This document shows positions 1-64,000 of a DNA stretch of 64,000 nucleotides, in pieces. The position numbers and the translations under genes were made by a program. Positions within the stretch are counted from its first letter, which is position 1; each line of letters opens with the position of its first letter. Where the stretch lies: positions 45,390,967-45,454,966 of the forward strand of contig OX578284.1 in assembly GCA_951217055.1 (NCBI GenBank), in the 5' to 3' direction. Under the pieces are notes generated by a model. It searched no databases and had not been told where the DNA came from. It saw nothing but the letters and a program-made list of their open reading frames with translations. This stretch comes from Gerris lacustris. Its lineage: Eukaryota > Arthropoda > Insecta > Hemiptera > Gerridae.

Positions 1-192
1 CATTTTAAGACTGGATTTGAATTCTACAGCTAAAGATTAGAACTTTTTAAACTCTAATTAACTTTTTAACTCTTCTAAATTTTAGCATGTTCTGGGCTCT
101 CCTGACGGTAAACTAATGCTCGGAGCGTAATATTTCCAGGAGTTTCAAAAGTTCTTATCTTTAACAGTAGAATTCAAATCCAGTCTTAAAAA
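1..192. mobile_element. foldback MITE, about 192 bp
   Basis: The first ~55 bases return as their reverse complement at about 140-192, so the segment is a small hairpin-forming element. The outer ~28 bp of each arm (starting CATTTTAAGACTGG) match almost perfectly. The centre (about 60-135) is unpaired and has no reading frame. The left arm coincides with the window edge, so its true end and any target duplication cannot be seen. Confidence 0.7.
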
Positions 193-944
193 TGTGGCTT
201 CTTATTCACTTTTTTTAATTAAGTAAATTTCACACACCTCTGCTATGCTAAGCACAGAAAATGTTCAGCATGTGTTTTGGAAGCGTCTTTTTAGCCATTA
301 TGGAACCCAAAAAAACGCATCTTTCTATCTAAAAGAAGGTCCTAATGTAACAACACCCTAAATCCACAAATATTTGTTGTATGCAATGCTATTATTTAAG
401 GTTTTTAAAACGTGATAATTATGAAGATAAAAAGCCTTGACTCCCTTTTATGTTAGTTTTCTACAGCAAAACCCTAAATCGCATGATGGCAGAGATACGC
501 TTTCAATATCGTTATTGCCTTTAAAAATTATTGGAGGTAAGCTTATGAAAGCCGCCCATGTGTATATACTTCTCAGAGTATTCTATATGTTTTCCCATGT
601 ATATTACGAACGATCATTATACGATGCAAAACAGCTTGAGCTTATTTTATTATGTTAGATTTGAACTTGGAGGAAGCTCGCAACTGCATTTTTCCTTTCT
701 GGATCTAAGCAGCATGTATATAAATAGAGAAATAACATGACAAATTTTGCCCCAGTTAAAGGCTCTTTTACACGCATCAGTAGGTAATCAAGTGATTAAT
801 TAATTTTTAAGTGAATTAATGTGTGCAAACAATGAATTAAGCAATAAATTGTCTGTTATTCACTAAAAATTAAGGTAAAATTTGGTTAATTGGTACTTGA
901 TTACTTATAATAATAATATTCACGTGGTAATAGCGTCATGCGCT
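193..944. other. AT-rich stretch, nothing recognised
   Basis: This is low-complexity AT-rich sequence with only short open frames and no coding character. No repeat shared with the rest of the window was noticed. Confidence 0.5.
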
Positions 945-1095
945 AGGCCAACACTATTTGGAGTTGAATTCAACTCTAGATAAAGTTACAACAACCCTTA
1001 ATGGGTTTTTTTATTTTTTTAGAGTTGATTTTACGCTAACAAGGGTTAAGTTTAGGCTACCTAGTTTTACAGCTACCCTAAAGGTCTTGGGGTGG
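945..1095. repeat. left array of AGAGTTG/CAACTCT words
   Basis: Short words related to AGAGTTG, CAACTCT and AACCCTT recur here. The same vocabulary fills 5090-5940 on the other side of the SAM-domain gene. The patch ends in a run of G just before the TATA box. Such mirrored subterminal word arrays are typical of the ends of large DNA transposons, but no matching terminal inverted repeat was found. Confidence 0.4.
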
Positions 1096-1104
1096 GGGGG
1101 TACC

Positions 1105-1142
1105 TATAAATACGTCCCCACCCTTTTTTCAAGACATCAGTC
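1105..1142 (+). promoter_or_regulatory. TATA box and initiator of the SAM-domain gene
   Basis: TATAAATA lies at 1105-1112 and an arthropod-type initiator TCAGTC at 1137-1142. The presumed +1 A is at 1139, about 34 bases after the start of the TATA box, which is slightly long but acceptable. Transcription from here gives a 5' UTR of about 270 bases before the ATG at 1408. Confidence 0.55.
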
Positions 1143-1407
1143 TAGTTCACATCACAGTTCGGTTTGGTAAAACTCCAATGCTCACGCTACGGCCTCAATT
1201 AACCTATATTACTAATACTAGTATATTTATATTTTACAAAATTTTCCGTCACAGTTGTTTTAGAAGCAATATACTTAGTTGTGCGTTCTTACTTAAGCAG
1301 TGGCTACTTTTCTTAAAACCGTGAGTTAACTTTTTAGCAGTGATCGAATATATTATAGTTTTAGTTGAAAGGTTTATAAGTGTTGTGCAAAAGAATCGGT
1401 AGTTAAT

Positions 1408-1680
1408 ATGGATGACTTACTCGTTCTCTGGGGATTTCCTCATTTATTAGAGAACTTTAAAGGTACGTAAATTAAGAAATTAATAATTTAAAAAGAATTT
1501 TAAAAAAAATTAAAAAACACAATAATATTTCCCTAATTTCCTTTTTTAATATTTTTCAAATATTTAATTATTATTTTTAAATATTATTCTTAAGGCTATT
1601 GGCCCTGTGCAAATTAAATTACTTCCTAAAGCACATCAACTTATAACTTTTGAGTAGTTTCCTTATAAATCTTAACTACT

Positions 1681-1722
<42 letters not shown>

Positions 1723-4238
1723 ATTATTATTTTTTTTTTTTTTGCAGACATAACAAGGAATTTCATCCCTGAATTGTTGAAGTCGGATTTTGCACTTAAA
1801 CAATTAGTCCCAAATACAAGGGACAGAATTGTTTTACACAACAAATTATGTAAATATTTGTCAGAGGATAGGACAGTATCAATCAATGCACCAAATGAAA
1901 GTGATGTAAGTCTACAATGTTATAATTTTAAAACATATATATAAAAATGTTATTTTTAATTTTTCAAAATTAAATTAATTGATTTTAATTTTTTAAAATT
2001 TGATTAATTGATTTTTTTTAATTTAATTTATTAATTTTAATTTTTATAAATTTAATTTATTCATTTTAATTTTAATATAAATTTATAAAGTATTGACTTT
2101 TACATTTAACTTTTTACATTTAAGTATTTTTTTTCTTACATTTAACATTGCTTAAAGTTAGTTTTAATTTAATTTATTCCTATTTCGGCTCATCATATCT
2201 TACAATTATCCGATTTGCTTGCAATTTTTTTAATCGGTTCCTTATTTCTTGTTATATCTACGGTTACATTTGCCTTCTACCATATCATATAATAAAATTT
2301 ACTTCAATTTAAACATTAATTATTTATGTTGGATTGTTAACAGGCAATCATCTTGAATGAATCTCTGTTGATTTCGGATGAGTGTGGCACCACTTCACAA
2401 AGGAACAGTGATCAACTATTAACTTTTGAGGTGTTAGATGTACCGGTAGGAGTTGATGACACTTTAATTGACGTTGATGGAGCACTTATAGGCAAATGTA
2501 CTGATCCTGTAAGTAGTGTTTTTAAAATATTATTTATTTTCCGTTTTATTTTTTACTTCATTTTCTTTAAAATTTTCAAATTTCTTGCATATGCATAAGA
2601 ACGTGTCACTTTGCTTGATTTTTTAATTAATCTGCACTTAATAAAATTTAAATCTCTCCACCATATTAATGATGTATTTCGATTTCATGTTACAGTTGGA
2701 TATAGACTTCAAGTTTATCTATCCGGACAAGGTGTACAAATTACTCTATGGTTGGCCGGACTTTTCGACAAAAGTAATCAAGATAGCAAAGGAGAGGGTA
2801 AAAGATAAATCCAGTCTGACCCTGTGGCAGAAAAAAACGATGATGAGAGTGAGTTTCATATTATTACATACTCAATGCAGTTTATATATTCTTATTATTA
2901 CTTACGTTTTCCCTTTTTAACTCCAAAATATGAAACAAGTGATGCACCCCAAACAAAACTTATAGATATTAAAAACAAAATTTATTTAATTAATACTTGA
3001 TTTTTCTTTTTACAGATGTAAAATTGTGTGCTACACTTTTACTTTTACCAGCCTTAATCTTACCAGGGAAGTCGGACACCAGAGAGGACATCGTCACAAA
3101 GAAAAAAGCCCAGTGTAAATTTTCTATCTCTGAGAGCCAAAACGCACTCGTCACTATCATCAAGGTAAAATTAGTTCTATGCTATTTTTAAGCGATGTGT
3201 GATTAATGATTAATGTCAGTGTCACAGTGTGGGGTCAGGTGGAGTAAATGTAAACAAAATTTTCATTTTTTAATTTGCTTTTCTGCTATCTAATCTATCC
3301 TGATAATTGAAACATTTTTGGATATACCAAACTACATTATATGGCCACCTTCTTATTTTTATTTATTTAAACAAATAAATAAATAAATTGAACCCAGTAA
3401 TAATTTTATGCTTGTAGTAACCTCTTGTTTACATTTACTCTGCCTATCTCGATAGATATATTATATTTAATAATTGAGGTTGATAACTTTTAATTAAACA
3501 TTTAAAAAGTAATTAATAATTTAGATTAATTACTGGGATGTTTGAATTATTAAACTATCACATTTCATTCCAAAAATAACATTGATATTAAATGGATAAC
3601 AAATGATTAATCTCATTAAAATATTTGTTTGTTGTGAAGCCCTTTAGGTTTTAAAGATAGGGTTTTTATTATTTTTATTAAGATAAATAATTTTTTCATA
3701 CTCCTTTATATGGTTTAAAACATTCACTCTCTCCTTTCTTCTTATAATTTAGCTACAATTCGCCCTTAACTCAAAGCTTCTATAGATGTTAATTATTTTT
3801 TAAGAATAATTATATTAATCATTATTATGACTAGTGAGGTTAATAAAAGTAACACTACAATATTGTCACCACAATTTTATATTTGTGTAAAAACAATAAT
3901 ACAATATAAATAAATAAATAAATACAATATAAAATTGTGGTGACAATATTGTAGTGTTACTTTTATTAACCTCTCTAGTCATAATAATGAAGTGCTACCA
4001 CAAAATCTCGCTCAAAACAACCAATTATATATTAATCATTATAAGTGCTCTGAAGGGGGGGGGGGGGGGGGGGGCGTTGTATTAACTACAACACCGCATG
4101 CTATTACAGTAGCTATAATAATTTCTAATTTTTGTTTTGTTATTTGTTACGCAGGCTGGTAATGAACTGAAGGAGGTGATCAAAAAGAAAAGGGAGGAAG
4201 CTTTAAGCAAAGGCCAGACTCTATACAGCCTTACTTAG
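1408..4238 (+). CDS. six-exon gene for a 255-residue SAM-like-domain protein
   Basis: Exons are 1408-1462, 1748-1905, 2344-2508, 2696-2852, 3016-3164 and 4155-4238, giving 768 coding bases. Most junctions are GT-AG with good consensus (gtacgt, gtaagt, gtaaaa). The N-terminus (MDDLLVLWGF, then ELLKSD and LKQLVPNTRDRI in exon 2) has the pattern of a SAM domain: LL..W, a helix, then L..L.P..R..L. Exon 4 carries a YPDKVYKLLYGWP segment, exon 5 a hydrophobic leucine-rich stretch, and exon 6 a lysine-rich helix. This layout recalls short members of the expanded SAMD3-like proteins of animals, which are often found near transposons; that link is from memory and is not proved. The start is the first ATG after the promoter. 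At the exon 4 end the consensus donor (gtgagt, 2849) would put an in-frame stop immediately after the junction. Frame is kept only with the weaker donor at 2853. Intron 5 is invaded by a foldback element and a G tract. Function unknown; probably a protein-protein or RNA interaction module. Confidence 0.6.
1685..1718. repeat. (TA)n microsatellite in intron 1
   Basis: A simple TA dinucleotide run, continued by TTA triplets and a T tract, lies just upstream of the exon 2 acceptor. The T tract probably serves as the polypyrimidine tract. Confidence 0.9.
3820..3990. mobile_element. foldback MITE in intron 5 of the SAM gene
   Basis: Arms at about 3820-3880 and 3927-3990 are reverse complements with only a few differences over ~62 bp. 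The loop of about 45 bases contains a (TAAA)n-like run. The word TATATTAATCATTAT occurs next to the left arm (about 3811) and again at about 4028, so a larger unit may have duplicated its target. Confidence 0.75.
4056..4074. repeat. poly-G tract
   Basis: About 19 consecutive G bases lie in otherwise AT-rich intron sequence. It is one of five such tracts in the window (others near 30110, 32755, 42057 and 53946). Confidence 0.9.
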
Positions 4239-4240
4239 TC

Positions 4241-4440
4241 TTTAAAAAAAAAATCATTCTTGTATTGTAATACTAATTATATATTATAAATGCAAATAAT
4301 TAATTTTAATATATCATGTTCTATGTAATTATTTTTTTTTAATTCACTTTTTTTAAAAAAAAATCTTTCTTGTTTTGTAATACTACATATTTATTATAAA
4401 TGCAAATAATTAAATTTAATGTATCATGTTCTATGTAATT
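4241..4440. repeat. tandem duplication after the SAM-gene stop codon
   Basis: A ~90-bp segment beginning TTTAAAAAAA and ending CTATGTAATT is present at 4241-4330 and again at about 4352-4440 with few changes. It makes up the 3' flank and probably part of the 3' UTR. No clean AATAAA was seen close to the stop codon. Confidence 0.75.
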
Positions 4441-4821
4441 TTTTTTTTTTTTTTAAATATATATTGCTTTGTACCATATATTTATTTCTTTGAATTCATC
4501 TACTTCGGAAAAACCTTTCCCTTATATGTGATTGCAATGAGTAAATAATGAAGCTTCTATGTATATTCAGTAACTGTACACGATGATGATTTTATTACTT
4601 CTAATAACTTTTTAACTTTTTCCATTAAAAAAAAAACGAAATTATACGTAAAAGCTTTGTCATTTCCTCAGTGTTGTCACATTTAGCAAGCAAAGGCTAC
4701 AATAACTTAAAATTGTAACCCTTGCTTACTTTATGGCTTGTTTAACTTAGTTCCATTATAGGAATTTAAATTAAACAAATATCAAAAGGCTGATACTCAA
4801 AGAGTATAATTATCTATATTA

Positions 4822-5050
4822 TACTCTTCGATATGAGTCCCTTCAACTCTAAGAGCTTTCTCTTTCCAAGGAAAAGCATGTCCTTGGGAACGTATCTGCT
4901 GGGATACTCTTTGAATCATTAATCAACATTAAACAAAAATAAATGTTGATAAATGATTCAAAAAGTGTCCCAGCAGATGCGTTCCCAAAGACATGCTTTT
5001 CCTTGGAAAGAGAAAGCTCTTAGAGTTGAAGGGACTCATATCGAAGAGTA
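4822..5050. mobile_element. 109-bp-arm hairpin element
   Basis: Arms 4822-4930 and 4942-5050 are nearly exact reverse complements around an 11-bp loop. Matching over more than 100 bp implies a young foldback insertion or a recent palindromic duplication. The arms contain one AACTCT/AGAGTT word, like the flanking array. Confidence 0.85.
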
Positions 5051-5089
5051 CAAGTGACACTATTACAGTGTTGGGACAACCTCTAATAA

Positions 5090-5940
5090 GAGTACAAGGA
5101 ACACTACGTAGAGTTGTAAGAACTATATGGAGGGGTTGAATGAACACTACAAGAGTTGTAAGAACTATATGGAGGGGTTAATGGAACACTACAAGAGTTA
5201 TAAGAACTATATGGAGGGGTTGAAGGAACACTACAAGAGTTGGGAAAAGGAATGTAGAGTTTGTATCAACTCTAACGTGGGGTTGCATTAACTTCAAAAA
5301 TGGTTACGGGGACCACTGCAAGAGTTGAAAAAAAGAATATATAGTTTTATCAACTCTAAAGTGGGGTTGTATAAACTTTATGAATGGTTATATGGGCCAC
5401 TGCAAGAGTTGAAAAAAAGAATATATAGTTTTTACCAACTCTAAAATGGGGTTGTATTTACTCCAGAAGAAAAATTAGAGTTGTTTCAACTCGAACTCTG
5501 CTTTGTAAAAACGTTAATAGAGTTCTTATAACCCCATAATAAAGGGGTTGTTAACACGCTTGTAGGGTTGTTACAACTCCTAAAGGTTGTTAAAACCCCT
5601 TTAGAGTTGGATCATACCCTAAAAAAAAGCTTGGGGTTGTATTTAGAAAACAAAGTTAGAGTTATTTCAACTCTTAAGAGTTCATACAACTCTATTGATT
5701 GTATTGCTGTAACTCTACAACGGTTGTTTGAATGCTATAAGAATTGATTCAACCTTAAGAGGGTCTTAGAGTAAATTCAACTTTTCAAAAATTAGAGGAT
5801 TATCAACTCTAGTGAAGTTGAGTAAACCCCGGCAAATTTTAACTCTAAAAAAATGTTTTATAGACTCTACAAGGATTGGTGGTAATTGAACCCCTCAGTA
5901 GAGTCGGCGTATAGCTTCAAGCGTTGTCGTTACTCTAGAT
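5090..5940. repeat. right AGAGTTG array with 42-bp tandem repeat
   Basis: From about 5100 to 5245 a 42-bp unit (core GAGTTGTAAGAACTATATGG) is repeated, with units starting near 5111, 5153, 5195 and 5237. Further on, longer units of about 83 bp carry AGAGTTGAAAAAAAGAATAT. The rest to 5940 is a loose scatter of AGAGTTG, CAACTCT and GGGGTTG words. The same words occur in the short array left of the SAM gene. Confidence 0.6.
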
Positions 5941-7378
5941 TTTTTTCCGTGTGGTGACCCAACGTTTAACACATATGTGATATGAAGACACACAAATATT
6001 TTTGTCACGTTTCTAAAATGGTGGCCATTTTACCCCCAAAGTAACCAAATAAGTGCATACCTAAGATGCTAAAGGATAATATGCACCTCTTGCTCCCCCA
6101 AATTACAACTGTTATACATATTTTAGTAAAAAAAAATAGGAAAAATGAATTTTTATGACCGAAGAAAATCCTTTTAGTAGCTTGCTGGCAAGTACTTGAC
6201 AGGATTTTTAAATTCATTTTTCATTTAAACAATTACAAATATATACATTTTGGAATTTAAATCAGCCAAAGCTGTGGATTTTTAAGTATTTATAAGTAGG
6301 AGGGAGGATAATTTTAATTTTAATAGAATACATTTTGAAATGGTTTAATTTTTTATAATTTATTCGTCAATGTATTCACAAAATCTTCGACACGATCTCC
6401 ACCGGAGGATTATCTATTTAAATACATATAATATGGTTGTCATCATATAATACAAGTTGCCATAAAATAATTATGGCTAACAAGTTAAAAAAATATTACT
6501 AACTCGTAAATATTGCCTTAATAACACGAATTCATTTAAACGTTAAATAACCTGTAATTTTTTCAAAAATATATATTTTTTTATTTCCGCACAATTTACA
6601 CCTACGAAAATGTTAAAATGTAAACATAGAAAAAAAACCCTGATTTTGATTAACCGCTATAAAATTGACTACTTTTGGACCCAAACAACAAAAAACGTCC
6701 CAACCAAAACCGATTGATTTTCTTCGAACAACAAACCAAACAAAAAATCATTTGTGTTTCATTCCACGAATAAGCAAACCAATTCATATAAAAACGGTAG
6801 GAGAGTAAAGGTTGGGTTGTCATCGGACAAAAATAATATATTGATGAGGCCATTCTTCTTCCTGGGGGAGGAACAGTACTTTAGAAGCAAGTCTTTTTAG
6901 AGGTCTTTAGGGTGCCAAAGGTATCCTAAATAAGGGTCAAATTAATAGAGCTCCGCCTTCTACCTTGTTCAGAAGGGTCTATTATAAACTTGGGTGTTAC
7001 ATGTGAACCTTTTTATAGACTTTAAGGTTTCTCCTCAAGGCATTTAAGGGTCCGAAGGCACTAATAGTCCAAACTAAACTATACCCTTATTATCTTTTTT
7101 TTCCTGAACTTCTAAACATCACCTGTCCGAAATCACGACGTTCTTCTTCCTCTTAACAAGCTTGATTTAATTACATCCTATACTAAACGATTGTGTTTTT
7201 TTGTTTTTTTTTAATGGATACCTCTCTTCTGCAATACAGGATGGGATGAAAAAAAACGGTCACAAATTAACCTTTGTAAAGAGGGCCCAATCAAGAAACA
7301 TCTGCTAAGAAAACTTAAACGCAACCGATACAAAACTGTTAAAATATGTTTAAAAGATGGAATGCAAAAGAAAAGAAA
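5941..7378. other. AT-rich stretch, nothing recognised
   Basis: No coding character, transposon ends or tandem repeats could be supported. The open frames here have no recognisable motif. Confidence 0.5.
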
Positions 7379-7600
7379 TTAATAAAGAAAAAACTCTGAA
7401 TTTCGTAACCTTCCGCAGTTAGATCGTTTAGTTCTATTTTCTATTACTTCCAGTAGAGAGCACTTCTCGTTGGCTGTAGGCACCGAACGACGCGACGTTT
7501 CGACCCTAATACCAAAAGCATCATCATGTTGACGGAGCTGAAGCATCGAATTAGCTGCAGGTGATTTTTTTAAGTGGCTAACCAAATATTGATTACACAT
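7379..7600 (-). other. retroelement-like scrap with TCGAAACGTCG motif
   Basis: This patch is richer in G+C than its surroundings and has a 73-codon frame on the minus strand. At 7491-7528 the minus strand reads TGATGATG, a short arm, then GGGTCGAAACGTCGCG. Related motifs occur at about 29120, 30030, 45459 and 58953-59185. In my recollection such motifs are common in the terminal repeats of Penelope-like elements. The frame itself is not recognised. Confidence 0.3.
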
Positions 7601-8159
7601 AAAATGCGATTAGCCAAAGTTGGGTTAAACCAAATAATTATTTCAACCGAAGAATGACCAAAAAGACCGATGATATTTAGGCTTCCATTCTCCGTTTCTT
7701 GTACTAAAGTAATTCTATTTTACCTTTTGAAGACACTAATGGAGACCTTTGAGATCGACATTGGGGATTGAAAAGAAATGTGTATAGGTGCCTATATCAA
7801 AACGTCAATAGTAAATCAAAAAGAAAATTAGTCCAGTTCTTTGTTAAGTTTTGTCTGTTGGTTTTGATGATCCGCTGAGGTTTAAGCATTTTAACAGCTG
7901 CTTATTACGTGACTGATATTATTTTCTTTAGAGCAAGCTATTTTCTAAACGATCTCTTATATAGTACAGGACGTAATAACAAATGTATAACTATAAGTCA
8001 TTTATAAAAGTGTCGACTTTTTTAGAATGGAATAAAAAAAAGAAAGAGTCATAAGGATCTCTTTAGTAAATATAATTCCGGCTCGTTAAGCCTATCTGGA
8101 GAGTTTATAATGTAACAAGATACGTCTAATATGTTTATTATAAGTTGGAAGTATATTAG
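7601..8159. other. nothing recognised
   Basis: AT-rich sequence without a supportable gene or repeat. Confidence 0.5.
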
Positions 8160-8463
8160 GACTGAGTTGGACTGGAGTAAGAGAGAGAGAGACGAAAACG
8201 TGATGCTGGAGCAGCGCTGTGTATGATAATATTTTAATAATGATCAGCGTGAGGTTCGAAGCGTCTGTTGTGTTACTTGCCTGACAAGTATAATAAGATC
8301 GTCTACATGGGAGAACCCAAAACGGAGATTGATGGAGACGAGGCTCTCGGCTTCGAGAGATTGTTTTATCTGATGATGATTCTGCAATAAAATCCTCGAC
8401 TTTTAACTTGAGACAGATTGAGACACGGAGGAGAAGGAAGTCCTGAAAAAAAAAATCTATGGT
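8160..8463 (+). other. possible untranslated or first exon
   Basis: This is a GC-richer, purine-rich patch ending in ATG followed at once by a strong donor site (GGTAAGTCCC, about 8460-8469). A 27-codon frame begins at an ATG near 8308 and stops at a TAA. It could be a first exon whose start codon is split from the rest by an intron, but no following exon was identified. Evidence is limited to composition and one donor site. Confidence 0.2.
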
Positions 8464-8469
8464 AAGTCC

Positions 8470-9480
8470 CTTCTTATTCTAGAAGAGTTAATAAAGTCAT
8501 TGAGTCATTCTTAGAGTCGGGTGTTTGGGGAGTGGTTATCCGCGTACAGATCCAAGCCATTAGAATATTGTCCCATCATTATCTGGGTTCTTATACCATC
8601 TACTTGAGACATTAAAACCACTAAGGAAATACGATCTTTAGTCATGATTAACCAACAACAAGAAGAAAAAAAAATCTATCTCTGAGATATATCTCTTTAA
8701 TATGAGACGCAATTAACATTACAGGTCGATTGCAAAAAAAGAAACAAGCAAGAAAAACAATTTGTTTGAAACGCTTAGTTTATATTGAATTCTGTTCTAA
8801 TCACTTAGTAAGAATCAAGTCATGACCTCACACAACCTGTTACAACACATCTTACTGAACAACCTCCGTTTAGAACATAATCTGATCTGCAAGTTAGTCT
8901 CTCGTAGATACTGCATTTCAATCTCTAGTTCTGCAGATGCGTAGGTTCTATCCAGCTATAGTAGAGTTGTATGAGGGACCAGCCTTTCAGTGGCAACTGC
9001 TTATCTTTGAATGCATATCCCGACGATCCGTTTCTACTTTCGGAAGCATTTACAATGATTACATTTACTTTCACTTAAAACAACATAATGTAACTAATTG
9101 AAATTGCTTTTATCAAAAATTTAAAAATTTTATTATAAACTAGCCGATTAATCTTAGGTGTAATGCTTAGGGACCTCAGAAGCGCTAAGTATTGATCCAT
9201 CAATTATGATTTGATGCTGACCCAATCTGCAACATAGTATATACAATCCATTACAATATAGTTATGCCTAACTTTTACAATCCAAACTTTTGTAGTCTTG
9301 TCTACCCGCTAAACCTTTCTTCTCATCAGAGAAACAAATTGCCCTATTCTTATTAAAAAATGTCCCACACCTAAAACAATCCCTTCTCCTAACTAAAATA
9401 CATATCCTACAAACAACCTTGTTTTGTGAGACGTCTTAAATTTTTTCCGACTTAAGAAGTTGTCTTCTTGTCCCTCTTTT
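8470..9480. other. nothing recognised
   Basis: AT-rich stretch with no supportable gene, repeat or signal. Confidence 0.45.
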
Positions 9481-9489
9481 CTCCGCGTT

Positions 9490-10144
9490 AAGTCTCATCG
9501 TTCGTTAGAAGCTCCAAAGTACGTAGCTGTGCACGTACTTGTGTACGTACCTCCCTCATCTGTGCAGCCTGCTCTAGTGGTAAGATTGTCAAAAGAACTT
9601 CCTGTAGCGTAACCGACTTTATAGACTGAACTCTTATGATTTCTTTCTGCCATTTCGTCAGGTTTAATCCTATTACTAACAAAACTCAAAGGCGCTCATT
9701 AAGTCCTTTTCAAAATAAAGCTACGCAGCGAAGCACTTTTAAGTCGCGCTAAAAATTTAACTCCCGTTCCTTTCTAAATTTCTGCAGAAAGTTCTTTTTC
9801 TTCAGCCAAATAAATGCCGGTTCTACATAAAGTTGGTTAATACCTGTTTAACAGCGTCAAAATCTGTATTCTCTAAGTCTGAATTCGAGAAGTGATCCAT
9901 TACTAATTACTAGGGGTATTTGAAACCCCTCCATGTGCCCACTTTGCACATCAACATTTTTCTTTTCAAGACATCGTATTTCGTTCTCCCTCTAAGCCTG
10001 TACATCCCATTCCATCTTGAACTTGCGAATATAGTACTCCCATGACACTTTGGATTGATCAGAAGGATCGAAACGAAACTTTGATACAATACTTTGATTT
10101 TCAAGTGCATTTTCTTGTGAGTTGTCTTCCTATTCCTTATTCAT
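9490..10144 (-). pseudogene. probable degraded retrotransposon gag fragment
   Basis: The minus strand from an ATG at 10144 reads as protein-like sequence in changing frames, interrupted by several stops and at least two frame changes. The best part has the pattern FRFDPSDQSKVSWEYYIRKF, which resembles the F.P..P..W..Y..R block of LTR-retrotransposon capsid proteins. A second start-like stretch opens at 9900 and ends early. The downstream part (9490-9690) is open in two frames with an acidic, Gln/Leu-rich helix in one. No zinc knuckle, protease or polymerase was seen on either side. It is a dead fragment if the assignment is right; the call rests on a single motif. Confidence 0.3.
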
Positions 10145-10149
10145 ACCTC

Positions 10150-11135
10150 TTCGCCGTATCGCCTCATTATATCCTTAGTTATATTATATCCTATTATATC
10201 CTTATCGCCACGAATGTTTCAATCTTCTTCATGAAAAAAGCACCTTTATTTTGTTTGAAGAAACGACTTTAACTAATAAAAAAAACTCCTGAGGATACAG
10301 CAATAAGAATAAACAGTTTCAACATATTTAACTGACTCCTAAGGATGGTCTAGATATTTGAAGAAGGGAATACTGGAAGCAAATATTGTATTTAATCCTG
10401 GTACTCTCCTAATTTGTTACCCACCATAACAGAAAAGAAAGCAGTAGGTAACAAAGTAAAAAACGCGCCCCGATTATGCCTCTTTTTTGCCTATCTATCT
10501 TGTTCGGCTTATTTTGTAAAATAATGATAAAAGACAATTATCAACCATTTTTATTCATCAAGCAGGCTTCATAATAAAAAATTCAATAAAGAACAATCCA
10601 AGAATGGCAAAAAAAAAAAAATACTTCACATATAAGTGTAAAAATAATTTGGCTCTTATCTTTCATCTCCCTAAATATTCTTAACATATTTTATAGTAAG
10701 TGTGTTTTCAAGGATGTTAATACAGGATATTATAAGAATATTTAGCAGATAACAAAAATTTACTTTCCATTTTTTTGATAATTTATTATTAAAAAATTAA
10801 ATTAATTTACTTAATACACCATAAAATAACAAGTTTTTTTTATAAAAAAAAATATAAGATAAAATCAAGGTACGAATAAGCCAGCTACTAAGAAAAATAT
10901 ATCTCATAATGTTCTTTATTTCTTCTTTTATTATTTAAAAGTTATTAATTTTACAAAATATTTGCCGAAGAAAAAATTCGACACAATTTTATATCTTAAA
11001 TTATTAGAAAAACCTTTAAAGAATCTGTTAAAATTTATAAATATTTCTTAATGAGATTAAATTTAATACAGCTTTACCGGTGAATAGCTGTCAGCTTCAG
11101 ATTGTAAATATAAATTATAACTTTTTAACGCTAAT
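10150..11135. other. nothing recognised
   Basis: Very AT-rich sequence with (TATCC)-like words near 10170-10205 and no supportable gene. Confidence 0.5.
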
Positions 11136-11163
11136 ATAATATATATATATATATATGTATATA

Positions 11164-11238
<75 letters not shown>
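11136..11238. repeat. (TA)n microsatellite
   Basis: About 100 bases of nearly pure TA dinucleotides, interrupted around 11157-11170. The tyrosine/isoleucine frames through it are artefacts. Confidence 0.95.
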
Positions 11239-11240
<2 letters not shown>

Positions 11241-11244
11241 CTTG

Positions 11245-11630
11245 TAATATAAAATTGAATCATTAAAACACCATTTCCGGAGATCAGAATCAATTTTTGG
11301 GTAGATTATTTTCTTCAAATACCTTATTTTAAGAGGTTTAATTCTTTTGAATCAAGCCCACTATTTAAGATTAAGCAGGAAGATATCTAAAGTCCTAAAA
11401 TATTTTATAGACTTGTACGAGATATTCCCAACAACACATTCTTATATTTACAACTTTATTTAGCCTGATCTGTTGATTATCACTGATCATTAACCTTTAA
11501 TAAATTTTGCACAAGAAGCTCTTTTATTAATTCTTTTTTTTCTTTAAGTTTATTAAGTTTTTTTTGATAACTAAAGAGGGTGAAATGTGTTATTTTTTAT
11601 AACACCAGAAGTGTTTTATAAATTTATTCA
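11245..11630. other. nothing recognised
   Basis: AT-rich spacer between two TA arrays. Confidence 0.5.

Positions 11631-11710
<80 letters not shown>
11631..11710. repeat. (TA)n array left of the ribozyme island
   Basis: About 75 bases of TA dinucleotides directly abut the GC-rich hammerhead island that begins at 11711. Confidence 0.95.
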
Positions 11711-11714
<4 letters not shown>

Positions 11715-12034
11715 CAGAGTAATACCGTGTTTTTGCACACTGCAATAGGCTACACAATTTGCGAGAGACACCAAGGGATGTGCCACGCAAGCGTGACACA
11801 TAGGAACTGTTCCAACATCAGACATAACGTCATTAAGATGTTGGCTCGGCATTATGCCATGTCCTGCATCGTTTCGTCGCGTCCGACTCATCAGGGGCCC
11901 GACGATGCCCACCCAACTCTGGACCTATACTACATCAAGAAGATCAGATATAGGACTTATCAGAGACGAGGGTGCTCTCATACCGCCATTCTTGCTTGGC
12001 TGGCAAAACACATCAGCAGAGTAATACCGTGTTT
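11711..12034 (-). mobile_element. 302-bp retrozyme-like unit with hammerhead ribozyme
   Basis: On the minus strand this is a full unit bounded by the same 22-bp sequence at both ends (11711-11732 and 12013-12034, period 302 bp). That is what insertion of a greater-than-unit-length copy of a circular or tandem RNA would leave. It holds one hammerhead core (11866-11908) followed by a series of stable hairpins. It has no protein motif. It is far richer in G+C than the flanks and sits directly beside (TA)n. Animal retrozymes (small circular RNAs with hammerheads, copied by borrowed reverse transcriptases) are the nearest described class. Confidence 0.6.
11866..11908 (-). ncRNA. hammerhead ribozyme, minus-strand copy
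   Basis: Read 5' to 3' on the minus strand: stem III GCATCGT, cleavage triplet GTC, GGGCCC, CTGATGA, stem II GTCG-GACG-CGAC, GAAA, then the closing stem III strand. All conserved core positions are present. Stem III is a perfect 7-bp helix (GCAUCGU/ACGAUGC) and stem II is 4 bp with a GACG loop. Cleavage would fall between 11901 and 11900. The topology is type III (stem III open). Stem I is only the palindrome GGGCCC with no loop, so it should pair with a second ribozyme rather than in cis. Confidence 0.8.
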
Positions 12035-12042
12035 CGGTCGGC

Positions 12043-12083
12043 CATCGTCGGGCCCCTGATGAGTCGGACGCGACGAAACGATG
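12043..12083 (+). ncRNA. hammerhead ribozyme, plus-strand copy
   Basis: Stem III CATCGT (12043-12048) with C17 at 12049; GGGCCC 12050-12055; CTGATGA 12056-12062; stem II GTCG/CGAC 12063-12074 with loop GACG; GAAA 12075-12078; closing strand CGATG to 12083. Stem III is 6 bp here because the next base is C instead of the G of the other copy. Cleavage is predicted between 12049 and 12050. Downstream of the core, three hairpins follow: 12092-12102 (GGCAT/ATGCC), 12106-12138 (CCAACATC/GATGTTGG) and 12151-12170 (GTGTCACGC/GCGTGGCAC). Confidence 0.75.
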
Positions 12084-12197
12084 CAGGACATGGCATAATG
12101 CCGAGCCAACATCTTAATGACGTTATGTCTGATGTTGGAACAGTTCCTATGTGTCACGCTTGCGTGGCACATCCCTTGGTGTCTCTCGCAAATTGTG

Positions 12198-12199
<2 letters not shown>

Positions 12200-12280
<81 letters not shown>
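12200..12280. repeat. (TA)n array right of the ribozyme island
   Basis: About 80 bases of TA dinucleotides abut the end of the inverted repeat. With the left array this makes the ribozyme island look as if it was inserted into, or seeded, a TA tract. Confidence 0.95.
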
Positions 12281-12282
<2 letters not shown>

Positions 12283-12671
12283 TGAAATGCGAGAATACAA
12301 TTATTATTTACATTTACCAGATACACTTTCGTTAAAACAATTAAGATTTTGAAATACATGAAAATAATTTTAATTTTTCTGCCTGCTTCTTTTATGCGTC
12401 GATCAATCCACATTAGAATATTACAGGACGGAGGAAAGATTTACTCATCTTGATGTAATGTTGAGAGCAAAACATGTCTAATCTCTCTGGGATTCGAACT
12501 AACTCGTAATCCTTACTGAGTGTAGCACTTAATTCCATTTTTGTTTACATACCCATAGAAGTTATCATTTTCGTTTGGATCAACACAACATAAGGATATT
12601 ACAGGACGGGAGATCGGCTATAATTTGACACATCCACTTAATGTAATCATTGATAATCAACGTAACATTTA

Positions 12672-13266
12672 ATTTTGTTTCCGAGTTTACCGAAGATAAC
12701 GGAAGCTATGCGATCGTTTTGAAGAAAACAATTATGTCTCCGATTTCAAAAATTCCAAGACAGAAATACGTTTCAGACATCCGGGAACATTTTTTGTTCC
12801 ATGTCTATTGGTCGGTCTGTCACTCAATTTTTGCAACCAACATATTTATATAAATAAAATCTAGAAGTCTGATATTAATGAAATTTGGATGTTAGATCAT
12901 AATTAGCTTATTGTTGGTCAAATATGAGTTTCAACCTTCTGCGCCCAAATGTTTCTCTTGAATATGCGTACAGACATACATTTATTTACACCTATATCTT
13001 CAAAAGTACTCCTCTGATTTTTGTGAAATTTGGATGGTTTGTAAAATGTAGCCTGTATTAATTATAAAGATTCATTTCAACCGTCTGCGCTCTATAAATA
13101 TAGCTAAATTGATATTTTAATTCATATAAAAAATCAAAACAATTTTTAAAAATTTTAGGGAAAATTAAATAAATTTGACAATAATAGGCTGTAAAAACAT
13201 AAAATCATTAAAGTATACGAAATAGGGCTCGAGGAAACTATGTTTCACAGTAATTGGCAGAGTATT
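12672..13266 (+). repeat. family A repeat, copy 1
   Basis: This copy opens with the (G)CTTCCGAG...CGGAAGC mini-hairpin (here TTTCCGAG, partly decayed). Shared blocks follow: TTCAAAAATTCCAAGACAG, the GTCTGTCTG-type words, CATATAAGTTTCAACC-like, ACATACATTTATTTACACC, and the right end AATTGGCAGAGTATTT. Ten copies of this family occur in the window in both orientations. No protein is encoded. Confidence 0.85.
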
Positions 13267-13870
13267 TCGATATTGAAAAATCCTTTTTACTGCGTAAGTT
13301 TTATCCAAACATTATACTTTCTAGTAACAATGGTTCGGGCTTACAGCCCTCCCACCCATAAAAGATCTATAATAAAACACAGTTATATCATATATTGTAA
13401 CTTATTTTTAAACTTCAAGCTTCTTGTCCAAATAGTTGGAGAGATTTTGTAACCATATACATAGTTCACGAAACTAGTCGCCATCTTGAATTAAAATGGC
13501 GGATCAAATCCCTACTTAGTAAAGATCAACATCATTAAAGCAACCTTTTTAGCAAAATTCGTCAATCCAGGGTAAAAAAAAATGAATTAGTCGCCTTCGA
13601 TTCCCCACCAGGGTGACATTATTTTTATACTAAATTTTAAATAATAAATAAATGTAATAATAGAACTATCAAATAAACATGGAAGAAAAACAAAAAAATT
13701 ACATATAAATAAAAATTAAAAAAATAAATTAAATTATATATAAATAAAAAAGTTTACTACAAGTTTTATTGGACAGATGTTTAACTTCTGTGATAAAAAT
13801 TACTCTTTATATTATATTAATTTAAGTGACATCATTAAAAAAAAGTCCAGTCATGCACCATGACTTAATG
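13267..13870. other. nothing recognised
   Basis: AT-rich sequence. A short piece near 13466-13500 (CTAGTCGCCATCTTGA) resembles part of the retroposon inserted at 56859-57152; otherwise empty. Confidence 0.45.
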
Positions 13871-14452
13871 AGCGAATTTTCAAAGAAATCTGCGTTTTAT
13901 TGGCTTATGATAATATAGGAAAATTTTGGTTTAGAATTTGCTCGGGTGAAAAAAAAAATTGGTACACAGGGGTACGGGGTACAAAAGTCAAAATAGTATT
14001 TACCCTTCAAGATGCATGTCGTTGGAAAGCTCTTTAAGAGTACAGTAATTGTTGTTATTTACACTTTTATCATATTTTCACATAAAAGGGGGGTAAAATG
14101 GAAAAAACACGTTTTTTGACCCTATATGGTCAAAATTTGACCCCTAAATGGACTCCAATAATTCTGGCCAACGAACTCATCCTTTCTTTTGATATTATTG
14201 ACATTTTAAAATTTGTTTGAAATTTTTAAGTGCATCCTAAGGGGAGATATCGTCTGGAGTGACACATATATACATATATACATACATATATACATACATA
14301 CATAAAAAAAAGTGTTAAATTTTAGGAATCGATTCAGAATGGTCTAAAACGGATTTCCATGGAAAAATTTTTCAAAAATTCGCATTACAAAAATTTTGAA
14401 GCCATTGCAATAGCGTAATTTTCTTTGAAAATTCGCTAAAACCAAAATAGTG
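13871..14452. mobile_element. non-autonomous element with short inverted ends
   Basis: AGCGAATTTTCAAAGAAA near 13872 returns as its reverse complement near 14415-14433, with some further matching inward. The ~575-bp interior has no coding frame and ends in an (ATATACA)n-like tract (14268-14302). No target duplication was defined. Confidence 0.5.
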
Positions 14453-15190
14453 CGTATAAAATATTGCACGACTATTAAAATACTGCGTTGAAACTTGATC
14501 TTTTAAACAAATTTATTCTGAAAAAGTCAAAGTCGTAAATATCACAAGGATAAAGAGGTCTCCAATAATTTCAATTCTCACTTACTCCAAATTTCGTGTC
14601 GGGAGTAGTGATAAACGAGTTGGCAATTTCATCCCGAACACACGGCCAGTTGAATTTAAATAAAATCGTGTAAAAAAGAATTACAGCCCAAGTATATACT
14701 ATACGTACAACAAAACGACTCATGGTAAAATAAAAGTCGTATTGTTTCCATCTATACTTAACTTTAGACTCCAAAGGCTAAATATCAAGTAAGAAATCTT
14801 AATTTATCAACAAAAAAAGATCAGATACACACAATAAAAACTACTTGAATCAAATTATAAATAAAATACGACACTAAATCTACTAAACAATTAATTTTAA
14901 AAGTCAATTTAAAGATATACATATATATAAAGGGAGAAATTCCTGTATTTAATTTGCTGAATGAAAATTCCTTGTGCCTACACAGTTTTAAATGAATAGT
15001 AATGAATAAAAAAAAATAAGGATGTGAAATACAGTGTACATTGAAACATTTCGGTGTGATATATTATTTAAATTTAACAACAATAAAGCAGTTTTAAATA
15101 AATAAAAAAAAAGGTGTTAGGAAAAATATATAGTTTCTTTTATTGAAGGAAAATTAAATTCTCCTCCTTCACAAAGTCAATTGCTATTTA
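14453..15190. other. nothing recognised
   Basis: AT-rich sequence without a supportable feature. Confidence 0.5.
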
Positions 15191-15194
15191 ACCT

Positions 15195-15735
15195 TTTGAA
15201 AAACGAAAAATGTCTTCTATTTCAAAAATTCGAATGCAAAAATCCGTTTTAGACATTAGGGAACATTTTTAGTTCCGTGTCTGTCGCTCAATTTGTGTGA
15301 ACCATCATACCTAAAAAACTAAACTATACGTTCGATTTTAATGTAATTAGTATGGATTAGCCCCATTGTTGATCCCATATAAGTTTCAACATTTTGCGCC
15401 TATTTGTTTATCTTCCACTTGCACACAAACATACATTCATTTACATCTATATCTTCAAAAGTACGCTTATCTGATTTTTATGAAATTCGGATGGTTTGAC
15501 GAAAGTAGATCGTAGATAGCCCTAGAAATTTCAACCGTCTGCTCTCTTTCAGTTTTGATAAATTGATATTTTAATTTTTGTAAAAAAGCAAAACAATTTT
15601 GACAGATTTAAAAAACAAGGGGGAAAATAAATAAATTTGACAATAATAGGTTATAAAAGCATAGAATCATTAAATATATGAAATAGGACGCGATGAATCT
15701 TTGTGCCACACTAATTGCGGCACTCACTTGTTCTA
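15195..15735 (+). repeat. family A repeat, copy 2 (5' truncated)
   Basis: It starts inside the family at the AAACGAAAAATGTCT...TTCAAAAATTC block and ends in GTGCCACACTAATTGCGGCA, the diverged right end. The left hairpin end is missing. Confidence 0.8.
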
Positions 15736-16235
15736 CCAAAAGTCTATGCGCCTGCTCTTTTTAATGTATTTTATTCTTACTCTCTCAAAATAATATATAG
15801 TACTGCTCTTTTTAAAGCTTAAACAATTTCTTTTTTTAGAAAATCTGCATTTTTACGCATACAAATACCTGCTAATCACTTTTTCCAAAGGCTATACACC
15901 TAATCTCTTTAAGGCTAATACTATAGATCTCTTAAAGGTCTTACTCTCAAAAGTCTATACACCTTATCTCTTTAAAGCTAATACTATAGTGCTCTAAAAA
16001 GACTGTGTGTGTCATCTTACTCTCACAAAAGTCTATAATGCTGCTCATTTTAAAGCATATACTAGTGTTTTTCGAAAATCTGTACTTATATACTTACAAA
16101 CGCCTGCTTACTTGCTTTATCAAAAGTCAGGCACCTGCTCTCTTTAAAGCTTTTATTATTGCACTCTCAAAAGCACGCTCTTTTGCTCTCTCCAAGGTAT
16201 ATATTTTTTCTTTCTATCCCCAATTGCCTCTTTTA
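15736..16235. repeat. degenerate tandem repeat, CTCTTTAAAGC words
   Basis: Diverged units of roughly 50-70 bp share CTCTCAAAAGTCTATACACC and CTCTTTAAAGCTAATACTAT. The units are too decayed for an exact period. The frame at 16005-16343 crosses this repeat and is not believed. Confidence 0.5.
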
Positions 16236-17985
16236 AAATATTATATATACTTTAATTGCCTGGCAGGTGAATCAAAAAACTTATATCGCAACCGCAACAG
16301 TTGTGCAGTGATGAGTCTAGTAACTTTAATTGGACTCAAATGAAAAAAAGCAGTAGATTTAATACAAATAACGGGATGTAATAAAATGTAGGAAACACCA
16401 CCGAAGTAAAGTAACATGTAATTTAACCTTAAAACACAGTGCTTAACATCAAAAGCAGTGAATAAAATTATTACTTGAAAAGCATTATAAGGATAGATGC
16501 GTTCAGGATTGTAGTAAGCATTTAAATAATCACTTATTTTGATAAAATCATGAATGAAATGACTTAAGTGCAACAAATACTCACAATAGATAAATGCATC
16601 ACCATTTCCACATACTACATGGTATTTTTATTTTGGTGTTAATTTAAGTAGGTGATATCATAGATTTGTTTTACAGTACTTCGACTTAAATAGAAAATTA
16701 CATAATACACGTACTGACGTTAATTTAAATTAAAATAGAAGGTATTTTTTTCATTTGTTACGTTTAAGGAAGTAAATAAGCGTTCAAACTTCATTTTAAA
16801 GTTTATTTGAACAAATAAAGACAATAGGTTAGGAATGTATTTCCCAAATGAATGTATTGATTGGTAAAAATACATTGATATTATCTTCAAATAACACAAA
16901 AAAAACTTTATAGACATGAGATAAATATATATTTGTTATTTAAAAATTTAAATTCAATATATATATTCATGTAAAGTACCTTTACAAGTAGTTAACTTAG
17001 AGAAGAATGTTCTTAAACAACAATTTAAGTCTTATGGTTTCAATTGTCTTATAAATTGCAAGAGGCATTCCAAGAATAAAAAATAGGCGAAGTATTTTAT
17101 TTTATTTTTTATTTTTGACCTTTTATATATAAAGAAGAATAGAGAGCGGAAAACGTAAAGGAAATTAATAGACAGTTAAGAGAGAGAAAAGAAGAAGAAG
17201 TTAGTAAGTGGCGAGAAGGCAAAGGCGGGCAGGATGTTTGGAGGCGCCGATAGTTCATCAGTATTACAGAGGCGATATCTCCATTAGACATTCAAACTCT
17301 TTTCAAGGAACCAAAACCTTCTCACACTGTTACAAACCAGAATCAAACCGAGATTCTTAACAGACCAACTGACAGTTCCACAGTCAGTTCAAGTCAAACC
17401 ACGAACCTCAAGAACTAGTCGATTAATAAACTTAATAGAAATAATGAAGGTTTCTTTTCTCTATCTATCTCCCTGAGTTAGTACAACAAGGCAACAAAAC
17501 AATAGGAATATCAATGAAAAAACCTTTTAAAAATAATTTTAAATTACTGTCTTCCGTATAAATATAGCAGAGTACTGTTAGAAACAGAAAACCAAATAAA
17601 AAAACCAAAAAACAGAAACGGTATTTCATGTGTGTGACAGGAGTATTGATATTCAAATTAAAGTTTTTTGGTAAAACAATACATTTTTTATACAAGGAAA
17701 TAAACGAAATGACCACACAAGGAGGTGAAACAATACGATAAAGAAAATCAACTTTGCTTTCTTTAAACATACAACGTACATTACTTTCGTCATACAGGAG
17801 AAGAAAACTTGACCATAATAGGTATAAATCGGTCCACATTATTCAAGTTTTTGCCATTATACGTAATAGTAAGGCCTATAAATATTGGTAGAAACAACTA
17901 AGTCATAGGCTAATAGAATTAATAATTAGGTTAAAAAGATTGGTTCTTAGGAATGCTACAGCGAACACGCGCAATTGTTATTTTG
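16236..17985. other. long stretch without a supportable gene
   Basis: Several frames of 60-124 codons exist but none has a recognisable motif or a convincing splice context. A GC-richer patch at 17140-17420 has open reading on both strands and may be a retroelement or exon scrap; nothing more can be said. Confidence 0.4.
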
Positions 17986-17991
17986 AGTTAC

Positions 17992-18035
17992 TGCGCATGC
18001 GCACTATTCTTTAAATATGTTTCTCAGTATAAAAG
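17992..18035 (+). promoter_or_regulatory. candidate promoter: NRF1/Ewg-like palindrome plus TATA box
   Basis: TGCGCATGCGCA at 17992-18003 is a perfect match to the palindromic site of animal NRF-1 (Ewg in flies). TATAAAAG follows at 18028-18035. No gene start was recognised downstream, so this may be the promoter of a retroelement terminal repeat or of a first exon not seen here. Confidence 0.35.
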
Positions 18036-18289
18036 GTTTTTGTGGAGAGTCTCTACATTTCTTGGTTGAATGTTATTTTTTCATAAAACGAGAGTAAACC
18101 TTGTTACTAGTAAAATATACAATGCACCTGATTTAGACCTTTAATTGTAACTTAATAATCTACCAGTTTATTACTTTCTCATAAATTACAATATATATAT
18201 AAAGATAAACATAAATAATTGTGATGGCGTAAAACTTAAATTTTAAAAATATCTGTTAGTCTTCTGTAGACTGAAGTCTGTTCAAACGC

Positions 18290-18700
18290 GTGGAGCCATC
18301 AATCACCACTGGGCCGTTTTATGAAACTTGGCATACATGATCAGAAAAGCTCTAAAAATCTATAGTTCCTTAGAATATAGCTGTAAAAGCAAAGGGGGAG
18401 AGATCGGGGAGAAGATATTTTTATGGTAAATTTTGACCAAATGTTCAATAATAATTTAATGTAAGCACGAAAACTTAAAACAGCTATCAAACGGAAAACA
18501 CGGTCGTAAACCTTTATATGAGGACGTTTAGTACGAGTTGCATCGGACAGATTCTAAAACTAATCAATAGTTTTTAGACAAAGTTTTAAAAGCAATGAAA
18601 GTATCATATGCTTTTAGAACGCAAGATATTACTAATCGAAATATAAATAGATAGCTACTTAAGTTATGTTGCATCTAATGAGTTGCGAATGAGGATTGTA
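18290..18700 (-). repeat. family B repeat part with unoccupied TA target
   Basis: This segment matches the sequence on both sides of the 7.1-kb transposon: 30660-30998 on its left and 38145-38185 on its right. Here the two halves are continuous (GATAGCTACT-TA-AGTTATGTTGCATCTA), with the TA at 18660-18661. It therefore records the pre-insertion state of the transposon target in a related repeat copy. Confidence 0.75.
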
Positions 18701-18756
18701 GCAAATGGAACGATACACCAACCCTATCTCATCCATTTTACATAGCTGTATAAGCT

Positions 18757-19310
18757 CTTTAACAGGTCTAAGACTTCCATGGGATGTCGGAGGTTGTTTG
18801 AGCCGGATAGAAGCCTTCCATGGGCTGGTGGTGTGGTTAGTGGTGGATAGATGCGCATGGGCTGTTGCGGGAGTGCTTAGTGGATAGAGACGTTCGATGG
18901 GTTGTTGAACGAGTTTAGAGATAGGTAGAGGTATATGGGCTTTTGGAAGGGCTTAGTGGATAGAGGCATGTCATGGGCTGTTAGACAAGTTTAGAGGTAG
19001 ATAGAGGCATGCCATGGACTGTTGGAAGTGCTTAATGGATAGAGGCATGCCATGGGATGTTGGACAAGTTAGAGGTGGATAAAGGAGTTCCATGGGATGT
19101 TGGCCCAGTTTAGAGGTGGATAGAGGTATTCCAATGGCTGTTAGAGAAGTTTAGAGGTGGATACAGGCATGCCATGTACTGTTGGAAGTGCTTAATGGAT
19201 AGAGGCATTCCATGGACTGTTGGACAAGTTTACAGGTAAATAGAGGTATTCCATGAGATGTTAGAGGTGGTTAAAGGCGGATAAAGACCTTCAACAGAGT
19301 TTTGGACGGA
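18757..19310. repeat. minisatellite, GGATAGAGGCATGCCATGG units
   Basis: About ten diverged units carry TTAGAGGTGGATAGAGG, a short variable word and CCATGG.CTGTTGGA. Unit length varies around 50-60 bp. The 60-codon frame at its left edge is part of the repeat. Confidence 0.8.
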
Positions 19311-20880
19311 TTATAATTATTATTATTTTAATCAGTTTTTAGAAAAAAAAACTATTTATATACATCATTTTTTATGTCTTGAACATAAAACTTCACGGAC
19401 GCCCTTAAGTGTTGTTATTTATCAAATTTTAATCCCACATTGCTCTCCTCTTTACTACATAAAATTATATAATCAATCTAAACATTAATAAGACAATAAC
19501 TAAAACCTCAGATCGTTAAATCAGAAATAACATATAGCTTAAACTTACATGCTTCTCGAAAGAATAGGGATCTTCAATTATACCTGTTTACATCTGAATT
19601 TAACCTGGTCTTTATTATGTTTCATAAATGCATCAGAAGAGGTTATTATATTTTATTATTCAGGTTACTCAGCTCCACAGATAATAGGGTGTATGTGAGT
19701 TTGAATATATTAATTTTTTAACCGAAGATATGTTTATCAATGTATTGAAATGTTTCTAACACTTCTAATGTATAAGATTTTCATTTGTTCTTGAATATCT
19801 ATTGATTTTTTTTTTTTTTTTTGTTCTATCATACTTTTAACATATTCATTTATTTTGAACTTCTTACAGTAAAAATGTTTATACAGTGAGGTGAAAAAAA
19901 ATTCATTTCATCTGCTCACGATTATAAATAATTGAAAACCCAATTATCTTTCTTTTATAGGTAGATTGTTTTAAAAGAAAATTTTCTCTTACAAATTATA
20001 CAAGGATGATATGCTTATACATAGGTACTTAACTCGTTAACAAGTTCTCGGAATGTTGCTTCACTCGATAATCAATAGATTATAAGCTATAGCTTGGTGT
20101 TTCTACACACGAATAAACTAAAACTATATAAAACCTAACCACACTATGTATTTATAATCCAAGTGAAAATAAATTCACTTTATATCTGTCATGTTGTCAG
20201 TACTGGCTACAGGTGTTAGAACCCTCATTAAAACAGGTATGTAACATTTTATTTTTTGTTTCTTCTTAGTACCTAACTTTCTTTTTTTTATATATATATA
20301 TGTTACAGTCACCTGTCAAAATAAATCCTTTTTTTAATATAATGGATGTTTTCTGATATATTTATTGATTTTTTATTTTCATTAATTATAAATATAAAGA
20401 ATAGATTTATTTTTTGTTATGACATGTTTCATTAAATTGTTATTCTATTTTTTTGTTTGCAAATAAATATGTACATCAAATTAATGTAGATTAATGTAAT
20501 GTGAAATTAAGAATTGATTGGTGAACGTTGATTGGTCAAAGCGTAATTTAATTGTCAATTTTAGCATCCTATTTAAAAATCAATTATTTAGAATGAAGTA
20601 TAGCATTTTTTTTACCCCTTTCAACTACATCCTCTGTTAAACCTGGAAGAAGTCACAACCTGGGGTTTCGCCGGAGTTGTTGTATGTGTTATTGTGTCTT
20701 GTTGTGATACTCGTTATAAAATAGATGTTTTTAAATTGTTGAGTTATAGCCTCGAGTACTTATAACTTAGTCTAACTTGATTACTCTTCTAGGACGATCC
20801 ATAGGACTTTCCAAAAGGTTATGGGGCCCAGGCATTGCCTAGAAGATATCACTGGCGATAGGACCAAGTCAGAGACTTGG
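19311..20880. other. nothing recognised
   Basis: AT-rich sequence. A slightly GC-richer part at 20630-20880 just before the 71-bp tandem repeat could be a decayed terminal repeat, without proof. Confidence 0.4.
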
Positions 20881-21032
20881 CAAAACATCTGATAAATCTA
20901 GACCTTCCGGAGAAGTCCACGTCAAAGATTTCTGTTCACCCCAGGGATTAACAAAACATCTGATAAATCTAGACCTTCCGGAGAAGTCCACGTCAAAGAT
21001 TTCTGTTCACCCCAGGGATTAACAAAACATCT
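20881..21032. repeat. 71-bp tandem repeat, two units and a partial third
   Basis: The unit beginning CAAAACATCTGATAAATCTA starts at 20881, 20952 and 21023 with no visible change between the first two. The third unit breaks off after ten bases. This is a recent duplication. Confidence 0.95.
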
Positions 21033-22757
21033 AACGAGGTCTTCTCCGGAAGATATAGATTTAATAATCAAACTCACTTAAAACGCCAGAATACGTACTT
21101 GGTGATGACTAAGTTTTGATATTATTATTACTGAGTTCAAGTCAATAGCCATGCTTACACAATCTTTACTGTTCAAGTATCATTAAAATTAAAATTATAC
21201 AAACGATAAGCAATAACTTAATATGTTTCAGACTTTAGACAATATTGTCTATATTAGCACATCGTTACAAATCAAATAAGAAAAAAAAAAAAAATAATAA
21301 TACTTCCAACGCAATAACAAAATTCAATAAACAAAAGAATATTATCCACCCAGGGAGAAACAATTTAAACTTCATGAAATCTACCTTTGGCGTTTGGCCG
21401 GAGCATACAAACTCGATAACTTTTAAAAACAAAAGATTACAGTCGTGATAATCCTATTATAAAAAATCAACTTTCATCCTCATTGACCTCTCTGTCTCGT
21501 TAGCGGAATAAATACAATGACGTAATAATAGGCTTATAAGAAGGAATGAAAAAACTCCCATCAATAATCGATTCTTTTATATTATAATTTAAATGAGTTA
21601 ACTGCATGGACCGCGATATCGTGTCCAGTGTTTATGAAGACAATCGAGTCGCAAAATGTTAAGACCGTTAGCATTTTCGATCTTTTGAGACCTTCGGTCA
21701 AAGGAGGTAAAAAAATGCCATATGGTTATAGATTTTTTTTTTTCTTGTGGTGGTCAAAAAAAGGACAGATATCGATCTCAAGGCGTGAGCCTTTGGTATC
21801 TCCACCGTCCGTGGTCTCATAGTTAGGTTCGTGTGAACCGTTCGGATTTTCAAATCTTCAAATCTCTTTAGTATTTTGAATCTTCCTTGATAATAAAAAA
21901 ATCTTCCTTTTGTCCATGCTGATAAAAAATATATATATACATACATAAAGGAACTTTTAAAAAACAATTATGAAAGTGATATTGTTCGAGGTAAAGGACG
22001 TAAGGTATCTACAAGAATGAATCAATTTGTATATGTGGATGACCTTATAGTTCAGGAAACTTTGGATAAAAAAAAAAGAAAATAATGGGCTTTAATATGT
22101 TCTAGATGTTTATCCAAAGGACCGTTTATATCCTGAGGGCCTGATGGTGTATTCTTTCATTGATGCTGGCAGGACATGAAGAAGGAACAAAACGTGGAGA
22201 GGGGTCCTTTCTATTGTTGTTAAAAGTAAATCCCTTCCAAAGAGTCTCTTGTGTGGTTAATGGGTCGTGATGACCTTTTTTTCTCTCTCTATCTCTCTTT
22301 AAGCAACGCAGGACACGCGGACACGCAGTCAATTTGAGTTTTTGTACGGTTGAAAGTCAGAAGGGAACGAAGTTCGTCTTTTGTCCTGATGGAAAGGACA
22401 AAAAAGTGTCATCTTCGGTAAAGTTATCTGTAAGTTGAAAAGCCATCAACAACTTGAGAGCCCTTTTCATTAAAATATCGGTCAAGGGACACTGGACACG
22501 CTTCTTTCATCATTATAAGTTCTAATGACTTAATCTAGACATAACATGATAATTATTTTATATTTAGTCGATACAATTATCTACTAATTAACTTATAAAA
22601 AGTGCGAAATACGTTTTTTATTTTTAAATATAGGTGTCCTGGGATAATGTAAAATGTATTAATATTTTCTCAATTATACTGTAGGAACGTAAATAGAATC
22701 TATTAAAAAAAAAAAAAAAATCTAAATTAAGCTTCTTCTACATAAAAAAATAACACT
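21033..22757. other. long stretch without a supportable gene
   Basis: Frames at 21245-21448, 21628-21822 and 22126-22332 have no known motif, and their composition is not clearly coding. Confidence 0.4.
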
Positions 22758-23285
22758 TAAAATCGGCCCGAGACAACTCAGACTAACTTTCTCATATAAT
22801 CCTGGTGCCAGATCCCAAAAAGTTTTCTTTTTGTTTTTGATTTCTGACAAAATCAGATTTTATTTTCATCAATATCTCGGGAACTGGATTTTTTTTTGGA
22901 GAAAACCACTTATATCGTTAGATAGTATTTAAATGGACTACATTTGAAAATTTTTAAATCCAAATCATTGGAGCCGTTTTCGAGAAATCATTTTTTATCA
23001 CGTTCTTTCAGAGTCTTTGGGTTTTTGGGTGTTTTGGTTTTGGGTAACATCCCCCAAATTAATTTCTCGATATCACCTCGGGGTATGGTTTTACTGAACA
23101 TGTATGCCAAATTTCGTCAAAATAGGCCCAGTAGTTTAGGCTCCACGTGTCTGCACAGACGACAGACGACTAACACATTTTTTTAAAAACAACTTTTTTG
23201 GACTCAGGGGACCTCAAAACGTGTAAATCCATTAAAATTACAAAATAGAATTTTCGCCAATATTTTATATGAGAAAGTAAAGAGA
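22758..23285 (+). repeat. family B repeat, copy 1
   Basis: It begins CGGCCCGAGACAACTCAGAC and ends ATATGAGAAAGTAAAGAG. Shared blocks include ATGTATGCCAAATTTCGTCA, GACGACAGACGAC, and GGACCTCAAAACGTGTAAAT. The same order is seen at 51350-51960, and the reverse complement at 26420-26680 and 30362-30998. A further fragment of its right end lies at about 23440-23530. Confidence 0.85.
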
Positions 23286-23289
23286 CTAA

Positions 23290-23995
23290 AATATCAGCAA
23301 TGTAGTCAAAATTACTAACAATTGTTCTTTATCGATTAACACAACAAACTGACTTTCTAGAGATCAAGGAAATGGCCAGGATTCATGAAACACATTCTTA
23401 AGCGCATTACCAGAAAAGAAAGAAAAATAATGCCTAATTTTAGTAGATTGAAAGTTTTCGCGCCATCGCAATACTTCCTCTTTATATGAGAATATAAAGA
23501 GACTACAATATCGACATTGTAGTCAATATTACTAACAAGTGTTCTTTATCAATTAACAATAATTGACTTTTTGTAAGAAAATCGCCAGGAATGATAAAAC
23601 ACCTTCTCTAGCGCATTATCAGAAAAGTGTGAAAAATAATTGTCAAATCTTCAGTAAATAGAGTGATACAGCAAATAGAGTAATATAATTGGAGTTGTTA
23701 AATTCGTTCTAATGATTTAAGGTTTTATGTATGTACTAATAAAAAATGTAAGATCATTAAAATTCGTATATACATAAACATAAATACACTTCTCACCTAT
23801 TTACCTAAAATATACTAAAACACACATGCACATATGAAAATGACTTTTTTCTTATCCACATATTACACAGGTACACTAACTTTTTTATGGCTTGTCCTTA
23901 AAAAGTGTAATTGAATAATCAAAAGTTTTATGTACAAAATGTCCTAATGAAATACTTTTTTCTATGTTATATTCAAACAAACAAATTTTAATCTT
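23290..23995. other. mostly unrecognised; small family B fragment
   Basis: Apart from the family B end fragment near 23440-23530 (GCGCCATCGCAATACTTCCTC), nothing can be supported here. Confidence 0.45.
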
Positions 23996-23998
23996 TAA

Positions 23999-24002
<4 letters not shown>

Positions 24003-24062
<60 letters not shown>
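24003..24062. repeat. (TA)n microsatellite
   Basis: About 60 bases of TA dinucleotides. Confidence 0.95.
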
Positions 24063-24069
<7 letters not shown>

Positions 24070-25060
24070 TATATTGTGTGTTTCTTATTAAAAACCAATT
24101 CTTAACACACACAAAAGTCATTTCTATATAAAAGCAGCAAATCTAACACTTCTATAAAGTGATTGGGAATGGACACAAGTATTATACATACACGAACATT
24201 CACGTGTTGCTAGCAATAAAAAGTTAAGTTAGTGTGTTGGTTATTTTTCTAAGGATCTTAACGTCTATATTAGCATATTGTTTAACACATGGTGTTTGTT
24301 ATATAGTGTTTTGGGATCCTCAGAGACTCTGTAGACATGTTCATATATTACACGAGGGATATTTTTCAGTAAAGTCTTCGTGTTCAACGTGAGGGGGATA
24401 TGAGGTGTTAAGGTATTAACCACAATTCCACCTATATAGAACTCATTTAAATTTATTTGAAAAGCGTGCTTTAACTGGAGAGATATGCAATATACTTAAC
24501 ATGTTTATGTACTATTTATAGATAAATGTAAATTGTTATACGATTTCTTTCACTTATTAATAAATATAAGATTTTTTTTTTATTATTTTATTTTTTTTTT
24601 TTTTCCTTTTTCTATATCACTTTATTATTTCTAAATGCATGTAATATGCAGTTGAAAATAAAAATCATATTGATTTTAAAATGTTTGATTGATTTATTAT
24701 ATATTATGATCATTAACATTCTTATAAACACAAACATTAACACAATTCTCACCTTTTTAATTCAACAATTATTTTCTTGAAATATGTTTGTATCTAATAA
24801 ATAATAATAATAATAAGATTGCAAAATAATATTTTCTAGTTGTACAACGTTTAAATCGATCTTAATAATTGAACTGAAAAAGATTATCTTAGAATTTGAG
24901 TAATCATTGAAATATCTTGGTTTGTTGGAAATCATCACTAATCATCAGCAAATATGAAGAGCATTCAAATTTGTATTACATTAATTAGAAAAAAGTATTA
25001 GAATTTGGAAAAACTATTAATATTTTGGTTCAAGAGTTATCATTAGCAAATACAAATATG
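24063..25060. other. nothing recognised
   Basis: AT-rich spacer without a supportable feature. Confidence 0.5.
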
Positions 25061-25216
25061 CTACAATAATCAGTTATTAGTTTTACAAAAATATATAAAA
25101 GCGTGTAATTTACTACAATAATCAGTCATTAGTTTTACAAAAATATTTAAAAGCGTGTAATTTACAACAATAATCAGTTATTAGTTTTACAAAAATATAT
25201 AAAAGCGTGTAATTTA
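25061..25216. repeat. 52-bp tandem repeat, three units
   Basis: Units start at 25061, 25113 and 25165. Each reads CTACAATAATCAG.TATTAGTTTTACAAAAATAT.TAAAAGCGTGTAATTTA with one to three changes. Confidence 0.95.
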
Positions 25217-26419
25217 TTGTTTTTGTTTTTTTTACCAACTTTAGACAGGTTTGTCGATTGCCTTATACTTAAAACATTTCTGTTCACTCGACATGATAAA
25301 ATGTGTGTATTATTAGCGAAAATTAGACCAACCAATACATTGCAATTTGTAAATATTATATTAATATATTTAAGCTATAGTTTGGATATATTTACGCACG
25401 TAATATAACTTCAAACACTTCTATACCAACCCACGATTTGTATTGTAATTTTATGTGCACCTTTAAACAATGATTTTTAGATATTTCGGATGGTTATACA
25501 CGATTTAAAGTACATTGAATAAAAAAAAAAAAAAAAAAAAACAGAGAAGCCACTGTAATAAATAATAAAGAAGAACCTAGCGGAGGCTAAATTACTGGTC
25601 CGATTTCAATGAAATTTAAAATACACATTCAGCAGGGTTATACCAGAGGTGGGAAACTTTACTAAAATATGTTTTATAAATAATTCTAACTACATATATA
25701 CAAAAATTCGTCGGTTTATTAAAAACAATACTTTTTCTTAATGTTCTATTGTTTACCACATGAACTGTAAAGTACCTTCACCATAATTTTGGCTCATCTC
25801 CAAAAAATAAAAAAAACATTTGAGGTTTACTTTACAAGTTGTCCAAAATGTCAAGAAGATTTTTGACAGGATGTTCTTTTTTTTTTCTTTATTTTGTGTG
25901 TTTTTGCGGTAAGGATTCCAGTTGTCTCAGTGTCACAGATATCTTTTGTTTTGACAGTTTGACAACCCTGAAACTACCTTATTGAAAACCCTGACCACCA
26001 GCAGATACAAACAACCTTCCCTAAAATCCTCAACAAGACTCATGCATATTTAAAATCAACGTCAAAAAATTCGTTAACACAAATAGACCAGCTTTATACA
26101 GCTTTAATAAATGCAAAGGAATATATTGTTTTTATGTTTGACTGAAATCTCTATCAATGTAATAATATAATATTATTTTGGGAAGAAAGGAGACAAGAAG
26201 GGATAGTTGCTCTTGGTGTATGAAATACGAGTATAATACATATTTAGTCCTAAATTTAAATAATTTTTTAATAACGCATAATAAAAATTTTTTGAATTAA
26301 AAATAATGAAAAATGCATGGCTAACTTATTTTACACTATTTTCATCATTCATTAGTAATTACCTAACATTACAGACACACAAACCGCATTCTTTTAGTTT
26401 CCTTTTAGATATTATGAAG
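25217..26419. other. nothing recognised
   Basis: AT-rich sequence with an A tract at 25521-25541 and no supportable gene. Confidence 0.5.
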
Positions 26420-26680
26420 AAGCGAAAATTCGAGTTCGAGGATTGGATAGATTTACACGTTTTTGTGGTCTCCTGAGTCCAAAAAAGTGTTTTTAAACAA
26501 ATGTCTGTCGTTTGTGCAGACATTTGGAGCCTAAATTACTAATCAGATTTCAATATAAAATTTAGCATAGAGCATCAGAAAAATCATACCACGAGGCTAA
26601 TTCAAAAAATGAATTTTTAGATATTGGGAGCTATATCTAAAAATTCGGAAAAAATGTAAAACAATATTTACTTTTGGATA
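26420..26680 (-). repeat. family B repeat, partial copy
   Basis: The reverse complement of the right half of family B: GATTTACACG..TTTTG, CTGAGTCCAAAAAAGTG, TGTCTGTCG, GGAGCCTAAATTACT, CATACCACGAGGC. Confidence 0.75.
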
Positions 26681-26774
26681 GTTATTATTGCCAATATGTA
26701 TACTGTTTACTTTTTCCCGGGTTTTTCTTTAAAAAATAGTCAATTTTGAACTAATTTGATTGCATTTATTATTG

Positions 26775-27410
26775 TTTTTTGCTTCCGAGCTTAACGAAGG
26801 TAACGGAAGCTATGTGATAGTTCTGAAGAACGAAAATATTTTGAGTTTCCGATTTCAAAAATTCCAAGACAGAAATCCGTTTCAGACATCAGGGAACATT
26901 TGGTTCCATGTCTCTCTGTCTGTCGTTCAATTTCAACAAGTCTTAAAAACTACACGTCCAATTTTAATGAAATTTGAATGGTAGGCCATGATTAGCCCAT
27001 TGTTCGTCCCATATAAGTTTTAACCTTCTGCGCCTACTTGTCTCTCTTCCACATGCGCACAAACATACATTTATTTACACCTATAGCTTCAAAAGTCCTT
27101 ATCTGATTTGTATGAAACTTTTATAGTTTATCGAAAGTAACCCACAGATATCCCAAGATTAATTTGAACCATCTGCGCTCTTTACTTTTTGCAAAATTGA
27201 TACTTTAATTCATGTGCAAATTAAAATAATTATTTTGACAGATTATAAAAGCGGGGAAGGGAAACATTTAAACAAAATAGACAATAATGACTTGTGGCAG
27301 CGTAAAATAAATTAAGTTAAGTACGTAAAATAATTACGTACTTAAAATAATTAAGTACGTAATAAGATACGAGGAAGCTATGTGCCACACCAATTGGCAG
27401 TCTATTTTTT
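26775..27410 (+). repeat. family A repeat, copy 3
   Basis: A nearly full copy from GCTTCCGAGCTTAACGAAGG to CACCAATTGGCAGTCTATTT. The left end forms a GCTTCCG/CGGAAGC hairpin. A local palindrome of GTACGTAAAATAATTACGTAC type has grown near 27322-27362. The 74-codon frame inside is part of the repeat. Confidence 0.9.
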
Positions 27411-27945
27411 GTTGATGCAGAGATTAAGAATATTTGTAGTTTTTTATTGCCATTTTATTCCTTATAATGGAATGAATGATGTATTTAGGTGTTTCATTTA
27501 ATCAATTGCGGCTTACTAATGATATTAGGAAACAGCTACTGATCCCTAGCATGAGCCCCACGCGGAGAAATTACATAAAATACATAAATGAGAAATTAAA
27601 AACAACAAGAAAGCATCAATAAACCAGTTTTTTTTTGTAATTTAAAAATTAATTATTAGTTATAATATTTAGTCAGTTTAAACTAAATTAACTTTTCAAC
27701 GGAAATGTATCATCCTAAGTTTTACAGCTATTACCTTAATATAACCGCATTAAAATATTACCATCATCATCAAAAGCCACTTAAGGTATAAAAGAGTTCA
27801 GAATAAAAGAGGTGCGCGCTCTTTGGTGCTTTTATACACTACTTTAACAAATTCTACCACTTTAGGAACAAGTTTCCCCTTCTTAATGTAATGGAGTCTC
27901 TTAAGATGGTTCATTTCGATACCAATTTGTGGTATGCTTAAGGGT

Positions 27946-27955
<10 letters not shown>
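27411..27955. other. nothing recognised
   Basis: Small inverted words (GGTATAAAAG near 27786 and CTTTTATACAC near 27829) are present. No gene is supported. Confidence 0.45.

Positions 27956-27956
<1 letters not shown>

Positions 27957-28022
<66 letters not shown>
27957..28022. repeat. (TA)n microsatellite
   Basis: About 65 bases of TA dinucleotides. Confidence 0.95.
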
Positions 28023-28024
<2 letters not shown>

Positions 28025-29110
28025 GTATACTTAAAGTATCTTTATATAGAGGGAATTCTCACACTATGAAGGAACCGTGTAATCAATTAGTGTCAAGTTT
28101 AAAGCAGTCGTGTGTTTGTATTAGAATCGTCTTTTTTCTGAAAGTGATGAGGTAGACAAAACAATTATACTAATCTACTCGGACATTTTCTCTAGAAAGC
28201 TTGATGAATGATCTTGGGGAACGATTTTTTTTTCTTCCTTATTTTTTTGGTTTTTTGGGGGTCTCTTAAGGTGTTGTTTAAATCCCATCTTTTAAGATAA
28301 AAAAAAAAAAATCTCCCAACAACTAAGTCATCGAAATACAAAATAAACAACCAATGAAGTAAAAAAAAAAAAAAAGATGTGTTATCTGTCCAAAGAAAAA
28401 CTTCGACCAAACACTTGAAGCTGGTTTTTTTGTATACCTGTGAAACTTCGGTCCGATACGGTCACTGAGATACCTATATCATAAGAATGAACAAAAAAGA
28501 ATACCCCATAACAGATAGATATCTCTTTAACAATCTTTTAAAAACCTCTCTTAATAAAGGTATCACAAGGAAAAGGTTTGAATACCACACTTAAAAATTG
28601 TAATGGATAAGGGCACTTTTTTTTCTTTTTTTTATTATTCTATTTTAAATAAAAAGAATGTCTTTGGGTTCATATGTTGTGGTATAGTGGTAAGTCGATA
28701 GGCTCATCTGTCAAATTTTCTTCATAACAAATTAAGTAAACAACACGATTTTTTTCTTCTTGAGAGAATGATCTTCGAAAGGATAATACTTTTTTTTATG
28801 TTGTGTGGCTTGTTAAAATAATAAGTCTTCAAAATCTGTGACATGAGAGTGTTCATAAAAAATATCAATGCTACACCAGTTGATGTATTAAAGGAATGTG
28901 TTATTTGATGTCTTAACTGATAATTGCTGTGATAGCTAATATACTTTATTATTTTCTCATATATGAAGCACCTATTCATATATAAGTACCTGATATTTGT
29001 ATATACATACATATATCATGTATATGTGTGCGTGCAGGTATTGTAATGTCACGAAAATTCAATTTTGATACTTATTAATAGTTGGGTCTAAAGAAAGGAA
29101 TTAAAAGATC
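28023..29110. other. mostly unrecognised; tRNA-like 5' fragment at 28675-28716
   Basis: The only item of note is TGGTATAGTGGTAAG at about 28679-28693, a good match to a Pol III A box as in tRNA-Gly. No B box or 3' half follows, so it is at most a tRNA-derived fragment or SINE head. Confidence 0.3.
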
Positions 29111-29111
29111 A

Positions 29112-30058
29112 CTTTTACAATATTTCGACCCCTCTATGCGGGTCATCTTCAAGCTGACTAGAAGATTACTGTTCCATCCTGTTCTTGCTAAAACATTCTT
29201 TTCACAACAATGCTGTGTTCGTTGGACTGGGTTAAGTTACCTTGATTATAGTTGTTTTTTTATAAAGATTTGAAGTTTTAATCCAATATAGTACAACCAA
29301 TAGTGATAGTCATAGAATAACTATGGAATTTTAGAAAAATTATCCAAAACTGGATTGACAATAACCGCCAAGGTTAGAATAATAGTTATTTATGCACCTA
29401 GGGAGTAAAGTAAGCCATTATTCCCTGAGCAAAAAAGTTGGTTCTTAAGGCGAAGCCGAAGGATTCATGGTCCCTAAATCCCGAGGCGAAGCCAAGGAAT
29501 TAGAATTTTAATTAATAACGCTAGATAATTATCGCGAGGGGAATAATGGCACTTTACTCCCGAGGTACATACAATATTTTATCTCCAGTAGGGAGAAAAT
29601 ACACATTTTCATCCATTGCACAGTTTTTATTTATTATTTTAATAAATACTTAACAATAATTGTTAGCACTTTAAATAGTAGATATAAGAGATTCAATATT
29701 AAAAACAAATAAAATTGGAATTAAACTCAAATAGAAGGTTATTTAGATGCAGGTTATAAACAAAGATAAAAATGGTCGGAAAAGCAGTGTCGCCAACCTG
29801 ATTTCAACAACTTCATTACATTAGCCATTCATTTTCTACTATTTATAAAATAATTTAGTTGGCAGTCCTTCTTTTTCGCCCTACTTTAACTTTTTCTCAC
29901 TACTTTTGAGTTCAGGGAAGAAAAGACTTACTTTAGTCCCTCTAAACTAATCCAAAATCATAACTTTTTCTCCCTATTTATTTATTTTTTAGCAAGAACA
30001 GGATGGAAAAGTAATCTTCTAGTCAGCTTGAAAATGATCCAACAATCCGAAAACGGTT
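29112..30058. repeat. inverted pair of retroelement-like ends
   Basis: The minus strand at 29112-29190 and the plus strand at 29997-30058 share TAGCAAGAACAGGATGG, then GTAATCTTCTAGTCAGCTTG, then A.ATGA.CC. They therefore face each other in inverted orientation about 800 bp apart. The first copy continues with a GACCC/GGGGTC hairpin and GAAA, the motif seen also near 7500, 45460 and 59000. Confidence 0.6.
29395..29565. mobile_element. small foldback element with GGGAGTAAAG ends
   Basis: The end ACCTAGGGAGTAAAGT..GCCATTATTCCC returns inverted as GGGAATAATGGCACTTTACTCCCGAGGT. The ~110-bp interior contains GGCGAAGCC twice. It lies inside the inverted pair at 29112-30058. Confidence 0.6.
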
Positions 30059-30107
30059 TAATTATGTTGTCCATTTAAATCCAAATTGAATCATTTATGT
30101 TTTCTTT

Positions 30108-30127
30108 TGGGGGGGGGGGGGGGGGGG
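30108..30127. repeat. poly-G tract
   Basis: About 18 consecutive G bases in AT-rich sequence. Confidence 0.9.
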
Positions 30128-30361
30128 AAATAATGTTCCGATAAATTTATATTAAAAAAAAAAGTATTTTGTCTATAATTGATGTTACGTAGACTTGTAG
30201 AACTCTTTTTTAAATTCGTATTTACTAAAGTAATTAAATTTGGAATTATTGGATATAAATTTACTCTTACTACACACACACACACATACATACACATACA
30301 TGTGAGAATGCCGACCTATTTTTACCTTCTCATGTGGGTATTATATCTAGAGAGAAAGTAT

Positions 30362-30998
30362 TAGAATGAAGCGGAAATTCAATTTTAAGATTTTGATGGA
30401 TTTAAAAGTTTTAAAGAGTCCAAAAATAAGGTTTTTAAAAAAATTCTCTCTATAATCTGGTGTGCGCTTATGGACCGATTTCGATGAAATTTCGGCAAAC
30501 TAGATAGCATACCTCGAGGCGAAATGGAGATATGAGCTCTTAATTTTGGGGACACCTCTCCTAAAAACTCGCAAACAAAATATACCTCGTTTTTTATTTT
30601 AAAAAAATGCTAATAATATATATGTAATCCATTTAAATATGAATCTAACCATATAAGGGGTTTTCCAGGGAAAAATCTAGTTCCTGAGAAAATAGCTGTA
30701 AACATTAAACACAAAGGGTGAGAGGTCGGGTTCGGTTCCCTGCCGAAGTGGTTATTATTATGCTATATTTTGATAAAATTTTCAATAATAATTGTAAGTG
30801 ATTATGAAAACTTAAATCAATTAACAAATGGAAAAAATGAACCAATTAATTATGTACTCGAATAAGAGAAAGTTTTGTATGAGTTGCATTGGATATAGAT
30901 TCTAAAACTAATCAATCATTGTTAGATGAGGCTTATAAAAGCAATGAGCCATCATATGCTTTTATAACGCACGAGAGCCATCGAAATATAGCTACTTA
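30362..30998 (-). repeat. family B repeat interrupted by the 7.1-kb transposon (left part)
   Basis: Family B in reverse orientation runs from 30362 up to the TA at 30997-30998, where the transposon begins. It resumes after the transposon at 38145 (TAGGTTACGTTGCATCTA). Blocks shared with 22758-23285 and 51350-51960 are recognisable but diverged, so the host copy is old relative to the inserted element. Confidence 0.75.
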
Positions 30999-31249
30999 CA
31001 GTCTATAAGATTAGAGTTGGCACAATCGAAGGCGGGAAAATTTGGAGAGGGAAACGATTCTATTGGTCCGCCATCTTAATTGCAACTTCAGAAAAAAAAA
31101 ATCCCTTCTCTGCCCCTGTTCCACAAAAAAAATATAACATGAAAACGATTATTTTCCCTTTTTGTAACCCCAAAACTACCTCCACGTTTGTTTGTTTACA
31201 TTTCGTCCATTGCTCATTTTGATCTGATCGTGTTATAAACTTCTTCATT

Positions 31250-31398
31250 TCATCTTGTGCAATTTTTACATAGTTATTCTTGTTTTGTTAAGTTTTATTT
31301 AGCAGAGATAAGTGCTTTGTGTTTGTGGAAGTTTTATAGTGTAATTTTAAAGACTTTTTTATTTCCTGTGCTTCGCAGATTTCGTCTCTAGCAAACCG
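31250..31398 (+). other. probable 5' untranslated exon of the transposase
   Basis: A clean donor (ACCG|GTAAGT) ends this segment at 31398. The matching acceptor is TTATTGTATAG at 32472, three bases before the start codon at 32476. The transcription start is not defined. Confidence 0.4.
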
Positions 31399-31484
31399 GT
31401 AAGTACTGATATTTACAAGTAAAGAATTTAATAATATGTAAAAATTGTCTTGTATTTATATTATATAATTAAGTTGACAGATTG

Positions 31485-31737
31485 CATCTACAAAAAAATT
31501 AGATTTGATGGTAAATATGTCGTATCTGACCCACTTTGTCTAAATAACTACAACGATAAAGGGATATTTAGTCTAATGTACATTGGGACAAAGGAATATC
31601 ACACTTTTATATACAAAAGTGTGATGTTCCTTTGTCACAATGTACATTAGACTTAACATCAACATCCCTTTTTCTTAATATCTAGTTATTTAGTCAAAGT
31701 GGGTCAGACACGACATATTTACCGATTTGATTTCATG
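31485..31737. mobile_element. family D foldback element in transposase intron 1
   Basis: Arms of about 115 bp (31498-31612 and 31614-31725) are near-perfect reverse complements with almost no loop. They carry TTAGTCTAATGTACATTG, GGACAAAGGAATATCACAC and TGACCCACTTTG. Related foldbacks lie at 46875-47100, 59800-60180 and 61600-61820. Confidence 0.85.
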
Positions 31738-32327
31738 TTCGATCATTACAAGTATTTCTTTCTTTTTGCTAATACTTTAGTTATATACTTTAGTATACTT
31801 TAGTTTTTGCTTTGCCTATCATTGAGAAAATAAGATTTGCCCTCTTTTGTGGGTTTTGGGACTCCTTTATTTAGTTGTTCGAGTTACGTTCTAAACCAAA
31901 GTAGTAAAGATCTACTGTATGCGATGGTTTTACTTTTAAAGCTTAAATGTTTTTGAGAGATTGTGAAATTTTAACTAGTATGGTGGGATTTGTAGTCAAC
32001 AGAAAACAATTCTATAGCATTGCCAGTGGACATTTAACCATTAACATTAACATGCTCATGACTGATAAAGATTATGAATATTCTTGATCAGCAATTTCTT
32101 AGAATTTGTAAAGCATTAAAGGCCGATTGAAGCCACTTTCATAAGATAGGTTAAAGAGTACAAGCTACTATGGTGCTGTTCTATTAATTTTTGGTCTTAG
32201 TGTATAGATAGTACTTAAGTTCCGCACCGTTGGTCTAAATCAACAGTAAGCAAGCTTTAATAGGGATTGCATTTTTCTGTTGTCCTATAATCATTTTGGG
32301 GCTAAAAGAAGAGTTGAGTGAAAGCTT

Positions 32328-32447
32328 GGTTTGACCCTGATGTTTTTTGTCAATTAAACTTAGACAACTTAAGAAGTTTATTATTGAAAACATAGGTTTG
32401 ACCCTGATGTTTTTTGTCAATTAAACTTAGACAACTTAAGAAGTTTA
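32328..32447. repeat. 67-bp tandem duplication upstream of exon 2
   Basis: GGTTTGACCCTGATG...TTAAGAAGTTTA (53 bp) is present at 32328-32380 and 32395-32447. The second copy is next to the exon 2 acceptor. Confidence 0.9.
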
Positions 32448-32754
32448 TTTATTTTTCTTATTTATTGTATAGGTCATGTCTGCTCCATCTGAGGAAATGC
32501 CTAGCCCTGGTAGATGCGGAATGCCTGTGTCTTTATGCAAGAGAGCTAGAAGAAGGATCAGATTATCTTTTGACTCTTACTTAGAACCTACTTCTTCTTC
32601 TTCAGGTTTGTATTTGTAAAGATTCAAATATTTCTTTACTTAGTAATTTTTTCCTTGCACCAAGAATGCTATGTACTTATGTTAATGCAGTAAAAAAAGT
32701 ATTAAGGGACCTAAACTGAAGGTAGTAAAAGACTATTATTAGTGTAAGTATGCT

Positions 32755-32772
32755 GGGGGGGGGGGGGGGGGG
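32755..32772. repeat. poly-G tract
   Basis: About 18 consecutive G bases in the intron after exon 2 of the transposase. Confidence 0.9.
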
Positions 32773-33107
32773 TTAACAATTATTATTTAAACATTAACAG
32801 TAGGTATGTAATCTTTTGTAGTAGGATTAACTCTGTGCCCTTCTAATCTCATCAGGTCAAATCTGAACCCATGGTCTTTTTAAACATTTTCCCCTGAAGT
32901 GAATATCCTGATTTTAATCCCTATACCAGAGTTTATTATTTAGGTTTGAACAAATCAAGGAAGTCTTAATTTAAAAAAAGGACAAAGCTTCTAGTAGATG
33001 CATTTTATAAATGAAGCTTCGAAGCAAAAACAGTATGATAATAAAGAAGTAGGATGATGTAAAACATTTCTTATCTAGAAAGTTCCAAATTTTTCTTATC
33101 GGCCATT

Positions 33108-33109
<2 letters not shown>

Positions 33110-33157
<48 letters not shown>
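33110..33157. repeat. poly-T tract before exon 3
   Basis: About 45 T bases lie 31 bases upstream of the exon 3 acceptor (CTCTGCAG, 33188). It may act as an oversized polypyrimidine tract or be the tail of a minus-strand retroposed sequence. Confidence 0.9.
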
Positions 33158-33159
<2 letters not shown>

Positions 33160-35611
33160 TCAAGAATATGTTTCTCTGCTCTCTGCAGGTACTACAAGCT
33201 GTGAAAGAAGTAAAAGCAGTTGTGGGGGTAGAGGTGTTGTGCTGAGAAGCCAGACTAGAGAAATAGTTGACCGAGTCAGGCAATATTTTGAGAATGAGAA
33301 GAAACTAATTAATCGAGGCGTCGAGGACATTAGAGAAGCAATTCCTTTTGACAATGTCCTTAAAAGAACCAGTGAGGCCACTGGAATCAGTGTGAGGTCC
33401 ATCTTAAGAGTGCACAAAGAAATCAGTGTTGCTGAAGAGCAGGGCAAATCTGTAGTTACCCCTGGAAAGAAGAGGCCCAGGGAAAGTTTCAAAGGGATGG
33501 ATTCCTTTGCAGAGGATGCCATCAGAAGGCATGTTTACGACTACTTTTCAAGGAAAGAATATCCCACGCTGAATAAGCTGAAAGTTTCATTAGCTGATAC
33601 AGGCTTATTCGAAGGATCTGTTTTTACAGTTAACAAGTTAGTATTAATTTGATGTATTAAAATAATATACTAAAATATGATATGGAGCAAACGGTGTTGT
33701 CAGAATTATAATAAACACAATAAGTCTCACCGCAAACATACAAAAAAAAGCATAGTATCATTCAACCTAAATAGTAAGAGTGGGGAATAAAACATGCAAC
33801 AAATTTAACATATTTGTATACAGTTATATTTTTCTATAAAATGTTCAGGCTCATATGCATAAACTGGGGTTTGAGTATAAAAAAATCAATAGCCGGAAAC
33901 TCCTGATGGAAAAACCCGAAATAGCTGCTGCTAGAAGCAGGTTTTTGAAAGAGATTGTAAGGGAGGATTGCAACAAAATAGTTTGGCTTGATGAGACCTG
34001 GGTCAATGCTGGTCATGCCAAAAGTTGAGGCTGGACTGACAACACTAAAGCTGGCACATCACTTGTTCCAGTTGGAAAAGGTAATGTTCTTACTTTCTTT
34101 TTTAAAGAACTACTAAGTGAATTAGTTAAGTAAAGTAATATGTTTATTATTAACAATAATAATAATAAGAAAGATACAACAACTACAAGAATTAAATGGG
34201 GAGCTGAAGGCAGAGAAAGCTGTATAGATCTGTTTCAAGAACAGATTTATGCAGTTGTTTACAGTGTGTAATTTTTTAATTAAGTACAATTAAATGTAAG
34301 CAATTTCATGGAAAAGTATTATTTGCATGTATGTGACTTGGAAAATCAAACAAAGCTCATACCATTTCAAATCATAGACTTTGATAGAATGTTGTTGATA
34401 TTTTAAAATTATAAATGAGATTTCATAACTACTACATGATCTCTTTACTACATCATCTCAAAAAAAAATAGAGCTATAAAATATTGCATGGTATAAGAAT
34501 CAGTTAATTCAACAGTGGAATAATTTGTGAGGATACTTTCAGAAACGGGCCTCCTCACATTTCCTGAAAATATGACTTCTACTTCTTATAATAAAATTAG
34601 CATTAGCTGTAGTGAGTAAACTTTGTCGGGTATTGTTGTAGTTGTTGAAACTCGTTTATTAGCAAACTAATAGCTGATAGAGACTGGCATTGTTGTCAAT
34701 AACAGTTTTCGATTAAACATACCCACTTTCTAATGTTGGAAAAAGTAAAAAAAGAAATCTGGTTATAAGATTTGAATCTGAGAAACTTGCAGATCCTCAC
34801 ATCTTATCTTCTACATTCTGTAATTTTTCATATTATAATTTGAAACATATTTCTTCTGTTGCAGGTAAAAGGCTTATCCTCCTGCATGCTGGTATGGCAT
34901 CGGGTTGGGTCTCCAACTCCTGCCTTTTATTTCAATCTAGTAAAACTGGGGACTACCATGAGGAAATGAATCACGAAAGATTTTATGAGTGGTTCCAGAA
35001 GCAACTGTTGCCAAATATTCCCAAGGAGAGTGTCATTGTTATGGACAATGCACCATATCATTCAAAAGTTATGAACAAATGCCCCAATTCCACCTCCTTA
35101 AAAGCACAAATGCAAGAGTGGCTACGAGAAAATAATATAGACTTTGAAGAGAACTATACAAGGGCCCAACTTTTAGAGCTCATAAATTTACATAAACCTG
35201 TAAAAAAAATTATTTTGTGGATGTTAAGGCCGAGGAAAGAGGGCACAAAGTCATAAGACTGCCTCCTTATCACTGCCACTATAACCCTATTGAACTAATT
35301 TGGGCTCAAGTGAAGGGTTATGTGGCAGATAAAAATAAAAAATTCACCATTAGAGAAGTGGAAGCATTGACCCGTGAAGGTATTGAGAATGTCACGGGTG
35401 AAAACTGGTCGCGATGTGTCCGTCATGTGTGGAACGTCATTAATGAGGACACTAGTAGAGAGGCCAGGCTTGATGAAGACATTGACAGGTTTATTATAAG
35501 TCTAGGAGGAGGTGACAGAGAGACCGATGCATCAACTGAAGAAGAAGACAGTTCAGAAATTGACGAACCAGAAGATATCTCTGAAGATATAGAAGGAGTG
35601 TTTCCTTTATA

Positions 35612-36445
35612 GTCCAGTGCAATTAGACATTTTTCTTCGGAAAAATGACTCTTATTCTCAGGTGTAACGGTTTTGGAGATAACCTCAATTTACCTTCGTA
35701 TTTATCATGCAAAGTGTACTCCATTCAACACCACCTTAGGCCCAATTCACACATGAGTGGCGTGGCGCTGGTTTGTGCCGTCTCTATAAGCAAACTTATT
35801 ACCCAATGTACACTGTTATGGCGTGGTAGAGGGTGTCAAGTGGCGCCTCCACCACGCCCCTCCGACGCCAATTGTGACCTCACACACAATAAGACAGAAA
35901 GACACAGGAAGAACGTAGAAAGAAATGAATGGTTTGCAAGTGGCACGGCACTTCGATAAGTCATGAGTGACGTCAGAGTGGCGTGGCGAAGGCGCCACTT
36001 AAAACCCTCTATACCACGCCGTAACAGTTTAAATTGGGCCATAAGTTAGTATATAGAGGCGGCACAAACCAGCGCCACGCCACACGCGCCTAAGGTGGTG
36101 TTGAATGGAGTGCACTTTGCATGATAAATACGAAGGTAAATTGAGGTTATCTCCAAAACCGTTACACCTAAGAATAAAAGTCATGAGATCTTTTTTGTAG
36201 GAAATGTTCTAAGCTACAAATTTGTTTACTTGTATTTTTTTCTCTAAACGTGGCCGTTACTGAGATATTCTCAAAAAAAACGATTTTGATCACCTTTGAC
36301 CCCCGCGTAGTACTTTTAGCGGCACTCGGATCAATGGGGACTTTTGACATTTAGTTTAGAACCGCAATATCAAGGTTCTTGCCAAAATTAATTTTTCCCC
36401 TAATTTTTCCGAAGTTAAGCATTTTTTTGTCTAATTGCACTGGAC
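35612..36445. mobile_element. nested 834-bp MITE with 17-bp ends and long inner arms
   Basis: GTCCAGTGCAATTAGAC at 35612 returns inverted at 36429-36445, with TA on both sides (35610-35611, 36446-36447). An inner inverted repeat of ~140 bp (about 35650-35785 against 36045-36180) has the CAACACCACCTTAGGC and GGCGCTGGTTTGTGCCG blocks. The right half has about 230 bp that the left half lacks. No coding frame is likely. It belongs to the TA-inserting class and sits exactly at the 3' end of the transposase reading frame. Confidence 0.85.
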
Positions 36446-36447
36446 TA

Positions 36448-38101
36448 TTATAAATAAAATTTATTACTATACTATATATAAAAATAAAATTCAGTTTTCT
36501 GTTGCTTATATTTTCTTTCATTGTTTGCTTATATACTTACAAAGAATTCACTAAGAAAGAATTTGATGTAACACTTTTTTTGAATTTTTCTACATCAAAT
36601 TTTCTTACCTTATATATGAATTCAATTAATCGCTTACATAGTAACTTCTGTAATAGAATTGACCCTTTCAGGACCAGCTTGTAAAAAGTACGCACATAAG
36701 CATAATTGAGAGTATTGTAAGTATTAAAATCTATTTTTTCTTCTGCATCATTAAAAGTCAAGTAAATAGTAGTGTTTAGTTGCATAAGTTGGTTAGTAAA
36801 AACCAATTGACAGAGACATTTCTGTTATCTTATGACTATTGATGAACCAATAGTTTTTAAATAGAAAGATGAAATACAATGGGATTACAACTTATGCTTG
36901 CCTCCCTCTATATTTAAATATAAAAAGAATTCAGGCACTATAGCACACGGCAATCAAAGCTGTAATCATAGACTTGGTTTAGGAGCTCTGACATGTGAGG
37001 TGTAAAAATATTATTCTTTATTAAAAAAAAAGACTTAAGTAAGTAAATAACAAGTTAGTGTGTAATGTCCCCTCCTCAATGCTATATTCTTTCAGCATAG
37101 ACCATGAGGAGGAAGTTCTGGACTAATAACATTTCTTTCCTCAACAGATGTGGCATCACCAAGTCCATGTAGACATATTTTGGATATGCAACCATGTTAT
37201 GTACTCAAGCTGCTAAACAAAGACATGCTTACTGTCAATCGGTTAGCTAAAAGATAATAATTTTATCAAAAATGTAGGAATATGCTTTAAATTCTCTATT
37301 TCCAATGCATCCTACTTTACTTAGAACCTAACATTTAATTGGTTCAGTGACTGACAGGGCCAACCAGGGAGGGTTCCATTATCAAAGGGCCCCTAAACCA
37401 ACGGTAAAATGACCCCAAAGTCTTTTGGGGTCCCGAGGAGGGTTGCTACCATCACTGGTCAATCCGCCCCTACATTGGTTGCTTCCCTCACTTAAGATAG
37501 ATGCATCATCCATATCAGAGGGAGGGTACAAGTATAGTGAGCAAATGCAGAGAGATCTGTTTAAAACCTAATGCAAGGAAACATTTAAATGAACCCTTAG
37601 TTATTAATCTCTGTCAGATAAGCAAACTTAAAACTTCAAGCTGACCCCAAGTTAGTAGTTGGTCAGTCCATAGCATAATGATTTCTCCAATAGGCTGCAA
37701 TTGTTTGCTTTTATCAATTCCATGAATAGTCCTACTGCTCTACTGATAAATATAGTAAGACCCTATTTAACCAAGTTCTTATACATTTTAAACAAATATT
37801 AGCACATTGGGAAGATTTTAGCGGTAACATAATTAATAAAATAATAGCATTGATTTACAAAATCGATTATTATTTACGTTGAAAGCCGGTTTTGCAGTTA
37901 TTATATGCTTTACAAGTTATTGGTGGATAGACTTTTATTTATATCCTTATAAGATCGCATCCATTGGCGCCAACACTTCACAAATTCCAAAATACAATTA
38001 GTAATGTAACCTGACTCCAGGGTTGCCATAGTGTAGGGATTTTTTTTTGTTTCTATTAAAGAGGGATTTTTTTGTTTGAAACTAAAGGTTGCAACGTCAA
38101 T
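36448..38101. other. transposon 3' part without a recognised gene
   Basis: AATAAA at about 36452-36460 (in ATTATAAATAAAATTT) just after the MITE is a likely poly(A) signal of the transposase. Beyond it no long frame exists. A 37-codon frame on the minus strand (37082-37195) is the only compact candidate and is not recognised. Confidence 0.4.
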
Positions 38102-38189
38102 ATTTTCCCGCCTTCGATTGTGCCAACTCTAATCTTATAGACTGTAGGTTACGTTGCATCTATTGGGTTGCAAATGCGGATCATACAGT

Positions 38190-38315
38190 TACTACTAACT
38201 TTAGAACTAACTTTAGTACTAACTTTAGAACTAACTTTAGTACTAACTTTAGAACTAACTTTAGAACTAACTTTAGTACTAACTTTAGAACTTAACTTGA
38301 GTACTAACTATAGTT
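38190..38315. repeat. 12/24-bp minisatellite, ACTAACTTTAGA
   Basis: Alternating units AACTAACTTTAG and TACTAACTTTAG run for about 110 bases, starting 45 bases outside the transposon's right end. The open frames here (Asn-Phe-Arg-Thr repeats) are artefacts of the repeat. Confidence 0.95.
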
Positions 38316-38732
38316 TGTCATTATCAGTGAACTTATCAGTAACAGGTCTGTACTAATTATTTATTAATCAAGAATTTTATTAACTAACAGTAAGTTTCAT
38401 AAAAACTCAGTAGTAGGCACACATATCATTTTTTGTAAGAAAATACTATCAAATAAATTTGAATTATACATTAAATCATTTTAATTTCTATTGTTCTTGT
38501 GAGAACAATTATTTATCGTAAGCTATTTGAAATAGAATGGTTAAGGAAATATAAGTTTTTAATTAATTAAAAAATTGGTGAAAGTCACAATTGACATAAT
38601 ATATGGGTTCTTTATAATAAAAACCGCAGTTAACTTAATCTGACCAAATACATGCTTATTTTCTACAATATAACATAGACAAAAAGTTCAAATGGTGATA
38701 ACCAACTACTTGAAGTGCAGTATATATTAAAA

Positions 38733-39326
38733 TAGTGTGCAAATTAGTGTGACACATATCCTCGCGTCCTATTCCGTATACCCTATCGAATTTAGGCTTT
38801 TGTTAACCTATTATTATCAAATTTATTTAATTTCCTCCCCGTTTTTTAAATCTGTCAAAATTGTTTTGATTTTTTACACGAATTAAAGTATTAATTTAGC
38901 AAAATTTAAAGAGCGCAGACAGTAGTAATTAATCTCGGGCTGTCTGCGGTCTACTTTCGACAAACCATCCAAATTTCTTAACAATCAGATGCGTATTTTT
39001 GAAGATATAGGTGTAAATAAATGTATGTTTATGCGTATGTGCAAAAGATAAAATTAGGCGCAGTAGGTTGAAACTTATATGGGACCAACAATGGGCTAAT
39101 TATGACCTACCATCGAAATTACATAAAAATCAGATGAGTAGTTTTTAAGATATGTTGGTTCACAAAAATTGAGTGACAGGCCGACAGACAGACACGGGAC
39201 CAAAAATGTTCCCTGATGTCTGAAACAGATTTCTGTCTAGGAATTTTTAAAATCGGAGACATAAAAATGTTTCGTTCTTCAGAAGGATCACATAGCTTCC
39301 GTTACCTTAGGTAAGATTGGAAGCAA
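38733..39326 (-). repeat. family A repeat, copy 4
   Basis: A full-length copy in reverse orientation, from GTGCAAATTAGTGTGACACAT to CCTTAGGTAAGATTGGAAGC. All the main family blocks are present. Confidence 0.9.
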
Positions 39327-39589
39327 TAAGAAATACAAATTTACAAGACGTAAAGTAAAATTTTTTATGTGTAAAATAATATGTGTGTAAATAATTTCAA
39401 ATTATTAGATGAAAATATAAAAATAAAAATTTAAGTAAGTACGTAATAAGATATTAAACCTCAAGCATAAATAAAAATAGACTCTAATTGTTAATTATTT
39501 TTAATTGTTTCCCCCGTTTTTTTTAATCTGTTTTTAAAAAAAAATGTTAAAAAAAAGTTAAAAAATTAACTTATTGTTAAAAAATTGTT

Positions 39590-40134
39590 CGTTCTGATGA
39601 ACGAACAATTTTTAGGTCTTCAATTTCAAAAATTCCAAGAAGGAAATCAGTTTCTGACATCAGCGATCATTTTTGGTTCCGTGTCTGTCTGTCGGTCTGT
39701 CGTTCAATTTTTGCGAACCAACATATCTTAAAAGCTACTCGTCCAATTTTAATGAAATTTGGGAGGTAGGTCATGAGTAGGCCGTTGTTGATCCCATATA
39801 AGTTTCAACCTTCTGTTTCTCTTCCACATGCGCATAAACATACATTAATTAACACCTATAGCTTCAAAGGTACTTATCTGATTTGTATAAAACTTGTATA
39901 GTTTATCGAAAGTACCACGCAGATAGCTCCAGATTAATTTGAACCGTCTTCGCTCTTTAACTTTTGCTTAATTGATACTTTAATACAAGTAAAAATCAAA
40001 ACAATTTTGACAGATTAAAAAAACGAGAAAACAATTAAACAAATTAGATAATAATGGCTTGTAAAAGCATAAAATCAAAAAGTACGTGATAGCATGTGAG
40101 GAAGCTATGTGCTACACCAATTGGAAGTCTATTT
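39590..40134 (+). repeat. family A repeat, copy 5
   Basis: The left end is replaced by a small GTTCGTTCTGATGAACGAAC palindrome. The remainder follows the family to CACCAATTGGAAGTCTATTT. Confidence 0.85.
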
Positions 40135-40320
40135 AAGATGTGTTGGTTCGCAAAAATTGAACGACAGTCCGACAGACAGACACTGAACCAAAATGGTTTC
40201 CTGATTTCTGAAACGGATTTCTCTCTTGGATTTTTTTAATACGGAGACATAAAACATTTTCGTCCTTCAGTTCGATCACATAGCTTCCGTTACCTTCGGT
40301 AAGCTCGGAAGCAAAATTAT
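40130..40320 (-). repeat. family A repeat, partial copy 6
   Basis: A reverse-orientation fragment holding only the left third of the family (GTGTTGGTTCGCAAAAATTG to GGTAAGCTCGGAAGC). It joins copy 5 head-on, so the two share their TCTATTT junction. Confidence 0.85.
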
Positions 40321-41410
40321 TATAAATTTGTCTTAAAAAATGAAAATATAAAAAAATGCATAGTGATGATGCAAGAGAAGAAATGAAGATGAAGTGTTCT
40401 GTTATTTTGTTTTTTTAACTAAAGAAGAGTTTCAAAAATCGATGGTATGCACATTCATTTATAGGAGATAGTGAAAAAACAAGTTGTAAGAATAAAGCAT
40501 TTGAGAATGTAACAAATGGTTTTGATCGAGTAAGTCTTCACTAGCACTTAATATCCAACTCTATTAAACTCTATTGTATTGGCTAAACTAGCCTCTCTCC
40601 CTCTATTTCATATTAAATGAACAGCGACAAAACCCTAAACTAGAACTTACCCTTCCAATAAAGGACAATGAATATGAACTGGGTTCAATACAGCCATCCC
40701 TACAAGGATAACTAGATTTTCAAAACCGTATCACCGAACTTATAGGGTGCTTAACTTCTCTCTATTCAATGCGGTCCATTCCCTTGCTAGCCCTTTTTCC
40801 ACAAAAACAAATTGACTTTAGGGCTCGGATTGGAAATGGAGAAGAAAAGGGAGAGCAGAAAAATGCGGTGGCACTAGTCCTATGATGACAAGGGAAGGTT
40901 CTATAACAGAGAAGGGTATCTCCAGCTGCCTTTCTGACGAAATAAGGGCCGGAACATACAAACCAAAAGGGACACAATATCACTTTTAACTTCTAAAAAT
41001 CCTTAAACTATATACTATTCCCTTTATACTTTCCCTTCTGTACTTCCTACCAAAAAAAAAAAAAAAATACTAACAAGGACGTCATTGAACTACTGAAGAC
41101 TAAACTTCTAAAGTCAATCTGGAGCAAAATAAGAACTTCAAAGAAATAAAAAGGACCGTCTTTCCCTAAACATAACAAGATATATAACAATACCTTTAAA
41201 CACCTTCTGTACCTCTAACAATTCATTTTGACACATTTTTACGAAAAAAGATTGACATTAACGACTATATAAACTTAACTAGTCAAAGATTCTTTTGAGA
41301 CCTTTTATAAAAAGAAGGAATTCTTCTGCAAAGTATAAAAGTCAAAAGTTAATATTAAAGATAATAGAATGTTTATCTAAGAAGATTAAATTTTTAAACA
41401 TTATCAGGTA
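40321..41410. other. nothing recognised
   Basis: AT-rich, somewhat purine-biased sequence. No frame with a recognisable motif. Confidence 0.45.
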
Positions 41411-41412
41411 TA

Positions 41413-43565
41413 CAGGGTGTCCCAACTTAAGTCTGCCAAAAAGAAGGGGCATATAGGGGACCCCAAAAGGAGTCAAAAATGTTATATTAACCTATGTCCT
41501 TTCGGGCTTTGTTTTCTGACTGGCGCCATTTTTAAAAATTTTGGGCTAAGCTTATTTTTTTACACTTAAACAAGTGTATCTCGAGAAAAAAGCGGGATAG
41601 ATCATCATTTTAGGTATCATTGAAAACCTAAAAACATTTGCTAAAAGAAATGTTATTATCAATTTTCATTTATTTTTATTCCTTCTAGTTCAAATTTAGC
41701 TCAAAATGTCTTTTTTTTAAAAAATCAAAAAATAAAGAAATTTTTGACGGCCCATAGTGCTTAAACTAGTTACATCTTGAATTGTCCAGGTAATGGAAAA
41801 ACTTCTTTATTTAATAACCTTTTCATGGATACCCATATTTTTGTATGTTAAATAGGGAAATTTTTACGTTATAGGCACATTTATTGAAAAAAACTAATGT
41901 AAATATGAGAAAAAATTACTTAAATTTAACATCTCCTCTTTTGAACGGTATAATCATTTGACTTGACATAATCATAATCACTTTCAAAGTAAATGTGTGA
42001 TGAAATAACTATTGTTGACTATTTCTAGTAGCCTGGAGTATGACCAATAAAAGGGTGGGGGGGGGGGGGGGCACCTCTCCCTCTTTTAAATAAGTATACA
42101 AAATTAAAAATTAAGGCAGAAAATGCTTTTTTTACTTTAAATCGAATTCTAATTATCATTAACTACCGGAGATATACAAAGAAAAATAGACCCCAGCATG
42201 GGGACCCCAGCTTGAACCACGGGCCTCCTTATTTTTATTTTATAAAAGAAAAAACAAACTTTTAGCGGAAAATTAAAATAAGGATTAACAAAAGGTAATA
42301 ATAAGAAACAACATTAACAATAACAACAACATTTAAATACCAACTACTTTGTGATTATGATTAAGTCAAATGATTATACTGTTCAAAAGAGGAGAGATTA
42401 AAGAAAAAGTAATTTTTTCTCACATTTACATTCGTGTTTTTCTACAAATGTGCTAATAGCGTAAAAAAATTTCTATAATCATTTGACTCGACTAATCATA
42501 ATCACTTTCAAAATAATTTAGTATTTCAAAATAGTTAGTATTGAAATGTTGTTTTTATTGTTAATGTTCTTTCTTATTATTACCTTTTGTTAATCCTTAT
42601 TTAAATTTTCCGCTAAAATGTTTACTTTTTCTTTTATAAAATAAAATTGTTAAAAATGTGGTTATTATTTTTACTGTTAGGTATTTGAAAAATTTTAAAT
42701 TCTGCTCCTCCAAACTCTTAATATCTTTATTAAATAAAATAAAAAGCAGTTTTCAGCTTTAATTTTAGGTTACATGCTTTTGTATACTTATTTACAAGAG
42801 GGAGAGGTGCACCTCTCCTAATGATAATTAGAATTCGATTTAAAGTAAAAAAAAGCAGTTTTCAGCCTTAATTTTTAATTTTTAATACTTATTTAAAAGA
42901 GGGAGAGGTGCCCCCCCCCTCCCCTGTTATTGGTCATACTCCAGGCTACTAGAAATAGTCAACAACAGTTATTTCATCACACATTTACTTTGAAAGTGAT
43001 TATGATTATGTCAAGTCAAATGATTATACCGTTCAAAAGAGGAGATATTAAATTAAAAGTAATTTTTTCTCATATTTACATTAGTTTTTTTTCAATAATG
43101 TGCCTATAACGTAAAAATTTCCCTATTTAACATACAATAATATGGGTATCCATGAAAAGGTTATTAAATAAAGAAGTTTTTCCATTGCCTGGACAATTCA
43201 AGATGTTAACTAGTTTAAGCACTATGGGCCGTCAAAAATATCTTTATTTTTTGATTTTTTAAAAAAAAGACATTTTGAGCTAAATTTGAACTAGAAGGAA
43301 TAAAAATAAATGAAAATTGATAATAACATTTCTTTTAGCAAATGTTTTTAGGTTTTCAACGATACCTAAAATGATGAGCTATCCCGCTTTTTTCTCGAGA
43401 TACACTTGTTTAAGTGTAAAAAATAAGCTAAGCCCAAAATTTTTAAAAATGGCGCCAGTCAGAAAACGAAGCCCGAAAGGACATAGGTTAATATAACATT
43501 TTTGACTCCTTTTGGGGTCCCCTATATACCCCTTCTTTTTGGCAGACTTAAGTTGGGACACCCTG
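41413..43565. mobile_element. 2.15-kb near-palindromic element with CAGGGTGTCCC ends
   Basis: CAGGGTGTCCCAACTTAAG at 41413 returns inverted at 43565, with TA on both sides (41411-41412, 43566-43567). Arms of ~680 bp (41413-42090 and 42890-43565) match closely. Inner blocks also pair (e.g. 42110-42160 with 42790-42880, and 42230-42350 with 42510-42645). It has no transposase frame, so it is a non-autonomous foldback of the TA-inserting type. CAGGGTGTCCC is a familiar start for mariner-like MITEs. A G tract at about 42057-42070 lies in the left arm, with a C-run counterpart at about 42911. Confidence 0.9.
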
Positions 43566-43567
43566 TA

Positions 43568-44500
43568 TAGTATTATCAGTAAAATAAATACAGACTATTC
43601 TATATTCTAAAGGATTGATTCGAAGTTTCTTCCTTAACTTATTTCATCTTGAGGATGGAAACTTAAAAGTAGTACACGTTAAGTTGTGTTTTTATAGTAA
43701 ATTGAAATGCTACAAACCCTAAAATTTGGTTTAGTTTAGATATTCACCTACGTCAAATGTTATTAGTAAAATAAATATACTTTTCTCCTCGGCATTATTC
43801 AATCATAGTATGGTAGCAAAGATAAATAATAGAGTAAATATATAAGATAAGCCATGAACATTTATTTTCAAAGCATGTATTTCCAAGATATCGAAATGCT
43901 TTAAGGCTAATTGCAAGTTTATTTTAGATTTAGGGCGATGTCAGATGATATTAACTCGCCACATCAGAGCTCCCTTCTATATTTGGTCCCCTAACCCGTT
44001 CTATGAGTCTTCATCATTTACCTCTATTGTCCATGTCGATGACATGCCGCAGCCGCAGTTATCACCCCCGCATATTAGTTTCCCTTTTCGCCCCACTATA
44101 TGTTCAAAATATCATTTATCTATAATTAAATTTAAATATTAAATGCATTTAAATTATCAGAGACGTTTTTCTTATTTTACGCTTCGCGTTTTTAAGACCA
44201 CGCCTTATTACTAAAAACAAATTGTAGACATATCGATTAAGCAAGAAAGATTTATTAAAAGCATTAATATTAACTCATAACTGAATTATCAGTACTGGAA
44301 ATTGAATTTACATAAAATAACTTTTGTAAAATAAAATTAACATAAATAAACTTATACATTTTTAATAATAGATCAATTCAACATTCTAATCGATAGTAAA
44401 GATAAGCTTGATCATTAAGGATTTATACTTGTACAATATCGCAGACAAAAACAATAGGTAAGCTCCTCAATAGCATTGATATTATGAATCAGAGTGTACA
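43568..44500. other. no supportable gene
   Basis: A proline-rich 65-codon frame at 43945-44142 overlaps a second frame starting MSDDINSPHQSS at about 43938. Either could be an exon scrap, but no family or splice structure was recognised. Confidence 0.3.
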
Positions 44501-44627
44501 ACCCATAATAGAAATGAATCGATCAAGACAAACAGGAAAAAAAAAAGTTTGAAGAAATGTTTAATTGAACTAAAACAGGTCTAATTAAGATTCGTCTCAC
44601 GATTATGCGAAACAGGCGAGTCGCCGG

Positions 44628-44833
44628 TATAAAAGTTTTTTTATTATGACGATCGTTTAAAGATAGGTAATGACAGAGCGTGTGTGTCCAGTAACGGAAT
44701 CCTAGCAGACCCGGCGTACAATAGGACGGACAACATGCTACTGGGTAATTCCGGATTCGGAGGAGGACGCGAGACGAGCGAAGCGAGCCAAAACTTATTG
44801 AGTACAAGAGAAGAAGTAAAAAAAAAAACAAGG
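44628..44833 (+). other. candidate CpG-rich first exon with TATA box
   Basis: TATAAAAG lies near 44628. An ATG at 44733 opens a frame of about 33 codons (MLLGNSGFGGGRETSEASQN...) that runs to a GTGAGG donor at about 44834. The surrounding 500 bp are clearly richer in G+C and CpG than the rest of the window. No downstream exon was recognised, and a minus-strand frame (44523-44831) overlaps the same patch, so the strand is not certain. Confidence 0.22.
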
Positions 44834-45458
44834 TGAGGTAGTTAAACGTTTGGCACGATTTACCTCGGGCTAGACCCGATACGAACTGATAAAACTGCCA
44901 CAGGTCGGGACGCGAAGCTCGGCCTAGTTAGCATTCACGGTGGCGCATTCTCTCGTGGACGAGTGAAAAACAAGTCGAGGCGTTGAACGGCCGGCTTCAA
45001 TGTTCAAAATTCAATGAGGGCAGTTATATCGCACTGTTTGCAACCTGCATTAGTAGATAAGGTCTGTTTCAATAAGGCATCCTGTTATCATCTTTATATT
45101 TATATGTCTATTACCTCACTGATTTAATTAACATCCATAAAAAGACACTTGACGGGACAGCCCCAACTAGCGAAAAGTTCACTTCATTTCCCTAAGCAAG
45201 AATGAAAATGCCTGATGCATGTTACTGGAGTGACATGTCCACACCTATACATTTTTAATAAAGAAACAAACACATATAAATAGGAAGATATGGATCATAA
45301 AGAAGAATAATTTAAAAAGCAAGACTTAAATAGTGAGGGAAATTGTAGAGATGGGGTGGATATTCATTAAATAATGGAAGATAGAACAATTAATATCAGA
45401 CAATACAAAATTTTTAATGAACTCGTGGTTAATCTTGATTTTGCTCCGAGTTAACATC

Positions 45459-45500
45459 CCTGAAGATGTTTCCAGTAGTACAAGGGAAACGTCAAACGTG
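45459..45500 (+). other. retroelement-like CCTGAAGATG...GAAACGTC motif
   Basis: CATCCCTGAAGATGTTTCC, a short arm, then GGGAAACGTC closely parallels the start of the 64-bp tandem repeat at 58950 (TATCCCTTGAGAATGGTCCC). It lies within a 70-codon frame of unknown identity (45417-45629). Confidence 0.35.
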
Positions 45501-45766
45501 AGACCACGGAAGCCTATAGGCACCAAGTTTAAAAAGAAGATTATTATAAAGCAAGAGGGGTGCCAGAATTATTTTCAAACCCTTGGTTCGAATGAAAAAT
45601 ATATAAGGAAGAAGGTACAGCAGCAATAGAAAAGGATCAGAAGAATAGAACGATTGCTACCAATAAGTGAGTTGCTCAGAAGTCATAGTGATAGTCAATA
45701 TTACATTTTCTTATTTTTTTTTAAATTTAAAACAAATAAATATTACTAGGCATCGCGTGGCTCTAT

Positions 45767-46443
45767 CATTGAAGCGAGCGTATTGCAATGAAATACTGAA
45801 TATTGAAATTTATTAATCATGATGAATGTCATAGTTGAAGATAAGTGGAAGAGGGTAGTGTAGGGGAAGAGTGGGGGTACTCGGTACAAAGCTTTACTTC
45901 CTAAACAAACCATATACTATACGACTATAACAATCTTCACCACCCGCGGTAGCTTTTAAACAATTATTATAAATGTATCTCGTCACTACGCAAAGAATTT
46001 TGCTTGTATCAAGTTGAAATTTTGCATACCTGTTTCAATTGTGCATTAGATGGTGTATATGAAGTTTTATTAAAATCGTTTCGTTAGAACGTAAGATATC
46101 GGTAAAAAGGTTGTTTTCTCTATTATAAACGTTTAGGTCCGCTTTAATAGTTTTAGCGATCTTTATTAAGTCATAGCGGTGTCGCTGTTGGTTTTAGTAA
46201 AAAATGTTATTTGTAAAAAATGTTCGTCTCATCGAGTAGATGATGATAGAATCTTTTCCCGTCCTGAAATTCCAATTTAATTTTTGTACCTCTCGTTTAC
46301 GCGAGCGTTGCGCGCGAACTCATGGACGGATCACGCTGTCCAACGAACTTAGCCTGAGTATTAGTAAGAGGAACATGTATACCAAATTTCAACTAAATCG
46401 GTCAACTTTTACTCAAGTTATCGTCACACGCGTAAACGTTACT

Positions 46444-46491
<48 letters not shown>

Positions 46492-46540
46492 CGGAGCATA
46501 TTTCGTTGAATGTAGGAAGCTCGCTACGCTCGCTTCAATT
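45767..46540. mobile_element. element with GAAGCGAGCG/CGCTCGCTTC ends and (GACA)n
   Basis: CATTGAAGCGAGCG at 45767 returns inverted as CGCTCGCTTCAATT at 46540. The interior is non-coding and includes a (GACA)n tract at 46443-46491, where a chance frame gives DRQT repeats. Probably a non-autonomous transposon; no target duplication defined. Confidence 0.55.
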
Positions 46541-46874
46541 AGTTTTAGTTATTAAATGATTTACTCATAGCTTTGAACGATTATATAGTAAGAAAGCCCT
46601 ATATTTTATATTTTATTTCCAATTAATGTTCTTACTTGTTTATTGCTTATAAGTAAGTTCTAAAAGCAAATTAAACTTAAAAGAGGGATAAAGAAAAACA
46701 ATTGTCCGATACAATACCTGCTAAACATTTTCATTTACATTATTACTTCAGCCACTTGTCAGCTTTCGTTTTCGGATATTTGTGGATACATTTTGTTATT
46801 ATAGTAATTTACGATAAATGTCGCAATTTTTAGAATGTAAATAGATATAATTATTTATACATCCCTTTGTTTAA

Positions 46875-47100
46875 ATAACTATTAAGACAAAGGCATGTTT
46901 AGTCTAATATACTTTGGGACAAAGGACTATCACACTTCTGTTTTTATAAGGGGAGTAACAGTCTAAAGAAGAGCATTCCATACACCATCTTTAGATTGTT
47001 ACTCCCTTTCTGTTTTTTTATACGGGGAGGAAGTCTAAAGAAGAACATTTCGTACACCTTCTTTAGATTGTTCTCCAATCTGTTTTTTATAAGGGCAGCC
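46875..47100. mobile_element. family D-related foldback
   Basis: It carries the family D blocks GGCATGTTTAGTCTAATATA, GGACAAAGGACTATCACAC, then GGGGAGTAACAGTCTAAAGA and its inverted partner TCTTTAGATTGTTACTCCC twice. It is followed at 47100-47240 by a small family B fragment. Confidence 0.7.
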
Positions 47101-47875
47101 CCTTCAAATTTATTACTAAAATTAATTTCTCGATTTCACCTCGGCGTATAAATTTTCTGAACACGTACGTAAAATTTAGTCGAAATTAAATTAAATTGTT
47201 TTTGCACCATCACAATACTTTCTCCTTATACTATGAGTATATAAGAAATATCAAGATTAACAACCATTGACCTAAAGAAATAATTGACTTTTAAATGAGA
47301 GTGTTCATGGATCACCGAAATATCATTAGTTATAATAACACAATACCGTAACGTTACAACTAACTAGCAAAACCTGCCCAGGGCTAAATTCAACTAAGTA
47401 GTCCACGTCATATGCTCATTACATGAATAGCTATACCGCAATTATTTTTAATCCAAGTAATAATAAAATGATTTCTTATTAAAACATTAATTTTCTCTAT
47501 GATAAAGATAAGAAATCTTAATACGATTTCACATTCTACTTAATACAATTGCTCAATGTATGAAGATAGTTATCGATTTATTATGTTCCTACCATGTTTA
47601 AGATTCTTCAAAACAGTTATAACATTGATATAACTTAATTTTCTTTAATATATCTCTTTTTGTTTTATAAAATGATTATCATAACGAGATATAAATGTAA
47701 ATGAATATAGTTAATAATAAAAACAGATGTTTCTTACATACAAAGGTAATGACGTTTCACACCTTCAGGCAGTTAAAAAAATATACCAGGAAATGAGCAT
47801 TGTATTATTATTTATCTTATGTTTTATATTATTGTTTTCTATAATTATTAATAATATTAAAAGAAAACAAGATTC

Positions 47876-48100
47876 AGGCCGGGTGCACATTGAGACGCAG
47901 GCGAGGAAAGACATGGCAGCGCGCGCAGATATAAACGTGACCGCGCGAATCGAGAGGCTAGATCCACGGGGGCGCAGTATACTTATACCCTCCCCTGCAT
48001 CTCAATTTGCGCGATCTCACATATTTCAGCAGGTCAACAAAGCCCTGCATCGCCTACGTCTCAATTCGTGCGGTCTCACATATTTCTACGGTTAAAAAAA
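47876..48100 (+). repeat. GC-rich element end, GGCCGGGTGCACATTGAGACG
   Basis: A strongly GC-rich, CpG-rich block begins CAGGCCGGGTGCACATTGAG. It contains two ~56-bp units sharing CTCAATT.G.GCG.TCTCACATATTTC (48000 and 48056). CAGGCCGGGTGCACATT has the look of a hAT-type terminal repeat, but the matching right end was not found. The 122-codon frame (47727-48095) enters this block from AT-rich sequence and is not believed. Confidence 0.4.
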
Positions 48101-48365
48101 AAAAACACCCCCGCGTCTCTTCGCAATAATACAATTTTCTCTATAATCATTTATATAATCGAGTGGTGTCCCGAAGGCGACGACTCACCTCAAAATGATC
48201 TGTTATTGCTAAGCTAAGGCAACTACATTTATTTCAATAAAAATAAATTATCGTTTTGATTTGTTGGTCTTCAAGTAGATATAATAACTTATCTAAATTA
48301 ATTTACTTAATTTTACTTTTTTTCTAAATATAAAATTAAGCCCGTTGAGACGGGCTTAACGACTC

Positions 48366-49850
48366 GTAAATTTATAAATATCTTAATCATATTAGCAAGA
48401 ATCAGTATTTTAGTTGTCTAAAGCTATTTGTGTAATAGCCATGGTATAATAATTGAAGTCATTATATCTATCACAAAAATCATTGCTTAATATAGACATA
48501 TTCAACGTAATGTCTTTGTTTAAAAACAATTAACAGTCATTACTTTAGAATCTCTAATTGGTTTTTAGACAGACCAATCAGCATCTTTAACAGTCTGTCA
48601 TTAAAAAAAAAAAAACTTGTTATTAACCATAAAGCTTTTTTTAAAAAAAGTATTGGCAATCAACAAAGATCATTTTTCTTTTTGTACGTATTGATTTCAC
48701 CAAAAAACTCATCATTTGGTTTTTAAGTTTCTCGAAGTGCTGATGGAGAACGCTACATTTGGATTGATTCTTCAGCTTTTATTTTTATTTTGTTCTTCTA
48801 ATGGTTTAAACGTAACCTCATCAAAAGGTTAACAAGATAACGATTTCTCAAACTGAGTTTTTATCTTTTACTTCTTCGAAGTTCTTTATCACTTTGTTTT
48901 TGTAAGTGTTTTCTATATTAGTGTTTTCTTTTAATTGATGACCGCATTAGTGAAGTTGAGCTCTTTTTTTTCACTATAATTTGGTAACATTCTTTTTTTT
49001 CTTTTAGAGTACCATATAAAATGAAGGGTTTAAAGAAAAAAACCAATAAGGTTTTTATGGTTGCAATATTATGGTCGTGATTGTTAAACGTTCTGAAGAA
49101 GTTCTTAAAAGTTGAAGATTATTTTTGGTTGTTAACCGTGAAATTATGCTTGAAAGATCACGGCTTGGTAGTTAAGACATTATTTCAACCCATATTACCG
49201 AAGGTTTTAAAAGCAGTTAAAGAATTGTATTTATTTTACTTTTTTTTCTCTTCTGCAGTGCGTGCGGTTGTTAGTCGAGTCCGTGTTCTTCTTAAAAGAA
49301 TGGCCTTCTAAAAAAGTCATCAAAGTGTTTACAGCTCCCTATAACGATTCTATAAGACTTCTAACTTATATCCACCCACTGACCAGTTGCCCTTTTCAAA
49401 GATATCTTCATTTTTAAACAACTTACAACTAAAATTATAGCTTTAATCTAAAACCAATCAGAAGTTTAAGAAAAGAAATTAATCTGGTAGATAACTTACG
49501 TACGGACGTGTTTTAAATAACTTTTAATGACACAAACAATATCGAATTTATCGAGAAATATGATAAAAGGTAAAAGCAATTTAAGATGAAGAATATTCAC
49601 ACTTAAATGTCCGAGTACAGGATACACTCAATTTATTTTTAACTCAAGATAAAAGTAGAACAATAAATAGAGAGGTTTCTACAATAGTCAAGGTATAAGA
49701 AGTATAATTTGTAAATTGTAAATTTTTTAAGGTAGATAAAGGCATAAGAAATTCTCTTATAATTATATTTTCGAGATAAAAATATACATTGAAACTCTTA
49801 GTTTGTTTCCTAGTCAAGATTAAATTAAACGAAATACTCTTGGTTTAAAT
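48366..49850. other. nothing recognised
   Basis: A perfect TTAAGCCCGTT/AACGGGCTTAA-type hairpin lies just before this stretch (about 48336-48360). Nothing else is supportable; a 76-codon frame at 49081-49311 has no motif. Confidence 0.4.
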
Positions 49851-49854
49851 CTTA

Positions 49855-50130
49855 TGCAAAACAAAATTAGATTAAATATTCTTAGTTTATTCCTTGATAA
49901 AAGTAAACTCTTGGTTTATTCCTTAATAAAGGTAAACTCTTAGTTTATTTCTTAATCAAATGTAAACTCTTAGTTTACTCTTTAATAAAGGTAAACTTTT
50001 TGTTTATTCCTTAACAAAGGCAAACACTTAGTTTATTCCTTAACAAAAGTAAACTCTTAGTTTATTCTTTATTAAAAGTAAACTTTTTGTTTATTCCTTA
50101 ACAAAGGTAAACGCTTAGTTTATTCCTTCC
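49855..50130. repeat. ~29-bp minisatellite, GTAAACTCTTAGTTTATTCC
   Basis: About nine units of GTAAACTCTTAGTTTATTCCTTAA.AAAG with small changes. Confidence 0.95.
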
Positions 50131-50135
50131 TCAAT

Positions 50136-51349
50136 AAAGAAAAAATTATTTGTTATCTTCTTCATTATTAAGGGTTTCGTAGAGCTTCCTCGAAACCCTT
50201 TTGCCAATGGTGATATATACCTGTTTGTCTGTCGCACTTTGGTTCATATCTCCGGAACCGTCCAAGCTAAAAAGTTGATATTTAAAAAACTGGTGCAACG
50301 TTTTGCCCAACACATAGGAAAAATATGGGGAAATGAAAAATTTAATATGCGCACACGCAATTCATGCAAATGTGCTAAGCTCAAATATTGTTTTAAATTT
50401 CGAGTGGGGCATCAAATAAAAGCTACTGAAGTGTTGATTACATTTTATATAATGTAACATTTTATGAGTATTGTGCTTTTATACCGGCAACATTGCGTTT
50501 TTAGCGAAAAATTTTCAAAAAAACAAAAAACTTGTCCTCTCCCCAACCACCCTATAACGGCGAGTCCGATAATTAAGAAATAATCCATGCTAATACCTTA
50601 TGATAGGCCAAAGAAAATTTCCGGAAAAATATTAATTTACTAAGTCATTATTGCCGATAAATAACATTGTGACCCCCCGGAGGATCGAACCAGGCACTTC
50701 TTACTCAACTTGGTTTTTTGTTTTGTTTTTTGGGGCTGAGAAAGCGCAAACAACGCCCTCCTTTAACTGGCCTATCAATTTTTTTTTTTGTACTTATATA
50801 AAGAGCCAAGTTAGGAAATAAAAAATGCTAAATAACCTACAAACCCTAAGAACTACTTGGATGCAATACTACCCTGTGTTTTTTTTTAAATATGGGTGTA
50901 TAGAAAAAACTTAGTATATGTATTACGTAGGCTTCCACGATTGGTATAAGTATGAAGTTCTAGATCTTCTGGCGGTGATCAACCAAAGTAATAACGTTAA
51001 ATTCATCACCATAAGACTTAGACCTATATAAATGAAAACTCCCTTAGTTTATTTCTAAGCAGAGATAATATTACTCCTCTTAAAAAATACGTCAAAACGA
51101 TGTACAATTTTAAAATTATAATCTAATTATTATTTAGATTCATTAGAACGAAACGTCGATGATTCAAAGGATTGAGAAAAATCGAGAAAACAAGAAAGAC
51201 GAGGAAGCGGACGATCGATGAAGAAATAAAACGCAGTATAGGAAAAAGTGGCAAGAAGTACATAAAGATGATTAGTCATGACCATAGAAAATTGCGAGAA
51301 TTCGTAATGGCCCGATGCTCCAACATAAAGTGACAGAAAATAAAGAAAA
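50136..51349. other. mostly unrecognised; B-box-like tRNA fragment
   Basis: On the minus strand at 50682-50691 GGTTCGATCC is an exact Pol III B box, in CCTGGTTCGATCCTCC, but no A box or tRNA fold was found upstream. A 72-codon frame at 50239-50457 has no recognised motif. Confidence 0.3.
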
Positions 51350-51960
51350 AAAAATCGGTCCGAGACAACTCAGACAAACTTTCTCATATACGAGTTTATA
51401 ATTACTTAACCCAGTATTTTCCATTTATTAGTTTTCAAATGTACATTTAAATATTATTGAACATTCCATCAAAATTTATCATAAAAATAACTTCTCCTGG
51501 GCGGGGAATCGAACCCGGGCTCTCTCCGTCCGCGTTTTAAGCTAATTTCTCAGGAACTAGATTTTTCCCGGGAAAACGGTTTATATCGTTGGATTCGTAT
51601 TCAAATGTACTACATTTTAGAATTTTTTAATCAAAATCGTCGGAACCGTTTTCGAGAAATAATTTTTTTTCATGTTTTTTCAGAGTTTTTGGGGGGTAGC
51701 GCCCCCAAATTTAGAGCTAAAATTCATTTCTCGATTTCGTCTCGGGGTATGATTTTTCTGAACATGTATGCCAAATTTCGTCAAAATCGGCCCCGTAGTT
51801 TAGGCTCCAGGCGTCTAGACGACAGACGACAGACAGACAGACATTTTTTAAAAACCACTTTTTTGGATTCAGGGGACCTCAAAACGTGTAAATCCATCAA
51901 AATCTCAAAATCGAATTTTTGGGCCATCACAATACTTTCTCTTTATATGAGAAAGTAAAA
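51350..51960 (+). repeat. family B repeat, copy 2
   Basis: A complete copy from CGGTCCGAGACAACTCAGAC to ATATGAGAAAGTAAAAA. It contains (minus strand, 51504-51515) CGGGTTCGATTCCCC, a tRNA T-arm-like sequence absent from copy 1. The 117-codon frame here is an artefact. Confidence 0.85.
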
Positions 51961-52690
51961 ATAACTTGTTAGTTGAAAGTTCGAGGAAAAAGTGGCAAGA
52001 TGTAAAAATGATTTGTCAAGGCCATAGATAATTGCGAGAATTTTAAAGGTCCGTAGGTCCGATGCTCTTAATAAGTTCTCTTTCAATTAATCATTGAAAG
52101 TTCCAGTAATCTTTCAATCAAAGAGGGGCTTTGGGCCCATATGGCCGCTGTATTGAAAGTAATTAATCAATTTTGCTTTTAAATAATTCAAACTTAATTC
52201 CATTAAAAGTACTCCTGGGGTTTTCCATAATTAATTTTAATTGTTTCATTAATACATATTTAAAAAAGATTCTTTGAAAAAGATAGAGGAAAAGAATTTA
52301 AATAGAAGCATGCGGGGAAATCCGCAAGGTAAAATTAAAAAATTCTTAAGAGTAATCCTACACAAGGCTGTGTTAAACTTCAAATTTTTTGAAAATTGAT
52401 ATTACATTCTTAATTTTGCAAACATAATTAATTATTATAATTGAAATTAATTACAATTGCGTGGATACCTTTTGTTCATTTTCTTCCTACATAGATGCTT
52501 CTTCACGCGTAAATTTAGGTGTTACCTTTTAATTTACACAAGTATAATCATGTGTAAATATAATATATCAGAAATAGAAAAAAAATCTTTTTTACAATAA
52601 TTGAGTTCCATATTTAATTTTATAGTTAATATATATAATAATAATAATAATAATAAGCCTTTATTTCTGATCCAAAAATAACAATCCTCT
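51961..52690. other. nothing recognised
   Basis: AT-rich spacer with a few short palindromes (CTTTCAATTAATCATTGAAAG near 52080). Confidence 0.45.
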
Positions 52691-52695
52691 TCTAG

Positions 52696-52699
<4 letters not shown>

Positions 52700-52755
<56 letters not shown>
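52700..52755. repeat. (TA)n microsatellite
   Basis: About 55 bases of TA dinucleotides. Confidence 0.95.
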
Positions 52756-52759
<4 letters not shown>

Positions 52760-53339
52760 TACATATGTATAATAAAAAAAAAGTTACAAATATAATTGTA
52801 CAAAAAGCATTAAATATAAAAACGTTGTGAGATTAAAAATGAGCTTTATCCGGGTTAATTATTACTCTAAGTATACGAGTATTTTCACACCCAATGAAAT
52901 TTAATCCTAATTAGAGTTTTTTTTCGAAAAAAAAGTAAATTAAAGATAATTACTTAAACAAATTACTTAGCTTGTTCGTCTTACAAAAAAAAAAAAAAAA
53001 AATACAATTTACATTGTTAAAATTATGAGGAAAAGCAAATTAACACTGTTATAAATTGTATTTGCATTTTCACTCGTTGTTAATGTTTTGCGCTCAAATT
53101 GCACACTACCATTATAGTTATTAATGTTTAAAAAGCGAAATAAATGTTAATGATTAATAGTAATTTGTGGGTAAATAATCACGCAGAAAATAATACTATG
53201 CTACTGTAAATCGAATATGCATTATAGGATGCAGTATATTAAATATGTTTACCATAAACTCCAATTATTTGAAAATTAAACAACTACCTAATTATTTATT
53301 TTTATGCGGGATAAAATAAACAGAATTACTTATAATATA

Positions 53340-54512
53340 ATAGACTGCCAATTAGTATGGCACATAGCTTCCTCACATCCTTTTGATGATTTTATGCTAT
53401 TACAAGCCATTATTGTCTAATTTATTTAATTGTTTCCCCCATTTTTGTTTTAGTTTTATGTCAAAATTGTTTTGATTTTTTACATGGATTAATAAAGCAA
53501 AAGTTAAAGAGCGCAGACGGTTGAAATTAACCTGGAGCTATCTGCGGTCTATTTTCGACAAAATTATCCAAATTTCATAATAAACAGGTCAAGTGTGTGC
53601 TAGTAAGCACACAGCGAGGGTCCGTAGGCCACACTATATAGTGTTTAACTGTAAAGTGTATTAACAGTGTTTTTTTTAAATGCTAAAAAGCTTACTTTGA
53701 ACTATCCTAAGGGTTTGATATTCTCAAAACACACTCTGATAAGGTATTTTTTGCCACTGAACCGGACTACAACCATATAAATACATCGAAAAGACCATAA
53801 TTATAAAAAAAAACGTAGATTGTCAATAATTTTTTTTTTTTTTTTTTTCGAAATTTCCAAAAAGTGGTATCTTCAGTTTTGGTCGAAGAATGTTTTGTTC
53901 ATGAATTTTTTCAGATTTTTTGCACTTCACATAAGTGAGATAGAGGGGGGGGGGGGACACGTTTCACACCCACTTCAAACTTGCCTACGCTCGCCCTATC
54001 AAAGTCATAACCAAAGAATTATATATTTTTGTAATCAGCTCGACGTACCCTTTCATATGATACCCCTCACGGTGTCGAAAAAAATATAAAAAATTTAACC
54101 CTTAAGTTTTTTTACCCTAATTTTTTTTTAAAAATGTTTTTTTAAGTCGCTATATTTTTAAAATATGTGGGCAGGTACAAGACACATACATGCCAAATTT
54201 CAAAGTGATCGGACGAAAGGTGTAGCCGTGAGAGCACGCGAGAGGACGGACGGACAGACACACGGCCTTGGTTTTGCCTACGGACCCTAAAAATCAGATG
54301 AATACTTTTGAAGATATAGGTGTAAATAAATGTATGTTTGTGCGCATGTTGATGAGAAACAAATAAATGCAGAAGGTTAAAACTTATATGGGACCAACAA
54401 TGGGCGAATTATAAGCTTCAATAAAAATTTCATGAAAATTGGACGAGTAGTTTTTTAAAAATGTTGGTACGCAAATATTGAGCGACAGACAGACATGGAA
54501 CCAAAAAGTTGA
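53340..54512 (-). repeat. family A repeat, copy 7, split by an insertion
   Basis: The two parts 53340-53580 and 54288-54512 together follow the family in reverse orientation. The break lies in ATCCAAATTTCATAA...AAATCAGATG, where other copies are continuous. Confidence 0.85.
53581..54287. mobile_element. 707-bp insertion inside family A copy 7
   Basis: Comparison with intact copies (12672, 15195, 38733) defines both edges to within a few bases. TAA at 53578-53580 and 54288-54290 is the likely target duplication. Near the ends AGGGTCCGTAGG (53617) and CCTACGGACCCT (54277-54288) are inverted, and GTGTGC..GCACAC forms a small hairpin near the left edge. It contains a G tract at 53946 and no coding frame. 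Class uncertain. Confidence 0.65.
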
Positions 54513-56065
54513 AACTTATCGAATAAAGCATTGATCTACATTTTTTTTACACCTCTTCAGCCATCTAGTACTAGTACTTAGTAGGTTATTATTACTGCAT
54601 AATTATAATTACTTTAATACACTAAATAATAATATAATAAGATAGATAATATAATAAAATAAAACCTATAAAAACCCTGTAAATATCCAATATTATTATT
54701 ATTATTGTTAAAAATGCATTATTATCATCTCTATAAAATCTATTTTCATTATTTACTTATTTATAGCTTACCTATTGAGAAGAGAGATTTTATGTTACTG
54801 GAAGGTGTGAGAAAAGTTAAAACACTTATTTAAAGAAAAAAAATAAGGAGTCGAAAGAAAGGTTTTAGACAAGGCAGTAAAAAGATAAATAATGGGTATT
54901 GTAAGATGCAGAAGAATAGTGGAGGCGAAACATCAGCTTGTGGTACACCGGGATAGAGTTGTTACAGTGCCTTTATGAAACCAATCCCCTACTTGAATAA
55001 CTAGAGGGTAAATCATCTAACGTTTTTCTTTTTTTTTTTCTCTTTTTTTTACAATTTCATTCATTTCTAAAAGGAAAATAACTTTTAGCGAGCTTTTGAA
55101 AAACTGCACTAACTTCAAAAATTGTTTAAAAGCAATCCAAAAACTTATATATAAGCTAGAACATACTTAAATATCTCATCATACAGACTCTATTACCATT
55201 CGTTTTATAGCATTTTTATACCTTCTTAAAGTGAGGTAGGTATAAAAAAGACTTTTTTATTAGTCACTTAAAACTTTTAAAAAAACTACTTAACACTTTT
55301 TTAAAAAATAAAAAGGTTCATATAACGTACAAGAGTAGTTATTTGAACTACCTGGAAAAGTTATAAAAATATTTTTGAACTTTTTTTAAATTCTCTACCT
55401 TTTACACACCATTTTATGATTACACAGTAGATATTATATGTTGACATTATTATATCTCACCGATAGCATAATGTAAGTAATTTTTTAATCTAATTGGTTG
55501 ATTTTTTTTTTTTCTTAAAGAGAAGTTTATTTACATTAAAGTTTTTTGTGGTATTTAATTTTTTAAACCGGTTTAAAATCAAGTTATGGGAAACAACTAA
55601 GGCACACCTTTATAATTTAAAAAAAGAACTACGTTGATAATTAGTACGTTACTTGGAAAGTAAACATTTATTAATTACGGTTTATTACTTGATTAGATAC
55701 CTTTAAAGATTCGTTAGTTTTTTTTTATTTAATTACAGATCTTTAAGAAAAAAAAACTTGAAGACTTTTAAATGAATTTCAATTATGAAAGTTATATTCA
55801 GAAAGATTTATTTTTTATTAAGTTAGGAGTTAATCGAGTGAACGGACATTTAAGTAATTACTTGAATAATTATCGATAGGTTGTATGATTCATCTGAAAG
55901 TTAGTGTGTACTTAGTGAGTCATATCAATACAACTTCAATTTACTCATATTTGCGGTTGTAAAACAATTTAGAAGCATCGAAAACAGTAAATATTGATTT
56001 ATGATCGATGTTAAGTATTTTATTTATTTATTTATTTTTAATTATTATTTCGTATGTTCTTTTAC

Positions 56066-56080
<15 letters not shown>
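54513..56080. other. nothing recognised
   Basis: Long AT-rich stretch with no supportable feature. Confidence 0.5.

Positions 56081-56084
<4 letters not shown>

Positions 56085-56121
<37 letters not shown>
56085..56121. repeat. (TA)n microsatellite
   Basis: About 40 bases of TA dinucleotides. Confidence 0.9.
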
Positions 56122-56124
<3 letters not shown>

Positions 56125-56397
56125 TATAGATTCACATATATAAATTACAGAGTAAGTCGAAAGTGAGTGGACACGGACACCTCAATAACGTTTTAGTGAA
56201 TAAGCAGAGAAATATACCAAATTCATTAAATCATAAGGCATAAATATGTTCAATTTAGTGTAGGGGAGCAACTTGGTCTGAGTTCACTTGTATATTAATA
56301 AATATATTCACCTTAGGGGATTCCCAATAATTAGGCTTTTGAATTGCCGTCATTTCGGATAAGGTTGAGATAGAGACCTCTAGGAATTCGCACTGTT

Positions 56398-57234
56398 TTG
56401 CTTCCGAGCTTATCGAAGGCAACGGAAGCTGTGATCGTTCCGAAGTACGACAGACATCAGGGAACATTTTTGATTCCGTGTCTGTCTGTCAGTCTGTGTC
56501 TCAATTTTTCCAAACCAATATATCTTAAAAACCTCATCTAATTTTATTAAAATTTTTATGGTAGGTCATAATTAGCCCATTCTTGGTCCCATATAAGTTT
56601 CAACCTTCTGCGCCTATTTGTTTATCTTCCACATGCACACAAACATACATTTATTTATACCTATATCATCAAAAGTACTCATCTGATTTTTATGAAATTT
56701 AGATGATTTGTCGAAAGTAGCCTACAGATGGCCCCAGATTAATTTCAACCTCTGCGCGGCATTAAACTTTGCTAAATCGATACTTTAATTAATGTAAAAA
56801 ATCCAAACAATTTTAGAGTTTTTATAAAACGGAAAAATTAAATAAATTTGACAATAATTTTTTTTTTTTTTAAACCAAGCTTTTATTCGTATTCTTCTCT
56901 GCAAACCCTTTTATTTGATACCCATGTCATGGGGATGCTTAAAAAATAACTAGTCCGCCATCTTGGGCTGTCCTCCATATTGCATTGAGAATGACATCAC
57001 TTAGCTAAGCATGCATTGTCATCCAAACTAAACGTGTATGCAAAATTTCAATTCAATCGGTTGAGGATAACTGCTTTAAAATTCAGTTGCAAGATTAGAC
57101 CCGAACATACATACATACATACAAACATTGCAAGTTTAATAAAAGCTTGTAAAAATAGGTTTAATAGTATATAAAATCATGAAGTATAGAACGGGAGGAA
57201 GCTATGTGATACACTAATTGGCAGAGTATTTTTT
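56398..57234 (+). repeat. family A repeat, copy 8, split by a retroposon
   Basis: From GCTTCCGAGCTTATCGAAGG to CACTAATTGGCAGAGTATTT. The copy is continuous with the family up to GACAATAAT at 56858 and again from about 57153. The intervening part is foreign. Confidence 0.85.
56859..57152 (-). mobile_element. SINE-like retroposon inserted in family A copy 8
   Basis: On the minus strand it runs from ACAAGCTTTTATTAAACTTG to GAATAAAAGCTTGGTTTA followed by a ~14-base A tail. The interior includes (TATG)n, CAACCGATTGAATTG and ATGGCGGACTAG. The A tail and sharp edges suggest reverse transcription. The ends also form a short inverted CAAGCTTTTATT pair. A short related piece occurs near 13470. Confidence 0.6.
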
Positions 57235-58949
57235 ATTCTATCAAGCCCTTTAAAATGTGGGGTTACTCGGTCGGGGTTTAGATTGAATATTAAATAGAAG
57301 TCCCAAAAATCACTAATTTTTGGGGCGGAACACAGCTACCCCATGCACTAAAAAATATATAAAATAAATGTTTTTGACTTTGGTTTTTCTCTCTTTTGTT
57401 TTGATCAGGACGCAATAAACAATAACAGGAAAAATAATACAAATATTATAAAATTTAATAACATAGACGACTATAAAATAATCAGGTTATTTGCACATAA
57501 ATTATTCAGATGTTATTCAATTATATTCTACTCTACCGTTAATACCTAAGGCATAAAAAATATATATATAGCATCGGCTACCTTACTCTCTATTATTCTC
57601 TAGTTTAGTTTAAAAAAAAATCTTAAAGAGATAAAATATAATTTGTAAGTCAGTTAAGAAAAACTTAGAGAAAGAGATAAGTGGTTATCATGGAGCCTAG
57701 AGGTCACGCCTTGTCAGACTTGCTTCTCGAGCAGAGCTATAAACATTCTTAGTCCATTGTCAATCAAATTAACTGTAAACCAATCATTCCACACGTCAAA
57801 ACACTGATATTACTTCCACCTATCTCAACTGTAATAGTGACGTAATTAAATAATGAAACAGTTCAAAAAGAGTAAAAGCAACACTCGAATTAATTTTACA
57901 TAATCGGATGTGATATTTTATAAGTGTGTTGACATGATTGAGAGCATTTGGTAAAGTAATGAAATGCTGTAATTGAGAATACATGCTTCGTGTAAAAAAA
58001 AAGCTTAGTATATCGGCCGCTAAAATATGGAGCGCTTTAATCACTTTGAGATTGGTATTTCACAGAAATATCTTTAAATCTTTTAAATGAGTAATTTAAA
58101 AAGGTTTATTTATTTCTATTATTATTAAACAGTTTTATACAAAGTTTAACTGATAATAGAGTTACGCAAAAGAGAAACTAGAGTGGATTAAGATTGCATG
58201 TAAGATCTTAATAAAGTAACAACAGTGCTGCTATCTCTCGAACAAATCCTAAACTCACTTGAATCTACTTGAGTAAAAGAAACAAGCGAATATTTCAAAT
58301 GCTAGATATTGTTTATGTTAATTAGTGATAAACTCAGACAAAACCATTAATCATTTTACAGTTGTACAATATTGCAGCAACAGATTTCTTTAAAGGAATA
58401 ATTGATAAGTTAATTTTGATATAGCTGATGAAAACTTAACAAATATAAAAACTATTAAAAAGGGATTTAAAACAGTATTCTGGTTTTTTACGTAAACCAA
58501 TATACATAAACGAATCAGCAATAAATTTTTACCTCCATAAAGTTGTAAATTAATTCAACGTGGAATCGAAGATAGAAGTAAATTAACATAAAAGAGCGGT
58601 AATTCATCTGATATCACACTATGCAGAATTAAATGCATTTAGAATAAACTGTTCCGTTGTACGTCGTCGAGTCGCGCTACTATTAACTTCTACTACACTA
58701 TTTCAATTACCGAGGTCTCGAGTAATACATAATATTTTCTCGAAGAGGGATAAACCTATATACAAACGATCATCAACTAGAGTAAAAAAAATAAAGATTT
58801 TATTATATATCATTTATAGTCACGCATTTTAGTTAAATGAATCATTGGCAAGTTGGTGGTATATACAACCACGCTTTGAAAATTTTCATAACAATTACGG
58901 TTATTGAGACTTCACAAGCCACGTAGTTAATCAGCTTGTGTGCCTTAGT
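57235..58949. other. nothing recognised
   Basis: Long AT-rich stretch. The minus-strand frames at 57820-58044 and 58842-59069 show no known motif, and the second overlaps the tandem repeat that follows. Confidence 0.45.
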
Positions 58950-59185
58950 TAGTATCCCTTGAGAATGGTCCCAGTAGTGGATTCTTCGTTGCAAGTTACT
59001 TTCGTCATGAAGCAGCTCCCTTGAGAATGATCCCTGTATTGGGTTCGAGACGTTATAAATGACTCTCATTATGAGTAAACTCCCTTGAGAATAATCCCTG
59101 TATTGGGTTCGAGACGTCGCAAATGACTCTCATTATGAGCAAACTCCCTTGAGAATGATCCCTGTGGGTACGAAACGTAGGATTC
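58950..59185 (+). repeat. 64-bp tandem repeat of a retroelement-like motif
   Basis: Units start at about 58953, 59016, 59080 and 59144. Each carries CTCCCTTGAGAATGATCCC, then TGTATTGGGTTCGAGACG. The motif is a T-GA-GATG, short hairpin, TCGAAACG arrangement also seen near 7500, 29120 and 45460. The first unit is the most diverged. Confidence 0.85.
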
Positions 59186-59272
59186 ACAAAATCTCTGACA
59201 AGGTCTCCTCTGAAAGTTCATAATTTATTAGACTCTGGCCGTGCGGCAACTTACACTATAGAAGTAATTAAG

Positions 59273-60612
59273 GTAAATATGCACTTGAACATCCACTTAT
59301 TTATAATTGTCCGATTGACTTCAGGGATTTTTTTAACTGTTCCTTTTTACAATTTAACAACTTTTAACCTGACACCATTTCGATAAATTAAATAGTTTTT
59401 TTTTTAAATATTATATAAAATATTCACTCACGTACATACGGGAAATGTTGGGAATTAGGGGGTTATTGAGGGTGGGGGATTCACTCAGGAAAGCCAAAAA
59501 CCTTGGAATTGGATGCACGCACACAAAAATCTCTATAAATAATTATTTCACTTTTGAAAATAACATCAATTAATTAAACTCGTGAAAATCTCCGTCGGCC
59601 ATTATTATAAACAATGATATCAGTGAATAACAATGTGCACTCGATATTTAGCGATGCTCTCGTTTTATATCGATAGATACGAGAGGAAGTGTGTTCAAAA
59701 AATCATCAGTCTAATTTTAGCGGTAAAGCCGGAGCTCTTCAAATTCAAACACCACATTTAATATAATAATAAACTTTCGACAACCGAATACATACTTTTT
59801 TATATAAAAGTGTGATAATCCTTCGTTCCAAAGCATATTGGAATGTCATATTAGATAATTTGACTAAGAGATATAAACTCTCCTGTATATTTCCTTTGTC
59901 TAAATAACTATTTCGACGAAGGGATATTTAGTCAAATGTTCATTGAGACAAAGGAATATCACACTTCCTTTTTGTCTTTTTGTATATAAAAGTGTGATAT
60001 TCCTCTGTCCCAATGCACATTGAACTGAATATCCCTTTGTTTTAATTGTTAGTTAGGCTAAGGGATATAAACTCTACTTTATTTATTCCTTTGTCTAAAT
60101 AACTACTACGTTTTTGTCTAATGTATATTGGGAAATGGAATATCACACTTTTGAATAAAAAAGTGTGTATTCGGCTGTCGAAAGTTTATTATTATATTAA
60201 ATGTGGTGTTTGAATTTGAAGAGCTCCGGCTTTACCGCTAAAATTAGACTGATGATTTTTTGAACACACTTCCTCTCGTATATATCGATATACCTCGAGT
60301 ACATCGCCAAATGTATCGATTTTTTACGAGTTTAATTAATTGATGTTATTTTCAAAAGTGAAACAATTATTTATAGAGATTTTTGTGTGTGTGCATCCAA
60401 TCCCAAGGTTTTTGGCTTGAATCCCCTACTCTCAAAAACCCCCTGGCTATGTACGTGAGTGGATATTTTATATAATATTTAAAAAAAAAACTATTTAATT
60501 CACGAAATGGTGTCAGGTTAAAAGTTGTTAATTTGTAAAAAAGAACAGTTTAAAAAAACCCGAAGTCAATGGGACAATTATAAATATGTGGATGTTCAAG
60601 TGCATATTTACC
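59273..60612. mobile_element. 1.34-kb giant inverted repeat
   Basis: The left arm (59273 to about 59822) starts GGTAAATATGCACTTGAAC and the right arm (about 60163-60612) ends with its reverse complement. Matching blocks run throughout (e.g. GTCTAATTTTAGCGGTAAAG, TTGGATGCACGCACACAAAA). The arms differ by several indels. The loop (59800-60180) is a family D foldback. No protein is encoded. The element abuts family A copy 9 at 60613. Confidence 0.85.
59800..60180. mobile_element. family D foldback in the loop of the giant palindrome
   Basis: It has multiple inverted copies of AAAAGTGTGATATTCC, GTCTAATGTATATTGGGA and CCTTTGTCTAAATAACTA. It is more complex than the copy at 31485, with at least two nested hairpins. 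Confidence 0.75.
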
Positions 60613-60752
60613 AATAGTCTGCCAAATTGTGTGGCACATAGCTTCCAAAAATGTTCTCAGCTAAACGGATTTCTGTCTTGGAATTTTTGAATTGGAGAAA
60701 TAAAATAGTTTCAAGCAACTTACATTAACTTCTGTATAAGCTTAGAAGCAAA
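60613..60752 (-). repeat. family A repeat, deleted copy 9
   Basis: Only the two ends remain: AGTCTGCCAAATTGTGTGGC joined to AACGGATTTCTGTCTTGGAA and GCTTAGAAGC. The middle ~450 bp is missing. Confidence 0.75.
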
Positions 60753-61600
60753 ATCGTATAATATTAAAAGAAAAAAAAAACAAACAGAAAAAACTCTATT
60801 TATTACCAACTATGTAGATTAAAAAAAAAATGAAATCTATGATAACCATAATTTTAATTTCCTTGCCCTTTTAGTAACAACATTATTAAATAGTTTGTTT
60901 TCTTCTTTCTATACTTATTTCTAACTATAAAAGGTTTTTTTATTGTTTTTATTTAATAGTAACAATCTTGTTAAGTTGATTGTACCGTTTTTAAATTATC
61001 TTGATGTAGATTATAGTTTTCTATATTAACTATAATGAAGAAAAAAATAGAAGGGGAGGAAAAAAAAGGAAATACGAGAAAAATCTATTCAAAAGGAATA
61101 AGACCACCCGTGTTCCTACGATATTAATCTTATAAAAGAAAATAAATAATTGAGTAAATAAATAAAAAATTGAACTAGACTAACAAGATTTAGATAGAAG
61201 ATTTTAGATAGAAGCATTATTAACTAGTTTTATTGAAAATTATTTAATTTTTTTCGGTATTTAATTTAAAAAATTAGCAAACCGTAACTTTGCAAAAAGT
61301 TGGTAGCTACTATACTACTACCTTGTTTTTATTTCAAAAGTTACCTACCTTCTTTTGAAATAAAATTTTAATTAGAAAAAAAAAATCGATTCTATATAAT
61401 TATTGTAATGTATATAATTATTTTAGAACGCATTTTCCTATTATTGTTAGTCTATGTAATAAATTAGTTAATATAATTAATTTAATTTTAGTTATAACTT
61501 TAAAGCTCTGGTTCATTATTGAATACCAAAAAAAAAATGTAAGGCTAATTTTCGTAAAAAAAAATTTCTGTTTAAAAAACCAAATAAACGGTACTTCTTT
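60753..61600. other. nothing recognised
   Basis: AT-rich spacer without a supportable feature. Confidence 0.5.
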
Positions 61601-61820
61601 AGATTGTTACTCCCCTATACTTTTTAGAATATAAATGACTTTGACTAAGTAACTATTAACACAGAGGGATGCTTAGTCCAATGTACATTGGGACAAAGGA
61701 ATATCACACTTCTGTTTTGATAAGGGGAGTAAATGTATAAAGAAGAATATTCCGTACACCTTCTTTAGATTGTTACTCCCCTCTGTTTTTTGTATAAGGG
61801 GAGTAACAATGTAAAGAAGT
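61600..61820. mobile_element. family D-related foldback
   Basis: TTTAGATTGTTACTCCCC occurs at both ends and inverted as GGGGAGTAAATGTATAAAGA in the middle. The block TTAGTCCAATGTACATTG, GGACAAAGGAATATCACAC is shared with 31485, 46875 and 59800. Confidence 0.75.
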
Positions 61821-62257
61821 GTCAAATAAACTACATAAGACTCTTTTCCGGATTAACAGAAAACAATAAAAATTAAAGTGCCTGTACTAGTATGGATACA
61901 ATGATCAAACATTGAAGATTAAACAGAGTCAGCTATCTTGAGAATGGTAACTTCTAATATAATATATTTCCCACGCTTTAATTAAATGTATTTAAAATAA
62001 TAAACTATCGTTAAAAAAACATAAAAAATAAAAAATGTTTTTGTAAATATGTAATATTTGCACCCGATCATTTTACTCATATTTATTGAAAATTAAAAAT
62101 AATTAAAGTAGACCTATAATTGAATATAATTTAATATTATAATCGACTATAGAGGGTGCCGCAAAACCTGATCTTTATTTGATCATAAAATAACATTTTA
62201 TTGAATGGTATAATAGTAATAACCATTAAAGTTTAAACAGTTTTCTAAAGAATATTT

Positions 62258-62299
<42 letters not shown>

Positions 62300-62770
62300 G
62301 GTAAATTGGAAAAAATAAAAAATAATAAGTAAGGAGTGGACTTACTCTATAGTAAATTACTAAACCACAATAAATAATTTATCGTAAATATGTATTATTT
62401 GCAATTTTAAAGCTGGTAATACTATATGTTACTTTCAGATGCCGATATAGTTACGCATAGGCGCCATATTTAAATGTATGGCTTTATATTTACAAATGTA
62501 ATGTATTTTTATAATGATTCATGGCGCCAGTATTTCATTGAAATTTAATAATAGGTATAGGCATTAATGGTCTTACTTTAAATATTTGCCCGAAAAGTTT
62601 ATACGGTGGTATTTTAATCATTCTTTAAAATATTACATTATTATTTAATTATCTGCTGGATTTTTAAAAAAATTATGTAATATTTGAATGAGCAATTAAT
62701 ATAAAATAATAATTTCCGCATTCAATACAAGATAAAATGCACGAAAAAAGAAATATCTGTAAAGAATATA
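61821..62770. other. nothing recognised; T tract at 62262-62294
   Basis: AT-rich sequence with a homopolymer T run of about 33 bases and no supportable gene. Confidence 0.5.
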
Positions 62771-62772
62771 AT

Positions 62773-63358
62773 TTTGCTTCCGAGCTTACCAAAGGTAACG
62801 GAAGCTATGTGATCGTTCTGAAGAAAGAAAAATATTTAGGCCTCCGATTTCAAAAATTCCAAGACAGAAATCCATATCAGACGTCGGGACTATCTTGGTT
62901 TCGTGTCTGTCTGTCGTTCAATTTTTGCGAACCACCATATCTTAAAACCTACACGTCCAATTTTAATGAATTTTAGGTGGTAGGTCATAATTAGCCCATT
63001 GTTGGTCCCATATAAGTTTCAAACTTCTGCGCCTATTTGTTTCTCATCCTCATGCGCAAAAACATACATATTTTTACAACCTATAGCTTCAAAAGTACTT
63101 ATATGATTAGAATGAAACTTTTATAGTTTATCGAATGTAACCCGCAGATAGCCCCAGATTAATTTGAACCATCTGCGCTCTCTAACTTTTGCTAAATTGA
63201 TACTTTAATTCGTGTAATAAATCAAAACAATTTTGACAAATTAAAAAAAAACGGGGGAAACAATTAAACCAATTAAATAATAATGGCTTATAAAAGCATA
63301 AAATCAATAAAGTATAGGATGCGAGGAAGCTATGTGCCACACCAATTGGCAGTCAATT
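62773..63358 (+). repeat. family A repeat, copy 10 (best full copy)
   Basis: From GCTTCCGAGCTTACCAAAGG to CACCAATTGGCAGTCAATTT, with all family blocks in order. The 79-codon frame within is an artefact of the repeat. Confidence 0.9.
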
Positions 63359-63523
63359 TTGAATAATTTCAAATTATTAGCCAGTTGCAATTTCAAATTA
63401 TCAAGAGCAACATTTTGTGCAACGAAAAAACTATAATAAAGACTTTAAATCAAGCAACAAGCAAGGAAAGTTTAAAAACAGTTTGTTCAATTACTCGCAT
63501 AATCATGACTAAATGGCCGTACA

Positions 63524-63802
63524 TCATAACATGAAAATGTACATCAATCTTTCATATCTAGAATATAAAGTATGTAGACTGTTGGAATCACTATAGTATT
63601 TTTGCACTTGGCTGCAATGAAGAATATCCAAGTTCATTGTACCCCTACGAGAAGATAGACATGCAGCCAAAGTGTTGGAGACGTGTTCAAACGCATCCAC
63701 CACTTCTGAGATACCCCATTGAGAATGGGCTACTATTCGCGACTCATTACGCTCGACTTCCTCACTGGCTTGTATCGACTCTTCGGAATACATAATGATC
63801 AT
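63524..63802 (-). CDS. unrecognised 92-codon open frame with coding-like composition
   Basis: The frame starts MIIMYSEESIQASEEVERNE and has an even amino acid mix (GISEVVDAFEHVSNTLAACL, then SSRRGTMNLDILHCSQVQ), unlike the K/N/I/F-rich chance frames elsewhere. The local sequence is richer in G+C. A C-terminal run is Tyr/Leu-rich. It might be an exon or a fragment of a retroelement protein. A plus-strand motif in the same DNA (CATTGAGAATGGGC) faintly resembles the 64-bp repeat at 59016, which favours the retroelement view. No family was recognised. Confidence 0.25.
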   Translation of the reverse strand: MIIMYSEESIQASEEVERNESRIVAHSQWGISEVVDAFEHVSNTLAACLSSRRGTMNLDILHCSQVQKYYSDSNSLHTLYSRYERLMYIFML

Positions 63803-64000
63803 TTCTTGTCTCCTCCTACCTTCTTAATATTATTTTCCAAGCTATAATTCTAACGAAGTCTATCATCATTGGACGACGTCATTGTCTATTTATATCAGTG
63901 ATGTTCGATTCCTTTACTACTTTTACTAATTAGGTATACGGCAGTTGTTTTTGAGAGGGTATGAAAAAGAAGGAGGGAGGAATCAAGTTAAAAACATCTT

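Follow-up and report, generated by a model that had tools for sequence, protein, structure and literature searches.

The two inverted hammerheads of the window (the whole 64,000-nt stretch of Gerris lacustris DNA analysed here) lie in a 490-bp insertion at 11710-12199, between (TA)n runs; the insertion is a copy of a non-coding element with a unit of 302 nt, which is probably a retrozyme. The island is most likely a retrozyme insertion with a loop-less type III hammerhead, moved by Penelope-like elements (PLEs). In fuller terms, we consider it likely that a non-autonomous, non-coding 302-nt hammerhead retroelement was mobilised by the PLEs of the same genome through two-ended copying. The main value of the element is the record of two-ended priming in its copies. 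The parts of the insertion are given below, with U1 as the base after the predicted cleavage point and the unit sequence read from the window's left arm.

11630-11709, no strand: left target flank, an AT run, nearly all (TA)n.
11710-12034, minus strand: left arm, U191 to U1 (11710-11900) and U302 to U169 (11901-12034), an exact match to the unit by construction; its outer end is the start site U191 and its sense strand is the minus strand.
11866-11908, minus strand: type III hammerhead core with a stem III of 7 bp and predicted cleavage at 11901/11900 (RF00008, 42.6 bits).
11895-11900, minus strand: stem I of the minus core, the loop-less palindrome GGGCCC.
12003-12034, minus strand: most of the predicted AC-rich stem-loop (U200-U169, from a fold of U130-U215) containing the start site U191.
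12035-12042, no strand: arm junction, eight bases matching neither arm.
12043-12199, plus strand: right arm, U296-U302 (12043-12049) and U1-U150 (12050-12199), an exact match to the unit; its outer end is the start site U150 and its sense strand is the plus strand.
12042-12084, plus strand: type III hammerhead core with a stem III of 6 bp and predicted cleavage at 12049/12050 (RF00008, 39.9 bits).
12050-12055, plus strand: stem I of the plus core, the loop-less palindrome GGGCCC.
12200-12280, no strand: right target flank, an AT run, nearly all (TA)n.

The earlier note, made from the letters alone, had claimed two complete inverted hammerhead cores at these places, and both alignment to the Rfam model and direct reading confirm this. 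Each core carries the conserved words GTC, GGGCCC, CTGATGA, GTCG-GACG-CGAC and GAAA, the stem III lengths that the note gave for the minus and plus cores are borne out, and its cleavage points are right by direct reading. Its argument that the cores are beyond chance is supported by their matches to Hammerhead_3 (RF00008), with E-values of 6.8e-8 for the minus core and 4e-7 for the plus core (cmscan, 11600-12300), and by their position within 160-nt inverted arms that differ by one mismatch. The alignments span model positions 1-54, the full model length, in both cores; the conserved core positions, stem II, stem III and the UH before the cleavage point all agree with type III. Hammerhead_3 is the only hammerhead family reported between 11600 and 12300 up to an E-value of 10 (best of the clan shown). 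The covariance search that the note had proposed does find both cores, but at the Rfam gathering score nothing is reported for the window because 42.6 and 39.9 bits fall under the 48.5 bits set for this family. Searching the 64 kb on either strand for CTGANGA, a hairpin with 3 bp or more and GAAA turned up these two cores and no further one. The 302-nt spacing is also real, being marked by a 23-nt direct repeat at 11710 and 12012; the unit, however, overlaps its own next lap, and there is no second full unit. The open frames in the island, on frame reading alone, are mostly read from TA runs, in agreement with the note's statement that it is not accounted for by a protein gene. The inverted orientation is the usual form of the element's two-arm insertions and is not special to this locus.

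Stem I of both cores consists of the self-complementary hexamer GGGCCC, which is the only sequence between GTC and CTGATGA. The RF00008 alignment has no letters at the loop end of stem I, and the closed stem I with a loop that belongs to type III was found in neither core. A complete core of this kind therefore need not mean a stand-alone ribozyme; with a palindrome that lacks a loop as stem I, two ribozymes probably share this stem and work together as a dimer. In energy predictions, two 49-nt hammerheads co-fold at -41.9 kcal/mol, as against -15.1 kcal/mol for each monomer, into a dimer that has both cores, in which GGGCCC pairs with GGGCCC as a common stem I and stems III form between strands; the best monomer fold differs from the hammerhead fold (-15.1 versus -12.8 kcal/mol). 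Only GGGCCC and GCCGGC, among 20 orderings of the hexamer, keep the predicted dimer. For a 355-nt RNA with two hammerheads, the hexamers are predicted to pair together and stem III to pair across, with stem II formed in only one of the two cores in the best fold. Substitutions inherited by both arms appear weakly depleted in the hammerhead motif, as 2 of 41 fall in its 43 nt out of 302 (about 6 expected) and 1 of 41 in the core. Dimeric hammerheads of PLEs have reportedly been described by Lunse et al. in 2017. According to PMC7229834, dimers are the acting form of those type I hammerheads of amphibians in which helix III is weak and has a palindromic tetraloop; the present element would apply this solution to helix I.

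A genome search with the 490 bp showed that tandem arrays of 302-nt period are dispersed through the 937-Mb assembly. The element thereby has what marks animal non-LTR retrozymes, a hammerhead within dispersed tandem repeats that are non-coding and a few hundred nt long. The longest stop-to-stop frame over three laps of the unit has 132 codons, and a frame for reverse transcriptase plus GIY-YIG nuclease is absent from the 302-nt unit. With up to one mismatch, a 33-nt stretch of the core occurs 3,350 times in the genome (reversed-pattern control, 0), and a 33-nt stretch of the unit body 865 times (control, 0). Spacing and order of neighbouring cores were taken from the first 100 listed cores, all on contig C1, where 22 same-strand neighbours are spaced by 302 (7), 301 (5), 307 (3), 308 (3), 317 (2), 314 (1) and 309 (1) nt; the core therefore seems common to subfamilies with other bodies. 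Arrays with the same core and repeat lengths of 307, 308 and 317 (C1 8956406-8957359, 39775487-39776798 and 43142616-43143282) are apparently sister families. When stem I and six stem II/loop positions were left free in the pattern, 83 of the first 100 places were listed exact 33-mers, and GGGCCC is present at 182 of 186 GTC(6)CTGATGA sites in the sampled loci. Two core patterns searched in viral_contigs have no exact match there.

In two-arm arrays the minus-strand arm comes first and the plus-strand arm second, each made of head-to-tail units that diverge from a central junction, with the sense strands outward and the 3' ends at the flanks. Core neighbours up to 1.5 kb apart (33 pairs among the 100 listed cores) comprise 16 plus-plus, 11 minus-plus, 6 minus-minus and 0 plus-minus pairs. 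As the table of two-arm arrays took minus-then-plus clusters only, orientation there is by construction, and the orientation claims rest on the arrays of the genome search, on loci L051-L070 and on core-neighbour order. The outer ends are U150 and U191, start sites 41 nt apart, and terminal inverted repeats ending at the same element position were not found. In the genome, U150 adjoins TA 229 times and U191 285 times (control, 0 for each); U191 lies inside a predicted AAAACAC/GTGTTTT stem-loop (fold of U130-U215). Among 60 arrays measuring 200 bp or more, 31 are flanked by TA runs left and right under a strict measure, the others being mostly near-TA or with TA on one side.

The outer ends are paired by kind. 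The exact ends listed for C1, for C2 and, up to 64 Mb, for C3 form 32 facing pairs no more than 8 kb apart, and 31 of these combine a U150 end and a U191 end, with U191 on the left in 16 and U150 on the left in 15; the remaining pair is 191/191, and none is 150/150. Independent ends would give 44-50% mixed pairs, and at the listed frequencies at least 31 mixed pairs would arise with p about 1e-10. In (TA)n the two 3' ends are identical in sequence, which agrees with U191 and U150 lying on the left about equally often. Ends without an exact partner in the list number 67 at U191 and 17 at U150. The same pairing is seen in 20 loci chosen only for a 150 end on C1 (L051-L070), of which 4 are single-arm and 16 two-arm, 14 of them mixed and 2 with one unclassed end. 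Under an arm-length cut the two-arm figure is 13 mixed of 15, again with 2 having one unclassed end, the array lost being L063 (two-arm, mixed), whose 17-nt arm falls below the cut. A larger, partly biased set of 51 two-arm arrays comprises 42 mixed, 3 191/191 and 0 150/150 arrays and 6 with an unclassed end, after duplicates had been dropped (L005, L006, L010, L013, L016 and L026-L030). Since L001-L025 were picked as the best matches to the 490-bp window element, which could favour mixed ends, the pairing claim rests on the C1-C3 end list and on L051-L070. The one-of-each start rule was not found in print in the open-licence literature searched. Among single-arm arrays, L039, L043, L054 and L056 have their inner end a few bases at most from the other start (U148, U145, U189 and U190, respectively), unlike L038, L047, L059 and L060.

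The inner ends follow no such rule, as the unit position of one arm at the junction bears no relation to that of the other. The classed arms of L031-L070 range from 68 to 2,362 nt with varying unit numbers, and 31 junctions from these loci include 11 overlaps of 1-4 nt, 7 blunt joins and 13 with 1-24 extra nt. An excess of junction microhomology was considered and dropped, 11 overlaps of 31 standing against about 25% one-sided overlap by chance. Likewise, an apparent stop hot-spot of inner ends at the cleavage point (26 of 102 inner ends in 51 arrays, p about 1e-5) was rejected as a selection effect because 20 of the 51 arrays (from L001-L025) had been matched to the window element, which itself stops at the cleavage point; the other 31 arrays show 8 of 62 (p 0.30).

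Array-specific variants are found in the units of both arms and, in many arrays, in all units of both arms. With positions up to 4 nt from segment ends left out, the arms of 50 arrays share 88 non-reference states versus 13.8 with shuffled partners; the counts are 17 versus 1.4 for 30 arrays of L031-L070 and 14 versus 2.8 for 14 arrays of L051-L070, and none of 2,000 shuffles reached the observed value in any set. Variants common to both arms indicate that a single kind of template was used for the two arms of an insertion, and a small circular template explains the shared variants best. In the single-arm array L039:1103-2656 the units nearly alternate between two variants; a dimeric circle as its source was rejected, as the alternation is imperfect and unequal exchange would give the same. 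Flank repeats outside microsatellites are clear at two loci, ACACTAATTA at L015 and AAATATTTTTA at L037. These duplications of 10 and 11 bp are, like those of animal non-LTR retrozymes, longer than 4 bp. Among the eight arrays with non-TA flanks on both sides, these two have a clear flank repeat, three are ambiguous and three have none.

A candidate enzyme source is present in the same genome. Out of 1,680 first-look candidates, 150 scored GIY-YIG matches lie over the cut-off, and their frames reach 900 aa. In the one copy sampled, RVT_1 is matched (E 4.5e-11) within an open stretch of 350 codons upstream of the nuclease; the named relatives of this reverse transcriptase are from animals. These GIY-YIG matches are PLEs, though not necessarily each of the 150. 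Nuclease neighbours within 9 kb (n=20) form 16 minus-plus, 3 minus-minus, 1 plus-plus and 0 plus-minus pairs, and the PLEs of the genome thus display the same divergent order as the 302-nt element. Five of seven sampled PLE 3' regions carry, by eye, a minimal hammerhead-like core ending GAAATATA(G/A)CC (L071-L075), and a TA run follows the 3' region of L073. No sequence similarity was found between the unit and these seven 3' regions, so the PLE link rests on architecture. By eye, the inverted PLE pair L078/L079 may carry a tail on one side only.

The two-ended pattern fits the published biochemistry of PLEs in vitro. The Poseidon protein PAc from Anolis cuts and extends both strands of AT-rich DNA in vitro, and its reverse transcription starts internally, at two adjacent sites in an AC-rich stem-loop, with no difference in start site between strands (PMC11167929). 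The stretch between the Poseidon starts corresponds to the 30-40 bp tail of some genomic copies, and hammerhead mutants had no effect on insertion in vitro, where unprocessed RNA was the main substrate (PMC11167929). In Adineta, Penelope copies are arranged head-to-head, only one of the two inverted pLTRs carries the tail, and the duplications measure 8-10 bp (PMC3846280).

On this basis, array transcripts would be cut by the type III hammerheads in a dimer paired through GGGCCC-GGGCCC, perhaps helped by protein, and the units would be circularised as in known retrozymes. A PLE reverse transcriptase/GIY-YIG nuclease would cut both AT-rich strands about 10 bp apart, a stagger suggested by the flank repeats at the two clear sites. 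Each 3' end would then prime copying of the same RNA, one at U150 and the other at U191, and each copy would cover less than one lap or as many as several; the joining of the two cDNAs mid-way would leave arms that diverge from the junction. The ends, their pairing and order, the junctions, the shared variants and the flank repeats are seen directly, and we infer the PLE as the enzyme, the circle and the order of steps. Starts 41 nt apart (about 30-40 nt in PLEs), divergent arms, TA flanks and duplications of about 10 bp fit insertion by a PLE enzyme. More tentatively, and at slightly less than even odds, we suggest that insertion may be one concerted event in which the PLE enzyme, perhaps as a dimer, holds both 3' ends of one staggered break on the two starts of one small ribozyme-made RNA and both copy. 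If true, such an event would explain the frequent head-to-head inverted PLE copies with a one-sided tail, and it goes with a hammerhead dimer that shares a palindromic stem I, a counterpart of the known dimers sharing stem III.

Inverted arms could also arise by self-priming, if one cDNA or an antisense template snapped back and copied itself. The arms do differ little from each other, in L052 the unit position at the junction is identical for the two arms (30/30), as snap-back predicts, and self-priming has been suggested for the head-to-head PLE copies of Adineta (PMC3846280). Snap-back, however, joins nearly adjacent unit positions and lets the first end set the second, so the unrelated inner coordinates and the pairing of a U150 with a U191 outer end argue against it; we regard this reading as very unlikely. 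Scarcely credible is an inverted-repeat DNA transposon (MITE) or satellite DNA with a hammerhead by chance. Such an origin would agree with inverted arms, short flank repeats and tandem units, but the two ends are different unit positions rather than mutual terminal inverted repeats, arm lengths and unit numbers vary, and the insertions are dispersed.

Two further alternatives concern the template and the ribozyme. A linear multimeric transcript may have served as template instead of a circle, with the remaining two-ended model unchanged; unprocessed RNA is the dominant PLE substrate in vitro (PMC11167929), and multi-unit arrays could be transcribed as such. Array-specific variants in all units would, however, need a homogeneous source, which a circle provides at once, and we hold the linear template to be a serious but rather doubtful option. 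The hammerhead itself may be an inactive relic carried within the unit, to which the loop-less stem I, the scores below gathering and the non-hammerhead best fold of the monomer (-15.1 versus -12.8 kcal/mol) would correspond. We think this unlikely, as the 33-nt core outnumbers an equal-length body stretch by 3,350 copies to 865, GGGCCC is kept at 182 of 186 sites, shared variants in the 43-nt motif are fewer than expected (2 of 41 versus about 6, a weak signal), and dimer-dependent hammerheads are known (PMC7229834).

Two-ended priming has a counterpart in LINE-1 twin priming, where a single RNA is primed by two DNA 3' ends and an inversion results. Twin priming is an occasional by-product with a variable internal start, whereas the two-ended form is usual here and uses two fixed starts. 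The resemblance to PLEs, as described in PMC11167929 and PMC3846280, comprises the AT-rich target, two internal starts 30-40 nt apart, an AC-rich stem-loop, extension of both strands (in vitro in their case), head-to-head inverted copies and duplications, theirs of 8-10 bp. Unlike PLEs, the 302-nt element has no protein coding and no pLTR, and the near-strict rule of one start of each kind per insertion counted here goes beyond the PLE reports.

As a hammerhead element, it resembles in layout the animal non-LTR retrozymes of Cervera and de la Pena 2020 (PMC7229834), which likewise consist of non-coding tandem hammerhead units (about 170-400 nt) with a GC content below 50% and, when present, duplications of more than 4 bp. 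It also shares weak-helix hammerheads with the amphibian retrozymes, dimer-acting there and predicted to be so here (PMC7229834). However, the ribozymes of animal non-LTR retrozymes are of type I with a weak helix III, whereas that of the present element is of type III with a weak helix I, and the part of PMC7229834 drawn on here makes no mention of an inverted, head-to-head or microsatellite layout. Plant LTR retrozymes have type III hammerheads and a proposed circular RNA intermediate (PMC7229834, PMC7761336), but their units are 600-800 nt long and lie between LTRs, whereas the present unit has 302 nt and an LTR layout is absent. Beyond plants, type III cores are described for termite and toad HDV-like RNAs and for dipteran genomes, with a helix I longer than usual, in contrast to the loop-less helix I found here (PMC7936874).

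For PLE insertion, cutting and extension of both strands in vitro and two starts have been seen, their combination in one event being left unstated. An abundant 302-nt passenger in a palindromic target supplies a simple in vivo record, with two fixed starts, nearly always one of each, and one template type per insertion. The one-of-each start count is what is added to the published PLE scheme. The element also presents an abundant type III hammerhead with a weak helix I, a form missed here by the Rfam cut-off; a published screen that required contacts between helices I and II might also miss such hammerheads (PMC7229834).

Several other repeats are found elsewhere in the window. Inverted arms of about 750 nt, 96% alike, lie at 41409-42161 and 42819-43569, and a 1.3-kb stretch at 59272-60612 matches its reverse complement at 77%. 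Copies of a dispersed repeat, about 400-600 nt long and 73-84% alike, lie at 12667-13273, 15183-15729, 26770-27317 and 38724-39334, and further ones at 39586-40134, 56451-56858 and 62766-63365. Finally, two overlapping plus-strand frames at 34717-35253 and 35196-35609 have weak DDE_3 matches below the cut-off (E 0.00056 and 1.8e-5, respectively) and are probably one broken DDE transposase.
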